This document shows, one piece after another, positions 1 to 40,681 of a stretch of 40,681 bases of DNA (positions are counted from its first letter, which is position 1; each line of letters opens with the position of its first letter). Origin of the DNA: Eggerthellales bacterium (GTDB taxonomy: Bacteria > Actinomycetota > Coriobacteriia > Coriobacteriales > Eggerthellaceae). The DNA is taken from NCBI GenBank assembly GCA_029225085.1, contig JAQXVU010000061.1:1-40681 (forward strand). The letters are read 5' to 3'. The position numbers were made by a program, and so were the translations under genes. The notes under the pieces were generated by a model. It had not been told where the DNA came from, did no database searches, and saw nothing but the letters and a program-made list of their open reading frames with translations.

Positions 1-1
1 G

Positions 2-136
2 GTGCTGTTCCTGAGCCAGAGCGATGGCCGTAAGTTCCGGGCCCAGCTGCCGGTAAGTGTTGATGCGGGCAACAACCTGTTGCTCAGTGAGATTCAGAAC
101 CTGTTCGGCCGTAAGGTCTGGGGAGAGGCAGTGTAG
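2..136 (+). CDS. C-terminal fragment, probable DNA polymerase III alpha subunit
   Basis: Only the last 44 codons are in the window, ending at a TAG at 134-136. The visible peptide contains SDGRKFRAQLPVSV and then LLLSEIQNLFGRK. This resembles the C-terminal OB-fold tail of DnaE, where a strand pair with a basic turn is followed by a short helix and a 'LG' or 'FG' turn near the end. The next gene, truA, begins with a GTG directly after this stop, so the two are probably co-transcribed and translationally coupled. The DnaE identity rests on a short weak similarity recalled from the family; another protein ending in an OB-fold is possible. Confidence 0.45.
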   Translation: MLFLSQSDGRKFRAQLPVSVDAGNNLLLSEIQNLFGRKVWGEAV

Positions 137-1693
137 GTGGCAGAGAACGACGTTTGCCGAGATGAAATTCTGGAAGCCGAGGCGGCTGGAGCCGCTTCGG
201 CTTCTGCGATGGTCGCCGACGAGGCGGCTGCGGCTGCGGGCGAAGTGCCCGCTGGCGAGGCGACTGAGATGGTCGCTGACGAGGCGGCTGTAGCGCCTGA
301 GCCCCTGGTCACGCTAGGCGTGCAGCTCGCCTATAACGGCGCCTCCTTCTCCGGATTTGCTAAGCAGCCCGGAGACTTAGTGACGGTGCAGGGATCGTTG
401 GAAGATGCCCTGCGCATCCTCTTTAAGCAGGATGTTCCCACGGTGTGCGCCGGCCGCACTGATGCCGGTGTGCATGCTCGCGACCAGTGGGTGAGCTTTC
501 AGGTGCCCCAGGCAGCCTACGAGGCTAAGGGGGACCGGGCTCTGGTCCGCAGCCTGAACGCTCTGACCCATCCCGATATGGCCATCCTGAAGGTGGAGCG
601 CAAGGCTGACGACTTCAGCGCTCGCTTCGATGCCCGTACCAGGGAGTATCGCTACTTCATTGCCACCACGGAGTACGCTCCGGTGCTGGTGCGCCATCTG
701 TGCTGGCACGTGAAGTGCCCCCTGAACGTAGAGGCCATGCAGAAGGCCTGCACCTACTTAGAGGGCGAGCATGACTTCAAGAGCTTCTGCCTGCAGGCCA
801 GTGCCGTGGGCAAGAACACGGTGCGTCGTGTCATGAGCCTCACTGTCGAGCCCTGCGAGGTTATGGGCGAGACTCTGCTGTGCGTGCGTATCGTGGGAAG
901 CGCCTTCCTGCATTCCATGGTTCGCACCATTGTGGGCACGTTGGTGCTGGTGGGCCGTGGCCTGCGGGAGCCCGAGTGGGTGGCCGACGTTCTGGCTGCT
1001 TGCAACCGTGAGGCGGCTGGCGAGAAGGCCCCTGCCTGTGGCCTGGTGTTCTGGAAGGTTGATTATGACAACCCGGACTATCCCAGCGCTAAGGAGCGCA
1101 TGACGGCAGAAGACGCCCAGCGCGCTGATGAAGCGCCTGTCGTTGCCTACGAGAAGGCGTCCGGAGGATTCTCCGAGGTGCAGCGCATTCGGGACGAGGA
1201 GATGCCCTCTATCATGGAGGGCCTTGATCTGTCGGCCTTCGATGACCTGCTGAAGGACCTTGAGGCTCAGGCCGATGAGGCGTTGCTACAGGATTCGCGT
1301 ATCACGGACCCTACGTCGGCTAAGGCCGATGCGGCGCTGGCGGAGTTCTTGGCCGCCAATTGCACCAGCGTGCAGGAGAGCGCCAAGAAGGGTCTATACG
1401 GTGACGGAACGGGGAAGGATGCCGGCCTTTCCGATCACCTGGTGGCGTCTCGACGGGAGAAGAGGGCCGTCACGGTGAAGAAGGGCGGCGACCCAGTTGC
1501 GCTGACGCCCCAGGATCACTATGAGCCTGCGGCTGATCCCCAACCTGCGGAAGGGGAGGAGGCCCTGGTGTTCGGCAGCCGCCGTACGGCTACTGCACAG
1601 GGCGCTGATCACGCGGCTTCCAAACAGAGTGCAAAGAAGAAAAAGGGCCGAGGCTTGCTGGGCTTCTTTGGTCATGAGGATAAGGGCGAATAG
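137..1693 (+). CDS. truA: tRNA pseudouridine synthase A with long N- and C-terminal extensions
   Basis: TruA converts U38-U40 of the tRNA anticodon stem to pseudouridine. The catalytic motif GRTDAGVHA lies at residues 106-114, with D109 as the nucleophile. Other family landmarks are SARFDARTREYRYF near 161-174 and FLHSMVRTIVGTL near 257-269. The core spans about residues 57-315, the usual 245-260 residue size. The protein is nevertheless 518 aa: an Ala/Glu-rich N-terminal arm carries two copies of MVADEAA, and about 200 charged, disordered-looking residues follow the core, ending in a lysine cluster (KKKKGRG) and HEDKGE. The GTG start abuts the previous stop; in-frame ATGs at about 209 and 269 are alternative starts and would remove only the repeat arm. 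I do not recognise a fold in the C-terminal extension. Confidence 0.93.
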   Translation: MAENDVCRDEILEAEAAGAASASAMVADEAAAAAGEVPAGEATEMVADEAAVAPEPLVTLGVQLAYNGASFSGFAKQPGDLVTVQGSLEDALRILFKQDVPTVCAGRTDAGVHARDQWVSFQVPQAAYEAKGDRALVRSLNALTHPDMAILKVERKADDFSARFDARTREYRYFIATTEYAPVLVRHLCWHVKCPLNVEAMQKACTYLEGEHDFKSFCLQASAVGKNTVRRVMSLTVEPCEVMGETLLCVRIVGSAFLHSMVRTIVGTLVLVGRGLREPEWVADVLAACNREAAGEKAPACGLVFWKVDYDNPDYPSAKERMTAEDAQRADEAPVVAYEKASGGFSEVQRIRDEEMPSIMEGLDLSAFDDLLKDLEAQADEALLQDSRITDPTSAKADAALAEFLAANCTSVQESAKKGLYGDGTGKDAGLSDHLVASRREKRAVTVKKGGDPVALTPQDHYEPAADPQPAEGEEALVFGSRRTATAQGADHAASKQSAKKKKGRGLLGFFGHEDKGE

Positions 1694-1790
1694 CGACTCG
1701 CCTCGAAGAGATGGGCGGGCAGCAGCCTTCGCCTAAAGAGGGGACGGGTAGCGACTTGCGCCTGAAGAGGAGGAGGGCCGGCGAATAGCG
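1685..1790 (+). repeat. Partial duplications of the truA stop region, with hairpin
   Basis: The truA stop region GGCGAATAGCG (1685-1695) recurs exactly at 1780-1790. TAGCGACT followed by a CGCCT..AAGAG segment occurs at 1691 and again at 1749. The last copy lies in a hairpin, GCCGGCG/CGCCGGC (1777-1795), that could act as a weak terminator. This is one of several repeats in the window that include a stop codon. Confidence 0.55.
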
Positions 1791-1813
1791 CCGGCTTTGC
1801 GAGAGAGGGAAAC

Positions 1814-2839
1814 ATGAGAACAGTAACGCTTGGTTCTACGGGAATCACCAGCCCCCAGAATGCGTTTGGCGCGCTGCCCATTCAGCGCGTGTCCGAGGAG
1901 AAGGCCGTCGAGCTTCTCCGCCGCGCCTATGAGGGCGGCATGACCTACTTCGATACGGCTCGTGCGTATTCCAACAGCGAGGAGCGAGTGGGCAAGGCCT
2001 TTGCTGGCATGCGCGACAAAGTGGTCATCGCCACTAAGACCATGGCAACCACCCCCGAGCAGTTCTGGGCAGACCTTGAGACCTCTCTTACCAATTTGCA
2101 GACGGACTACATTGACGTGCATCAGTTCCATTGCGTGAACCAGGTCTGGCGCCCCGGTGACGGCTCGGGTATGTACGAGTGCATGCTCGAGGCCAAGGCT
2201 CAGGGCAAGATTCGCCACATCGGCGTAACGGCCCACAAGATTCAGGTGGCCTTTGACCTGGTAGAGAGCGGCCTGTATGAGACCCTGCAGTTCCCTCTCA
2301 GCTACCTGTCTGGTAGCCGCGAGGAGGAGCTGGTTGCTCTGTGCAAGGAGCGCAACGTGGGATTTATCGCCATGAAGGGCATGGCCGGCGGTTTGCTGAG
2401 CGATTCCAAAGCCGCCATGGCCTATATGACCAAGTTCGACAACGTGCTGCCCATTTGGGGCGTGCAGCGTGACCAGGAGCTTGATGAGTGGCTGTCCTTC
2501 TTCCAAAGCACCCCAGAGGCTACCGACGAGATGGAAGCGTTCTTTGAGAGCGAGCGCAAGGAGCTGGCCGGCGATTTCTGTCGTGGCTGCGGATACTGCC
2601 TGCCTTGCCCCCAGGGCATCGTGATTAACCAGTGCGCCCGCATTTCCCTGATGGCTCGTCGTGCCCCAACCGAGGCTTGGACAACCCCTCATTGGCAGGA
2701 GGAGATGGAGCGTACCAAGGGGTGCACGGAGTGTCGAGCTTGCGTGAAGAAGTGCCCCTATGGTCTTGATGTGCCCGAGCTGCTGAAGAAGAATTATCAG
2801 GACTACCAGAACATTCTCTCAAGGGAAGTTTCAGCGTAG
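1814..2839 (+). CDS. Aldo/keto reductase with C-terminal 4Fe-4S ferredoxin domain
   Basis: An NAD(P)H-type aldo/keto reductase of 341 aa. The catalytic tetrad of the family is visible: D47 and Y52 in FDTARAY, K75 in IATKT, and H106 in the DVHQFH stretch. After the TIM barrel, two cysteine clusters follow: C256, C259, C262, C265 with C274, and C304, C307, C310, C314 in a CxxCxxCxxxCP pattern, typical of ferredoxin-like [4Fe-4S] binding. This architecture is a known anaerobe subfamily of AKRs in which the clusters presumably feed electrons to the barrel; the substrate cannot be read from sequence. The start has a good site (GAGAGAGGGAAAC) just upstream. It lies 120 bp after truA and 39 bp before the next dehydrogenase start, suggesting an operon. 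Confidence 0.9.
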   Translation: MRTVTLGSTGITSPQNAFGALPIQRVSEEKAVELLRRAYEGGMTYFDTARAYSNSEERVGKAFAGMRDKVVIATKTMATTPEQFWADLETSLTNLQTDYIDVHQFHCVNQVWRPGDGSGMYECMLEAKAQGKIRHIGVTAHKIQVAFDLVESGLYETLQFPLSYLSGSREEELVALCKERNVGFIAMKGMAGGLLSDSKAAMAYMTKFDNVLPIWGVQRDQELDEWLSFFQSTPEATDEMEAFFESERKELAGDFCRGCGYCLPCPQGIVINQCARISLMARRAPTEAWTTPHWQEEMERTKGCTECRACVKKCPYGLDVPELLKKNYQDYQNILSREVSA

Positions 2840-2878
2840 CGCTGCAAAATGAAGCATGAGACGAGGCGAGGAGCGAGC

Positions 2879-3847
2879 ATGGCGAAGATCATCATCACCG
2901 ATTGCGATTTCGAGAACACCGACTTCGAGGAAGAGCTCTGCCGTAAGGCGGGGGTCGAGCTGGAAGTGTTTCAGGACCGTACCCCTGAGGCGATTATCGA
3001 GCATGCGGCCGATGCTGATGGCGTCATCACGTCCTATGGCGAGTTCCCTCGTAGGGTCTTCGAGGCACTGCCTAACCTGAAGGTGGTGAGCCGCACTGGT
3101 GTGGGCTACGACAGCATCGATGTGCCTGCCGCCACTGAGCATGGCTGCGCGGTATGCACCGCTCCTGGCTACGGCACGGAAGTGGTGTCCGACCATGCCA
3201 TCACTCTGGCTCTCTGCGTGCTTCGTCGCATTAATGAGATTGACGCCGATATGCGCAACGGCGTGTGGGATTACGCTCGCACCAGGCCGTTGGGCCAGGT
3301 CAGGGGCCGCACTTTCGGCGTGGTGGGTATGGGCGAGATCGGTCGCGCTACCGCTCGCAAGGCTCATGGCCTGGGCTTCAAGGTCATCTGTTGCTCTCGC
3401 TCCCTGGTTCCCGGTCGTCGTACCCCCGAAGGCTACGACATCGTGACCTACGAGGAGCTGTTGCAGCAGGCGGACGTGGTGAGCCTCCATACGGCGCTGA
3501 CCAAGGACACCTTCCACATGCTCGACGCGGAGCGCATCGCCCTCATGAAGGAGGGTGCCGTGGTGGTGAACACCGCGCGCGGTCCGGTCATTGACACCGA
3601 CGCTCTTGCCGAGGCTCTGTGCCAGGGCAGGCTGTGGGGCGCGGGCATCGACGTGTTCGAGGGTGAGCCTGTCGATTTCGATTCTCCTATCTGCAAGGCT
3701 CCCCATACGGTGCTGACGTCCCACGCAGCCTATTGGTCCGAGGAGAGCGGTTTGGAACTGCGCACGCGCACCACGCAGAGCGCTATCGACGTGGTTTTGG
3801 GCAAGCGTCCCGCTGATTGTCTGAATCCCCAGGTATTTGAGGGTTAG
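2879..3847 (+). CDS. D-2-hydroxyacid dehydrogenase, phosphoglycerate dehydrogenase-like
   Basis: A 322-residue NAD-dependent D-isomer-specific 2-hydroxyacid dehydrogenase. The Rossmann glycine motif GMGEIG occupies 150-155. The catalytic triad is R234 (in NTARGPVID), E263 (in FEGEP) and H282 (in LTSHAAYWS). The length fits the short C-terminally truncated class without an ACT domain, so D-3-phosphoglycerate dehydrogenase is likely but other hydroxyacids are possible. I chose the ATG at 2879 because GAGGCGAGGAGC lies just upstream and homologues start with a basic residue followed by an Ile/Val strand; an ATG at 2849 would add ten unconserved residues. It is followed after 9 bp by the next gene, whose ribosome site overlaps this stop codon. 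ThrH at 16714 could supply the phosphoserine phosphatase step of the same pathway. Confidence 0.85.
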   Translation: MAKIIITDCDFENTDFEEELCRKAGVELEVFQDRTPEAIIEHAADADGVITSYGEFPRRVFEALPNLKVVSRTGVGYDSIDVPAATEHGCAVCTAPGYGTEVVSDHAITLALCVLRRINEIDADMRNGVWDYARTRPLGQVRGRTFGVVGMGEIGRATARKAHGLGFKVICCSRSLVPGRRTPEGYDIVTYEELLQQADVVSLHTALTKDTFHMLDAERIALMKEGAVVVNTARGPVIDTDALAEALCQGRLWGAGIDVFEGEPVDFDSPICKAPHTVLTSHAAYWSEESGLELRTRTTQSAIDVVLGKRPADCLNPQVFEG

Positions 3848-3856
3848 GAGGCCTGC

Positions 3857-5008
3857 ATGAGCAATCGTCCCGCTGGATACAACGGCTCTACCGAGAGCTG
3901 GAACGCTATCGATCGCGTGAATCAGGCCGAGGATGCCGCCGCGGCTTCCGGTCGTCAGGCTGCCCTCGATTCTCTGTTTGATGAGCCAGTTGCAACGCCG
4001 GCCCCTGACGGCATGGTGTTTCAGGAGCATGAGGCCCCTGTGTATGAGCCTGTGGAAGTGCCTTCGGCACCTGAGCCCGAGGTTCCTCTGGAGCAGTCCG
4101 CGACCCGCATGATGCCCCAGGTGAACGGGGCAGAGGCTGTTGGCGAGGCGGGTGTCTGGGCTACCCAGGCTACCCAGGCCACCCGGGCCACTCAGGCCAC
4201 TCGGGCCACTCAGGCCACTCAGGCAGTTTCTTCGTCTGCGTCCGCTCAGCCTACGGTGATGATGGGCGGGGATGCCGGTGCGACGGTGATGATGAACGAT
4301 GTTGCAGGAGTTCACAGCGCTGCCGGGGCTCACAGTGCGTCTGCCACAACAGCCATGCCCAGGCAGGGAGCCCCTCGTTCCGCATCGGGCTACGGTGCCG
4401 GTCAGGGCTATGGTGCCGGCTACAGCGCAGCAGGTGCGGCTCAGGGCTACGGAAGCGGATACGGAGCCGGTCAGGGCCATGGTGCCGGTTACGGCAACGG
4501 CGCAGGTCAGAGGCCTGGCGCTGGGTATGGTGGTGCCGGCAATGGCGGCACTCCCAATTACGGCGGAGTCGGCAATGGCGGCGCTCCCAATTACGGCGGC
4601 GCTGGTCGCCCTGCAGCAAACCCTCAGCGCACCTCGGTGATGCCTCGAGTGCAGCAGGAGAGCATGCAGAACTACGGTCCTTCATCTACCGAGGCTCGCA
4701 AGTTCGTCATGCCCAGCAAGAAGGACAATGCTGCGCGCATGGTGAAGAAGGTGGTGAAGATCGCGCTGATCTTCTTCATTGTGCTCGTTCTGTTCTCTGC
4801 GGTGTTCACCACGGTATACCCTATGATTTTGGGCGTTCAGTCCTTCGACCTGGGTGAGACTATCGCGGGGCTTATTCCTGATGACCTGGGCGCTTCCTTC
4901 GACGGCATCATGGCGCAGATTAGCGCAGGTCTTTCCGTTGTAGGTGATCAGATCGCTGCTGGTGCGGCAGATCTAGCCGCGCTGATTCAGGAGGCTCTTA
5001 ATCAGTAG
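3857..5008 (+). CDS. Low-complexity, single-pass membrane protein of unknown function
   Basis: I do not recognise a family. The 383-residue protein starts at an ATG with AGGAGG directly upstream. Residues about 1-50 are charged and helical-looking. They are followed by Pro/Glu-rich sequence, by a tandem ATQATRATQ block (DNA about 4150-4226), and by Gly/Tyr/Ala repeats of the GYGAGQG type with NYGG units (DNA about 4386-4605). A basic segment (KKVVKIA) then precedes one hydrophobic helix at about residues 300-325. About 58 residues follow, alternating hydrophobic and small residues and ending in a helix. The likely topology is a cytosolic disordered arm with the C-terminal helix outside or at the membrane. 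Its stop overlaps the convergent vsr-like gene by 11 bp. A scaffold or envelope role is only a guess. Confidence 0.75.
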   Translation: MSNRPAGYNGSTESWNAIDRVNQAEDAAAASGRQAALDSLFDEPVATPAPDGMVFQEHEAPVYEPVEVPSAPEPEVPLEQSATRMMPQVNGAEAVGEAGVWATQATQATRATQATRATQATQAVSSSASAQPTVMMGGDAGATVMMNDVAGVHSAAGAHSASATTAMPRQGAPRSASGYGAGQGYGAGYSAAGAAQGYGSGYGAGQGHGAGYGNGAGQRPGAGYGGAGNGGTPNYGGVGNGGAPNYGGAGRPAANPQRTSVMPRVQQESMQNYGPSSTEARKFVMPSKKDNAARMVKKVVKIALIFFIVLVLFSAVFTTVYPMILGVQSFDLGETIAGLIPDDLGASFDGIMAQISAGLSVVGDQIAAGAADLAALIQEALNQ

Positions 5009-6071
5009 GAAGGCTCACGATGGTTGCCTCATGGCCTAAGACCTGGGGCAATCGTTCGAAGACATCTGCGGTTTCCAGACGCAGGGTCACCTTGTTGGTA
5101 AGAGGGTGAAAGCCCAGGGCCTCGGTGTCTTGCAGCTCGGCGTCTAGAACCAGCTGCACCCTGTTCACGGAATCGTTCATGAGTGCCAGCATGGAAACGC
5201 GCCCAGGTTCCACATCAAGGGCATCTTCCAAATCTGCATCTGAAGCGAAGGAAAGACGGGCGGTGCCTAGTGCGCGGGCCAGTTCTTTCAGGGGAGCCTT
5301 TTTGTCGCCAGGGAGGGTGTACAGGAACAGGTGGTCGGTGCCTTTCTCGGCCAGGAGCAGGTTCTTGGGAACTGAGGCGTTCATGCGGGCCTCGAGCTTC
5401 TGGGCGTTCTGCATGGTGGTTACCGGCTTGTGGGTGAAGCGCTGGTAGGGGATGTCGGCCTGGGAAAGGGCCTGGTAGCAGGCTTGCACGTTGCGGGCGC
5501 GGCGCTCTTCGGTGGCGTCGCGGAGCTCTTTGGCTTGCACGACCTTTTGGCGCTCCTGGGGGTCGTCGAGGGAGACGACCTCGTACAGGTAGCGCTCGAC
5601 GTCCTGGGTGCGTTCGCCCTTCAGCTCGTGCTCCCAGATGTTCACCACTGTCCACCCCTGGGCTTCTAGCTGAGCGCGGGTCTCGGCGTCCCGTTGCACG
5701 TTGCGGGCGAACTTGGTCTCCCAGTAGTCGGAGTGGGTCTTGGGCTGGGACATGTTGCAGATGGGGCAGCGATGCCAGAAGCAGCCGTTCACGAAGATGG
5801 CGATTTTTCTGCCGGGATAGGCGATGTCGGGGTGGCCGGGGCATTTCTTCCACTGCAGGCGATAGCCGGGGAATCCCGCATGGCGCAACAGGCCGCGGAC
5901 AATCTGCTCAGGTTTGGTGTTGGCCCGCTTGTTGGCCTTCATGACCTTGCGGACAACGGGGCTGTCGGTTGTGGGAGCCTTGGGTTTCGCGGAGCTGGAT
6001 GGCTTCGCGGCGTCAGAAGCTGTGGAAGGACCCTCTGCGGGGCTGTCGGTTGTGGGGGACTGGTTCGCCAC
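4998..6071 (-). CDS. Vsr-type mismatch endonuclease fused to ProXp/YbaK aminoacyl-tRNA deacylase domain
   Basis: A 357-residue two-domain protein. Residues about 38-165 match the very-short-patch repair endonuclease family: NTKPEQIVRGLLR, then HPDIAYPGRKIAIF with the metal-ligand aspartate D82, then NGCFWHRCP (H100), and the WTVVNIWEHEL strand. Residues about 194-357 match the prolyl-tRNA-editing (YbaK/ProXp-ala, also called PrdX) family: THKPVTTMQNA, KNLLLAEKG, LARALGTARLSFAS and the signature DVEPGRVSMLALMND. Vsr nicks T:G mismatches left by Dcm-type deamination; ProXp-ala clears mischarged tRNA-Pro. The N-terminal 37 residues are disordered with two PTTDSP copies. The start is GTG with no clear ribosome site, 9 bp after the corA-like stop, so coupling to that gene is likely. 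No cytosine methyltransferase is in the window. Confidence 0.85.
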   Translation of the reverse strand: MANQSPTTDSPAEGPSTASDAAKPSSSAKPKAPTTDSPVVRKVMKANKRANTKPEQIVRGLLRHAGFPGYRLQWKKCPGHPDIAYPGRKIAIFVNGCFWHRCPICNMSQPKTHSDYWETKFARNVQRDAETRAQLEAQGWTVVNIWEHELKGERTQDVERYLYEVVSLDDPQERQKVVQAKELRDATEERRARNVQACYQALSQADIPYQRFTHKPVTTMQNAQKLEARMNASVPKNLLLAEKGTDHLFLYTLPGDKKAPLKELARALGTARLSFASDADLEDALDVEPGRVSMLALMNDSVNRVQLVLDAELQDTEALGFHPLTNKVTLRLETADVFERLPQVLGHEATIVSLPTD

Positions 6072-6080
6072 GGGGCGTCG

Positions 6081-7058
6081 CTACTTCAGGAATCGGCTCT
6101 TGAACAGGAAGATCGTCATGAGGATGCACACCACGAAGCTGATGATGAAGGGGATCGCCCAACCGTAGGCGATGTCCGAGCCAGGCAGATCGAGGACGTT
6201 CATGCCGTAGAAGCTGAACACGATGGTGGGAATTGCCAGCACCAGGGTGATGATGGTCAGGGTTCGGATGGTCAGGTTCAGGTTGTTCGAGATGATAGAG
6301 CCGAAGGTATCCATGGTGCCGTTCAGCAGGCTGGCGGAAATGGTGCACATCTCGGTTGCCTGGCGAATCTCGATGAGGACGTCATCTAAGAGGTCGTGGT
6401 CATCTTCGTACATGCGAACCACGCGACCGCTGGAAATGCGGACGATGGTGCTTTCCACCGATTTCAGAGAGCTCGAGAAGTAAACCAGGGACTTCTCGAA
6501 GCCCAGCATCTTAATGAGCTCCTTGTTGCTCATAGAGCGACGGAGGACTTTCTCGTTGGCGGCGAACTGGCGGTCGATGCTTCGCAGGCAGGCAATGTAG
6601 CGCTTGGAAATGTGCAGGAGCATCTGCAGCAGCAGGCGGGTGCGATGCCTGGTGTTCATCTGGCGGATTTTGCCCTGGCTGAAGGCACGGATGGTCTCGT
6701 TGTCTTCCTTCAGGCTGATGGTGACGATGCAGTCGTGCTCGGGGAGGAAGATAAAGGACAGGGGATGGGTGTCGTACTGCACGATGGTGCGGTCCTCTGC
6801 CTCATGCTCTTCCTCGACGAAGGGGCAGTCGATGATGATCAGGGCCTGACGGGTGTCATCGTCGAAGTCCGTATGGGAGCGCTCTTCGTCGTCGAGTGCG
6901 GAGCGAACGAACTCCGGCTCGATGCGCAGGGTGTCGATGAGCCAGCGGGCTTCCTCGTCCGTGGGGTTAACCACGTTTACCCAGCAGCCCTTTTCGGGTT
7001 CGTCGATAATGTGAGTTCCATCGGGCATGGTCTTGAAGCATTCGATCAACGGAATCAC
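6081..7058 (-). CDS. CorA family divalent cation channel
   Basis: A 325-residue CorA-type magnesium (or cobalt/nickel) channel subunit. The diagnostic YGMN motif is at residues 284-287, at the end of the first membrane helix (LTIITLVLAIPTIVFSF). A second helix (IPFIISFVVCILMTIFLF) follows, and the tail is basic (KSRFLK), as in the pentameric CorA fold. The cytosolic N-terminal domain is acidic and contains the long helical region that forms the funnel. The start codon reads GTG at 7058; no strong ribosome site is visible. The vsr-proX fusion follows after 9 bp. Ion specificity cannot be read from sequence. Confidence 0.9.
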   Translation of the reverse strand: MIPLIECFKTMPDGTHIIDEPEKGCWVNVVNPTDEEARWLIDTLRIEPEFVRSALDDEERSHTDFDDDTRQALIIIDCPFVEEEHEAEDRTIVQYDTHPLSFIFLPEHDCIVTISLKEDNETIRAFSQGKIRQMNTRHRTRLLLQMLLHISKRYIACLRSIDRQFAANEKVLRRSMSNKELIKMLGFEKSLVYFSSSLKSVESTIVRISSGRVVRMYEDDHDLLDDVLIEIRQATEMCTISASLLNGTMDTFGSIISNNLNLTIRTLTIITLVLAIPTIVFSFYGMNVLDLPGSDIAYGWAIPFIISFVVCILMTIFLFKSRFLK

Positions 7059-7497
7059 CTCGACTTACGGTAGGGGCCTTAGGGCCGCGGTTGACTTTGG
7101 CGCGTGGTGCTTTGGAAGCGGCATCTTTAAGGGATGCTGGGCTTGCCGGTGCGATGCTTTGCCGCATGGCGTCGTTTCAGCGCCGCAACATTATACTCCC
7201 GCGAGCGGGAACTTGTCTTTTGCGGAATGTGGAGGGGCTTTGGTTTCGGCGAGTTTGCCGATTGAGGGGGCGGTTTCGGAGGGTTCTTCCAAAGAATCAA
7301 TATCTGAGGGAGCTTCAGCGTTGCCGATTGAGGCGGGAATAGGCGCCGTTCTTCGTAAAGTCTGCAGCTTTACGAATATTATGGGTTTCTGGTTTGCTAT
7401 TATTTCGTGAATTGTAGATGGGCCGCCGATGTGCGGTTCTTGTTGTATTTTGGGATGCTTTAGCCTAGTAAAGTATCCGGGCAAGGGAGATTGTTCT
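7059..7497. other. Intergenic region between divergent corA-like and NSS genes
   Basis: About 440 bp with no convincing gene. It must hold both promoters. A plausible but weak plus-strand promoter is TTGTAT (7443-7448) with TAGTAA (7467-7472), spacer 18. The segment TTGCCGATTGAGG occurs twice (about 7255 and 7320). The A+T content rises towards 7400. Confidence 0.4.
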
Positions 7498-8883
7498 ATG
7501 GCTTCGGAAATTTCGAATGCTCCTACTCGCTCTATGTGGAGCGGTAAGTGGGCATTTATCCTGGCTGCTGCAGCTTCTGCGGTAGGCCTGGGTAATCTGT
7601 GGCGCTTCCCCTACTTGGCAGCCAAGTACGGTGGCGGCATGTTCCTTCTTACCTATCTGGTTCTGGTGTTCACCCTGGGTGTATCTCTGCTGCTGCTCGA
7701 GATTACCCTGGGCCGCAAGACTCGCTTCTCCGCCATTAACGCCTTCAGCTCGCTCGATAAGCGTGCGAAGTTCATCGGCGTTTTGGCTTCCGCGGTTCCT
7801 TTCCTGATCACCCCTTACTACTGCATCATCGGCGGTTGGGTGGCTAAGTACCTGACTGCTTCCGTATTCGACGGCGTTGGCGCGATCTCTGACGGCGGCG
7901 GCTATTTCACCACCTTCATCACCGCTAACAGCAGCTTCATCTTTGCGCTGGTGTTCATCGCCCTGGCTTGCATCGTTGTTGCCCTGGGCGTTAAGGGCGG
8001 CATCGAGAAGGCCAACCTGGTTATGATGCCTCTGCTGCTGGTTATGGCTCTTGGCCTGGCAATCTTCACCGTGACCATGCCTGGCGCTATGGAGGGTGCT
8101 GCTTACTACCTGCTTCCCGACTTCTCGAAGTTCTGTCCTGAGCTGGTCATTGCCGCTATGGGCCAGGTGTTCTTCTCCCTGTCTCTGGCTATGGGCATCA
8201 TGATCACCTACGGTAGCTACCTGGGCTCTAAGACCAACCTGACTCAGGCTGTTACCCGCATCGGTTGCTTCGACATCGGCGTTTCCTTCCTGGCTGGCCT
8301 CATGATCGTTCCTGCTGCGTTCATCGCATTCGGTTCCGGCGAGGCTGTTGCTGAGAACTCTGGCCCAAGCCTCATGTTCATCGCACTGCCTCAGGTGTTC
8401 GACGCCATGGGCGACATTGGCGGCATCATCGCTATCGTCTTCTTCGTGCTGGTACTGTTCGCAGCACTGACCTCTGCGATCTCCCTGCTCGAGACCTGCG
8501 TTTCCATCGTGCAGGACGGCCTGGGCAAGGGTCGTCGCGAGGCCATGGTCATCACCTTCACCTTCGTTGCCGTGATGGCTGTGTTCGTGAACCTGGGCTA
8601 CAACGGCCTGTCCTTCATTCAGCCTCTGGGCGAGGGCTCCACACTGCTGGATACCTTCGACTTCATTTCGAACTCCGTCATGATGCCTGTGGTTGCTTTG
8701 CTGACCTGCCTGTTCGTTGGCTGGGTTGTGAAGCCTAAGACCCTGATTGATGAGATCAAGACCTCCTCTAAGTTCGTACTCGAGAAGGCCTGGACCGTCA
8801 TGATCAAGTACATCGCTCCTGTTCTGGTAGTTGTGATCCTGATCGCCTACGTGGCAGCTCAGTTCGGTATGTTCAGCATGTAG
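7498..8883 (+). CDS. Sodium-dependent amino acid symporter, NSS (SLC6/LeuT) family
   Basis: A 461-residue integral membrane transporter. The NSS signature in helix 1, GLGNLWRFP, lies at residues 30-38 and is followed by YLAAKYGGGMFLLTY, the unwound substrate/sodium site region. Hydrophobic helices continue to the C terminus, consistent with the 11-helix bacterial branch (Tyt1/MhsT type). The ATG at 7498 has AAGGGAGA seven bases upstream; an upstream in-frame start at 7429 would add a cysteine-rich stretch unlike the family. The substrate is probably a neutral or aromatic amino acid, but this is inference. The gene stands alone, with strong terminators after it. Confidence 0.92.
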   Translation: MASEISNAPTRSMWSGKWAFILAAAASAVGLGNLWRFPYLAAKYGGGMFLLTYLVLVFTLGVSLLLLEITLGRKTRFSAINAFSSLDKRAKFIGVLASAVPFLITPYYCIIGGWVAKYLTASVFDGVGAISDGGGYFTTFITANSSFIFALVFIALACIVVALGVKGGIEKANLVMMPLLLVMALGLAIFTVTMPGAMEGAAYYLLPDFSKFCPELVIAAMGQVFFSLSLAMGIMITYGSYLGSKTNLTQAVTRIGCFDIGVSFLAGLMIVPAAFIAFGSGEAVAENSGPSLMFIALPQVFDAMGDIGGIIAIVFFVLVLFAALTSAISLLETCVSIVQDGLGKGRREAMVITFTFVAVMAVFVNLGYNGLSFIQPLGEGSTLLDTFDFISNSVMMPVVALLTCLFVGWVVKPKTLIDEIKTSSKFVLEKAWTVMIKYIAPVLVVVILIAYVAAQFGMFSM

Positions 8884-8910
8884 TTGCTTTTACCTGCGAT
8901 TATGTGGAAG

Positions 8911-8940
8911 AACGTGGCGCCCTTCGGGGCGCCACGTTTT
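8911..8940 (+). terminator. Rho-independent terminator of the NSS gene
   Basis: The stem AACGTGGCGCCC/GGGCGCCACGTT has a TTCG tetraloop at 8923-8926 and ends in a T tract. It belongs to a family of GGCGCCC-loop-GGGCGCC hairpins in this window. Confidence 0.85.
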
Positions 8941-8944
8941 GCTT

Positions 8945-9062
8945 GCGCCCTGGTCGGTTGGCCAGGGCGCTTGTTGTTTTTGGGAGTGGATGCGATGCGG
9001 CGACATCCGGTGGATGTCGCCGCGGTTTATTTGAATGATGGTGAGGCGCCCTACGGGGCGGG
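8945..9062. repeat. Cluster of three further hairpins
   Basis: Hairpin GCGCCCTGG/CCAGGGCGC spans 8945-8970 and is followed by TTGTTGTTTTT, a second terminator. A 12-bp perfect stem GCGGCGACATCC/GGATGTCGCCGC spans 8997-9023. An imperfect GGCGCCC-TACG-GGGCG copy lies at 9045-9060. Together with 8911 this makes four stacked hairpins within 150 bp. Confidence 0.75.
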
Positions 9063-9161
9063 CGACGCTTTCTTCCAATTCGGTTGGCAACTGAAGAACT
9101 CGATTACATTGGGGGATACAGTTTTTCTATCAGGCATTTTCCGAGATGGAAGGGGGATGAC

Positions 9162-9995
9162 ATGGAGAACTGCATGAATCCGACAACTTTGAAGCGTATG
9201 GCGATTGGGCTGGCTCTTGCCCTCGTTGCCTCTCTTTGCGTCCTGATGGCTGCGCCTCAGGCGTTCGCGGCGACCAAGACCATGAAGATTGGCGACAACA
9301 TATTTATGGATGATTGCGAGGCGAGGTCGAACAATCCAAGCGTCGTTCGTTGCATTTTGGGTGATAACGGAGTGACGATTTTGGCCGTTGGCTTTGGTAA
9401 GGCAACTGTTACCGTAGATGACTGGGGTTATATTGATGATGATGGTGATGAAGTCATAAATAGGAAGACCTACAAGATCACGGTTAAGGGTGGTAACTAT
9501 CCCAAGAGAATGTGCGATGGGCTGTATGACGGCACGAAGTACAGCATGAGGAATCTTGTGCGGTCTATGGTCATCGAATCGGAAGATGACGAGGAAGAAT
9601 TTTGCTGGTCAGATGCAGATTTCACGGCATACATGAGTAAACATGGCGGCAAGTTTTTGAAGGGCAAGGGCTATACCGTCAGCGGTAAGGGAAAGTACAT
9701 CACCTTCACTAAAACTGGCAAAGTCACGGTGAAGTACCGGTATAAGGGCAAGACCTATAAGATGCATTTTAAATCGGTGCATTCGAAGTCCTCGACGGTA
9801 AGCAAGCTCTCTAAGGGTGTTAAGAGTGAGGCGCTTCAGCCTTGGTCGTTCTACATGACGAAGGCGTCGGTTGTAGACAAAGACTGTGGGGCCAAGATAA
9901 AGATGAGGTTCTCGGTGGTTAACGCCTACGGCCAGCGAGTTGCGTGTACGGCATATGGTTGGTATCAGTACGGATACTTTAATTACGAATGGTAA
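9162..9995 (+). CDS. Secreted protein of unknown function
   Basis: A 277-residue protein starting at an ATG with AAGGGGGA upstream (9149-9156). Residues about 10-37 form a clear Sec signal peptide: a basic start (LKRM), a hydrophobic core (AIGLALALVASLCVLM) and an AFA/AT cleavage site. The mature part has four to five cysteines, many lysines and aromatic residues, and beta-strand-like stretches such as GVTILAVGFGKATVTV and GKVTVKYRYKGKTYKM. The latter recalls bacterial Ig-like or choice-of-anchor modules, but I cannot assign a family. No LPXTG motif or membrane tail is present, so it is probably released or held non-covalently. AT content is somewhat higher than in neighbouring enzymes, which may indicate accessory status. 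Confidence 0.8.
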   Translation: MENCMNPTTLKRMAIGLALALVASLCVLMAAPQAFAATKTMKIGDNIFMDDCEARSNNPSVVRCILGDNGVTILAVGFGKATVTVDDWGYIDDDGDEVINRKTYKITVKGGNYPKRMCDGLYDGTKYSMRNLVRSMVIESEDDEEEFCWSDADFTAYMSKHGGKFLKGKGYTVSGKGKYITFTKTGKVTVKYRYKGKTYKMHFKSVHSKSSTVSKLSKGVKSEALQPWSFYMTKASVVDKDCGAKIKMRFSVVNAYGQRVACTAYGWYQYGYFNYEW

Positions 9996-10030
9996 ATAGC
10001 TTCTGAGTTATCTGGAAGATCGTCTGGAAT

Positions 10031-10138
10031 CGGCGCCCTGCGGGGCGCCGGTTTTCATATGTAGGATGGTGCGGCGCCCTTCGGGGCGCCGCATTTTTAG
10101 ACCAGTATTATGGCTGCGCTGCATCGCAGCGCCTTTTT
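10031..10138 (+). terminator. Three stacked terminator hairpins
   Basis: CGGCGCCC-TGCG-GGGCGCCG with GTTTTC spans 10031-10055. TGCGGCGCCC-TTCG-GGGCGCCGCA with TTTTT spans 10070-10098. GCGCTGC-ATC-GCAGCGC with CTTTTT spans 10116-10138. The first two are close copies of the hairpin at 8911. Confidence 0.85.
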
Positions 10139-10598
10139 GACCATTGGTGCACGTTAATGGAGGTCAAATACGGAAAGGGTGTCTCAGTGCAGAACTTTGG
10201 GACGGAAATTCTGTGTTGGAGGCGGTATGTTTCGAAGTGGGAACTCCTGAAAGATGGTTAGCGATGGCATTCTGTGGTGAATAAACGATATTGAATCTCG
10301 TTAGAGTGTGCTGTCTTCGAGACACTCCGACGCGAGCTGCCTGTCAGTTTCGGTATCGCGTTCGAGTTCTTCTGCACTGAGGCGGCGATTGTGTTTTCGA
10401 GCCTGATTTTTTTGCAAATAGTTCTGCACTGAGGGCTCGTTTCTGCACGAAGGGCTCTAACCCCTTTGCTTTGGGCCATTTGCGGGGTCGTTTCGGCGCA
10501 GGGATCTTTGCTCCCTATTCCATATCTGGAGCGAAGCCCTCTTCCACATCTCACGCGCTGCCCTCTTCCACACCTTGCCTGCAGATTTCTTCCGCTTC
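10139..10598. other. Gene-free stretch with inverted and direct repeats
   Basis: No convincing gene. CTCAGTGCAGAACT (10183-10196) is the exact inverse of AGTTCTGCACTGAG (10420-10433), and a variant, GTTCTTCTGCACTGA, is at 10366. CCCTCTTCCACA occurs twice with 23-bp spacing (about 10538 and 10561). The inverted pair could bracket a mobile or structured element, but there is no transposase remnant. Confidence 0.5.
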
Positions 10599-12551
10599 TT
10601 ACTCTTTGCTGAGCTCCTTGCGCAGGTACAGACCAGCATCGGCAAAGCCGCGGTCGCGGTAGTATTGTCGGGTTCCGATAGCGCTGATGACGTTGATGCT
10701 GGTGTAGCCCGCCTCGGTTGCAATCTGGCAAGCGCGGGCGATGAGCTTCTTGCCAAGGCCAGCGTGCTGGGCGCTGGTGCCTTCCTTGCTGATGGCGGCC
10801 ACCTTGCCGTATACGTGCACCTCGCGGATCATGGCCTGACCAGGCGAAACGGGGAGACCTTCGTAGGCGCGGAACGCTTCGGTTTTCGGCAGGGAGAGTC
10901 GCAGGAAGCCAGCGATCTTTCCTTCGGGGGTGACCCACTGCAGGAAGACCTCGTTGGTGAGGGTGGTTTCATAGGGGAGCTCCTGCAGCTGCAGCTCGTC
11001 GATGCTCACCTGGTCCCCAGCGATTTCCCGGTGGCGAATCTCCTGCACGGTGGCATCGCGTTTGGCGGTGTCGGCGTCCACCATTTGGCGCAAGTTGGTC
11101 TTCTTGTTTCCGGCGATGATGTCCGGCGCGCTGAAATCCCTGATCATGCGCGAGATTCGGGTGTAGGCGGGAGTTGCCAGGACGCATTCGGTCAGCACTT
11201 CGCGCAGGGTCTCTTCGGAATAAGGCTGCCAAGCGCCCTGGTGGTACAGAGGCTCTAGAGCGGTTCCTTCCAAAAGGACGCAGGGGTACAGCTTAATCTC
11301 GTCGGGCAGAAAACGCTGGTCGGTGACGAAGAGCCGATAGTCCTGCACGTCCGCCTCAGGGGAGGACCCGTACAGGTTCGCCATGAAATGGGTGTGGCTC
11401 TTAAAGCCGAACAGGCGCAGCAGCTCGAAGGCTTGGGCGATCTGGGCTTCGCTGGTGTGGCGGTTGTTCGCGGCGAGGACCTCGGGGCGCGTACTCTGAA
11501 TGCCGATCTGCACCTTGGTGCATCCCAGACGTCGAATGGTGCGCAGGCTTTGTACGGTGACGTTGTCGGGTCGGGTCTCGATGACCATGCCCACACAGCG
11601 ATGAGCTGCGGTTTCGTTTATGCGCTGTTGTTCCTCGAGCTCGTCCCAGGTGGCGGTTTGCCAGCGGGCGGCCTTGCCGAGAGGGGAGTCGGGGCCGTAC
11701 AGGAGTCCGAAACCCTGGTTGTAGGTGAGCTCGCCGGCGTTCACGCGGGTTTGCAGCTCGCCAGATGCCTGGGCCAGCGCGTCGTCTTTCCAGGTGAAGT
11801 CCTGGGATTCGTAGAGTTCGCGCAGTCGCGCCTCTTCCGCTTCAGCTTTGTTATGGAAGGTGCCACTGGTGCTTTGGTTGACGACGTTAGCGCTTGTCGT
11901 GGCGGGTGCGGTGTCGTCAGCGTTTGGCGTGGAGGACCCGTTGGCGTCAGCGCCCGTTTCGGCGGGCATCGCCTCATTCCAAGAAACTCCCGCATCGTTC
12001 AGTGCGGTGAAGAGCCTGCTTGCGAACCAAATCTGGTAGGTCTCGGGGTAGTCGCTGAAGGTGCCGCCGAGGATGATGAGCTCTACTTTGTCGGTGACGT
12101 GCCCCATCTGGTTCAGGGTCCGCAGCCTGGCGGTGACCTGCAAATAGGGGTCGAAGTAGTTGCGCTCGGCACGCTGGCAGGCGGGCTCGTCGTGCATGTA
12201 GCTCTTGGGCATGCGCAGATCGTTGGGGCAGTACAGGCAGTTGCTGCTGCAGGGCCATGGCTTGGTGATGACGGTGATGGTGGCCACGCCGCTTGCGGTG
12301 CGACGGGGCTTCAGGCGCAGGGCGGTGACCAGCTGCGATTCTTCCTGAGGAGTGAGGCTCCAGCTTTCCCAGAGCTCGGGGTTGCTGCTCTTGGTGCGCA
12401 GAAAGAAGGGCATGAGCTGCTTCTTTGCGAATGCTCGGGTGCTGCTGGCTGCCTGCTTGTTGTGCTTGCGCAGGATGCCATCGATGGCTTTGCTGCTGAG
12501 GCTCCCGTTAGCTCGCAGGTGCTCGATGATTTCACGCATGATTTCTTCCAT
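10599..12551 (-). CDS. Elp3-type radical SAM/GNAT tRNA uridine-34 modifying enzyme
   Basis: A 650-residue Elp3 homologue. The radical SAM cluster is C101, C105 and C108 in KPWPCSSNCLYCPND, followed by the Elp3 features SYMHDEPACQRAERNYFDPY and IILGGTFSDYPETYQ. The C-terminal GNAT/KAT domain carries EVHVYGKVAA and the acetyl-CoA loop QHAGLGKKLI near residue 595. Elp3 uses acetyl-CoA and a 5'-deoxyadenosyl radical to build 5-carboxymethyluridine at tRNA wobble U34. Residues about 195-235 form a Ser/Thr/Ala/Asp-rich insertion, before a charged segment typical of bacterial and archaeal Elp3. The ATG lies 6 nt from a perfect TATAAT with no ribosome site, suggesting a leaderless message. It is divergent from a Trm9-like methyltransferase. 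Confidence 0.92.
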   Translation of the reverse strand: MEEIMREIIEHLRANGSLSSKAIDGILRKHNKQAASSTRAFAKKQLMPFFLRTKSSNPELWESWSLTPQEESQLVTALRLKPRRTASGVATITVITKPWPCSSNCLYCPNDLRMPKSYMHDEPACQRAERNYFDPYLQVTARLRTLNQMGHVTDKVELIILGGTFSDYPETYQIWFASRLFTALNDAGVSWNEAMPAETGADANGSSTPNADDTAPATTSANVVNQSTSGTFHNKAEAEEARLRELYESQDFTWKDDALAQASGELQTRVNAGELTYNQGFGLLYGPDSPLGKAARWQTATWDELEEQQRINETAAHRCVGMVIETRPDNVTVQSLRTIRRLGCTKVQIGIQSTRPEVLAANNRHTSEAQIAQAFELLRLFGFKSHTHFMANLYGSSPEADVQDYRLFVTDQRFLPDEIKLYPCVLLEGTALEPLYHQGAWQPYSEETLREVLTECVLATPAYTRISRMIRDFSAPDIIAGNKKTNLRQMVDADTAKRDATVQEIRHREIAGDQVSIDELQLQELPYETTLTNEVFLQWVTPEGKIAGFLRLSLPKTEAFRAYEGLPVSPGQAMIREVHVYGKVAAISKEGTSAQHAGLGKKLIARACQIATEAGYTSINVISAIGTRQYYRDRGFADAGLYLRKELSKE

Positions 12552-12557
12552 GCAGAC

Positions 12558-12563
12558 ATTATA
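12558..12563 (-). promoter_or_regulatory. -10 element of elp3, leaderless arrangement
   Basis: Read on the minus strand, TATAAT is followed by GTCTGC and then the ATG of the Elp3 gene. Transcription would start at or one base from the start codon, and there is no AGGAGG-like sequence. No convincing -35 is visible. Confidence 0.6.
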
Positions 12564-12592
12564 GGGGTTGGGGCGGGCATCGGCCTTGCGGC

Positions 12593-12645
12593 GGCTGTCC
12601 CGGGCGTCGGGTTTGCACTGGCTGTCCCGGGCGTCGGCTTTGTGC
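12593..12645. repeat. Two-copy 27-bp direct repeat between elp3 and the methyltransferase
   Basis: GGCTGTCCCGGGCGTCGG occurs at 12593 and 12620 within the 190-bp divergent region. It may separate or co-regulate the two promoters. Confidence 0.6.
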
Positions 12646-12728
12646 TAGCTGGGGTGGCTTTGGCCTCGAATGCTGATTCGTGTCTGGCTCGTGCTAGCTG
12701 CCCTAGCCTTACCCTAGCCTAGCTGGGG

Positions 12729-12734
12729 TAGAAT
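12729..12734 (+). promoter_or_regulatory. -10 element of the Trm9-like gene, leaderless arrangement
   Basis: TAGAAT ends seven bases before the ATG at 12742, which places the transcription start on the start codon. It sits in the loop of a small GGGG/CCCC hairpin. No Shine-Dalgarno sequence is visible, unlike nearly all other genes here. Confidence 0.5.
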
Positions 12735-12741
12735 ATCCCCC

Positions 12742-13731
12742 ATGAATATCGAGACCGCACATATGCTCTGCGCGCTTAACAACGACTTCTACCAGCGCAA
12801 CGCCGCGTCCTTCGCCCGGACCCGCAACAATTCCTGGCGTGGATGGGAACTGTGCCTTGAGTCTGTGCTGTTTGCGCCGACCCGCGTGCTCGATGTAGCC
12901 TGCGGGACCATGCGTTTTCGCGAGTGGCTGAGCAATCGCCCTGGTCAGGGGTCGTTTGAGTACTATGGCATCGATTCTTGTCCTGCGCTGTTGCCAGAAG
13001 ATGTGAAAGGCGCCGCCGGTTCTGAGGATGGTGGCGCTGGCGCCGAAACTGTCAGTTCCGTTCACTTCCAGCAACTGGACGTGTTGGGGGCTTTGCTTGC
13101 AAGCGAATCTTGCGGCGCCGAAGGTGTTTCTGGCGCGGGTGCACTTAAGGGTCTCATCCAGGCACCCCTCTGCGACCTGGTGGTTTCCTTTGGGTTCATG
13201 CATCACATTCCCGGTGCTGCTTGCAGGCGGGAGTTCTTGCGCCTGCTCCTGAAGAAGACGCAGCCAGGCGGTTACGTTGCTCTTTCTTTCTGGCAATTCA
13301 TGAACAGCGAACAGCTTGCTGAGCGAGCGCGGCAGACTACGGAAGAGGGGTTGCGGCGTCTTTCGGCTGGGGAGCTTGTTCGAGGCCTTGATTGGGACCT
13401 TGATCGGAACTTTGGTCAGAATTCGGACTCGGATCTGGACAAAGACTCAGACTCAGGCCCAGGCCCAGACTCAGGCCCAGGCCCAGACTCGGACTCAGAC
13501 TCAGACTCAGACTCAGACTCAGACCTAGACCTAGATTCCAACGATTATCTGCTGGGCTGGGACGGCAAGACCGACACCCTACGTTATTGCCATCACTTCG
13601 CGCCTGAGGAGATAGATGAGCTGGCGGAATCCGTGCGGGATCTTGCAACGGTGCAGGCTCGTTTCTCTTGCGATGGGCGTACCGGCAACCTGAACGGCTA
13701 CTTGGTGCTGCAGAGGCGTGCAGCGCATTGA
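12742..13731 (+). CDS. Trm9/ABH8-like SAM methyltransferase, candidate tRNA cm5U34 methyltransferase
   Basis: A 329-residue class I methyltransferase. It begins with FYQRNAASFARTRNNSWRGW (16-35), the F..TR...W element that opens Trm9 proteins. Motif I is VLDVACG (49-55), and motif IV is DLVVSFGFMHHIP (145-157) with the HH of the Trm9 group. QPGGYVALSFWQF follows at 174-186. After a variable Asp/Ser linker (about 229-266), the C-terminal block LRYCHHFAPEEIDEL (280-294) parallels the RYYHLY...EL block that ends Trm9. Trm9 methylates cm5U34 of tRNA to mcm5U34, downstream of Elp3, which is encoded divergently here. The linker is coded by a GACTCA hexanucleotide array, and yeast Trm9 is also variable at this point. 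A generic Methyltransf_11 enzyme with another substrate is the alternative. No Trm112-like partner is in the window. Confidence 0.75.
   Translation: MNIETAHMLCALNNDFYQRNAASFARTRNNSWRGWELCLESVLFAPTRVLDVACGTMRFREWLSNRPGQGSFEYYGIDSCPALLPEDVKGAAGSEDGGAGAETVSSVHFQQLDVLGALLASESCGAEGVSGAGALKGLIQAPLCDLVVSFGFMHHIPGAACRREFLRLLLKKTQPGGYVALSFWQFMNSEQLAERARQTTEEGLRRLSAGELVRGLDWDLDRNFGQNSDSDLDKDSDSGPGPDSGPGPDSDSDSDSDSDSDLDLDSNDYLLGWDGKTDTLRYCHHFAPEEIDELAESVRDLATVQARFSCDGRTGNLNGYLVLQRRAAH
13444..13537 (+). repeat. GACTCA/GGCCCA hexanucleotide array inside the methyltransferase gene
   Basis: Tandem six-base units code for alternating Asp-Ser and Gly-Pro dipeptides, ending in GACCTA units (Asp-Leu). Copy changes keep the frame, so the effect is on linker length, not on expression. 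Confidence 0.9.
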
Positions 13732-13787
13732 GCCTAGGCCGTTAAGCATTCCGCGATGTGGGACATTGTGAGCGGCGTTCGTTGATG

Positions 13788-13883
13788 GAAGATGGGACGA
13801 GTCGAGCCTAGGAAGATGGGACGAGTCGAGCCTAGGAAGATGGGACGAGTCGAGCCTAGGAAGATGGGACGAGTCGAGCCTAA
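13788..13883 (+). repeat. 24-bp tandem repeat, four copies
   Basis: The unit is GAAGATGGGACGAGTCGAGC followed by CTAG. Three copies are perfect and the fourth differs in the last base. GAGCCTAGG also occurs across the stop codon of the upstream methyltransferase gene (13729-13738). Confidence 0.95.
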
Positions 13884-14190
13884 GTGGCGAGTTTTTCACT
13901 ATATGCGCGGTTGGGATGATTGAAATGGGAGGCCTGTGGCGAGTTTGCCATTAAATGCGCAATCGGAATCCGTCAAAGACCTTCGCTTTACACATATCTT
14001 TAGATATGTGTATCAGGCCGTATTAAGATAATCCACATTATTAAAAGAAATGGGTATTAGTTTGGTGACACCCTGTCCAGGATTATGATCAGAGCGTCAT
14101 ATATTGAGATTCTCGCCATTAGAGCCCGGTTTCCCTCATTAATCCTGTCATATGTTGGGATTCCGGCCAATCTGGTGGCATATGTTGAAG
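13884..14190. repeat. Degenerate intergenic repeat family, first cluster
   Basis: GTGGCGAGTTT followed by CA.TA.ATGCGC occurs at 13884 and 13936. Three related motifs of the form CATATxTTG-GATTC-GCCA begin near 14096, 14148 and 14178. ACACATATC/GATATGTGT (about 13991-14012) forms a perfect hairpin. The same motif family recurs at 17715-18044. No gene is seen. Confidence 0.6.
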
Positions 14191-14325
14191 TTCTAGCCAT
14201 CGGGAGAGCTGCCTGCGATGCGTGCCGGGTTTCTAGCCGTCGGGAGAGCCGCCTGCGATGCGTGCCGGGTCTCTAGCCGTCGGGAGAGCCGCCTGCGATG
14301 CGTGTCGGGTTTCTAGCCATCGAGA
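14191..14325 (+). repeat. 40-bp tandem repeat, three copies plus a partial
   Basis: Copies start at 14191, 14231, 14271 and 14311 (partial). The unit opens with TTCTAGCCGTCGGGAGAGCC and continues with GCCTGCGATGCGTGCCGGGT. The region 14326-14553 to the next gene shows no ORF and must contain the degV promoter. Confidence 0.93.
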
Positions 14326-14553
14326 AGCTATCTCTGGGACGCATCGATGAAAAACGGTATCCAGACACCTGTAGCGTGATTGCATGAGTGGGGTGTTGAG
14401 GCGTCTTCCAGAGCTGTATCCGTGGTAACATGAGTCAACTTTGGCATATTTGTAACTTTGACTGCATTTGCGACTCTTGTCGTATCCGAACCCCTGTCGC
14501 GTGTGCAGCCCCACCGATCTTGTCTTGTCCACTGGCAAAAGGAGCTGATTTAC

Positions 14554-15477
14554 ATGGCCCCCAAGTGCAATCTCATCATCGATTCTTGCTGCGACCTTCC
14601 CCTCGACATGGTGCAGGTGGAAGGCGTCGACCTGCTGAACTACAACTACATCCTCGACGACGTCACCTATCCTGACGACTTCTTCCAGACCACCACTCCC
14701 AAGGAGTTCTACGACAACATGCGCGCAGGCGCTTCGCCAACCACCTCTCAGGTGACCATGGGCGACCTTACCGCGGCTTTCACCAGGGCTTGCGAGTCCG
14801 GCGTGCCAACCGTGTATCTGTCTATGAGCAGCGGCATCTCGAATAACTTCGAAACGGCCCATCTCCTTGCTGACCAGGTGAAAGCCGATTTCCCTGGCGC
14901 CGAGCTGTACGTGGTAGATACCCAACTGGGCTGCACCCCTGAGGGCCTGCTGGTTTTGGAAGCTATCCGTCAGCGTTCGCTGGGCCTCACCGCTTCCGAG
15001 ATGGTGCGTTGGGCTGAGGAGGCGCGTTACTTCGTGAACACCATGTTCATGGTGGACGATCTGGACGCCCTGCATCGTGGTGGTCGACTGCCTAAATCTG
15101 TGGCGGTGGCCGGTACGGCGCTGAACGTGAAGCCTCTGCTGAACTTCGATGTGAACGGAAGCTTGGGCATGGTCAGCGTGGCCCGTGGTCGCAAGAAGGG
15201 TCTGAAGCAGATCGCTGCATTCTTCGAGGAGAAGCGCGACGCACAGGGCAGCAACGTGGTGCTCATCGGCAACGCGGATTGCCGCAAGGACGCAGACAAG
15301 CTTGCTGACGAGATCGCCAAGGTAGACCCCGCCGCTATGGTCATTGTCCACGACATTGGCATGACCATCGGTTCTCACGTGGGTGCTGACATGGTGTCCT
15401 GCTCCTTCTGGGGCGCCGATCGCCGTGAGAGCCTGTCCTTGGCTGATCGCATTGCTCGCAAGGTAAAGGGCGAGTAA
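14554..15477 (+). CDS. DegV family fatty-acid-binding protein
   Basis: A 307-residue DegV/FakB-type protein. Family marks are IIDSCCDLP near the N terminus (usual form DS.sDLp), TTSQVTMGDLTAAF, the lipid-site stretch TVYLSMSSGISNNFETA, VVDTQLGCTPEGLLV, and the tail VHDIGMTIGSHVGADM (usual form iGp.iGsHvGpG). DegV proteins bind a fatty acid in a buried pocket, and FakB members present it to the FakA kinase for acyl-phosphate formation; no fakA is in the window. The ATG at 14554 has AAAAGGAG upstream; an in-frame start at 14458 would add an unconserved arm. It is flanked by repeat DNA upstream and a terminator downstream, so it is probably monocistronic. Confidence 0.9.
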   Translation: MAPKCNLIIDSCCDLPLDMVQVEGVDLLNYNYILDDVTYPDDFFQTTTPKEFYDNMRAGASPTTSQVTMGDLTAAFTRACESGVPTVYLSMSSGISNNFETAHLLADQVKADFPGAELYVVDTQLGCTPEGLLVLEAIRQRSLGLTASEMVRWAEEARYFVNTMFMVDDLDALHRGGRLPKSVAVAGTALNVKPLLNFDVNGSLGMVSVARGRKKGLKQIAAFFEEKRDAQGSNVVLIGNADCRKDADKLADEIAKVDPAAMVIVHDIGMTIGSHVGADMVSCSFWGADRRESLSLADRIARKVKGE

Positions 15478-15506
15478 GCTGAAACAATCTGTTCAGTAAG
15501 TTTTCG

Positions 15507-15540
15507 TGCGGCTGCGCAGTGCGTGGCCGCATTTGTTTTT
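15507..15540 (+). terminator. Terminator after degV
   Basis: The stem TGCGGC/GCCGCA (15507-15512 and 15526-15531) has a structured loop and is followed by TTTGTTTTT. It ends 12 bp before the tcdA start. Confidence 0.7.
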
Positions 15541-15552
15541 AAGGATTCGCCT

Positions 15553-16383
15553 ATGGAAATGAGTCGACCAACTGAGCCCGCAGATCGGCAACCCGTCGAG
15601 CCCGCAGCCCAGCAACCCGCCGAACCCACGGCCCAGCAGCTCGTTGAGCCCACGGCCCAGCAACCCGCTGAGACTAACCAGTTCGCTCGCACCGAGCTCC
15701 TGCTGGGAGCCGATGCTGTCGCGCGCCTGAAGAACGCACGCGTTGCCGTGTTCGGCGTGGGCGGCGTGGGAGGCTACGTGGTAGAGGCCCTGGCTCGCAC
15801 TGGCGTGGGCGCGCTCGATGTCATCGACAACGACACGGTTTCCCTGACGAACCTTAACCGCCAGATCATCGCCACGTACGAGACGCTGGGCAAAAGCAAG
15901 GTGCAGGTGGCGGCTGAGCGCATCGCTTCAATAAATCCCGCTTGCAAGGTGACTGCTCACGAGTGCTTTTACCTGCCAGAGACGCGGGAGCGGTTCGTAT
16001 TTTCCGACTACGATTACGTGGTGGACGCGGTAGACACGGTGGCCGCGAAGCTCAGTCTCGTCGAGGCGTGTCGCGACGCTGGCGTACCCTGCATCAGTAG
16101 CATGGGTGCGGGCAACAAGCTCGACCCGACGGCGTTTCAGGTGGCGGACATCTACGAGACCTCCGTGTGCCCGCTGGCCAAGGTTATGCGACGCGAGTGC
16201 AAGAAGCGCGGCATCGACCATCTGAAGGTGGTTTACTCCCAGGAGCCTCCCCTGAAGCCTGCTCATGTGGAAGGGGGAGAGGTGAAAGCCACCGGCCGGG
16301 GTGTTCCCGGGTCCGTAGCCTTTGTTCCTTCCGTGGTGGGCCTCATCATCGCTTCGGAAGTGGTGAAGGATCTGATTAAGTAA
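15553..16383 (+). CDS. tcdA: tRNA threonylcarbamoyladenosine dehydratase (ThiF/E1-like)
   Basis: A 276-residue E1-like enzyme that uses ATP to cyclise t6A37 of tRNA to ct6A. The nucleotide-binding glycine loop is VFGVGGVGGYV at 67-77, followed by DVIDNDTVSLTNLNRQI (89-105), the Asp/Arg/Gln signature of ThiF-type adenylation domains. CISSMGAGNKLDPT and YSQEPP are typical of the TcdA/CsdL branch. The first 42 residues are a proline/glutamine arm with AQQPAEPT-type repeats, absent from the usual family N terminus, which begins at the FARTELLLGADAV segment. I chose the ATG at 15553 because AAGGA lies nine bases upstream; a downstream start would need a non-ATG codon. Confidence 0.9.
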   Translation: MEMSRPTEPADRQPVEPAAQQPAEPTAQQLVEPTAQQPAETNQFARTELLLGADAVARLKNARVAVFGVGGVGGYVVEALARTGVGALDVIDNDTVSLTNLNRQIIATYETLGKSKVQVAAERIASINPACKVTAHECFYLPETRERFVFSDYDYVVDAVDTVAAKLSLVEACRDAGVPCISSMGAGNKLDPTAFQVADIYETSVCPLAKVMRRECKKRGIDHLKVVYSQEPPLKPAHVEGGEVKATGRGVPGSVAFVPSVVGLIIASEVVKDLIK

Positions 16384-16713
16384 GCGTTGGAAGCAAATTG
16401 GATTTCGGCATGGAAGGCGACAGGCGAGAGCCAGTCGCCTTCCACATATTTGCGGGCGAGAGCCAGTCGCCTTCCACATATTTGCGGGCGAGAGCCGGTC
16501 CCTTCCACATATTTGCGGGCGAGAGCCGGTCCCTTCCACATGTTCAGTAGGCGAGAGCCAGTCGCCTTCCACATATTTTGAGAGCGATGCGTTGGCCGAA
16601 AAGGCGTTTAGCGAATGTGGCGCCCGCTGGTAGAAAAGGCTGTGATTTGCCGCATTTTGGCGGGGCTCCTTCGTCATAATTTCGCTTGAAAGACATTGAC
16701 GTTAGGAGCACCT
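16384..16713. other. Intergenic region with thrH leader
   Basis: Apart from the 32-bp array at 16424-16578, a small hairpin CCGC-ATTTTG-GCGG lies at about 16651-16664. The thrH ribosome site TTAGGAG is at 16702-16708. A -10-like CATAAT is at 16675 without a clear -35. No gene is seen. Confidence 0.4.
16424..16578 (+). repeat. 32-bp tandem repeat, five copies
   Basis: Copies start at 16424, 16456, 16488, 16519 and 16551. The core is GCGAGAGCCAGTCGCCTTCC followed by ACATATTTGCGG, with CAGTCGCC or CGGTCCC variants. AAGGCGAC just before the array pairs with GTCGCCTT in unit one. Units are directly abutting without spacers, so this is not a CRISPR array. Each unit contains CTTCCACAT. Confidence 0.95.
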
Positions 16714-17316
16714 ATGTACGTAACTTGCTTGGACCTTGAGGGCGTTCTCGTTCCTGAGATCTGGATCGCCTTCGCCGACGCTGTGGGCATTCCCGAGCTG
16801 CGTCGCACCACTCGTGACGAACCCGATTACGACAAGCTCATGCAGTTCCGCCTGAACATCCTGCGCGAGAACAACCTGGGCCTCCCTCAGATTCAGGAGG
16901 TTATCAAAGGCATTAAGCCTCTGCCTGGCGCTAAGGAGTTCCTGGACGAGCTTCGTTCGTTCTCCCAGGTCATCGTTATTTCCGATACTTTCGAGCAGTT
17001 CGCCATGCCCCTTATGGCTCAGCTGGGCTACCCAACCCTCATGTGCAACAGCCTGGTGGTGGCCGAGGACGGTTCTATCACCGACTACAAGATGCGCTGC
17101 GAGCAGAGCAAACTGACTACGGTGAAGGCTCTGCAGTCTTGTGGAATGACCACCATCGCCGCAGGTGACAGCCATAACGATCTGGGCATGATTCGCGCCT
17201 CGAAGGCTGGCTTCCTCTTCAAGAGCCCTGAGGCTATCCGCGAGGCGAACCCCGACGTTCCCGCGTTCGATGAGTTCGACGATATGCTGGCAGCTATCAA
17301 GGCGGCCATGGTCTAA
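16714..17316 (+). CDS. thrH: HAD phosphatase, phosphoserine phosphatase/homoserine phosphotransferase type
   Basis: A 200-residue HAD-superfamily enzyme very close to ThrH. The start MYVTCLDLEGVLVPEIWIAF contains motif I with D7 and E9. Then come TTRDEPDYDKLM and QVIVISDTFEQF (motif II), and IAAGDSHNDLGMI (motif III). ThrH dephosphorylates phosphoserine and can transfer the phosphate to homoserine, linking serine and threonine synthesis. The ATG at 16714 has TTAGGAG five bases upstream; an in-frame start at 16696 is less likely. The hydroxyacid dehydrogenase at 2879 could provide the upstream serine-pathway step. The last codons (Ala-Met-Val-stop) form the first unit of a 25-bp tandem repeat that continues beyond the gene. 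Confidence 0.92.
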   Translation: MYVTCLDLEGVLVPEIWIAFADAVGIPELRRTTRDEPDYDKLMQFRLNILRENNLGLPQIQEVIKGIKPLPGAKEFLDELRSFSQVIVISDTFEQFAMPLMAQLGYPTLMCNSLVVAEDGSITDYKMRCEQSKLTTVKALQSCGMTTIAAGDSHNDLGMIRASKAGFLFKSPEAIREANPDVPAFDEFDDMLAAIKAAMV

Positions 17317-17396
17317 GAGCCTCGGGACGGCAATGGACTGAGACCCTCGGGACGGCTATGGACCGAGAGCCTCGGGACGGCTATGGACTAAGCGTC
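17306..17396 (+). repeat. 25-bp tandem repeat starting in the last codons of thrH
   Basis: Unit one (17306-17330) covers the codons for Met-Val and the stop. Copies follow at 17331 and 17356, with a partial copy at 17381. The shared core is ATGGxCTxAGAGCC followed by TCGGGACGG. Confidence 0.92.
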
Positions 17397-17417
17397 CTGC
17401 ATTTTCTTGCAAAACCT

Positions 17418-17450
17418 GGGCATCGGCTTCGCCGGTGCCCTTTCTGTTTT
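17418..17450 (+). terminator. Terminator of thrH
   Basis: GGGCATCGGC-TTC-GCCGGTGCCC, with one G-U pair, is followed by TTTCTGTTTT. Confidence 0.8.
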
Positions 17451-18047
17451 ATTGGGGTGAGTCAGTTGAAGATGGTGAGCCAGGCGGGGTTCTCTGCTGA
17501 GCGGGTGCCCTTTGCTGAGTGGGTGTCCTCTGCTGGGTGAGTGCCATTTGCTTGCCGAGCCCCCTTGATCACTCGAGAGTCTCTTCTTGCCGATCCCTCA
17601 AGAGCCTGGGCATCCTCTCCTCGTCGAGTGCGCCTTCGATTAATTGGAAGCCTCTCCCCGCAGATCATGCCTTGCTTCTTGGTCAAAATCTCTGGTTGGG
17701 GCAGGCGCGGGATAGAATTCCGCTAAATGGCAGAAAAAACCTTCGATTCAAGGGTGATTTGGCGACTTTGTCCCTAAATGGCAGACGGGCAGGGGAGGAA
17801 GGGGCTCGATCCGCGTTTCGCTTTAGGTCATCGAGCAGTCTCTTCCAGAGATAATGTACAGAATATAGAAAAGTGTGGAGTATCTCCTTCTATCGGCTGT
17901 TCTCGGTGATCGCGGATGAGTATTCCGACTCGTATGGCTGTGCCATTTAGCGGGATTCTCGCCAGAACTCCCTCGATTTCTGGGTCCGAGTGTACATTAA
18001 GCGGATTCCTGGCCACCTCGTGTCATTTAGTGATTTCTTGGCCAGGG
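17451..18047. repeat. Gene-free stretch with the degenerate repeat family, second cluster
   Basis: No gene is supported. Copies of the motif CATTTAGCGGGATTC followed by TxGCCA lie at 17944, 17995 and 18024. Inverse copies such as GAATTCCGCTAAATG lie at 17715, and a shorter one (CCCTAAATGGCAG) at about 17772. Translated on one strand these give the recurring peptide ARIPLN, but no long frame with a start is convincing. Confidence 0.6.
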
Positions 18048-18180
18048 CAATGTGGAAGCTGGGCCTGGCGAAGGCCCAGGGCAATGTGGAAGCTGGGCCT
18101 GGTGAGGGCCCAGGGCGATATGGAAGTTGAGGGCGAAGGCTCGGGGCGATGCTGAAACATGAGGCAAAGTGGGAGTTGGG
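18048..18180 (+). repeat. 34-bp tandem repeat with internal hairpin, 3-4 copies
   Basis: Copies start at 18048, 18082, 18116 and (degenerate) 18147. Units begin CAATGTGGAAG and continue into a palindrome, CTGGGCCT-GGCGA-AGGCCCAG. In copy two the palindrome keeps pairing through a G-U change. An isolated CAATGTGGAAG recurs at about 18199. Confidence 0.85.
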
Positions 18181-18219
18181 ACCAAGTTGACCCAAAGGCA
18201 ATGTGGAAGCAAAAGATGC

Positions 18220-18298
18220 CGCCTGCGAGGGTAAACCTGCGGGCGATTAAACCCGCGCGGGCGATTAACTCCGCAGGCGATTAAACCCTGCAGGCGAT
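18220..18298 (+). repeat. About 18-bp repeat, GCGGGCGATTAAAC type
   Basis: Four units of GC(G/A)GGCGATTAA(A/C) follow one another just before the lactate permease terminator. Confidence 0.8.
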
Positions 18299-18312
18299 AC
18301 AGAATAAAGAAA

Positions 18313-18341
18313 GGGGCCGTGAGATTCAATCTCACGGCCCC
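18313..18341 (-). terminator. Terminator of the lactate permease gene
   Basis: GGGGCCGTGAGA/TCTCACGGCCCC is a 12-bp perfect stem with a TTCAA-type loop. On the minus strand it is followed by TTTCTTTATTC. Confidence 0.88.
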
Positions 18342-18417
18342 AGCCATAGTTACCCGTTTGCGATCTTTGGGCAATCGCGAATTCCGGCATCTGCGGAATT
18401 CGCGAGCTTCAAAACCC

Positions 18418-20109
18418 TTAAGGAATCATAAAGTACAGGAAGTGGCTCTGAGCGAAGACCAGCAGGCAGAGAACGAAGAGCATGCCCAAAGACCAGGGGA
18501 GCAGCTTCTTGAACAGCGTGCTCTCGGTTTCGTAGGTTGCGCTTGCGGCAATTGCCAGGGACTGAGGAGAAACCATCTTACCGGTTACGCCGCCCATGGT
18601 GTTAGCAGCCAGGAACAGGTCGGAGGACACGTGCTGCAGTGCGGGGTTGGCGTTTGCTGCCTCGGCCTGCAGGCTCGAGAACAGGGCGTTTGCAGAGGTG
18701 TCGGAACCGGTAACGGCCGTGCCTACCCAGCCCAGAACGGGGGAGAGGAAGGCGAACAGGGCGCCGGTGCCTGCCAGGAACTGGCCGATAGAGATGGTCT
18801 GACCAGAGAAGTTCATGACGTAAGCCAGGGACAGAACGCAAGCGATGGTCAGGATGGAGTAACGCATGCGGTAGCAAACCTTGCCCAGCTCGGAGAAGGC
18901 GGCGCCGAAGCTCAGCTTAAACCAGCCGTTGTCGTTGAAGAAGTGGTAGATGAGGGTGACGATAATGCCAGCCACCAGGATCATGGTGCCAGGGTTCGAC
19001 AGCCAGGTGACGTTGAAGATGGTGCCGGGGTTGTTGCCGGCGGCGTTCAGTACCAGGGAGACAACGGTGCCATCGGCGGCGATCTCAGTCAGGCCGGGCC
19101 AAGGAACCTTGATGTCGAAGGCGGTGAGAGGAAGAACCATCTTGCCCAGGACAAAGACCACGATGATTACCAGGTAAGGCATGACGGCCATCCAGACGCG
19201 GGCAGGAGTGAGCTTAGACTTGTGGGAGGTGTCTACGGGGTCAAGACCCATGCGGATGCGGGACTCTTCAATGCCGCGGCCCTTCCAGAAGTGAAGGAAG
19301 AGCACGGAAACGCCCATAGAAACGATGGAAGCCACGATGTCGGTGAGCTCGTAGGTGAAGTAGTTAGAGCACCAGTGCTGTGCCAGACCGAAGGAAAGGC
19401 CGCAAACCAAAGCGGGCAGCCAGCAGTCCTTCAGGCCCTGCTTGCCGTCGAGGATGATCATGACCAGCAGAGGCACGACCAGTGCGAACAGGGGAGCCTG
19501 GCAACCGACGATGGCGGCTACGTGGGTGGAAGTTGCCGCTGCGCCTGCAGCACCAGGAGCCATGTTACCGGCGGTAACGATGGGTACGGCCACAGCACCG
19601 AAGGCGACCGGTGCGGTGTTTGCCAGCAGAACGGTCATGGCGGCGCGGATAGGCTTAATGCCCAGGCCCAGAATCATGGTTGCGGTAATGGCGATGGGGG
19701 CGCCGAAGCCTGCCAGGGACTCCAGCAGGGCGCCGAAGCAGAAGGCGATGAGCAGCGCCTGCATACGGACGTCGCCGCCGCCGATGATGTTGAAGATACG
19801 TCCCAGGTCCTTATAGCGACCGGAGACAACGGTGATGTTATAGAACCAAACAGCTGCAACGATGATCAGGCAGATGGGGAACAGACCGTAAACCGCGCCC
19901 TCGATGGCGGAGTAGATGGTGAGGTCCGTGGGCATGTTGAACCCGAAGATTGCAACCAGGATGGAGATGAACAGTGCGATGATGGCGGAAACGTGGGCCT
20001 TCATCTTCAGTGCAACCAGGCACACGAAGAAGGTAACCAGGGGGATGCAACCCACCGCGGCGCTGAGCGCAACGCTTCCCGCTACAGGATCGATAGTCGC
20101 TTGGAACAT
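18418..20109 (-). CDS. L-lactate permease (LctP/LldP family)
   Basis: A 563-residue, very hydrophobic transporter for L-lactate, and possibly glycolate, driven by protons. The family signature stretch FGALLESLAGFGAPIAI is present, followed by LANTAPVAFGAVAVPI, and the C-terminal region has ASATYETESTLFKKLLPWS. About 13 membrane segments are visible, as expected. The ATG has GAGGAG six bases upstream. The gene stands alone between a 192-bp leader shared with the divergent sfsA and its own terminator. No lactate dehydrogenase gene lies next to it. Confidence 0.92.
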   Translation of the reverse strand: MFQATIDPVAGSVALSAAVGCIPLVTFFVCLVALKMKAHVSAIIALFISILVAIFGFNMPTDLTIYSAIEGAVYGLFPICLIIVAAVWFYNITVVSGRYKDLGRIFNIIGGGDVRMQALLIAFCFGALLESLAGFGAPIAITATMILGLGIKPIRAAMTVLLANTAPVAFGAVAVPIVTAGNMAPGAAGAAATSTHVAAIVGCQAPLFALVVPLLVMIILDGKQGLKDCWLPALVCGLSFGLAQHWCSNYFTYELTDIVASIVSMGVSVLFLHFWKGRGIEESRIRMGLDPVDTSHKSKLTPARVWMAVMPYLVIIVVFVLGKMVLPLTAFDIKVPWPGLTEIAADGTVVSLVLNAAGNNPGTIFNVTWLSNPGTMILVAGIIVTLIYHFFNDNGWFKLSFGAAFSELGKVCYRMRYSILTIACVLSLAYVMNFSGQTISIGQFLAGTGALFAFLSPVLGWVGTAVTGSDTSANALFSSLQAEAANANPALQHVSSDLFLAANTMGGVTGKMVSPQSLAIAASATYETESTLFKKLLPWSLGMLFVLCLLVFAQSHFLYFMIP

Positions 20110-20301
20110 GGAACTCCTCTAAGATGGCTATCCGACGTCGAATCTGCTTGTTAGCGAAAAGGTTCGACAAATGACACAGATTAGTAAAATAAAGGACAAA
20201 TGGCGGTTTTCCTGGCTTTATTGGTAGGCGGTAGTAGCTTTTGGATATAAGGTTCCATAAGTCGATGACCTGCTAATTCTTTGTAGAGAAACGGTTCGAA
20301 A

Positions 20302-21246
20302 ATGCGATATTCCCACACGATTCGCGGTGTTTTCTTGCGGCGTCCCAACAGGTTCATCGCCGAGGTTTTGGTGGAAGGCGAGCCCGTGACGGTGCATGTG
20401 AAGAACACCGGACGCTGCCGTGAGTTGCTGATTCCCGGGGTGGTGGTGATTCTGGAAAGGGCATCGAATCCCAATCGCAAGACGCCTTACGATCTCATCG
20501 CGGTGTACAAGGGGAGCGCTCCCGAGGACTGGGACGGCACTTGGTACGACCCTTACGCTTTGGAAGGCCCGTCGGCCTCTGCGCCCGCTGAGCCCGCTGC
20601 GACTCCGCCAGACCCCGCGTCCGCCGAGCCCGTCGCGACTCCGCCAGACTCCGCGCCCGCCAAGCCTGTCGCGGCTCCGCCGGGCATGCTCCTTAACATG
20701 GATTCCCAGGCCCCCAACAAGGTGGTGGGCGAGTGGCTGGCCCACCAGGGCTTCAGCTTGGTGAAGCCCGAGTACACCTTCGGCAATTCTCGTGTCGATT
20801 TCTATATGGAAAGAGCCGCCGGCGTGCTTGGTGTTGCGTCCGTGGCCAATGCCGGCGAAGGTTCGTCGTCGCCCGAAGTCTGCGCTGGCGCGAGCCTTGC
20901 TTCGCTTGCGTCCGCTCAGCCGTACCTGCTCGAAGTGAAGGGCTGCACGCTAGAAATAGACGGTGTGGGCTATTTCCCCGATGCTCCAACCGAGCGAGGC
21001 GTGAAGCATCTGCGAGAGTTGGCGGCGGCGGTGAGCGAGGGGTATCGCTGCGCGTTGGCCTTTGCCATTCAGATGCCGGGAATCACGAAGGTTCTTCCAA
21101 ATATTCAGACACATCCTGAGTTTGGTGAGGCGTTGGCTGAGGCTCAGGCTGCAGGGGTGCAGGTGCTGTATTTGCCATGCACGGTGCGTGAAGACGAGCT
21201 ATACATAGACCCCGATATTTCATGGGACAAGGCGGTTGCGTTGTAG
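20302..21246 (+). CDS. sfsA: SfsA family DNA-binding protein/nuclease
   Basis: A 314-residue SfsA homologue. Conserved segments are RPNRFIAEV and VHVKNTGRCRELLIPG in the N-terminal OB-like domain. In the PD-(D/E)xK-like domain are PNKVVGEWL, SRVDFYME and YLLEVKGCTLE (ExK pair), followed by FPDAPTERGVKHLREL. E. coli SfsA binds DNA and was described as a sugar-fermentation stimulator; nuclease activity has been reported for the family. The usual length is about 235 aa; the extra residues are a Pro/Ala insertion at about 93-133, built from a repeated ATPPDxAxAEPV unit, and a second Ala/Ser-rich stretch near 180-205. Both fall between conserved blocks, so folding should survive. The ribosome site is weak. 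Confidence 0.92.
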   Translation: MRYSHTIRGVFLRRPNRFIAEVLVEGEPVTVHVKNTGRCRELLIPGVVVILERASNPNRKTPYDLIAVYKGSAPEDWDGTWYDPYALEGPSASAPAEPAATPPDPASAEPVATPPDSAPAKPVAAPPGMLLNMDSQAPNKVVGEWLAHQGFSLVKPEYTFGNSRVDFYMERAAGVLGVASVANAGEGSSSPEVCAGASLASLASAQPYLLEVKGCTLEIDGVGYFPDAPTERGVKHLRELAAAVSEGYRCALAFAIQMPGITKVLPNIQTHPEFGEALAEAQAAGVQVLYLPCTVREDELYIDPDISWDKAVAL

Positions 21247-21326
21247 TAGTGTCGTACGAGTCGCACGCTGAGATTTGCGGTTTGGCGGTTAGTGCCGCAG
21301 GGCTCTGTATGCGCGCGATGCTGTAA

Positions 21327-21422
21327 TACGCGCGACGTGCGATGCTGTGAGACGCGCGACGTGCGATGCTGTGAGACGCGCGACGTGCGATGCTGTGAGA
21401 CGCGCGACGCACGATGCAATAA
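21327..21422 (+). repeat. 24-bp tandem repeat, four copies
   Basis: The unit GACGCGCGACGTGCGATGCT followed by GTGA is repeated at 21327, 21351, 21375 and 21399; the outer copies diverge. It lies between sfsA and the MATE gene, ending 30 bp before the MATE start. Confidence 0.93.
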
Positions 21423-21452
21423 CTCGCGCAAAGCAAGGGGGGATAAGCGGAC

Positions 21453-22817
21453 ATGGCCAAGGCAAGCTCCAACGAGATGGATATGCTGCATGGCCCCTTG
21501 CTGTCCAAAATCATCATCTTCGCCATCCCCGTTGCCCTCAGCGGCGTGCTACAGCAGCTCTTCAACGCGGTCGACTCCGTCTTCGCCGGTCAGTTCCTGG
21601 GCCCCGAGGCTCTGGCGGCCATTGGCGGAAACGTGCTGGTCATCACGCTGTTCCTGAATCTGTTCATGGGCCTGTCTGTGGGTGCGAACGCGGTGATCGC
21701 CCGCTACATTGGCGAGGGGCATCGGGAGAGCATCCAGGATGCGGTTCATACCGTGGTGGTGCTGTCCCTGGTCTGCGGCATCGCCATGATTTTCGTGGGC
21801 ATCCTCACCGCCGAGCCTCTGCTGGTGCTCATCGCGACGCCAGCCGACGTCCTCGATCTGGCCGTGCTGTACATGGATGTTTACTTCGTCGGCATGCTCT
21901 TCATCCTCTTCTACAACTTCGGCAGCGCCATTCTGCGCAGTAAGGGCGACACCAAGCGCCCTCTGTACGCGCTGATTGTCTCCGGTCTTTCTAACATCGT
22001 GCTGAATTACGTGTTCGTTGCCATCGTGCCGTGGGGCGTGGCGGGCCTTGCCCTTGCCACCACGATATCTAACGGTATCGCCGCCATCATGATCCTGCAT
22101 TGGCTGCTGCACGAGAGCGAGGAATTCCGCCTGTTCCCCAAGCAACTTCGGGTGAACGGTGCGTGCCTGAAGGCGGTGTTGGCCATTGGCGTGCCGGCGG
22201 GTTTGCAAGGCGTGCTGTTCAGCTTGTCGAACGTGTGCGTGCAGAGCGGCATCAACAGCTTTGGCTCGGCGGCGGTGGCTGGCTCGGCTGCGGCGGTGAA
22301 CGCGGAGTGCATCACGTACTTCGTCATCACGGCGTTTGTGCAGGCGGCGGTGACCTTCGTGGCCCAAAACTACGCGGCGGGCGAGGTTGCTCGCTGCAAG
22401 AAGGTCGTGGGAATCTGCATGGCCTGCGCGCTGATCTGCGGTTTTACGATGGATGCCGCCTTCGTCCTCTGCGGAGAATGGTTCCTGGCCATCTTCACCT
22501 CCGACCCTGCTGCGGTGGAATACGGTTGGATCCGCCTGTACGTCATCTGCGCGCTGCAGTGGCTGGTATGCACCTATGAGATCACGGCCGGCGCCCTCCG
22601 CGGTCTGGGCTCGTCCCTGATGCCCGCCGTTGTCACCCTTATTGGCACCTGTGTTCTGCGCTTCGCCTGGGTGTTCTTCGTGTTCCCCCTGAATCACGAC
22701 CTTACCTGGTTGCTGACGGTGTACCCCGTGTCCTGGATAGTCACCGGCATCAGCATGATCATCGGCTATCTGGTGGTGAGCAGGCGCAAGTTCGCCCTGG
22801 TCAGCAAGGAGGCTTAG
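21453..22817 (+). CDS. MATE family multidrug/Na+ efflux transporter
   Basis: A 454-residue MatE transporter with 12 predicted helices in two related halves. Family segments include the N-terminal GPLLSKIIIFAIPVALSG and LQQLFNAVDSVFAGQFLGP, then NLFMGLSVGANAVIARYIGE and GSAILRSKGDTKRPLYA, and in the second half AIGVPAGLQGVLFSLSNV. Such pumps exchange cationic drugs or metabolites for Na+ or H+. The ATG at 21453 has AAGGGGGGAT upstream. The Nudix gene begins two bases after the stop, which indicates a two-gene operon. Confidence 0.93.
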   Translation: MAKASSNEMDMLHGPLLSKIIIFAIPVALSGVLQQLFNAVDSVFAGQFLGPEALAAIGGNVLVITLFLNLFMGLSVGANAVIARYIGEGHRESIQDAVHTVVVLSLVCGIAMIFVGILTAEPLLVLIATPADVLDLAVLYMDVYFVGMLFILFYNFGSAILRSKGDTKRPLYALIVSGLSNIVLNYVFVAIVPWGVAGLALATTISNGIAAIMILHWLLHESEEFRLFPKQLRVNGACLKAVLAIGVPAGLQGVLFSLSNVCVQSGINSFGSAAVAGSAAAVNAECITYFVITAFVQAAVTFVAQNYAAGEVARCKKVVGICMACALICGFTMDAAFVLCGEWFLAIFTSDPAAVEYGWIRLYVICALQWLVCTYEITAGALRGLGSSLMPAVVTLIGTCVLRFAWVFFVFPLNHDLTWLLTVYPVSWIVTGISMIIGYLVVSRRKFALVSKEA

Positions 22818-22819
22818 CT

Positions 22820-23623
22820 ATGGAATTGCAGCGAGGCGGCTCGCAGTTGGGCCGCGCAGATGGCTCGATGAACGGAGCGCTTGCTTCCTCTGGTGCGACC
22901 GATCTCGCTGAGCTACAGCGGCAGATCGCGGCCTTTAAGCCCTTCAACGAGCAGGAAGAGGCCGATCAGCGCCTTATGCTGGCCGCCCTAGAGGATGAGA
23001 TGGCGCGCCTAGACGCTGCTCATCCTGGCCACGCGTCGGACGGTGATGCCGTGCTGGCGGATGGCGCCGGAATCATGGCGCCTTCCTGCTCTGCCGCTTC
23101 GCGGGGCGCAACGACGGCGCTCGCCGTACCTTCCTGTCTTACGCGCGATGCCCAAGCTCACTTCACCTGCAGCATCTGGGCGGTGAACCCCTCCTTCACC
23201 AAGACCCTCATGGTGTACCACAACATCTATGACTCCTGGAGCTGGATAGGCGGCCATGCCGATGGCTGCGCCGACCTGGCTTCGGTTGCGCTTCGGGAGC
23301 TAGAAGAGGAGACCGGCGTCGCCCATGCCCGCATCATCCCTGTTGGTCAGCGAGAGGGAAGCTCGGAAAGCCCCCTTCTGTCTTTGGAAGTTCTTACCGT
23401 GAATGGCCACGAGAAGCGGGGGAGCTACGTGAGCTCCCACCTGCATCTGAACGTGACGTACCTGGCGGTGGCCGACGAGGCGGATGCTCTGCGAGTGAAG
23501 CCCGACGAAAACAGCGGCGTTGCCTGGGTGCCCCTGAATGAGGTGGTGGCTCGCTCTTCCGAGCCCTGGATCCGCACCCGCATCTACCAGAAGATCCTCG
23601 ATCGTCTTAAGAGACTGGGCTGA
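22820..23623 (+). CDS. Nudix hydrolase with N-terminal extension
   Basis: A 267-residue Nudix protein. The Nudix box lies around residues 137-159: GHADGCADLASVALRELEEE then TGV. The REL-EEE-GV part is intact, while the first conserved Glu is replaced (GGHADG...D form), as in a known Nudix subgroup. SIWAVNPSFTKTLMVYH leads into it, and VAWVPLNEV closes the fold. The preceding 100 residues contain a helical part (LAELQRQIAAFKPFNEQEEAD), as in Nudix relatives that begin with a short helix, and an Ala/Ser-rich linker. It is translationally coupled to the MATE gene. The substrate is unknown; removal of a nucleoside diphosphate-X compound is the family activity. Confidence 0.88.
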   Translation: MELQRGGSQLGRADGSMNGALASSGATDLAELQRQIAAFKPFNEQEEADQRLMLAALEDEMARLDAAHPGHASDGDAVLADGAGIMAPSCSAASRGATTALAVPSCLTRDAQAHFTCSIWAVNPSFTKTLMVYHNIYDSWSWIGGHADGCADLASVALRELEEETGVAHARIIPVGQREGSSESPLLSLEVLTVNGHEKRGSYVSSHLHLNVTYLAVADEADALRVKPDENSGVAWVPLNEVVARSSEPWIRTRIYQKILDRLKRLG

Positions 23624-23630
23624 GTAAGGT

Positions 23631-23760
23631 GCGGGGCTGCCATTCGGCAGCCCCGCTAACGTTGTGCGTCGTTCTCTTTCGAGAACGACGCTTTTCATTC
23701 GCTTGCACTTGCTTGCGCCCAGAGGCGCAAGCAATAGGCGCCCTTTGCGGGCGCCTTCTC
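23631..23760. terminator. Four stacked hairpins between convergent Nudix and pepF genes
   Basis: The hairpins are GCGGGGCTGCC/GGCAGCCCCGC (23631-23656); GCGTCGTTCTC/GAGAACGACGC with TTTTC (23666-23696), a good plus-strand terminator; GCTTGCGCC/GGCGCAAGC (23711-23732); and GGCGCCC/GGGCGCC (23737-23755), followed by TTCTCTT. The last is another copy of the GGCGCCC family. Confidence 0.8.
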
Positions 23761-25560
23761 TTATAACTTTTCGGCTAGGTCGGAGAGCTCGGTGACCAGG
23801 CTGTCGAACAGGGCCAGGGCGCTGTTCACGGGCTCAGGCGAGGACATGTCCACGCCGGCACCTCGCAAAAGGTCGATAGGTGGCTTCGAGCAGCCGCCCT
23901 TCAAAAATCCCAGGTAGTCTTCCACAGCTGAAGGGCCCTCTGTTAGAATGCGGTTGCTCAGGGCGATGGCTGCCGAGAATCCCGTGGCGTACTGGTACAC
24001 GTAGTAGCGGTAGTAGAAGTGGGGGATGCGAGCCCATTCCAACGCGATCTCGTCGTCGATGACCATGTCAGGGCCGAAGTACTCGGCGTTCAGCTGGCGG
24101 TAGATGTCGCAGAGGGCATCGGCGGTGAGACCGGCGCCCGCCTCGGTGAGCTGGTTGGCCTTCAGCTCGAACTCGGCGAACATGGTCTGGCGGTACAGCG
24201 TAGCGCGGAACTGCTCGAGGAAGTGGTTCAGCAAGTAGGCGCGCTGCTTGTCATCGGTGGCGTTCTGCAGGAACCACTGCATCAGCAGGCTCTCGTTGCA
24301 GGTGCTTGCCACCTCGGCCACGAAGATCACGTAATCGGAGTAGCGGGAGGGCTGGTTCTGGCAGGACAGGTAGGTGTGCACCGAGTGGCCCATCTCATGT
24401 ACCAGGGTGAACACGTCGTCGAGGGTGCCCTGGAAGTTCAGTAGGATCACGGGGTGGGTGCCGTAGCTGCCGGCGGAGTAGGCGCCGGAGCGCTTGCCGG
24501 GATTCTCGTACACGTCTATCCAGCGCTGGGAGAGGCCCATCTTCACGATTTCCAGATACTCATCGCCCAGAGGCGCCAGGGCCTGCAGCATGATCTGGCA
24601 AGCCTCCTCGTAGGTGAAGTGCATGTCGGCATCGGGGATGACGGGCACGTACAGGTCGTAGAAGTGCAGCTCATCGACGCCCAGCAGGCGTTTGCGCAGG
24701 CTCACGTAACGATGCATGGGCGCCATGTTGTCATGCACGGCGCTGATGAGATTGGTGTACACGCTGGTGGGAACCTCGTTGGCGGAGAGGGCCGCCTGCA
24801 GCGTGTTGTCGTAGCGGCGAGCGTTGGCGAAGAACTTCTGCTGCTTGGTCTGGGCTGCCAGGGTTGCGGCCAAGGTATTGCGGAACTGGCCGTAGACGCC
24901 GTACAAGCTTTGGAAGGCGCTCTTGCGCAACGCGCGGTCGGCGCTGGTCATGAGGGGGATGTAGCTGCCGTGGGTGACGGGGTGGGTCTCGCCCTGGGAA
25001 TCGGCGGCGTCGGGGAAGGTCAGGTCAGCGTCGTTGAGTAGGGAGAAGATATTCTCGGGCTGGCTGGCCATGTCGCCGGCTGCTGCCAACAGGGCTTCCT
25101 CGGCAGGGCTCAGGGTATGGGGGCGACGATCGAGGATGCGGTTTAGGGCGCGGCGATACAGCTGTAGGTCAGGCTCTGCGGCATAGAATTCTTCCAGAGC
25201 TTCAGGGGCCATGGCCAGGATCTCTGTGGCGAACCAGGAATAGCTTTCGGCGATTTGCACCATGAGGGTGTCCACCTGGGAGCTGTAATCCTGGTACAGG
25301 GATACGCGGGTGTCCTGGTCGCTCTTGCGGTTGGCGTAGTTGGCCAGCTTGCCCAAGGTGATGTCGCACTCGTCGTCGAGCTGCAGGAAGGCCAGGAGCT
25401 GGGCGGGGTCGGTGCTGACGCGGCCTTTGAAGTCGGCGAACTTGGCGGGGTAGGCCTTGGCGGCGTTAAGTTCTGCCAGGAAGGCCTCGTCGCTTTCGTA
25501 CATGCAGGACAGGTCCCAGGTGAATTGTGGGTCTATCTCGTTGCGTTCGTGAATTGCCAT
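23761..25560 (-). CDS. pepF: Oligoendopeptidase F (M3 family zinc peptidase)
   Basis: A 599-residue cytosolic metallopeptidase. The zinc motif HEMGHSVH is at residues 388-395 with the third ligand E416 in FVAEVAST. The PepF N-terminal domain (DLSCMYESDEAFLAEL) and the GSYGTHPVILLNF strand are present, and the tail has FLKGGCSKPPIDLLRGAGVDM. It hydrolyses peptides of about 7-17 residues in peptide nutrition or signal-peptide turnover. I chose the ATG at 25560 (minus) because CAGGAGGTC lies just before it and the family begins here; a longer in-frame extension up to 25932 crosses the divergent hydrolase start and is not plausible. The gene converges on the Nudix operon. Confidence 0.94.
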   Translation of the reverse strand: MAIHERNEIDPQFTWDLSCMYESDEAFLAELNAAKAYPAKFADFKGRVSTDPAQLLAFLQLDDECDITLGKLANYANRKSDQDTRVSLYQDYSSQVDTLMVQIAESYSWFATEILAMAPEALEEFYAAEPDLQLYRRALNRILDRRPHTLSPAEEALLAAAGDMASQPENIFSLLNDADLTFPDAADSQGETHPVTHGSYIPLMTSADRALRKSAFQSLYGVYGQFRNTLAATLAAQTKQQKFFANARRYDNTLQAALSANEVPTSVYTNLISAVHDNMAPMHRYVSLRKRLLGVDELHFYDLYVPVIPDADMHFTYEEACQIMLQALAPLGDEYLEIVKMGLSQRWIDVYENPGKRSGAYSAGSYGTHPVILLNFQGTLDDVFTLVHEMGHSVHTYLSCQNQPSRYSDYVIFVAEVASTCNESLLMQWFLQNATDDKQRAYLLNHFLEQFRATLYRQTMFAEFELKANQLTEAGAGLTADALCDIYRQLNAEYFGPDMVIDDEIALEWARIPHFYYRYYVYQYATGFSAAIALSNRILTEGPSAVEDYLGFLKGGCSKPPIDLLRGAGVDMSSPEPVNSALALFDSLVTELSDLAEKL

Positions 25561-25849
25561 GAAGACCTCCTGAAATGTGCTGTCGTATGGGGCTGTGGTG
25601 GTTCGGCCGCTTTGGCGCACGTGTACATGCATCGAGCGGCCATGCTGCGAACGATCACTGTCGCGGCGACGATTCGGTCGTGCTGGCACACGGCGGATGG
25701 GCGCTTTGGCCGGGCCGTTTTGGCGCGCATCGCAAACCCTCGTTGGCGCGGTCGTGCGAAGATGCTGTGGCTGCGTGAACCTTTGGTAGCCCCGTGAGTT
25801 CAAAGCTATACAATAGTACGAAATGTGTCGGAACGAGAGGTGCAGTCTC

Positions 25850-26635
25850 ATGAAGTTTGAAACCCTTGGTAAACGGGGTAATCCGGTCATCGTTGCCATA
25901 CATGGTACGTTCGCTAACGCAGACTCTATCAAGCCCTTTGCGGAGCTCTTGGCTGACGAGTACTACGTGGTACTTCCTACGCTGAACGGCCACTATCCCA
26001 CATCGGCTGACTACCATAACCCGGTAGAGGAGGCCACGCAGATCTACGACTTCCTAGAGAGCCACGACATTAAAGAGCTGGCCATGGTGCAGGGTACGAG
26101 CCTGGGTGCATCGGTTGCGCTGTGCATGGCTGCTATGAACAAGATTCCTTGCAAGCGCTATTTCATGGATAGCGTGCAGCTGTACAAGTACGGCTCTTTG
26201 CGTCGCAGCATCAGCTACTCGAAGCTGGTGGCGCTGGTGAACCAGTATCGCAGCAAGACGACTGATACCGCGAATGGCCAGGGGGATCAGGCCATTCAGG
26301 GAACCATGACGGGCAAGATCATGGGTGCTGGCGACGACGCTTACAGCGGCATGATTCAGGGAGTCACGGCGGTGTATGACATCCTAACCGAGAACACCAT
26401 TCATAACGTGGTGGACACCTGCTTTAACGTGACCTTCCCTAAGCTAGATCCTTCCGTGCAGCCTCTTTGCGTGTTCTACTTTGGCGCCAAGGATCCTTCT
26501 GCCAAGCAGGAGAAGGACATCAAGAAGCATTACCCTAACAGCATCGTGAACGTGATGACGGGTCATAGCCAGGGTTCCTTCCAGGTACTGAATCCTCAGA
26601 AGTACGTCGACATGCTGAAGATGAGCATCTTCTAA
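25850..26635 (+). CDS. Alpha/beta hydrolase
   Basis: A 261-residue alpha/beta hydrolase-fold protein. The oxyanion-loop strand VIVAIHGTFAN is at 13-23, and the nucleophile elbow GTSLG is at 82-86 with S84. FYFGAKDPS probably holds the acid, and VMTGHSQGSFQ carries the final histidine. The size and compact cap fit small esterases or lipases; the substrate is unknown. The ATG at 25850 follows GAGAGGTGC; an in-frame start at 25823 would add nine residues. TATACAAT at 25807 may be the -10 element. The gene is divergent from pepF and followed by a terminator. Confidence 0.85.
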   Translation: MKFETLGKRGNPVIVAIHGTFANADSIKPFAELLADEYYVVLPTLNGHYPTSADYHNPVEEATQIYDFLESHDIKELAMVQGTSLGASVALCMAAMNKIPCKRYFMDSVQLYKYGSLRRSISYSKLVALVNQYRSKTTDTANGQGDQAIQGTMTGKIMGAGDDAYSGMIQGVTAVYDILTENTIHNVVDTCFNVTFPKLDPSVQPLCVFYFGAKDPSAKQEKDIKKHYPNSIVNVMTGHSQGSFQVLNPQKYVDMLKMSIF

Positions 26636-26651
26636 AAACTGGCAATTGCGG

Positions 26652-26690
26652 AAGCTGGGCGTCCTGTTGGGCACCCAGCTTTTTTGTGTG
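26652..26690 (+). terminator. Terminator of the alpha/beta hydrolase gene
   Basis: AAGCTGGG/CCCAGCTT pairs across 26652-26681 and is followed by a TTTTTT run. Confidence 0.8.
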
Positions 26691-27488
26691 GGCTGGGAGC
26701 CTTGTGTGAGGACCAGCGCTTCGTGTGAGGGCTGGGAGCCTTGTCGGGCTCCGGTTTCGCCGATGGGCGGTGCGTTGGCTGGTGAGTCGCCAGGAGCTTG
26801 TTAACGTTTCGGGTAATGGGTGTCCCAGAGGCAAGTCGCCTTGAAATAGATTTGTGTAGGCCGGCTGCGAGTAATCGCGGCCGGCCTTTGCTTTTGCTGG
26901 GAAGGGGATTCTGCTTCTTCCTCCTCTTCCTCCTTCGGACCTCTTTTGGGTTTCCGCGCGAAAACATCGGTCTGGACGAAGATTTGGCGTCTTACCAGAG
27001 AGAATTGGTGCAGGTTACGGTGTCGACTCTTAGTTCGTGCTGAATTTCATGCATTTCGTGCTTTGTGGCTCGATGAAGGCGCCTGCTTTTTCCTGAATTT
27101 GTCTGGTAAGGCTTCAAATCTTCGATGAAATCCGGTTTTACGCGCGCGTTTTCCCGTTGGCTACGGGTGGGGTTGGTACTTGGGTTCGGGCAAAGCAAGT
27201 GCATCGGCGTGGATCGAGGTGCCAAGTGCATAGCGCAGGCAAACCGAAGGAAGATGGTCAAAAGATAGTCTTGTTTGGGCGGTTCGGCGTCTGACGCTGG
27301 GGGTGTAGAGCGATTTCTTTTGGTTCATGCTGAATTTCGGTGCGTTCGTGCTGGGCGATTCGAGACCGCACTTAGCTCTGACTAAACGAGATGATTTTTT
27401 GACCAGCGATAGCTAATTCTGCTGCGCAAACGGAGTGCCGGTCCTTGGTGGCCTCCGCCGAACGCCTGCGCCCCGCTCGCTAAAAGAA
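26691..27488. other. Gene-free stretch with an orphan terminator
   Basis: No gene is supported over about 800 bp. A strong hairpin, AGGCCGGCTGCGA-GTAA-TCGCGGCCGGCCT (26858-26887), with TTGCTTTT lies 220 bp after the nearest gene and could end a small RNA. CTGGGAGCCTTGT occurs twice (about 26694 and 26732). A 30-bp segment, GTTCxTGCTGAATTTC..., occurs at 27033 and 27323, 290 bp apart. Confidence 0.5.
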
Positions 27489-27511
27489 GAGAGCGCGACG
27501 TGCGCGCTCTC
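27489..27511 (-). terminator. Terminator of the MalY-like gene
   Basis: GAGAGCGCG/CGCGCTCTC has a loop of five bases. On the minus strand it is followed by TTCTTTTA. Confidence 0.75.
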
Positions 27512-27591
27512 GCCAATTCCTGTTCGAATGGGGCGAACCTGCTCGCCCGGGCCGAAACCCCCAGCGCGCTCTCGCCAATTCCTACTCGTAC
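27503..27591 (-). repeat. Direct repeat copying the stop region of the MalY-like gene
   Basis: CGCGCTCTCGCCAATTCCT is found at 27503-27521 and again at about 27571-27589, across the stop codon of the MalY-like gene. The distal copy forms one arm of the terminator. Confidence 0.7.
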
Positions 27592-29165
27592 AGGTTGAAG
27601 AAGGAGTCGAGCCTCCGCAGCGCTTCCTGCAGCTGCGCCTTCGAGCACGCCACGTTCATGCGCAGGAAGGGCTCGCCGGTAGATCCGTAGATGCTGCCCG
27701 GACTCAGGATTAGTCCCGTCTCCTCGCGGATGGCATCGCACAGCTCCGTGCAGTCGCTGGCTAGCTCCATGCAATCGAGCCACACCAGGTACGTCGAATC
27801 TGAGGGCACCACCACGATCTCGGGCAGTCGCTGCTCGATGTAGTGGGTCGCCTCCTCCTTGTTGTCCCAGAGGAACTTGTTCAGGTCGTCCAGCCACTGG
27901 TCGCACTTGGTGTAGGCGGTGATGACGGCGTCCATGGCGAATGCGTTGGGGAATGCCACGTCATCGATGGCCATTCCCTCTTTAACTGCCTCATTTAGCT
28001 GAGAATTGGTGCAGATTACGTAGGCACTCTGTACGCCTGCCGTATTAAACGCCTTCGAGGGCGAGCAGCAGGTGATGCTGATGTCGCGGCACTCAGGGGA
28101 GGCTGCGGCAAAGGGAACGTGGTGCTTGCCAGGTGCCACGATGTCGCAGTGAATCTCGTCGGAGACCACTACCACGTCGTTCATGCTGCACAGCTCGCCA
28201 ATGTGGGCCAGGTCCTCAGCGGACCACAAAGTGCCCGTGGGGTTCTGGGGGTTGCACACGATCATCATGGTCACTTCGGGCAGGGCCAGCTTCTCCTCTA
28301 GGTCCTCCCAATCGATGAAGTAGTTCTTGCCGTCGTAATCGAGGGGGCACTCCATGACCTTGCGGCCGTTCTCCGTGATGGAGGTATAAAAGTGGTTGTA
28401 CACCGGAGGCTGCACCAGCACGGCGTCCTCGGGGTTGGTGAGGGTGCGCACCAGCGAGCCGATGGCGGGGATAACGCCGTTGCAGAACAGCACGTCCTTC
28501 TCATCGAAGCGGATGCCATGGCGGCGGTCCCACCAATCGCAAACGGCGGTGCGGAACTCAGCGGGGATGGTGCTGTAACCATACACGCCGGAAGCCGCGC
28601 GGTCTACCATCGCCTGCGTGATAGCGGGTGCGGTGGGGATATCCATGTCGGCGACCCACATGGGAATCTCGTCCTCGGCGATGTCCCACTTCATCGAGAA
28701 CGTGCCCCTGCGGTTGGGCGCCGCGTTGAAGTCGTAGGTGCTGGCAACCTGTGGCTTTGCGATGGCCTGGGCGCCGCGAGCTGCGTCTGCCTTGCCGCGA
28801 GATCCGTTGCCCTTACCGCGAGTTGCGTCTGCCTTGCCACGGGATCCCTGTCCCTTGGCGCTGTTTGCCTTGCCACCCTTCTGAGCAAAAGCTTTGGAAG
28901 ATGAGTCTTTGGCTCCCTGAGATTTGGAAGCGCCCTTGCCGGCGTTGCCCTTGGCGGAGCCAGCCTTGCTTCCCTGACCCTTGCCAGGACCGGGCTTGCC
29001 ACCCTTGGCTCCCTGACCGGAAGAGCTGCCCTTGCCCTGGCTGCCGGAAGCCTTGTCGCCAGCGAGCTTCTTCTTCATCCAGCCGCCGTCCAAATCGAGC
29101 TCCTTTTTCTTGCCCGACTTGTGGAAGTTGCCTCCCTGCTTGCCACCAGTTGCTTTGTTGGCCAT
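27582..29165 (-). CDS. MalY/PatB-type PLP C-S lyase with a basic low-complexity N-terminal tail
   Basis: A 527-residue protein. Residues about 144-527 form a class I/II fold-type aminotransferase of the MalY/PatB (cystathionine beta-lyase) branch. The entry motif is RRGTFSMKWD (152-161), then MWVADMD; NPQNPTG is at 305-311 and SDEIH at 335-339; the PLP lysine K371 is in CSPSKAFN, and FLRMNVAC lies near the end. It probably cleaves cystathionine or cysteine to ammonia, pyruvate and a thiol. The first 143 residues are unlike any MalY: almost only Lys, Gly, Ser, Ala and Gln, with repeated SRGKADA and AKGxxGKG units, strongly basic. AAGGAGCAG precedes the ATG at 29165, so the tail is translated. 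The tail looks like a nucleic-acid or polyanion-binding arm. Confidence 0.88.
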   Translation of the reverse strand: MANKATGGKQGGNFHKSGKKKELDLDGGWMKKKLAGDKASGSQGKGSSSGQGAKGGKPGPGKGQGSKAGSAKGNAGKGASKSQGAKDSSSKAFAQKGGKANSAKGQGSRGKADATRGKGNGSRGKADAARGAQAIAKPQVASTYDFNAAPNRRGTFSMKWDIAEDEIPMWVADMDIPTAPAITQAMVDRAASGVYGYSTIPAEFRTAVCDWWDRRHGIRFDEKDVLFCNGVIPAIGSLVRTLTNPEDAVLVQPPVYNHFYTSITENGRKVMECPLDYDGKNYFIDWEDLEEKLALPEVTMMIVCNPQNPTGTLWSAEDLAHIGELCSMNDVVVVSDEIHCDIVAPGKHHVPFAAASPECRDISITCCSPSKAFNTAGVQSAYVICTNSQLNEAVKEGMAIDDVAFPNAFAMDAVITAYTKCDQWLDDLNKFLWDNKEEATHYIEQRLPEIVVVPSDSTYLVWLDCMELASDCTELCDAIREETGLILSPGSIYGSTGEPFLRMNVACSKAQLQEALRRLDSFFNLYE

Positions 29166-29216
29166 AGATGCTGCTCCTTGGTACAGGCCCGCTTGCGCAG
29201 GCGCTTATGTATGTGT

Positions 29217-29242
29217 GCTCTCCCGCGGTCCCGCGGGAGAGC
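29217..29242. terminator. Strong hairpin in the leader region upstream of the MalY-like gene
   Basis: GCTCTCCCGCGG/CCGCGGGAGAGC is a near-continuous palindrome 50 bp before the MalY-like start. It may be an attenuator or an operator; no T run follows on the minus strand. Confidence 0.5.
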
Positions 29243-29310
29243 TTGCTACCTATTTATATGCGGCTTCACCGCCATAAAGTTTGTGCCCCGCTGCTTCCGC
29301 ATTGAGCCTT

Positions 29311-29394
29311 GCATCGCCCTCGCGCCTCGCTCGCTCGCGCATCGCCCTCGCGCCTCGCTCGCTCGCGCATCGCCCTCGCGCCATGCGCTCGCTT
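29311..29394 (+). repeat. 28-bp tandem repeat, three copies
   Basis: Units GCATCGCCCTCGCGCCTCGC followed by TCGCTCGC start at 29311, 29339 and 29367; the last is degenerate. Confidence 0.9.
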
Positions 29395-29438
29395 CGCCGC
29401 GGGTTTTTCTCATGTTCTCCATGATACTTCGTACGCCA

Positions 29439-29590
29439 TATTCGAGCGCTGGGAACCTTTGGCGGCGACCGAAGTCGGTCGTATTCGAGCGCTGGGAACC
29501 TTTGGCGGCGACCGAAGTCGCGCATATATGAACGCTGGGAAAACTCTTGTCGGACGCCCAATCCGGAGGTGTACCATGAATCGCTGGGAA
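29439..29590 (+). repeat. 43-bp tandem repeat, three copies with a further partial
   Basis: Copies start at 29439, 29482 and 29525 with the core TATTCGAGCGCTGGGAACCT and TTGGCGGCGACCGAAGTCG. A short CGCTGGGAA copy is also at about 29582. They fill the leader of the following MFS gene. Confidence 0.88.
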
Positions 29591-29667
29591 ACTAAAACAT
29601 ACGAGGGAACCTTGCGCTGGCCCCACGAAAGACCCGCGCAAGGAATCTGCAAAAGGGAATTAGCACA

Positions 29668-30888
29668 TTGGTTAAGGGAACTCACTATGAGAAGGTGGTG
29701 TGCGCATGCTGCTTTCTGTTCCTCTGCGTGAACATCGGCTTTACCAGCACCTCCTTTAACGTGTATCAACCGTATATCGTCGCAGTGGACGGCATCGGCG
29801 ACACTGGCGGCTCGCTCATTTTGGCGTTCCGCACGCTGATCTCGTTGCTGTGCATGCTGGCGGTGGCGAAGTGGTATCGCCTCCTCGACTGCAGGCTGGG
29901 CGTGTTCCTGGCCTCCTGTCTGACGGCTATCGGCTTCTTCTTCTACTCTCTGGCGGACAACTTCTTCATGTTCTGCTTGGGCGGCTTGTTCGCCGGTGCA
30001 GGCTACGGCTTCGGCGGCATGGTGGCCATGAACCTCATCATCAGCCGCTGGTTCAAGAGCCATGTGGGCGCCGCGGTGGGCATTGCGGCCACGGGCAGCG
30101 GTTTCGCCTCTATCGTGTTTCCCTTCATCATCACGCTGATCATCGAGAACGGCACCCTGCATGCCGCCTTCCTCATGGAGGCCGTGGTGGCTCTGGCGGT
30201 GGGTCTGCTGGTGTTCGCCCTGTTGCACAACTATCCCTCCGAGCTGGGCATGCAACCCTACGAGAGCCACGAGAAGAACAAGAAGGAGAAGCGTATCGGC
30301 GCGTCCTGCACCCTCACTCCTGCCGCCCGCAAGCTTCTGTTTGTGGCCATGATCTTCATAGGCGCCATTGCGGTGGACGGCTGGGGCTACCTCAGCATCC
30401 TCATGACCACTTCCGGCTTCGACCCCATCTTTGCCGCGGGCATGCTGACCTTGGCAGGCGTCTGCCTGGCGGTGGCCAAGGCGGCTTCGGGCGAGACCTT
30501 CGACTTGCTTGGTCCCTTCAGAGGCTCGGTGATCTTCTTCACCCTCATGAACGTGGGCCTGGTGCTGTGCGTGTTCTCGTTCCTGGGCAACAGCGCGCTT
30601 ATGACGGCGGCCATCGTTCTCTTCAGCGTGGGCAACTGCCTGGGTACCGTGGGCATTAGCGTGTGGTCTATCGACCTCTCTACCCCCGAAGAGCGCCTGG
30701 GTCTGGTGAAGGACCTTCAGGTGGGCTATGCATTCGGCGGCTTCATCTTCAATCTGGTTCCCGGACCGCTCATGGACGTGCTGGGATCCTACTGCGTGTC
30801 CTATGGCATTTTGGTGGTGCTAGGTGTAATCTGCATGGCTATTGTGTTGGGAATCTACGTGAAATTGGTTGGTAAAAGCAATTTGTGA
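29668..30888 (+). CDS. MFS transporter
   Basis: A 406-residue major facilitator superfamily protein with 12 hydrophobic helices in two halves, separated by a charged loop (ESHEKNKKEKR, about 200-212). GLFAGAGYGFGGMVAMN, then SRWFKSHVGAAVGIAATGSG, resembles the R-W-F...G.A.GI..G..G pattern of the oxalate/formate and monocarboxylate branch, so an organic anion is a reasonable guess. The start is TTG at 29668 with AAAAGGGAA upstream; GTG at 29698 is an alternative. A 45-bp repeat starts at its stop codon and runs into the next transporter gene. Confidence 0.85.
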   Translation: MVKGTHYEKVVCACCFLFLCVNIGFTSTSFNVYQPYIVAVDGIGDTGGSLILAFRTLISLLCMLAVAKWYRLLDCRLGVFLASCLTAIGFFFYSLADNFFMFCLGGLFAGAGYGFGGMVAMNLIISRWFKSHVGAAVGIAATGSGFASIVFPFIITLIIENGTLHAAFLMEAVVALAVGLLVFALLHNYPSELGMQPYESHEKNKKEKRIGASCTLTPAARKLLFVAMIFIGAIAVDGWGYLSILMTTSGFDPIFAAGMLTLAGVCLAVAKAASGETFDLLGPFRGSVIFFTLMNVGLVLCVFSFLGNSALMTAAIVLFSVGNCLGTVGISVWSIDLSTPEERLGLVKDLQVGYAFGGFIFNLVPGPLMDVLGSYCVSYGILVVLGVICMAIVLGIYVKLVGKSNL

Positions 30889-31015
30889 TTCGCTCCGCAT
30901 TAGTTGGAAGACGGGTCTCGCGCAGACCGACAATTCGCTTTGCATTAGCTGGAAAGCGACACCCGCATGAACCTGTAACTCGCAAATATTTGGTTGGAAA
31001 GAAGAACCTGTGATC
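30888..31015 (+). repeat. 45-bp repeat from the MFS stop to the EamA start
   Basis: Copies begin at 30888, 30933 and 30978 with ATTCGCTxxGCATTAG followed by (C/T)TGGAA. The start codon region of the next gene (ACCTGTGATC) resembles the segment around the MFS stop (ATTTGTGATT), so the repeats bridge stop to start. Confidence 0.8.
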
Positions 31016-31954
31016 TATCGCTTGCTCATCGTCGCCGCCACCGTCATTTGGGGCAGCTCCTTCGTCATCGTGAAGGACGTGACCACCTACATGACCCCGG
31101 CCTGGCTGCTGTTCATTCGCTTCCTGGGCGCCTCCCTGATCCTGGCGCTGGTGTTTTTGAAGTACCGCCAGTTCTACTTTAAGAAGGACCACATCCTGTA
31201 TGGCGCGCTCTTCGGTCTGGCGCTGTTCACGGCGTACTACGTGCAGACCCAGGGCATCATCTACACCACCCCCGGAAAGAATGCCTTCCTCACCGGCACC
31301 TACTGCGTCATGGTGCCCTTCCTGGCTTGGGCGGTGACCAAGCGTCGTCCCACCAAGTTCAACCTGCTGGCCGCGTTCCTGTGCATCGTGGGCGTGGGCT
31401 TCATCAGCCTGAACGGGGACGCCGGCGTGAACATCGGCGATGTGCTGACCTTGGGTTGCGCGGTGTTCTACGCCATCCACATCGTGCTGGTGTCTAAGTT
31501 CTCGCCAGGGCGCAACATCTTCGTCCTCACCATGTGGCAGTTCTTCTTCGTGGCGGTGCTGTCGGCCGTGGTGGGTCTGGTCTCTGAGCCTGCTCCTGCT
31601 ATCCTGGCCTCTATGCAGCCCGAGCAGTTCATTCAGCTGGCCTACCTGACCGTGGCGTGCACGGCATTGGCGCTGCTGTTTCAGAACATTGGCCAGGCAA
31701 ACATTCCTCCCGCAAGCGCTAGCCTGCTTCTGTCTCTGGAGTCCCCCTTCGGCGTATTCTTCAGCGTGCTCGCCGGTGCCGAGGTGCTGACCGGTCAGAT
31801 CGTCTTCGGCTTCGTGCTGGTGTTCGCGGCTATCGTGGTATCCGAGGTGCTGCCCGAGAAGATGAAAGGCAAAGTTGAGGCAGAAGCTGCGGCGGAAGAT
31901 TCCGCAAAACAGGTGGAAGCGCCTGACGGCGCCCCTTGTGCGCAGGTGGAATAG
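31010..31954 (+). CDS. EamA/DMT family transporter
   Basis: A 314-residue drug/metabolite transporter with ten hydrophobic helices in two EamA repeats. The first repeat begins AATVIWGSSFVIVK and LLFIRFLGASLILAL. The second contains GDVLTLGCAVFYAIHIVLV and ASLLLSLESPFGVFFSV, the typical SxLx...E-P...F pattern. Substrates in this family include amino acids and nucleosides; here it is unknown. The start is GTG at 31010, with GGAAAGAAG upstream. The acidic Ala/Glu tail (about 285-314) is non-conserved, and its last codons and stop are duplicated 44 bp downstream. It is probably expressed with the MFS gene 121 bp upstream. Confidence 0.88.
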   Translation: MIYRLLIVAATVIWGSSFVIVKDVTTYMTPAWLLFIRFLGASLILALVFLKYRQFYFKKDHILYGALFGLALFTAYYVQTQGIIYTTPGKNAFLTGTYCVMVPFLAWAVTKRRPTKFNLLAAFLCIVGVGFISLNGDAGVNIGDVLTLGCAVFYAIHIVLVSKFSPGRNIFVLTMWQFFFVAVLSAVVGLVSEPAPAILASMQPEQFIQLAYLTVACTALALLFQNIGQANIPPASASLLLSLESPFGVFFSVLAGAEVLTGQIVFGFVLVFAAIVVSEVLPEKMKGKVEAEAAAEDSAKQVEAPDGAPCAQVE

Positions 31955-32001
31955 CGCTGTGGGCGCCCGTGACGCCCTTGTGTGCAAGCGGAATAGCGCT
32001 G
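31924..32001 (+). repeat. About 44-bp duplication across the EamA stop codon
   Basis: The segment TGACGGCGCCCCTTGTGCGC through GGTGGAATAGCGCTG (31924-31959) recurs with changes at 31970-32001, including a second GGAATAG. Confidence 0.8.
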
Positions 32002-32049
32002 GAAATCAGATTCGGGCGAGGGCTCGCGCGATGTAATGAGTGATTGTGT

Positions 32050-32075
32050 GGCGAGGCTTCGGCCTCGCCTTTTTA
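32050..32075 (+). terminator. Terminator of the EamA gene
   Basis: GGCGAGGC-TTCG-GCCTCGCC is followed by TTTTTA. Confidence 0.88.
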
Positions 32076-32118
32076 TGCGCTGAATAACGCATGGCATGAT
32101 ATAAATCTAGAAATAACG

Positions 32119-32142
32119 ACCCTAACTGGGTACACTTAGGGT
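32119..32142. promoter_or_regulatory. Candidate operator of the toxin-antitoxin operon
   Basis: ACCCTAA and TTAGGGT form a perfect inverted repeat with ten bases between, just before the ribosome site AAAGGAGG (32147-32154) and downstream of an AT-rich, -10-like TATAAAT (about 32099-32105). RelB-type antitoxins repress their own promoters through such palindromes. Confidence 0.6.
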
Positions 32143-32159
32143 GATGAAAGGAGGTTGCC

Positions 32160-32435
32160 ATGGCGGTAGCAACACGTAGAACTGCGGAAGGGAAGTATCG
32201 TACAGATTCGGAGACAAAAGAGCGCGCGACGGAGATATTCGCCCATTGGGGATTGAGCCTATCGGATGCCATTAACGTTTTCCTTGTTAAGTCTGTAGAA
32301 GTTGGTGGCTTGCCATTCGAGATGAGGACCGAGACCCCAAATTACGGGAGAATTTCCTCTCATGCATATAAGCCTACTTTGAATTCCGAAGGTGTTGCGA
32401 TTCTTCCTGCGGATTGGGAGGAAGAGGATGAGTGA
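32160..32435 (+). CDS. RelB/DinJ family antitoxin
   Basis: A 91-residue antitoxin. The family core is present: YRTDSETKERATEIFAHWGL, then SLSDAINVFL and VEVGGLPFEMR, that is a beta strand followed by the two helices of a ribbon-helix-helix DNA-binding unit. The acidic C-terminal tail (ADWEEEDE) probably wraps the toxin. The ATG has AAAGGAGG at ideal distance. The toxin gene begins inside this gene, overlapping by eight bases (ATGAGTGA), so the two are translationally coupled. Autoregulation through the inverted repeat at 32119 is likely. Confidence 0.88.
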   Translation: MAVATRRTAEGKYRTDSETKERATEIFAHWGLSLSDAINVFLVKSVEVGGLPFEMRTETPNYGRISSHAYKPTLNSEGVAILPADWEEEDE

Positions 32436-32760
32436 CCCGAGTCCCAATTTATGGGAAGTGTGGCATGCTCGGTTTGAATCTGAGGGAGGTCGCGGCTACA
32501 AGTATCGCCCTGTCATCATCGTTGGAGTTAGCAGCGATGGGTCCTTGGCTATGATGGTGACGAGTTCAACAAACAGGTTGCGTTTACCGCACGATTATCT
32601 TCTTGTCGATTGGGAGCAGGCCGGACTTGTTAAACCTTCAATTGCTCGGGTAGACAGAATTGTCGAGCTGCCTCCAAACTATATAGGGACAGCTGGGAAG
32701 ATCGGGGAATTGTCGGACAGGGATGTTCGTGCTCTCCTTTCCATCCTCGCTGAACTCTAG
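32428..32760 (+). CDS. PemK/MazF-like toxin
   Basis: A 110-residue protein with the outline of a PemK/MazF endoribonuclease. It starts with LWEVWHARF, then KYRPVIIVGV (the xRPVxIx strand), a variable segment, AGLVKPSIARVDRI (the GL..PS..R strand that carries catalytic and binding residues), and ends with KIGELSDRDVRALLSIL. These toxins cut RNA at short sequence motifs. It is preceded by a RelB/DinJ-type antitoxin, whereas the classic partner is MazE/PemI. The start ATG at 32428 overlaps the antitoxin stop; GAAGAGGATG serves as the ribosome site. Identity is by pattern only; a related SH3-barrel protein is the alternative. Confidence 0.75.
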   Translation: MSDPSPNLWEVWHARFESEGGRGYKYRPVIIVGVSSDGSLAMMVTSSTNRLRLPHDYLLVDWEQAGLVKPSIARVDRIVELPPNYIGTAGKIGELSDRDVRALLSILAEL

Positions 32761-32781
32761 TTGAAAATGCATCAATGTGCC

Positions 32782-32830
32782 GAATGGCCCTGCAGACAAC
32801 GAGTGCTGCAGGGCCATTCATTTCTTGTTG
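32782..32830 (+). terminator. Terminator of the toxin-antitoxin operon
   Basis: GAATGGCCCTGCAG/CTGCAGGGCCATTC is a 14-bp perfect stem (32782-32795 and 32806-32819) followed by ATTTCTTGTT. Confidence 0.85.
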
Positions 32831-32855
32831 AAACGTATCACAATTGTGATACAAT
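32828..32855 (+). promoter_or_regulatory. Promoter with embedded 18-bp perfect palindrome (operator)
   Basis: TTGAAA (32828-32833) and TACAAT (32850-32855) are separated by 16 bp. GTATCACAATTGTGATAC (32835-32852), a perfect palindrome, fills the spacer and overlaps the -10. A dimeric or tetrameric repressor bound here would block RNA polymerase; the ribbon-helix-helix-like gene just downstream is the natural candidate. Confidence 0.8.
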
Positions 32856-32882
32856 CAGTTGCGCTTACAAGGGAGGCGTACA

Positions 32883-33128
32883 TTGACTACTACATGCGCT
32901 TCAGACAAACCAGAAAACAGAGTTCCCGTCTCCCTGCGCATCCCGCCTAAGATCGCCGAAGCGGTCGAGGCCTACGCCTCACGCAATGGCGTTCGCAAAA
33001 CGGATGCCTATGTGCACTTTCTGCAGCTTGGCTTGCAGCCCGCTAATCCCGTGTCGGAAGGGGAGGGCATCGAGAAGCTGCAGATGCAGATGGATGAGGT
33101 TCTCTGCCTCCTCCGGGCATCGCGCTAG
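32883..33128 (+). CDS. Small ribbon-helix-helix-like DNA-binding protein
   Basis: An 81-residue protein starting at TTG (32883) with GGGAGG six bases upstream. The segment RVPVSLRIPPKIAEAVEAYA followed by SRNGVRKTDAYVHFLQLGL has the ribbon-helix-helix layout: a strand with alternating residues, helix A, a turn and helix B. The C-terminal part (EKLQMQMDEVLCLLRASR) is a short amphipathic helix, possibly for oligomerisation. No toxin gene follows in the next 600 bp, so it is either a solitary regulator or an orphan antitoxin. It sits directly behind a promoter with a perfect palindrome, which suggests autorepression. A TTG at 32859 is an alternative start but lies in the leader. Confidence 0.75.
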   Translation: MTTTCASDKPENRVPVSLRIPPKIAEAVEAYASRNGVRKTDAYVHFLQLGLQPANPVSEGEGIEKLQMQMDEVLCLLRASR

Positions 33129-33817
33129 TGGGATGGTAAGTTTCGGGAACGAAGAGTCAGGCGAGCTTGGTCTGCGACCGCGGTTTGCTTCGGATCTTCA
33201 TCCTCTCGTGGTTTGTCGCAGCTACCGCAATTGAATTTGCATATGCACTAACTCGTAAGATGCGACGCGTAACGCGCCCCCTGCTTCCCATTGAGCAGGG
33301 GGCAACTTTCTTTGCGGGGAGTTTCGCCGCGAGGCGTTCTTTGTGGTGCGCGCCTGCCTTCCGGGTTCGCCAGCGCCGGGCTGTTGCATCCCGCCGGCGC
33401 CATGCCGCTACATCCCAACACCCTCAGCCATCATTCGCTCTGCATACGCCGCAAACGCCCCTGTTTTGCCCGTTAACTTTGTGAGACAATCCGTAGTTAG
33501 CAACTTTGATTACGTATAAGCACAGGGCGAAACCGATCACGAGAATATGGGCATTCGGACCTTCGGGTTTCCGAGGCTGCGAGTTGGCCTTTCGGCCGCC
33601 TGGTTGGCTTCTGGCCGGCTTCGGTCCGGCTTCCAGTCAGCTTTCGGTCTGGCTTCCGGCCAGCTTCGGTCCGGCTTCCAGTCAGCTTTTAATCTGCCTG
33701 CCCATCCTCTGACCAGCTTGTTTATGGGTTTGCGCTTCCGAGCACCGCGTGAGCAGAGTTCACACCAGGTGACATTCGTGCAGAAGGACGAATTTCGATC
33801 GGAGGCGTTCGGTAAGA
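33129..33817. other. Gene-free stretch before the pilus operon
   Basis: No gene is supported. An orphan terminator hairpin, GCCCCCTGCT/AGCAGGGGGC (33276-33303) with AACTTTCTTT, is present. A 45-bp direct repeat (33606 and 33651) lies in the leader of the adhesin gene, whose ribosome site is CGGAGGCG (about 33800). Confidence 0.5.
33606..33695 (+). repeat. 45-bp direct repeat, two copies
   Basis: GGCTTCTGGCCGGCTTCGGT and the variant GGCTTCCGGCCAGCTTCGGT each continue with CCGGCTTCCAGTCAGCTTT. Confidence 0.9.
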
Positions 33818-36800
33818 ATGAGAGATAAGTCGAAGCGTTGGAAGAGGCCCTTCGGGTCCCTTCTCCTTGTGCTCGGACTTGCTCTGGTTATGAGCACCTG
33901 TGATCTTGCGTACGGCGCTCCCTCCGCCGGTTCCGACTATCCCACCAACCTCGAGAACGGCAGCTTCGAAGACCCCGACAAGCACACCGGCTCCTCCGCA
34001 AGCTGGACAAGCGTATCTGCCGACTCCGTCCCCAGCTGGAGGACCACCGCCACTGACAACGCCATCGAATTCGGCTGGGTCAGCTCCTCCGGCACCAGCC
34101 CCCACATGACGGCCAAAACCGCCGGTGCCACCGCTGCCGATGGCTATTGCTTCGCCGAGACCATCGCCGGCGAGGCCAACTCATCCCTGTATCACGCTCT
34201 GAGCCTGAGCTCCGGGCAGTCCTACAGCTTCTCCTTCGCCCACCGGGGCCGCTCCGTGGCGCCTGACACCATCGCCCTCATCATCGGCCCTGATCAGGCC
34301 TATTCCTTCGACAAGGCCAGCGCCAGCGACTACGATCCCTTCTGCCAGCTCGTGAGCTGGCTGCGAGAGTCCACCGATGTCGAGGCCCCGGCTGATGGCG
34401 AGGCCATCCACCTCACGGTGTATTCCACACCCCTTTCCGCCCAGGGCACCTTCGGCACTTCCGGCACCGAGGCGGTGTTCAGCCAAACCGCCGACGAGCT
34501 GCGAACCCAGGAGTGGCAGGTGTATCTGTGCAGCTCCGGCAACGATGGGTGGAACACCTTCGCAGGCTCCTTCACGGCCCCCGCTGACAATGCAGTCATG
34601 GCCTTCACCCCCTTCTCATCTGCATGGGAGAAGTCCCCCGACACGGCCGGCAACCTCATAGACTCAGTGTCCGTTACCGCCGAAGCGGACGGCACCGTCA
34701 TTCACTCCGCCTCCTTCGAGGTAGAGACCAGCTCCGGCTACATGAACGTGACGTCGGGCAGCGATTCCATCGGCGGATGGTGCACCACCGCAACGGCCAA
34801 GAAGGTGGAAATCGGCTGTCTGAAGAAATCGAACGCCTACGGCCTGCCCGAGCAGGTGGTGTCGAAGGTGTACGTGCGTGACGGCGCCCAGTTCGCCGAG
34901 CTCAACGCCAACCAAGAGAGCACCCTGTACCAGTACATCAGCACCGAGAGCGGCAAGAAGTACGAGTGGTCCTTAAGCCACCGGGGCCGCAACGGCGTGG
35001 ACACCATGGCCCTGGTCATCGGCCCGAAGCAGGAGTATGACCCCAAGAAGGTCAGCAAGAACTCCCGAGACCAGCTCATGCAGATCGTCGACTGGGTGAA
35101 GGGCCAGTCCGACGTGGTCATAGAGGGCGTGGGCGAGGAGGGCTGCTCCGAGAGGATCACGCTGTTCACCGCCCCCTTCAACGACAAGGGCGGGTTCACC
35201 TCCGACGACCCTATCAGCTGGTCGAAGGACGATGTGCACACCGAGAAGTGGTGCCTCTGGATCATCAGCAGCGGTAACGGCTTCTGGAGCGACTACGGCT
35301 ACCTAGACACCGACCCCGACGCGACCTACGACTACACCTACGTGGTGCCCCAAGACAGCGAGGAGTCCCTGTTCGGCTTCGTCTCCTATCAGCCCGCACC
35401 CAAGGCTGACGGAACCATCGACTACTCCTACGGAAACCTGGTCGACGTCATCGCCTTCGATGAGTACTACCACATCCGCGGTTCTACCACGGTCATGGGC
35501 GAGGGCGCCATCGTCATCGACGATGAGTCCGAGGACTTCACTGTCAGCGACGACTACGTGGGCTGGGCCCTCAGCGACTCCGCCTTCAGAATCGTCGCCA
35601 CCCAAACCCGCGACCGCGCCTTCCTGGGCGCCATCATCAACGGCTCCTTCGTGCCCGTCGATCTGTGGGAGCCGGGTGAGGCTGACGGCACCTATTCCTA
35701 CGATGTGACCGACGTGGCGGAGCACTACGACATCCGCCTGATATTCGCCGCGGAGCACGTGATCTACGATGTGAACGGCGGTGATGACTACCATAGCGAC
35801 CCCGATGACGCCTCCACCGGATACGAGGTGGGCCTGGCCCCTGGCCAGAGCTACACTTCCCACACCGCCACTTCCGACAATGACGGCTGGCGCTTCGAGG
35901 GGTGGAAGTACACTGACGCCGACAACGGCGCCACCACCTATGACGCCGAGCACACCATCTCCTATGCTGAGGTGGGCGACACCCTCTCCATCTCCGGAAA
36001 GCTCTTCGGGTCCGACGAGGATAAGGTTCTGGAAGGAATCCCAGCCTCCCATGGCGTCACCATGGTGGCCCAGTGGTCCTACCGCCAGCGCTTCGCGGTG
36101 CAGTTGGTTAACGAGAGCACCGGCGAGGTCTTCTTCGACGATTCCTGCGGCACCGTCTCTGTCAGCTTGGGAGGCGAGCTGGGCGTTCCCGCCGAGGACT
36201 TCGTCTCTGACGGCAAAGCGGTGGGGCAGGACTACTACGTGTCCGACTCTAACCTCGAGGTGAACGCAGCCGCAGCCCCCGCTGCCGGCTACCGGTTCTT
36301 GGGCTGGTACGATGCCGACGGCAACCGGGTGAGCCAGAGCCGCGCCTATGGCTACCAGGTAGACAACAGGCAGGTGACCACCCTGTACGCCCGGTTCTCT
36401 GCCAGCGGCAGCGACGTCGACGTCACCAAGTCCGTCAGGGGCAACTACGCTGACCACGGCGCCTACTTCCGCATCACCCTGTCCGTGTCCGGCGCTACGG
36501 CGAACAAGAGCTACAAGGTCTCCGTGCCGGACGTCCGCCAGGTCACGCCCTTAGAAGGCGGCCTGGTCATGAGCGATTCGTCCATTGCTACCGATGCCTC
36601 CGGAAACGGATCCGCCACGGTGTACCTGAAGGACGGTCAGACCGCCATCATCAGCGACCTGCCCGATGGGGCCACCTACTCCGTCTCCGAGAAGGACTAC
36701 GGCGCCTATGGTTACCGAGACTCCTACCTGCTGGGGGATGAGTCGGCAGATGCTTTGGAAGACGTGCCGGTAGATGAGAGCCCTTCGGCCACCGTGGTGA

Positions 36801-37303
36801 ACGAATACTTCACCTTCGGCCTGCAGGTGGCCAAGAGCGGCCTGACCGATGCCGATGACCTGAGCTCCGCTGTGCCCCTCTCCGGGGCGGGTTTCACCCT
36901 GTACTCCGACGAGGCCTGCACCAAGGTCACCCACTCCCAGCAGCTCACCGACGACGAGGGCCTGACCACCTTCGTGGGTATGAGGGTGGGGAAGACCTAC
37001 TACCTGAAGGAATCCTACGTTCCCACGGCGTACCGGAACGGCGCCGAAACCATCGCCCTGAAGGTGAAGGAAGACGGCATCTACCTGGTCTCGGACAGCG
37101 GGGATGAGAGGCTCCCCGGCCTCAGCGGCGACGGCTCCACCTTCAGGATCGGCCTGACCAACGCCGTCATGCTGACCCTCCCCTCTGCGGGATCGGCGGT
37201 CACGCCGCATACGTTGCATCTCATCGGCGGGACTATGCTCTGCGCCGCGGCCCTGCTCTTGCTTTTCAGGATGAGGCGCCGCCCCTTGGGAGGAAAGCGC
37301 TGA
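33818..37303 (+). CDS. Large LPXTG-like surface adhesin, probable pilus tip protein
   Basis: A 1161-residue wall-anchored protein. A basic signal peptide (MRDKSKRWKRPFGSLLLVLG) is followed by a hydrophobic core and cleavage near residue 34. Two homologous domains follow (about 40-290 and 292-560). Both show a SFE strand, a TTAT..(I/V)E.G block, LY..(L/I)S..SG..Y.(F/W)S..HRGR, ALVIGP or ALIIGP, and a cysteine-containing CSSGN or ISSGN segment. Then come two InlB-type beta-repeats (WRFEGWKYTD; RFLGWYDADGNRV) and a Cna-B/SpaA-like domain (GAGFTLYSDEACT, with YYLKES as E-box). The sorting signal is LPSAG at 1121-1125, then a membrane helix and RMRRRP. It leads an operon with the major pilin and sortase. 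Its target ligand is unknown; the paired domains look carbohydrate-binding-like by fold type only. Confidence 0.85.
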   Translation: MRDKSKRWKRPFGSLLLVLGLALVMSTCDLAYGAPSAGSDYPTNLENGSFEDPDKHTGSSASWTSVSADSVPSWRTTATDNAIEFGWVSSSGTSPHMTAKTAGATAADGYCFAETIAGEANSSLYHALSLSSGQSYSFSFAHRGRSVAPDTIALIIGPDQAYSFDKASASDYDPFCQLVSWLRESTDVEAPADGEAIHLTVYSTPLSAQGTFGTSGTEAVFSQTADELRTQEWQVYLCSSGNDGWNTFAGSFTAPADNAVMAFTPFSSAWEKSPDTAGNLIDSVSVTAEADGTVIHSASFEVETSSGYMNVTSGSDSIGGWCTTATAKKVEIGCLKKSNAYGLPEQVVSKVYVRDGAQFAELNANQESTLYQYISTESGKKYEWSLSHRGRNGVDTMALVIGPKQEYDPKKVSKNSRDQLMQIVDWVKGQSDVVIEGVGEEGCSERITLFTAPFNDKGGFTSDDPISWSKDDVHTEKWCLWIISSGNGFWSDYGYLDTDPDATYDYTYVVPQDSEESLFGFVSYQPAPKADGTIDYSYGNLVDVIAFDEYYHIRGSTTVMGEGAIVIDDESEDFTVSDDYVGWALSDSAFRIVATQTRDRAFLGAIINGSFVPVDLWEPGEADGTYSYDVTDVAEHYDIRLIFAAEHVIYDVNGGDDYHSDPDDASTGYEVGLAPGQSYTSHTATSDNDGWRFEGWKYTDADNGATTYDAEHTISYAEVGDTLSISGKLFGSDEDKVLEGIPASHGVTMVAQWSYRQRFAVQLVNESTGEVFFDDSCGTVSVSLGGELGVPAEDFVSDGKAVGQDYYVSDSNLEVNAAAAPAAGYRFLGWYDADGNRVSQSRAYGYQVDNRQVTTLYARFSASGSDVDVTKSVRGNYADHGAYFRITLSVSGATANKSYKVSVPDVRQVTPLEGGLVMSDSSIATDASGNGSATVYLKDGQTAIISDLPDGATYSVSEKDYGAYGYRDSYLLGDESADALEDVPVDESPSATVVNEYFTFGLQVAKSGLTDADDLSSAVPLSGAGFTLYSDEACTKVTHSQQLTDDEGLTTFVGMRVGKTYYLKESYVPTAYRNGAETIALKVKEDGIYLVSDSGDERLPGLSGDGSTFRIGLTNAVMLTLPSAGSAVTPHTLHLIGGTMLCAAALLLLFRMRRRPLGGKR

Positions 37304-37405
37304 TGAGCAGCTTGTGAGCACTATCCGATGAACTCTCGGTAGCTACCGTTCCTGATGACCGCCCCTTAGGGGAAACGCGTTAATGATCGGCCTGTGAGCA
37401 TCCCT
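37278..37405 (+). repeat. About 80-bp spaced duplication of the adhesin stop region
   Basis: CCGCCCCTTGGGAGGAAAGC with GCTGATGA (from about 37279) recurs as CCGCCCCTTAGGGGAAACGC with GTTAATGA (from about 37359). Both are followed by a (C/G)(A/G)(G/C)C(T/C)TGTGAGCA segment. The first copy codes for the end of the adhesin. Confidence 0.75.
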
Positions 37406-37446
37406 GATGACCTTGCGCCGATTGAACATATGAGGAAGGAAGATTA

Positions 37447-38994
37447 ATGGAAAAGACCTTTGCCAGCTCGCTGAGGACCAGGCTCGCAGCGCTTCTGTGC
37501 GCCGTAGCCGTCGCCCTCGGCATGGCGCTGCCCGCAGGCGTCGCCCAGGCAGCCTCGGTGAGCTCCGATTCGCTGAAGGCCACCATCACGGTGCAGGGGG
37601 CCAGCGAGGGCGACCAGTTCAAGGTCTGGAAGATCCTGAGCATCGGCTACGACCAGGCCAGCAACGCGCTGACCTACTCCTGGGACGCCGACTTCGAGGC
37701 CTACTTCACCGGCAAGGGAGTCAGCGTGGAGGACTTCGCCGCCATGGACGGCTCCGAAGCCGCCGACCTCCTCGTTGGGCTGCCAACCTACATGAAGGCC
37801 AACGGGATCTCGTCCCCTGCTGAGACCCTGACCGTAGCAGACGGGGCCACCTCCGCGGTCACCGCCAAGCTGGGCATGGGCTCCTACTTCATGCAGCCTA
37901 TCTCCGCCGGCCATGTGTACCAGCCCATGCTGACCAGCCTGGTGCCCGAGGTGCAGAACGACTCCTACGTGCTGAATGACGCCGCGATCGACGCCAAGAA
38001 GCGTGACCTGGGCATCCGGAAGTCCGTGGCCAACGAGATCGGCTCCGCATCCGGCAAGGTGAGCGCCTCCGTCTCCGGCACCGATAGCTCCGCCTTCGGC
38101 AGCTCCCTCGTGTACACCATCACCGCCGACATGCCCTACTACGCCGGCTATGCCGACCTCGCCGACGCCAACCTGCCCATGACCATCACCGACACCCTCC
38201 CTGCCGGCGCCGACGTCGTCTCCGGCACCGTCTCCGTGAAGGGCTGCGACGACGCGGGCAACGAGGTAGCTCTGGAAGAGGGAACCCACTACTCCGCCAG
38301 CCTGGCTGACGGCACCCTCACCATCGACCTGTCCGGATCCCGGTACAAGGCCGTCAAGGGCATAAACAGCGTAGACGTGAGCCAGATCGTCGTCACCTAC
38401 AAGGCGACCCTGAACGACGGCGCCATCATCGGCAACGCAAACGGCAACGTGAACTCCGCCGTCATGGGCTACAGCACCTACCCCTACCTGCCGGCATCCG
38501 CCGACAACGGCAACCTGGCCGAGACCGACCCCGCCATCGCGGAGGTCTTCTCCTACGGCATCAGGGTGAGCAAGGTGCAGAAGGGCACCAGCACCGGCCT
38601 GGCAGGCGCCAAGTTCGAGCTGTATCGTGACGCCCAGGGCGACGAGGAGGGCGACGTCGTGAGGATCGGCGGCGAGTACGTCACCGACGAGGACGGCGCC
38701 ATCACCATCTCCGGCCTCCGCGGCGGCTCCTTCAGCTACTACCTGAAGGAGGTTGCGGCCCCCACCGGCTATGCCCTCGACGACTCCCTGAAGCCCGTGG
38801 TGCTCGACCCTGACGCTCTGGGTGACGACGGCTACGCCACCATCACCATCGAGAACGCCAAGCAGGGCCTGACCCTGCCCGTCACCGGCAGCGCCGGGGC
38901 CATCCTCTTCGCCCTGATCGGCATCGCCATTATGGGCCTGGCGATCCTTCTCACAGTCCGCTCCCGCAAGGCCAAGCGGAATCAGATGCGATAG
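37447..38994 (+). CDS. Major pilin subunit with LPVTG anchor
   Basis: A 515-residue sortase-assembled pilin of the SpaA/SpaH type. The signal peptide ends near VAQA (about 34). The middle domain contains GIRKSVANEIGSASGKVSAS and VYTITADMP, then ITDTLPAG and VVTYKATLN, the pattern of isopeptide-forming fimbrial D2-type domains. The C-terminal Cna-B domain has GAKFELYRD and the E-box YYLKEVAAPTGYA (E435 as catalytic glutamate of an isopeptide bond). LPVTG is at 477-481, then a 20-residue helix and RSRKAKRNQMR. AKKRDLG or a nearby lysine may be the polymerisation lysine; no clear YPK is seen. AGGAAGGAAG precedes the ATG. The sortase follows after nine bases. Confidence 0.92.
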   Translation: MEKTFASSLRTRLAALLCAVAVALGMALPAGVAQAASVSSDSLKATITVQGASEGDQFKVWKILSIGYDQASNALTYSWDADFEAYFTGKGVSVEDFAAMDGSEAADLLVGLPTYMKANGISSPAETLTVADGATSAVTAKLGMGSYFMQPISAGHVYQPMLTSLVPEVQNDSYVLNDAAIDAKKRDLGIRKSVANEIGSASGKVSASVSGTDSSAFGSSLVYTITADMPYYAGYADLADANLPMTITDTLPAGADVVSGTVSVKGCDDAGNEVALEEGTHYSASLADGTLTIDLSGSRYKAVKGINSVDVSQIVVTYKATLNDGAIIGNANGNVNSAVMGYSTYPYLPASADNGNLAETDPAIAEVFSYGIRVSKVQKGTSTGLAGAKFELYRDAQGDEEGDVVRIGGEYVTDEDGAITISGLRGGSFSYYLKEVAAPTGYALDDSLKPVVLDPDALGDDGYATITIENAKQGLTLPVTGSAGAILFALIGIAIMGLAILLTVRSRKAKRNQMR

Positions 38995-39003
38995 GGGACC
39001 TAG

Positions 39004-39861
39004 GTGAGGACCAAGCTCCCCAACATCCTCATCGCCCTGCTGTTCGTCGTGGGTGCGGGCATCTTCCTGTACCCCACGGCGGCCAACTTCTTCTATGAGC
39101 GGAGTGCCAGCCAGGCCGTGGTGACCTATGGAGAGACGGTACAAGAGGCCTCCGCCGAGGACGTGCAGGCCCAACGGGAGGCCGCCCGGGCCTACAACGA
39201 GGGCCTGTACCGCAACCCCGTGATCCTCACCGAGCCCTTCGACGAGGACGCCTGGGACCATCCGTCCCTGAACGGCTACAACGAGCTCCTGAACCTCACG
39301 GAGGAGATGGCGTTCATCGAGATCCCCCGGCTGGGCCAGACCCTGCCCGTCTACCACGGAACAGGGGAGGACGCCCTGCAGAAGGGCGTCGGCCACCTGC
39401 AGAACACCTCCCTGCCTATCGGCGGCGAGAGCACCCATGCGGTCCTCTGCGCCCACTGCGGTCTGCCCCAGGCCGAGCTGTTCACCCACCTAGACACCAT
39501 GGAAGTGGGCGACATCTTCCGCATCACGGTGCTGGGCGAGACGCTGACCTACAAGGTCTACGACATACAGGTGGTGGAGCCCGCCGAGGTGAGCTCCCTG
39601 TATGTAGAGGAGGGCCGCGACCTGGTCACCCTCCTCACCTGCACGCCCTACGGGTCGAACACCCATCGCCTGCTGGTGCACGGTGAGCGCACCAGCGATG
39701 ACGCCTCAACGCCAACAGCGAACGATGCCCCTGAGGAGCCCACGGGCATTCCCTGGGGCGCCATCGCCCTGGGCATTGTGGCTCTCATGGCCTTCATCTT
39801 CATCCTTGCCCTTGTGCGTGGGAGAAAAGGAAGCGGGGAGCCTGATAATCGCACTGGGTAA
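39004..39861 (+). CDS. Class C sortase (pilin polymerase)
   Basis: A 285-residue sortase. An N-terminal helix (ILIALLFVVGAGIFLYP) anchors it, and EPFDEDAW (77-84) may be the lid. The catalytic residues are H151 in CAHCGLPQA, C213 in TLLTCTPYG and R222 in THRLLVHGER. A second helix (about 249-272) followed by RGRKG is typical of class C. The usual sequence around the active histidine is GHRGLP; here it is AHCGLP, so a cysteine stands where arginine is common. It joins pilin monomers through lysine-LPXTG isopeptide bonds. The start is GTG with AGGGGACC upstream. It closes the three-gene pilus operon. Confidence 0.93.
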   Translation: MRTKLPNILIALLFVVGAGIFLYPTAANFFYERSASQAVVTYGETVQEASAEDVQAQREAARAYNEGLYRNPVILTEPFDEDAWDHPSLNGYNELLNLTEEMAFIEIPRLGQTLPVYHGTGEDALQKGVGHLQNTSLPIGGESTHAVLCAHCGLPQAELFTHLDTMEVGDIFRITVLGETLTYKVYDIQVVEPAEVSSLYVEEGRDLVTLLTCTPYGSNTHRLLVHGERTSDDASTPTANDAPEEPTGIPWGAIALGIVALMAFIFILALVRGRKGSGEPDNRTG

Positions 39862-40445
39862 TCCACGCCCCGCGCCACCCTTATTCAGTGGCTGAGACAA
39901 GTGCAGGAAGCCGAGCACGGAATCTATGTCCTTAACGAGACCATCGAGGCGGGCACCAACACTGTTTTTCAGCTGCAGGCACCCATCCCCGTTAAGGTGG
40001 AGGTGCCCGTCGTTCGCAAGCCTGAGCTTGCAAAGCTCAGCGGGGGACGCATTGGCGTGGGCATTCTGGTAGGTGCACGACCCCGTACGGCAACGGGGGA
40101 GCTCTAGATACCCTCATCCACGACAGCCAGTACGACCTGATCGTCGGCCGACTCGACGGCATTGTCAGCAGGCTCGACACGCTGGGTTCCTCTATGCGCT
40201 TTCTCTCTAACGAGATGCGGGGCTGCAGGCGGGAGATAGTGCAGATGGGGAAGGGTATCAGCTCCCTTAAGGACGACCTAGACCGCATAGACCTCTCCTC
40301 CGTATCTGACGAGGTTATGCAGCTTCTGAAGAACAATCGCGATCAGGAGCAGAGCCTTCTCAGAATCAGGGAATGCGAGGAGAGCGCCCAGTGTGAGGCC
40401 TATCGCAACGGCCATCGCCAGTACCCTCCCAGCCGGCTTTCGTAA
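39862..40445 (+). pseudogene. Frameshifted or decayed reading frame, unknown family
   Basis: After the sortase stop, the same frame stays open to TAG at 40105 and reads protein-like (QWLRQVQEAEHGIYVLNETI, then TVFQLQAPIPVKVEVPVVRK), but its first possible start is GTG at 39901. A second frame, open from 40026 to 40445, continues with DTLIHDSQYDLIVGRLDGIV and MRFLSNEMRGCRREI, then SLKDDLDRIDLSSV. This second part is a predicted coiled coil, with ATG at 40194. Adding one base in the run ACGGGGGAG (about 40093-40101) would join the two frames. I cannot name a family. It may be the remains of a gene that belonged with the restriction locus that starts downstream. Two independent short genes are the alternative. 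Confidence 0.5.
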
Positions 40446-40470
40446 ACAGCTTCATAAAGATTTGGAAGAT

Positions 40471-40498
40471 GCCTCCGCACGCAAATGTGAGCGGAGGC
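40471..40498 (+). terminator. Hairpin after the coiled-coil frame
   Basis: GCCTCCGC/GCGGAGGC has a 12-base loop and is followed by ATTGCGCTATTT, a weak terminator. Confidence 0.6.
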
Positions 40499-40508
40499 AT
40501 TGCGCTAT

Positions 40509-40681
40509 TTGGGGTGTCATGGAACGGCGCCCTTTGCTGAAAATGATTATTTATATGAGCTTGGACGCGCGAAGCTACAGTCGCTACTTAAGGGCGCCGA
40601 GGACACCATGACCGTTGATGATTGCTGCGACAGGCTTTACAGCGGTGGTACTCCGACAACGTCGAAACAAGAGTATTGGAA
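40509..40681 (+). CDS. Partial type I restriction specificity subunit (HsdS), perhaps 5'-truncated
   Basis: The frame runs off the window. It ends with DRLYSGGTPTTSKQEYW, the characteristic opening of an HsdS target-recognition domain (GGTPST...YW). It is preceded by ENDYLYELGRAKLQSLL, which resembles the conserved helical spacer of HsdS (NDYL.EL...L). In a complete HsdS that spacer lies between two recognition domains, so this could be the second half of a truncated or silent copy, or a short HsdS beginning at ATG 40608. The frame is open from 40491, and TTG codons at 40500 and 40509 are the only upstream starts. HsdS directs DNA sequence recognition of a type I restriction-modification complex. 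Confidence 0.6.
   Translation, partial: MGCHGTAPFAENDYLYELGRAKLQSLLKGAEDTMTVDDCCDRLYSGGTPTTSKQEYW

Follow-up and report, generated by a model that had tools for sequence, protein, structure and literature searches.

One open reading frame of 357 codons in the window (the whole stretch of 40,681 nucleotides that was analysed) raises the question of why Vsr, an endonuclease taught as the servant of Dcm, should share a polypeptide with an aminoacyl-tRNA editing domain. Our preferred reading, to which we assign a probability of about 0.55, is that of a real bifunctional protein, restricted to one lineage, in which the order's own vsr was joined end-to-end with a gene of the ProXp-ala type and the two halves act independently. 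The relevant features are as follows.

4998..6071, minus strand: complete vsr-proXp fusion gene of 357 codons, from a GTG start to a stop codon at 4998-5000
5955..6071, minus strand: low-complexity N-terminal tail, aa 1-39; the nearest relative has one too
5607..5954, minus strand: Vsr endonuclease domain, aa 40-155, with Asp82, Asn95, Cys97, His100, Cys102, Cys105 and His148
5496..5606, minus strand: linker, aa 156-192, a Vsr-type tail to about aa 182 and then about 10 residues up to the ProXp start
5001..5495, minus strand: ProXp-ala-like aminoacyl-tRNA editing domain, aa 193-357, with Lys236, Asn237 and His322 conserved
6081..7058, minus strand: CorA-like transporter gene directly upstream of vsr-proXp, 98 bits to corA, under the cutoff of 200.75

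A sequence-only reading of this DNA had placed a Vsr and an editing domain in one 357-residue frame without a frameshift, and this held: the frame is single and open, and both domains score above curated cutoffs. Pfam matches were obtained for Vsr (PF03852, aa 41-101, E 5.5e-18, 65 bits against a cutoff of 27) and tRNA_edit (PF04073, aa 214-337, E 1.1e-21, 77.6 bits against 25.5), and the NCBIfam vsr model TIGR00632 covers aa 41-149 with 114.4 bits against 97.85. Searched by sequence against the PDB, aa 40-155 match E. coli Vsr (1cw0, E 2.1e-16), and the best match of the C-terminal half is ProXp-ala (5vxb, aa 207-353, E 2e-17). Of the earlier designation of this half as a ProXp/YbaK deacylase, the ProXp part thus stands and the YbaK part falls, given that the YbaK model TIGR00011 reaches 23.9 bits, below its cutoff of 153.25, and a separate YbaK is encoded elsewhere in the genome. 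The vsr-proXp frame contains no internal stops, compared with 15 and 5 in the two other frames of the same strand, and its third-position G+C stays high across the linker (0.87 and 0.90, codons 181-240). A frameshift or a chance frame was ruled out by the domain scores, the stop counts and the codon-position G+C.

Asp82 aligns with Asp51 of E. coli Vsr; Asp82, Cys97, Trp99 and His100 are invariant in the alignments, and the active-site Asp and the GCFWH motif are present. Going by residue roles in E. coli, we take Asp82, Cys97, His100, Cys102, Cys105 and His148 to be the catalytic and metal-ligand positions of Vsr. E. coli Vsr has an FxH half-motif, described as a Vsr feature in one report (PMC1189080); in the fused protein its His is replaced by Asn95, a point against the bifunctional reading. 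Across 173 Vsr rows of the order, this position is occupied by Asn (121), His (23), Met (18), Arg (8) or Gln (3). Because the consensus of another bacterial class has Asp there, the FxH His does not seem to be a defining trait of the wider Vsr family. In the ProXp half, Lys236, Asn237 and His322 align with the corresponding residues of C. crescentus ProXp-ala and of stand-alone homologues, and Lys236 and His322 are invariant in 16 rows; the Lys of ProXp-ala is catalytic according to PMC9425024. The claim that landmark motifs are intact in both domains is accordingly right for the ProXp Lys, Asn and His and for most Vsr residues, and wrong for the FxH His.

The lost FxH His could also point to a repurposed module: a ProXp fold that provides binding to tRNA or other nucleic acids, next to a Vsr-like nuclease directed at RNA or another DNA target; the mitochondrial Vsr-like protein FASTKD4 has been reported to act on RNA (PMC11879112). 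We consider this very improbable, given that ProXp keeps its catalytic Lys and its conserved His and that the Vsr half is of the kind usual in the order. Nothing was found in support of the repurposed binding domain that the sequence-only reading had suggested.

The position of the join also bears on how the protein arose. The nearest relative has a stand-alone Vsr, to which the Vsr half is 60-63% identical as far as aa 178-182, and ProXp homology begins at about residue 190, approximately where stand-alone ProXp proteins start. The join thus falls between two full domains, and this, together with the Vsr half being the ordinary Vsr of the order, favors a bifunctional protein. In the predicted model, aa 171-204 form one confident helix and the Vsr half is confident too; the ProXp half, for which there were no alignment rows, was modelled without confidence and was left out of our readings. 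However, a join near the natural Vsr end and the natural ProXp start would also be expected of an assembly or base-call artefact, whereby the stop separating a tandem vsr and proXp was lost. Internal GTG codons at aa 178, which has AGGAG 12 bases upstream, and at aa 195 may represent the original starts, and the pair is known from a single assembly. Against such an artefact, the in-frame coding signal continues through the linker with no stop over the 357 codons, and conserved Vsr fusions with other domains in the same order (see below) show that such proteins exist. We therefore hold an artefact to be quite unlikely.

The sequence-only reading had proposed a search for the same two-domain architecture in other genomes. 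The pair turned out to be confined to one assembly, which that reading had named as grounds for refutation and which is a point against the bifunctional reading, in collections with mostly one genome per species, where the source genome is the sole genome of its genus and the sole assembly of its species. Vsr and ProXp share a frame in none of the 137 other genomes of the source's family; there, 113 of 138 genomes yielded a match, and only the window's own row spans both domains. Nor, among the matches listed, are the two domains adjacent in any other genome of the family, contrary to what a tandem ancestor would suggest, and no match listed spans both in the order sample (395 genomes) or the phylum sample (396 genomes). 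A phage or plasmid origin was ruled out: 240 plasmid and 41 phage records matched, none of them with a place that covered 80% or more of the query, and viral contigs yielded no relative of the whole fused protein and none of the ProXp set. In the open-licence literature that was accessible, no paper described a fusion between Vsr and ProXp, YbaK, Nudix or a glycosylase. Separately, in one locus (L101, contig 9 of G039), a ProXp-like domain, read by eye, is apparently joined in one frame to a GNAT-like C-terminal part.

Fusion of Vsr as such is common in the order of Collinsella, where 68 of the 175 genomes examined carry a fused form, as judged by similarity to prototype fusions in a non-random sample. 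The partner is a MutT-like Nudix domain in 55 of these genomes, deoxyinosine glycosylase plus GIY-YIG in 4 and deoxyinosine glycosylase in 3; GIY-YIG (in a frame lying where a short contig begins), GNAT, PNPOx, OmdA (24.4 bits, just under the cutoff of 25.6), HhH-GPD and ProXp each occur in one genome. The loci of this census came from family, order, phylum and further search rows and were partly chosen for long open frames, the order matches being those listed; for loci from one search alone (L003-L031), a count by hand gives 6 fused among 29. A Pfam scan of 20 long frames around Vsr, most of them from the order, returned Nudix-Vsr, UDG-Vsr with and without GIY-YIG, GNAT-Vsr, HhH-GPD-Vsr and flavin-oxidase-Vsr, the UDG partner being a deoxyinosine glycosylase by NCBIfam. 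Plain Vsr frames of at least 190 aa numbered 69, and the 66 from the order, when scanned, contained Vsr only. On a quick Vsr tree built from few columns, with the split vsr genes of G061 and G097 left out, the partner labels require at least nine changes, and Nudix-Vsr forms one group.

Controls gave a different picture. Vsr was found in 65 of 197 genomes of a control class, and the 30 best-scoring loci of these 65 genomes showed no partner domain in Pfam, only Vsr and the Vsr-overlapping DUF559/MTES_1575. None of 80 viral loci was fused in a search that used order-derived prototypes and not Pfam. Outside the order, one of six census genomes has a fusion, namely the classical joining of Vsr to a cytosine methyltransferase. 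By predicted domain content, the vsr gene of the Collinsella order is a hub that has repeatedly given rise to fusions; in our reading, the window protein is one of these, its two putative activities lying side by side. The recurrent joining of Vsr to base-damage enzymes is a stronger result than the single ProXp fusion, and its repeated partners, namely a MutT-like Nudix domain, deoxyinosine glycosylase, an AlkA-like glycosylase and GIY-YIG, suggest that the order's Vsr serves base-damage repair generally.

The same census bears on the possibility that the fusion is neutral or young, with halves that behave like stand-alone proteins and a joining without functional meaning. This would fit a fusion of one lineage whose partner comes from a different process and whose two genes lie side by side nowhere else in the family among the matches listed, and several other Vsr partners are likewise single cases. 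However, Nudix-Vsr persists across species (55 genomes), as does deoxyinosine glycosylase-Vsr (7 genomes), so that Vsr fusion is not always neutral, and we regard a neutral origin of the ProXp fusion as unlikely.

One Nudix-Vsr, from Collinsella aerofaciens (NZ_OY725717.1, 730145-731134), is a 329-aa vsr CDS in which the match begins at the CDS start. It is annotated just as Vsr; database names thus hide such fusions. Another (locus L130, genome G260, family f4) comes from a different family than every other Nudix-Vsr genome listed, yet falls within their group on the tree, a placement that reads as a probable transfer or contamination.

In two genomes, vsr is interrupted. On contig 5 of G061 (L106, 2680-4435; L107, 3936-4140), a prophage-like element of about 40 kb, carrying a large serine-recombinase-like gene (named by eye), lies inside vsr and splits its GCFWH motif at the GCF codons. 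In G097, vsr is split likewise, with the parts about 39 kb apart, and the right end also reads KHGCFWH. Judged from these two cases, vsr looks like a putative integration site.

The source genome (1.93 Mb in 91 contigs, estimated 100% complete) encodes one Vsr only and contains no match to the cytosine methyltransferase family PF00145. The observation that no such enzyme is encoded nearby therefore extends to the whole genome, in which a check for dcm likewise found no dcm-like gene. For this reason, the textbook partnership with Dcm is unlikely, in line with the earlier doubt that the Vsr part serves this role. In the source's family, 41 of 103 Vsr-positive genomes are without PF00145. Vsr is present in 62 of 74 methyltransferase-positive genomes versus 41 of 62 methyltransferase-negative ones (Fisher p 0.026, genomes with split vsr excluded), that is, Vsr and PF00145 are weakly associated and Vsr is not wholly uncoupled from methylation. 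PF00145 was found in 146 of 257 genomes of another order sample. One genome (G026) holds two kinds of Vsr: an order-type copy on contig 6 and, apart from it, a second, diverged copy with an in-frame stop that adjoins a cytosine methyltransferase (contig 19, 24851-26438). In Caulobacter, according to PMC12907096, loss of a solitary methyltransferase triggers a DNA damage response dependent on the unlinked VsrA, which makes a Vsr living without any methyltransferase worth testing.

Two of the eight window genes compared, those for an NSS transporter and truA, were matched among 20 Vsr loci, in one locus each, and a conserved neighbourhood was ruled out. The CorA-like gene lies on the same strand, nine bases from the vsr-proXp start, and the two genes possibly share one transcript. 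A defence system was rejected as well, as PADLOC returned a strong score for its Vsr model alone.

Taken together, and as far as domains and residues can tell, we regard a genuine, bifunctional fusion as most likely, though it is a single case. The Vsr half would nick T:G or similar mismatches that arise from base deamination, with no Dcm partner. The ProXp half would hydrolyse Ala-tRNA(Pro), adding a second layer to the editing by the ProRS INS domain; this activity looks redundant, since the other two of the genome's three tRNA_edit domains belong to a YbaK that exceeds its cutoff and to a ProRS that carries INS. The halves would work independently and may have been joined because the order's vsr tolerates fused partners and has kept them in other lineages. 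A broader view, possible but rather unlikely, is that Vsr in the Collinsella order gave up its link to methylation and turned into a shared incision module of base-damage repair, in multi-enzyme proteins with nucleotide-pool cleaners and glycosylases, which the window protein would extend to translation, one polypeptide guarding DNA and tRNA. With a genome that lacks PF00145 and an order in which MutT-like, glycosylase and nuclease domains have been joined to Vsr, a methylation-independent role of Vsr becomes directly testable, for example in Collinsella aerofaciens, and the ProXp fusion would link a bacterial trans-editing domain to an enzyme that acts on DNA.

Among known systems, E. coli Vsr (PDB 1cw0/1vsr; TIGR00632) resembles the window domain, which exceeds the NCBIfam cutoff, in the active-site Asp, GCFWH and four metal-ligand-type residues, whereas the window protein has Asn for the FxH His, a fused editing domain and a genome without a cytosine methyltransferase. 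The Lys, Asn and His positions of Caulobacter crescentus ProXp-ala (PDB 5vxb) are kept in the window protein, but its editing domain is fused behind a nuclease rather than free-standing, and the host ProRS has its own INS domain. Caulobacter VsrA, as described in PMC12907096, is likewise a Vsr-like protein unlinked to a methyltransferase gene, although that genome has solitary cytosine methyltransferases. The Collinsella aerofaciens Nudix-Vsr (NZ_OY725717.1) is, like the window protein, a Vsr of the same order that shares its frame with a second enzyme, in this case a MutT-like partner in the N-terminal position.

Follow-up and report, generated by a model that had tools for sequence, protein, structure and literature searches.

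The divergent gene pair at positions 10599 to 13731 of the window (the whole stretch of 40,681 nucleotides that was analysed) probably constitutes a bacterial two-step pathway of wobble-uridine modification, in which an Elp3 protein would act first and a Trm112-independent, Trm9-like methyltransferase second. A probability of about 0.75 is given to this reading, in which the substrate, the product, the order of product formation, and the Trm112 independence of the activity are predicted from sequence comparisons. In the proposed scheme, Elp3 would use SAM and acetyl-CoA to place a carboxymethyl group onto C5 of U34 in selected tRNAs, yielding cm5U34, and the neighbouring methyltransferase would use SAM to esterify the carboxyl group of cm5U34, yielding mcm5U34, without Trm112. 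MnmA, encoded elsewhere in the genome, would probably add a 2-thio group on the Lys, Glu, and Gln tRNAs to give mcm5s2U34. The two genes would act in place of MnmE/MnmG, which most bacteria use to make mnm5U, or of CmoA/B/M, by which some bacteria make cmo5U. Known Trm9 requires Trm112, and mcm5U is not known from organisms other than eukaryotes and archaea. The literature searched yielded neither a description of Trm9 from a bacterium nor a paper mentioning Elp3 and Coriobacteria together.

Both open reading frames are genuine and lie head-to-head, as the first-pass annotation had described. The features of the locus and of the Elp3 gene are as follows.

10599..12551, minus strand: Elp3 with radical SAM and GNAT domains, 650 aa, predicted tRNA U34 carboxymethylation-type enzyme (TIGR01211, PDB matches)
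12552..12741, no strand: divergent intergenic region, 190 bp between the start codons
12742..13731, plus strand: Trm9-like class I SAM methyltransferase, 329 aa (tree, profile comparison, co-occurrence with Elp3)
12228..12251, minus strand: FeS cysteines of Elp3, C101-x3-C105-x2-C108
11286..11579, minus strand: Elp3 E325, K420, and Y422, corresponding to MinElp3 E207, K302, and Y304 (position mapping)
11643..11993, minus strand: lineage-specific insertion of Elp3, about aa 187-303, unaligned to solved Elp3

The intergenic region contains a 27-bp tandem repeat (12574-12651), and no sigma-70 consensus promoter was found in 12400-12900, including between both genes. The source organism is a gut-type bacterium.

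The Elp3 protein scores 414.6 bits against TIGR01211, above the curated cut-off of 350, and its top PDB matches are bacterial and archaeal Elp3 structures (DmcElp3/MinElp3). The FeS cysteines and E325, K420, and Y422 are invariant in all 70 coriobacterial Elp3 sequences and in all seven other Elp3 sequences compared; the MinElp3 counterparts of the latter three are essential for cm5U formation, as judged from mutants (PMC13315578). The coriobacterial proteins are distinguished by the length of the insertion, which is 26-122 aa in Coriobacteriia versus 6 aa in other actinobacterial Elp3, and by the CxCxxC zinc motif, which is found in none of the 70 versus all seven of the others. The zinc motif is missing from eukaryotic Elp3 too, and therefore CxCxxC is not a defining feature of the Elp3 family as a whole.

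The methyltransferase contains FARTRNNSW (aa 24-32), HH154-155, and RYCHHF..EEIDEL (aa 281-294), the elements on which its likeness to Trm9 (F..TR...W, HH, and the C-terminal block) had originally been based. The sites that can be placed on yeast Trm9, and the linker, are listed below.

12823..12825, plus strand: R28, equivalent to yeast Trm9 R29 (alignment)
13201..13206, plus strand: H154-H155, equivalent to yeast Trm9 H115-H116
13582..13593, plus strand: R281-Y-C-H284, equivalent to yeast Trm9 R241-Y-Y243-H
13693..13695, plus strand: N318, equivalent to yeast Trm9 N271
13443..13535, plus strand: AGACTC-type hexanucleotide tandem repeat encoding a D/S/G/P-rich linker, absent from aligned relatives, pLDDT about 50

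Across 108 distinct relatives, no variation is seen at R28, W32, H154, H155, R162, W184, D268, R281, H284, D311, N318, and Y320; the named features are conserved and are not chance resemblances. Five residues of yeast Trm9 have been shown to be important for binding of tRNA and for catalysis (R29, H115, R241, Y243, and N271), and the counterparts of four of them (R29, H115, R241, and N271) are invariant in all 108 relatives. Further Trm9 invariants occur at identical spacing (HH+7=R, D+5=W, R+3=H, and R+9=E). The yeast sequence used here agrees with all five published residue numbers and with PDB 5cm2 at 6e-71.

The fifth residue, Y243, the change of which to Ala abolishes the activity of yeast Trm9, is represented by Cys in 103 and Ala in 5 of the 108 relatives, and no coriobacterial member has Tyr. 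With this replacement and a sequence far from Trm9, the specificity could have shifted, and the unique insertion and missing zinc motif of the coriobacterial Elp3 point the same way. Elp3 would then make cm5U34, and the methyltransferase would make some other derivative or target another atom, for instance by methylating the 2'-O of cm5U or by leading towards an amide, and mcm5U would not be the end product. Such an outcome is considered rather unlikely. R28, HH154-155, R281, H284, and N318, invariant throughout the 108 relatives, match the Trm9 residues proposed to orient cm5U34. Moreover, the change at Y243 should not be taken as an indication of a switch in function, because the less diverged homologues of other Actinobacteria vary there too, having Tyr, Cys, Phe, or Val. 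The two-step pathway leading to mcm5U34 is retained as the more probable reading, with the state of Y243 as a caveat.

The variable linker, which had also been regarded as a Trm9/ABH8-like trait, does not hold up as one. This Asp/Ser-rich segment is a local tandem repeat outside the conserved enzyme, its resemblance is coincidental, and the NCBIfam matches of the methyltransferase fall on it (adhesin SD repeats).

Pfam assigns the protein a methyltransferase domain only, of the generic Methyltransf_23/11 type, and a single-sequence phmmer search against the PDB gave chance matches only. A profile of its relatives ranks Trm9 (5cm2) first in the PDB, weakly (5e-5), and the best PDB match of a distant homologue (L144) is Yarrowia Trm9 5cm2, at 1.9e-18 over aa 26-225. 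A profile comparison with Trm9 and with generic methyltransferases, of the kind proposed at the outset as a check, favours Trm9: hhalign scores are 125 against Trm9 plus haloarchaeal sequences, over columns 7-264, versus 84 for the best generic methyltransferase, which covers the Rossmann core only, and 44 for CmoM. In Foldseek and VIA-align comparisons the predicted structure shows a generic class I fold; METTL6 (Z 18.5, tied with others) and generic methyltransferases lead. The fold comparison does not single out Trm9. Among the fold matches listed 5cm2 does not appear, which has no bearing either way.

In the tree, the clade that holds the methyltransferase also contains yeast Trm9, distant homologues from Actinobacteria, and a Trm9-like protein of haloarchaeal origin (support 97/94), which agrees with the placement anticipated in the first-pass annotation as far as Trm9 is concerned, ABH8 not being sampled. 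The outgroup consists of 23 other class I methyltransferases, some of them from the same genomes, and the coriobacterial sequences sit on a long branch (2.2 substitutions per site). Plasmid methyltransferases of Haloarcula and Halorussus, considered as archaeal Trm9, were rejected; they are without TR, HH, and RY.H and group with generic enzymes.

The methyltransferase and Elp3 are almost perfectly linked. In the broad sampling, which covers the phylum Actinomycetota only, 23 of 296 genomes carry the methyltransferase, and precisely these 23 carry Elp3 (Fisher test, 9e-35, relatedness not corrected for). These include three non-coriobacterial families, and in the four genomes there whose contigs could show the arrangement, the genes again lie side by side and divergent. 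Within the family, 97 genomes have both genes and 17 have neither, with 4 and 1 discordant; in one genome (G098, 96% complete) Elp3 is found without any methyltransferase match. Contrasts between both and neither are found within some genera (g12, g28, g44, and g53). Thus neither sequence-based outcome named in the first-pass annotation as speaking against its reading, a methyltransferase placed outside the Trm9 clade or one unlinked to Elp3, was obtained. Elp3 lies upstream on the opposite strand in 74 of 80 named loci, and it stands alone as a conserved neighbour, being present at 46 of 47 loci (DegV, ThiF, and SNF at none, ThrH at 5). Since retention and loss of the one gene go with those of the other throughout the phylum, the bacterium probably decorates its tRNA anticodons with mcm5U.

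A methyltransferase acting on a protein or small molecule, whose only tie to Elp3 is co-regulation from a common divergent promoter, would fit the generic Pfam assignment and the generic fold. A shared promoter, however, leaves unexplained the co-loss, the linkage in other actinobacterial families with quite different Elp3, and the conservation of the Trm9 residues, and this explanation is deemed very improbable.

Genes of other U34 pathways were also surveyed. MnmG was found in none of the 23 genomes that carry the pair, nor in 119 genomes of the family; MnmA is present in every one of the 23. Trm112, which had been noted as lacking in the window, has no PF03966 match in the whole genome (100% complete), and the other 22 genomes with the pair give only weak PF03966 matches (E at least 8e-5), none of them convincing; the earlier suggestion that the enzyme may work alone is thereby strengthened. 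No CmoB over the cut-off was found in the 23 genomes. The last result bears on the idea that the methyltransferase is CmoM- or TrmR-like, methylating cmo5U or ho5U, and lies next to Elp3 incidentally. CmoM is also a class I enzyme and also esterifies a U34 carboxyl group (E. coli annotation), but it falls outside the Trm9 clade, is without TR, HH, and RY.H, and has the low hhalign score given above, and in the phylum sample Elp3 and the methyltransferase never occur apart. A CmoM identity was consequently rejected, its likelihood being slight in the extreme.

It is somewhat more likely than not that bacteria own a complete two-gene, Trm112-independent mcm5U34 pathway in place of MnmE/MnmG, and that it exists not only in Coriobacteriia, among them genera of the human gut and mouth, but also in further families of Actinobacteria. 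The tightly linked Trm9-like partner allows a specific prediction of what bacterial Elp3 leads to in the cell, namely mcm5U/mcm5s2U, in gut and oral species that can be cultured, Collinsella aerofaciens and Lancefieldella rimae for example. If active alone, the methyltransferase would offer a simple system in which to study Trm9/ALKBH8 catalysis without the Trm112 activator.

Among known systems, the Elp3 proteins of Dehalococcoides mccartyi and Methanocaldococcus infernus (TIGR01211) share with the coriobacterial form the radical SAM and GNAT domains, the FeS cysteines, and the E/K/Y residues of the acetate tunnel and active site; they differ in the zinc motif and the insertion. Trm9 (yeast Trm9-Trm112, Yarrowia 5CM2, and the haloarchaeal Trm9-like protein) resembles the methyltransferase in four of the five mutationally tested residues, spacing, clade, and Elp3 partner, whereas the latter is bacterial and very diverged. 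Although it would work like Trm9, it is not filed as Trm9, because its genome has no Trm112 and Y243 is replaced by Cys or Ala. The methyltransferase domain of ALKBH8/ABH8 is presumed to carry out the same reaction as Trm9 (PMC5372719); ALKBH8 also has AlkB and RRM domains, neither of which is found here by Pfam. CmoM shares only U34 carboxyl methylation by a class I enzyme. MnmE/MnmG, the main bacterial C5-U34 pathway, would be the physiological counterpart of the pair.

The divergent arrangement of Elp3 and the methyltransferase described in the first-pass annotation is borne out by their open reading frames, which lie on opposite strands with start codons 190 bp apart, in a source genome of 1.93 Mb (91 contigs) rated 100% complete. 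The features of the locus are as follows.

10599-12551, minus strand: Elp3, ORF of 650 aa
aa about 187-303 of 10599-12551, minus strand: lineage-specific Elp3 insertion, between the FeS loop and the remaining radical SAM domain
12742-13731, plus strand: methyltransferase, ORF of 329 aa
13443-13535: in-frame AGACTC-type tandem repeat within the methyltransferase coding sequence, encoding its Asp/Ser linker

Tandem arrays are numerous elsewhere in the window (36 rows in the repeat listing), and repeat expansion is therefore common in the source genome. Near the pair, at 15523-16383 (plus strand), is a gene for a ThiF-family protein (PF00899), which reads like a TcdA/CsdL-like ct6A37 dehydratase and would be a second tRNA modification gene near the pair.

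The survey of co-occurrence with Elp3 proposed in the first-pass annotation came out in favour of the pairing. The methyltransferase and Elp3 are each present in 23 of the 296 genomes of the phylum sample, and the 23 are identical (Fisher test, 9e-35, a value that ignores the relatedness of the genomes). In the family sample (119 genomes), both genes are present in 97 and neither in 17; four genomes, all incomplete assemblies (56-86%), have the methyltransferase without Elp3, and one (G098) has Elp3 without the methyltransferase. Species with both genes and species with neither occur within the same genus in g12, g28, and g44 of the family sample and g53 of the phylum sample, which points to repeated joint loss. 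Among 80 named loci retrieved with the methyltransferase as the sole query, Elp3 is upstream on the opposite strand in 74, mostly within 250 bp. Across the 47 loci that span 12 kb or more, Elp3 occurs in 46, ThrH in five, and DegV, ThiF, and SNF in none; the window neighbours other than Elp3 are not conserved. In six Collinsella loci (L094, L101, L102, L106, L107, and L109) the divergent genes are separated by about 2 kb rather than <250 bp, leaving room for an extra gene.

The Elp3 protein scores 414.6 bits against TIGR01211 (curated cut-off, 350), and its closest solved structures are the Dehalococcoides and Methanocaldococcus Elp3. Its E325, K420, and Y422 are the counterparts of three residues of M. 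infernus Elp3 (E207, K302, and Y304) at which an Ala substitution leaves little or no cm5U formation (PMC13315578). These residues and the FeS cysteines (C101, C105, and C108) are invariant in 70/70 coriobacterial and 7/7 other Elp3 proteins. The CxCxxC zinc motif is present in none of the 70 coriobacterial proteins, and has been lost in this form. The coriobacterial insertion is 26-122 residues long, and that of other actinobacterial Elp3 is 6 residues.

The methyltransferase is assigned by Pfam to Methyltransf_23/11 only. R28, W32, H154, H155, R162, W184, D268, R281, H284, D311, N318, and Y320 are invariant in its family alignment (A1; 27 relatives) as well as in a broader collection of 108 distinct sequences. 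In yeast Trm9, R29A, H115A, R241A, Y243A, and N271A have a strong effect on tRNA affinity and activity (PMC5372719, a Trm112 review). The yeast query sequence agrees with that review at all five mutated positions and gives 6e-71 against 5cm2, the structure of Yarrowia Trm9. In the alignment, R29, H115, R241, and N271 correspond to R28, H154, R281, and N318, and other Trm9 invariants recur at identical spacing (HH+7 = R, D+5 = W, R+3 = H, and R+9 = E). Y243 corresponds to C283, which is Cys in 103 and Ala in 5 of the 108 relatives.

The Trm9-like identity claimed at first reading is upheld by the tree, with ABH8 left out, and by profile comparison. The coriobacterial, other actinobacterial, and haloarchaeal proteins and yeast Trm9 fall on one side of a branch (support 97/94), opposite a modest sample of 23 other class I methyltransferases, among them UbiE/MenG, CmoM, BioC, and enzymes encoded by the same genomes; a version with only nine outgroups gives 97/92. 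The coriobacterial branch is long. The profile comparison gives 177 with the other actinobacterial proteins and 125 with Trm9 plus the haloarchaeal protein (columns 7-264), against 84 for the best generic enzyme, in the Rossmann core only.

Outside Coriobacteriia, a shorter methyltransferase (A1 model, E about 1e-15 to 1e-21) occurs in the actinobacterial families f26, f35, and f64, accompanied by an archaeal-like Elp3 of about 600 bits. The two genes are divergent on one contig in G187, G151, G175, and G377, and on separate contigs, with at least one of the two at a contig edge, in G335 and G367. These proteins have the D.[FV][IV]PW and RY.H elements of Trm9, and the best PDB match of the one from G175 (L144) is Trm9 5cm2 (1.9e-18, aa 26-225). 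They form a bridge between the coriobacterial proteins and Trm9. The top match of yeast Trm9 across the whole plasmid collection is a haloarchaeal protein with the same signature (L151, Natronorubrum).

MnmG exceeds the cut-off in none of the 119 family genomes; at E ≤ 1e-60 it is missing from all 23 pair-bearing genomes and present in 53 of the 296 of the phylum sample. Elp3, the methyltransferase, and MnmG are all missing in family genomes G003, G007, G011, G027, G031, G040, G113, and others. CmoB is over the cut-off in 0/23 genomes with the pair. MnmA is present in all 23, and a 2-thio derivative is therefore plausible. The absence of Trm112 from the window, stated in the first-pass annotation, extends to the whole source genome; in the other 22 pair-bearing genomes, the Trm112 matches among those listed are all weak (E ≥ 8e-5).

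The best-supported reading is that Elp3 would form cm5U34, which the Trm9-like methyltransferase would then esterify to mcm5U34 without Trm112; the identity of the genes, the conservation of residues, the place in the tree, and the linkage are shown, and we infer the substrate, the product, and the independence from Trm112. The pair is found in human oral and gut species, namely Atopobium/Lancefieldella (L045, L050, L055, and L071) and Collinsella aerofaciens (L106), which makes tRNA analysis practical.

The methyltransferase would work like Trm9. It is not classed as Trm9, since its genome holds no Trm112 for it to depend on and Y243 is replaced by Cys or Ala. Methyltransferases of this kind were not found in bacteria according to a 2017 review (PMC5372719), cm5U and mcm5U are recorded for archaea and eukaryotes only in a 2020 review (PMC7694415), and no paper on a Trm9-like partner of bacterial Elp3 was found in the literature searched, whose coverage excludes most subscription journals. 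Bacterial Elp3 is already known (PMC6367351, PMC13315578); what is new here is therefore a probable bacterial version of the Elp3-Trm9 pathway that would run without Trm112.
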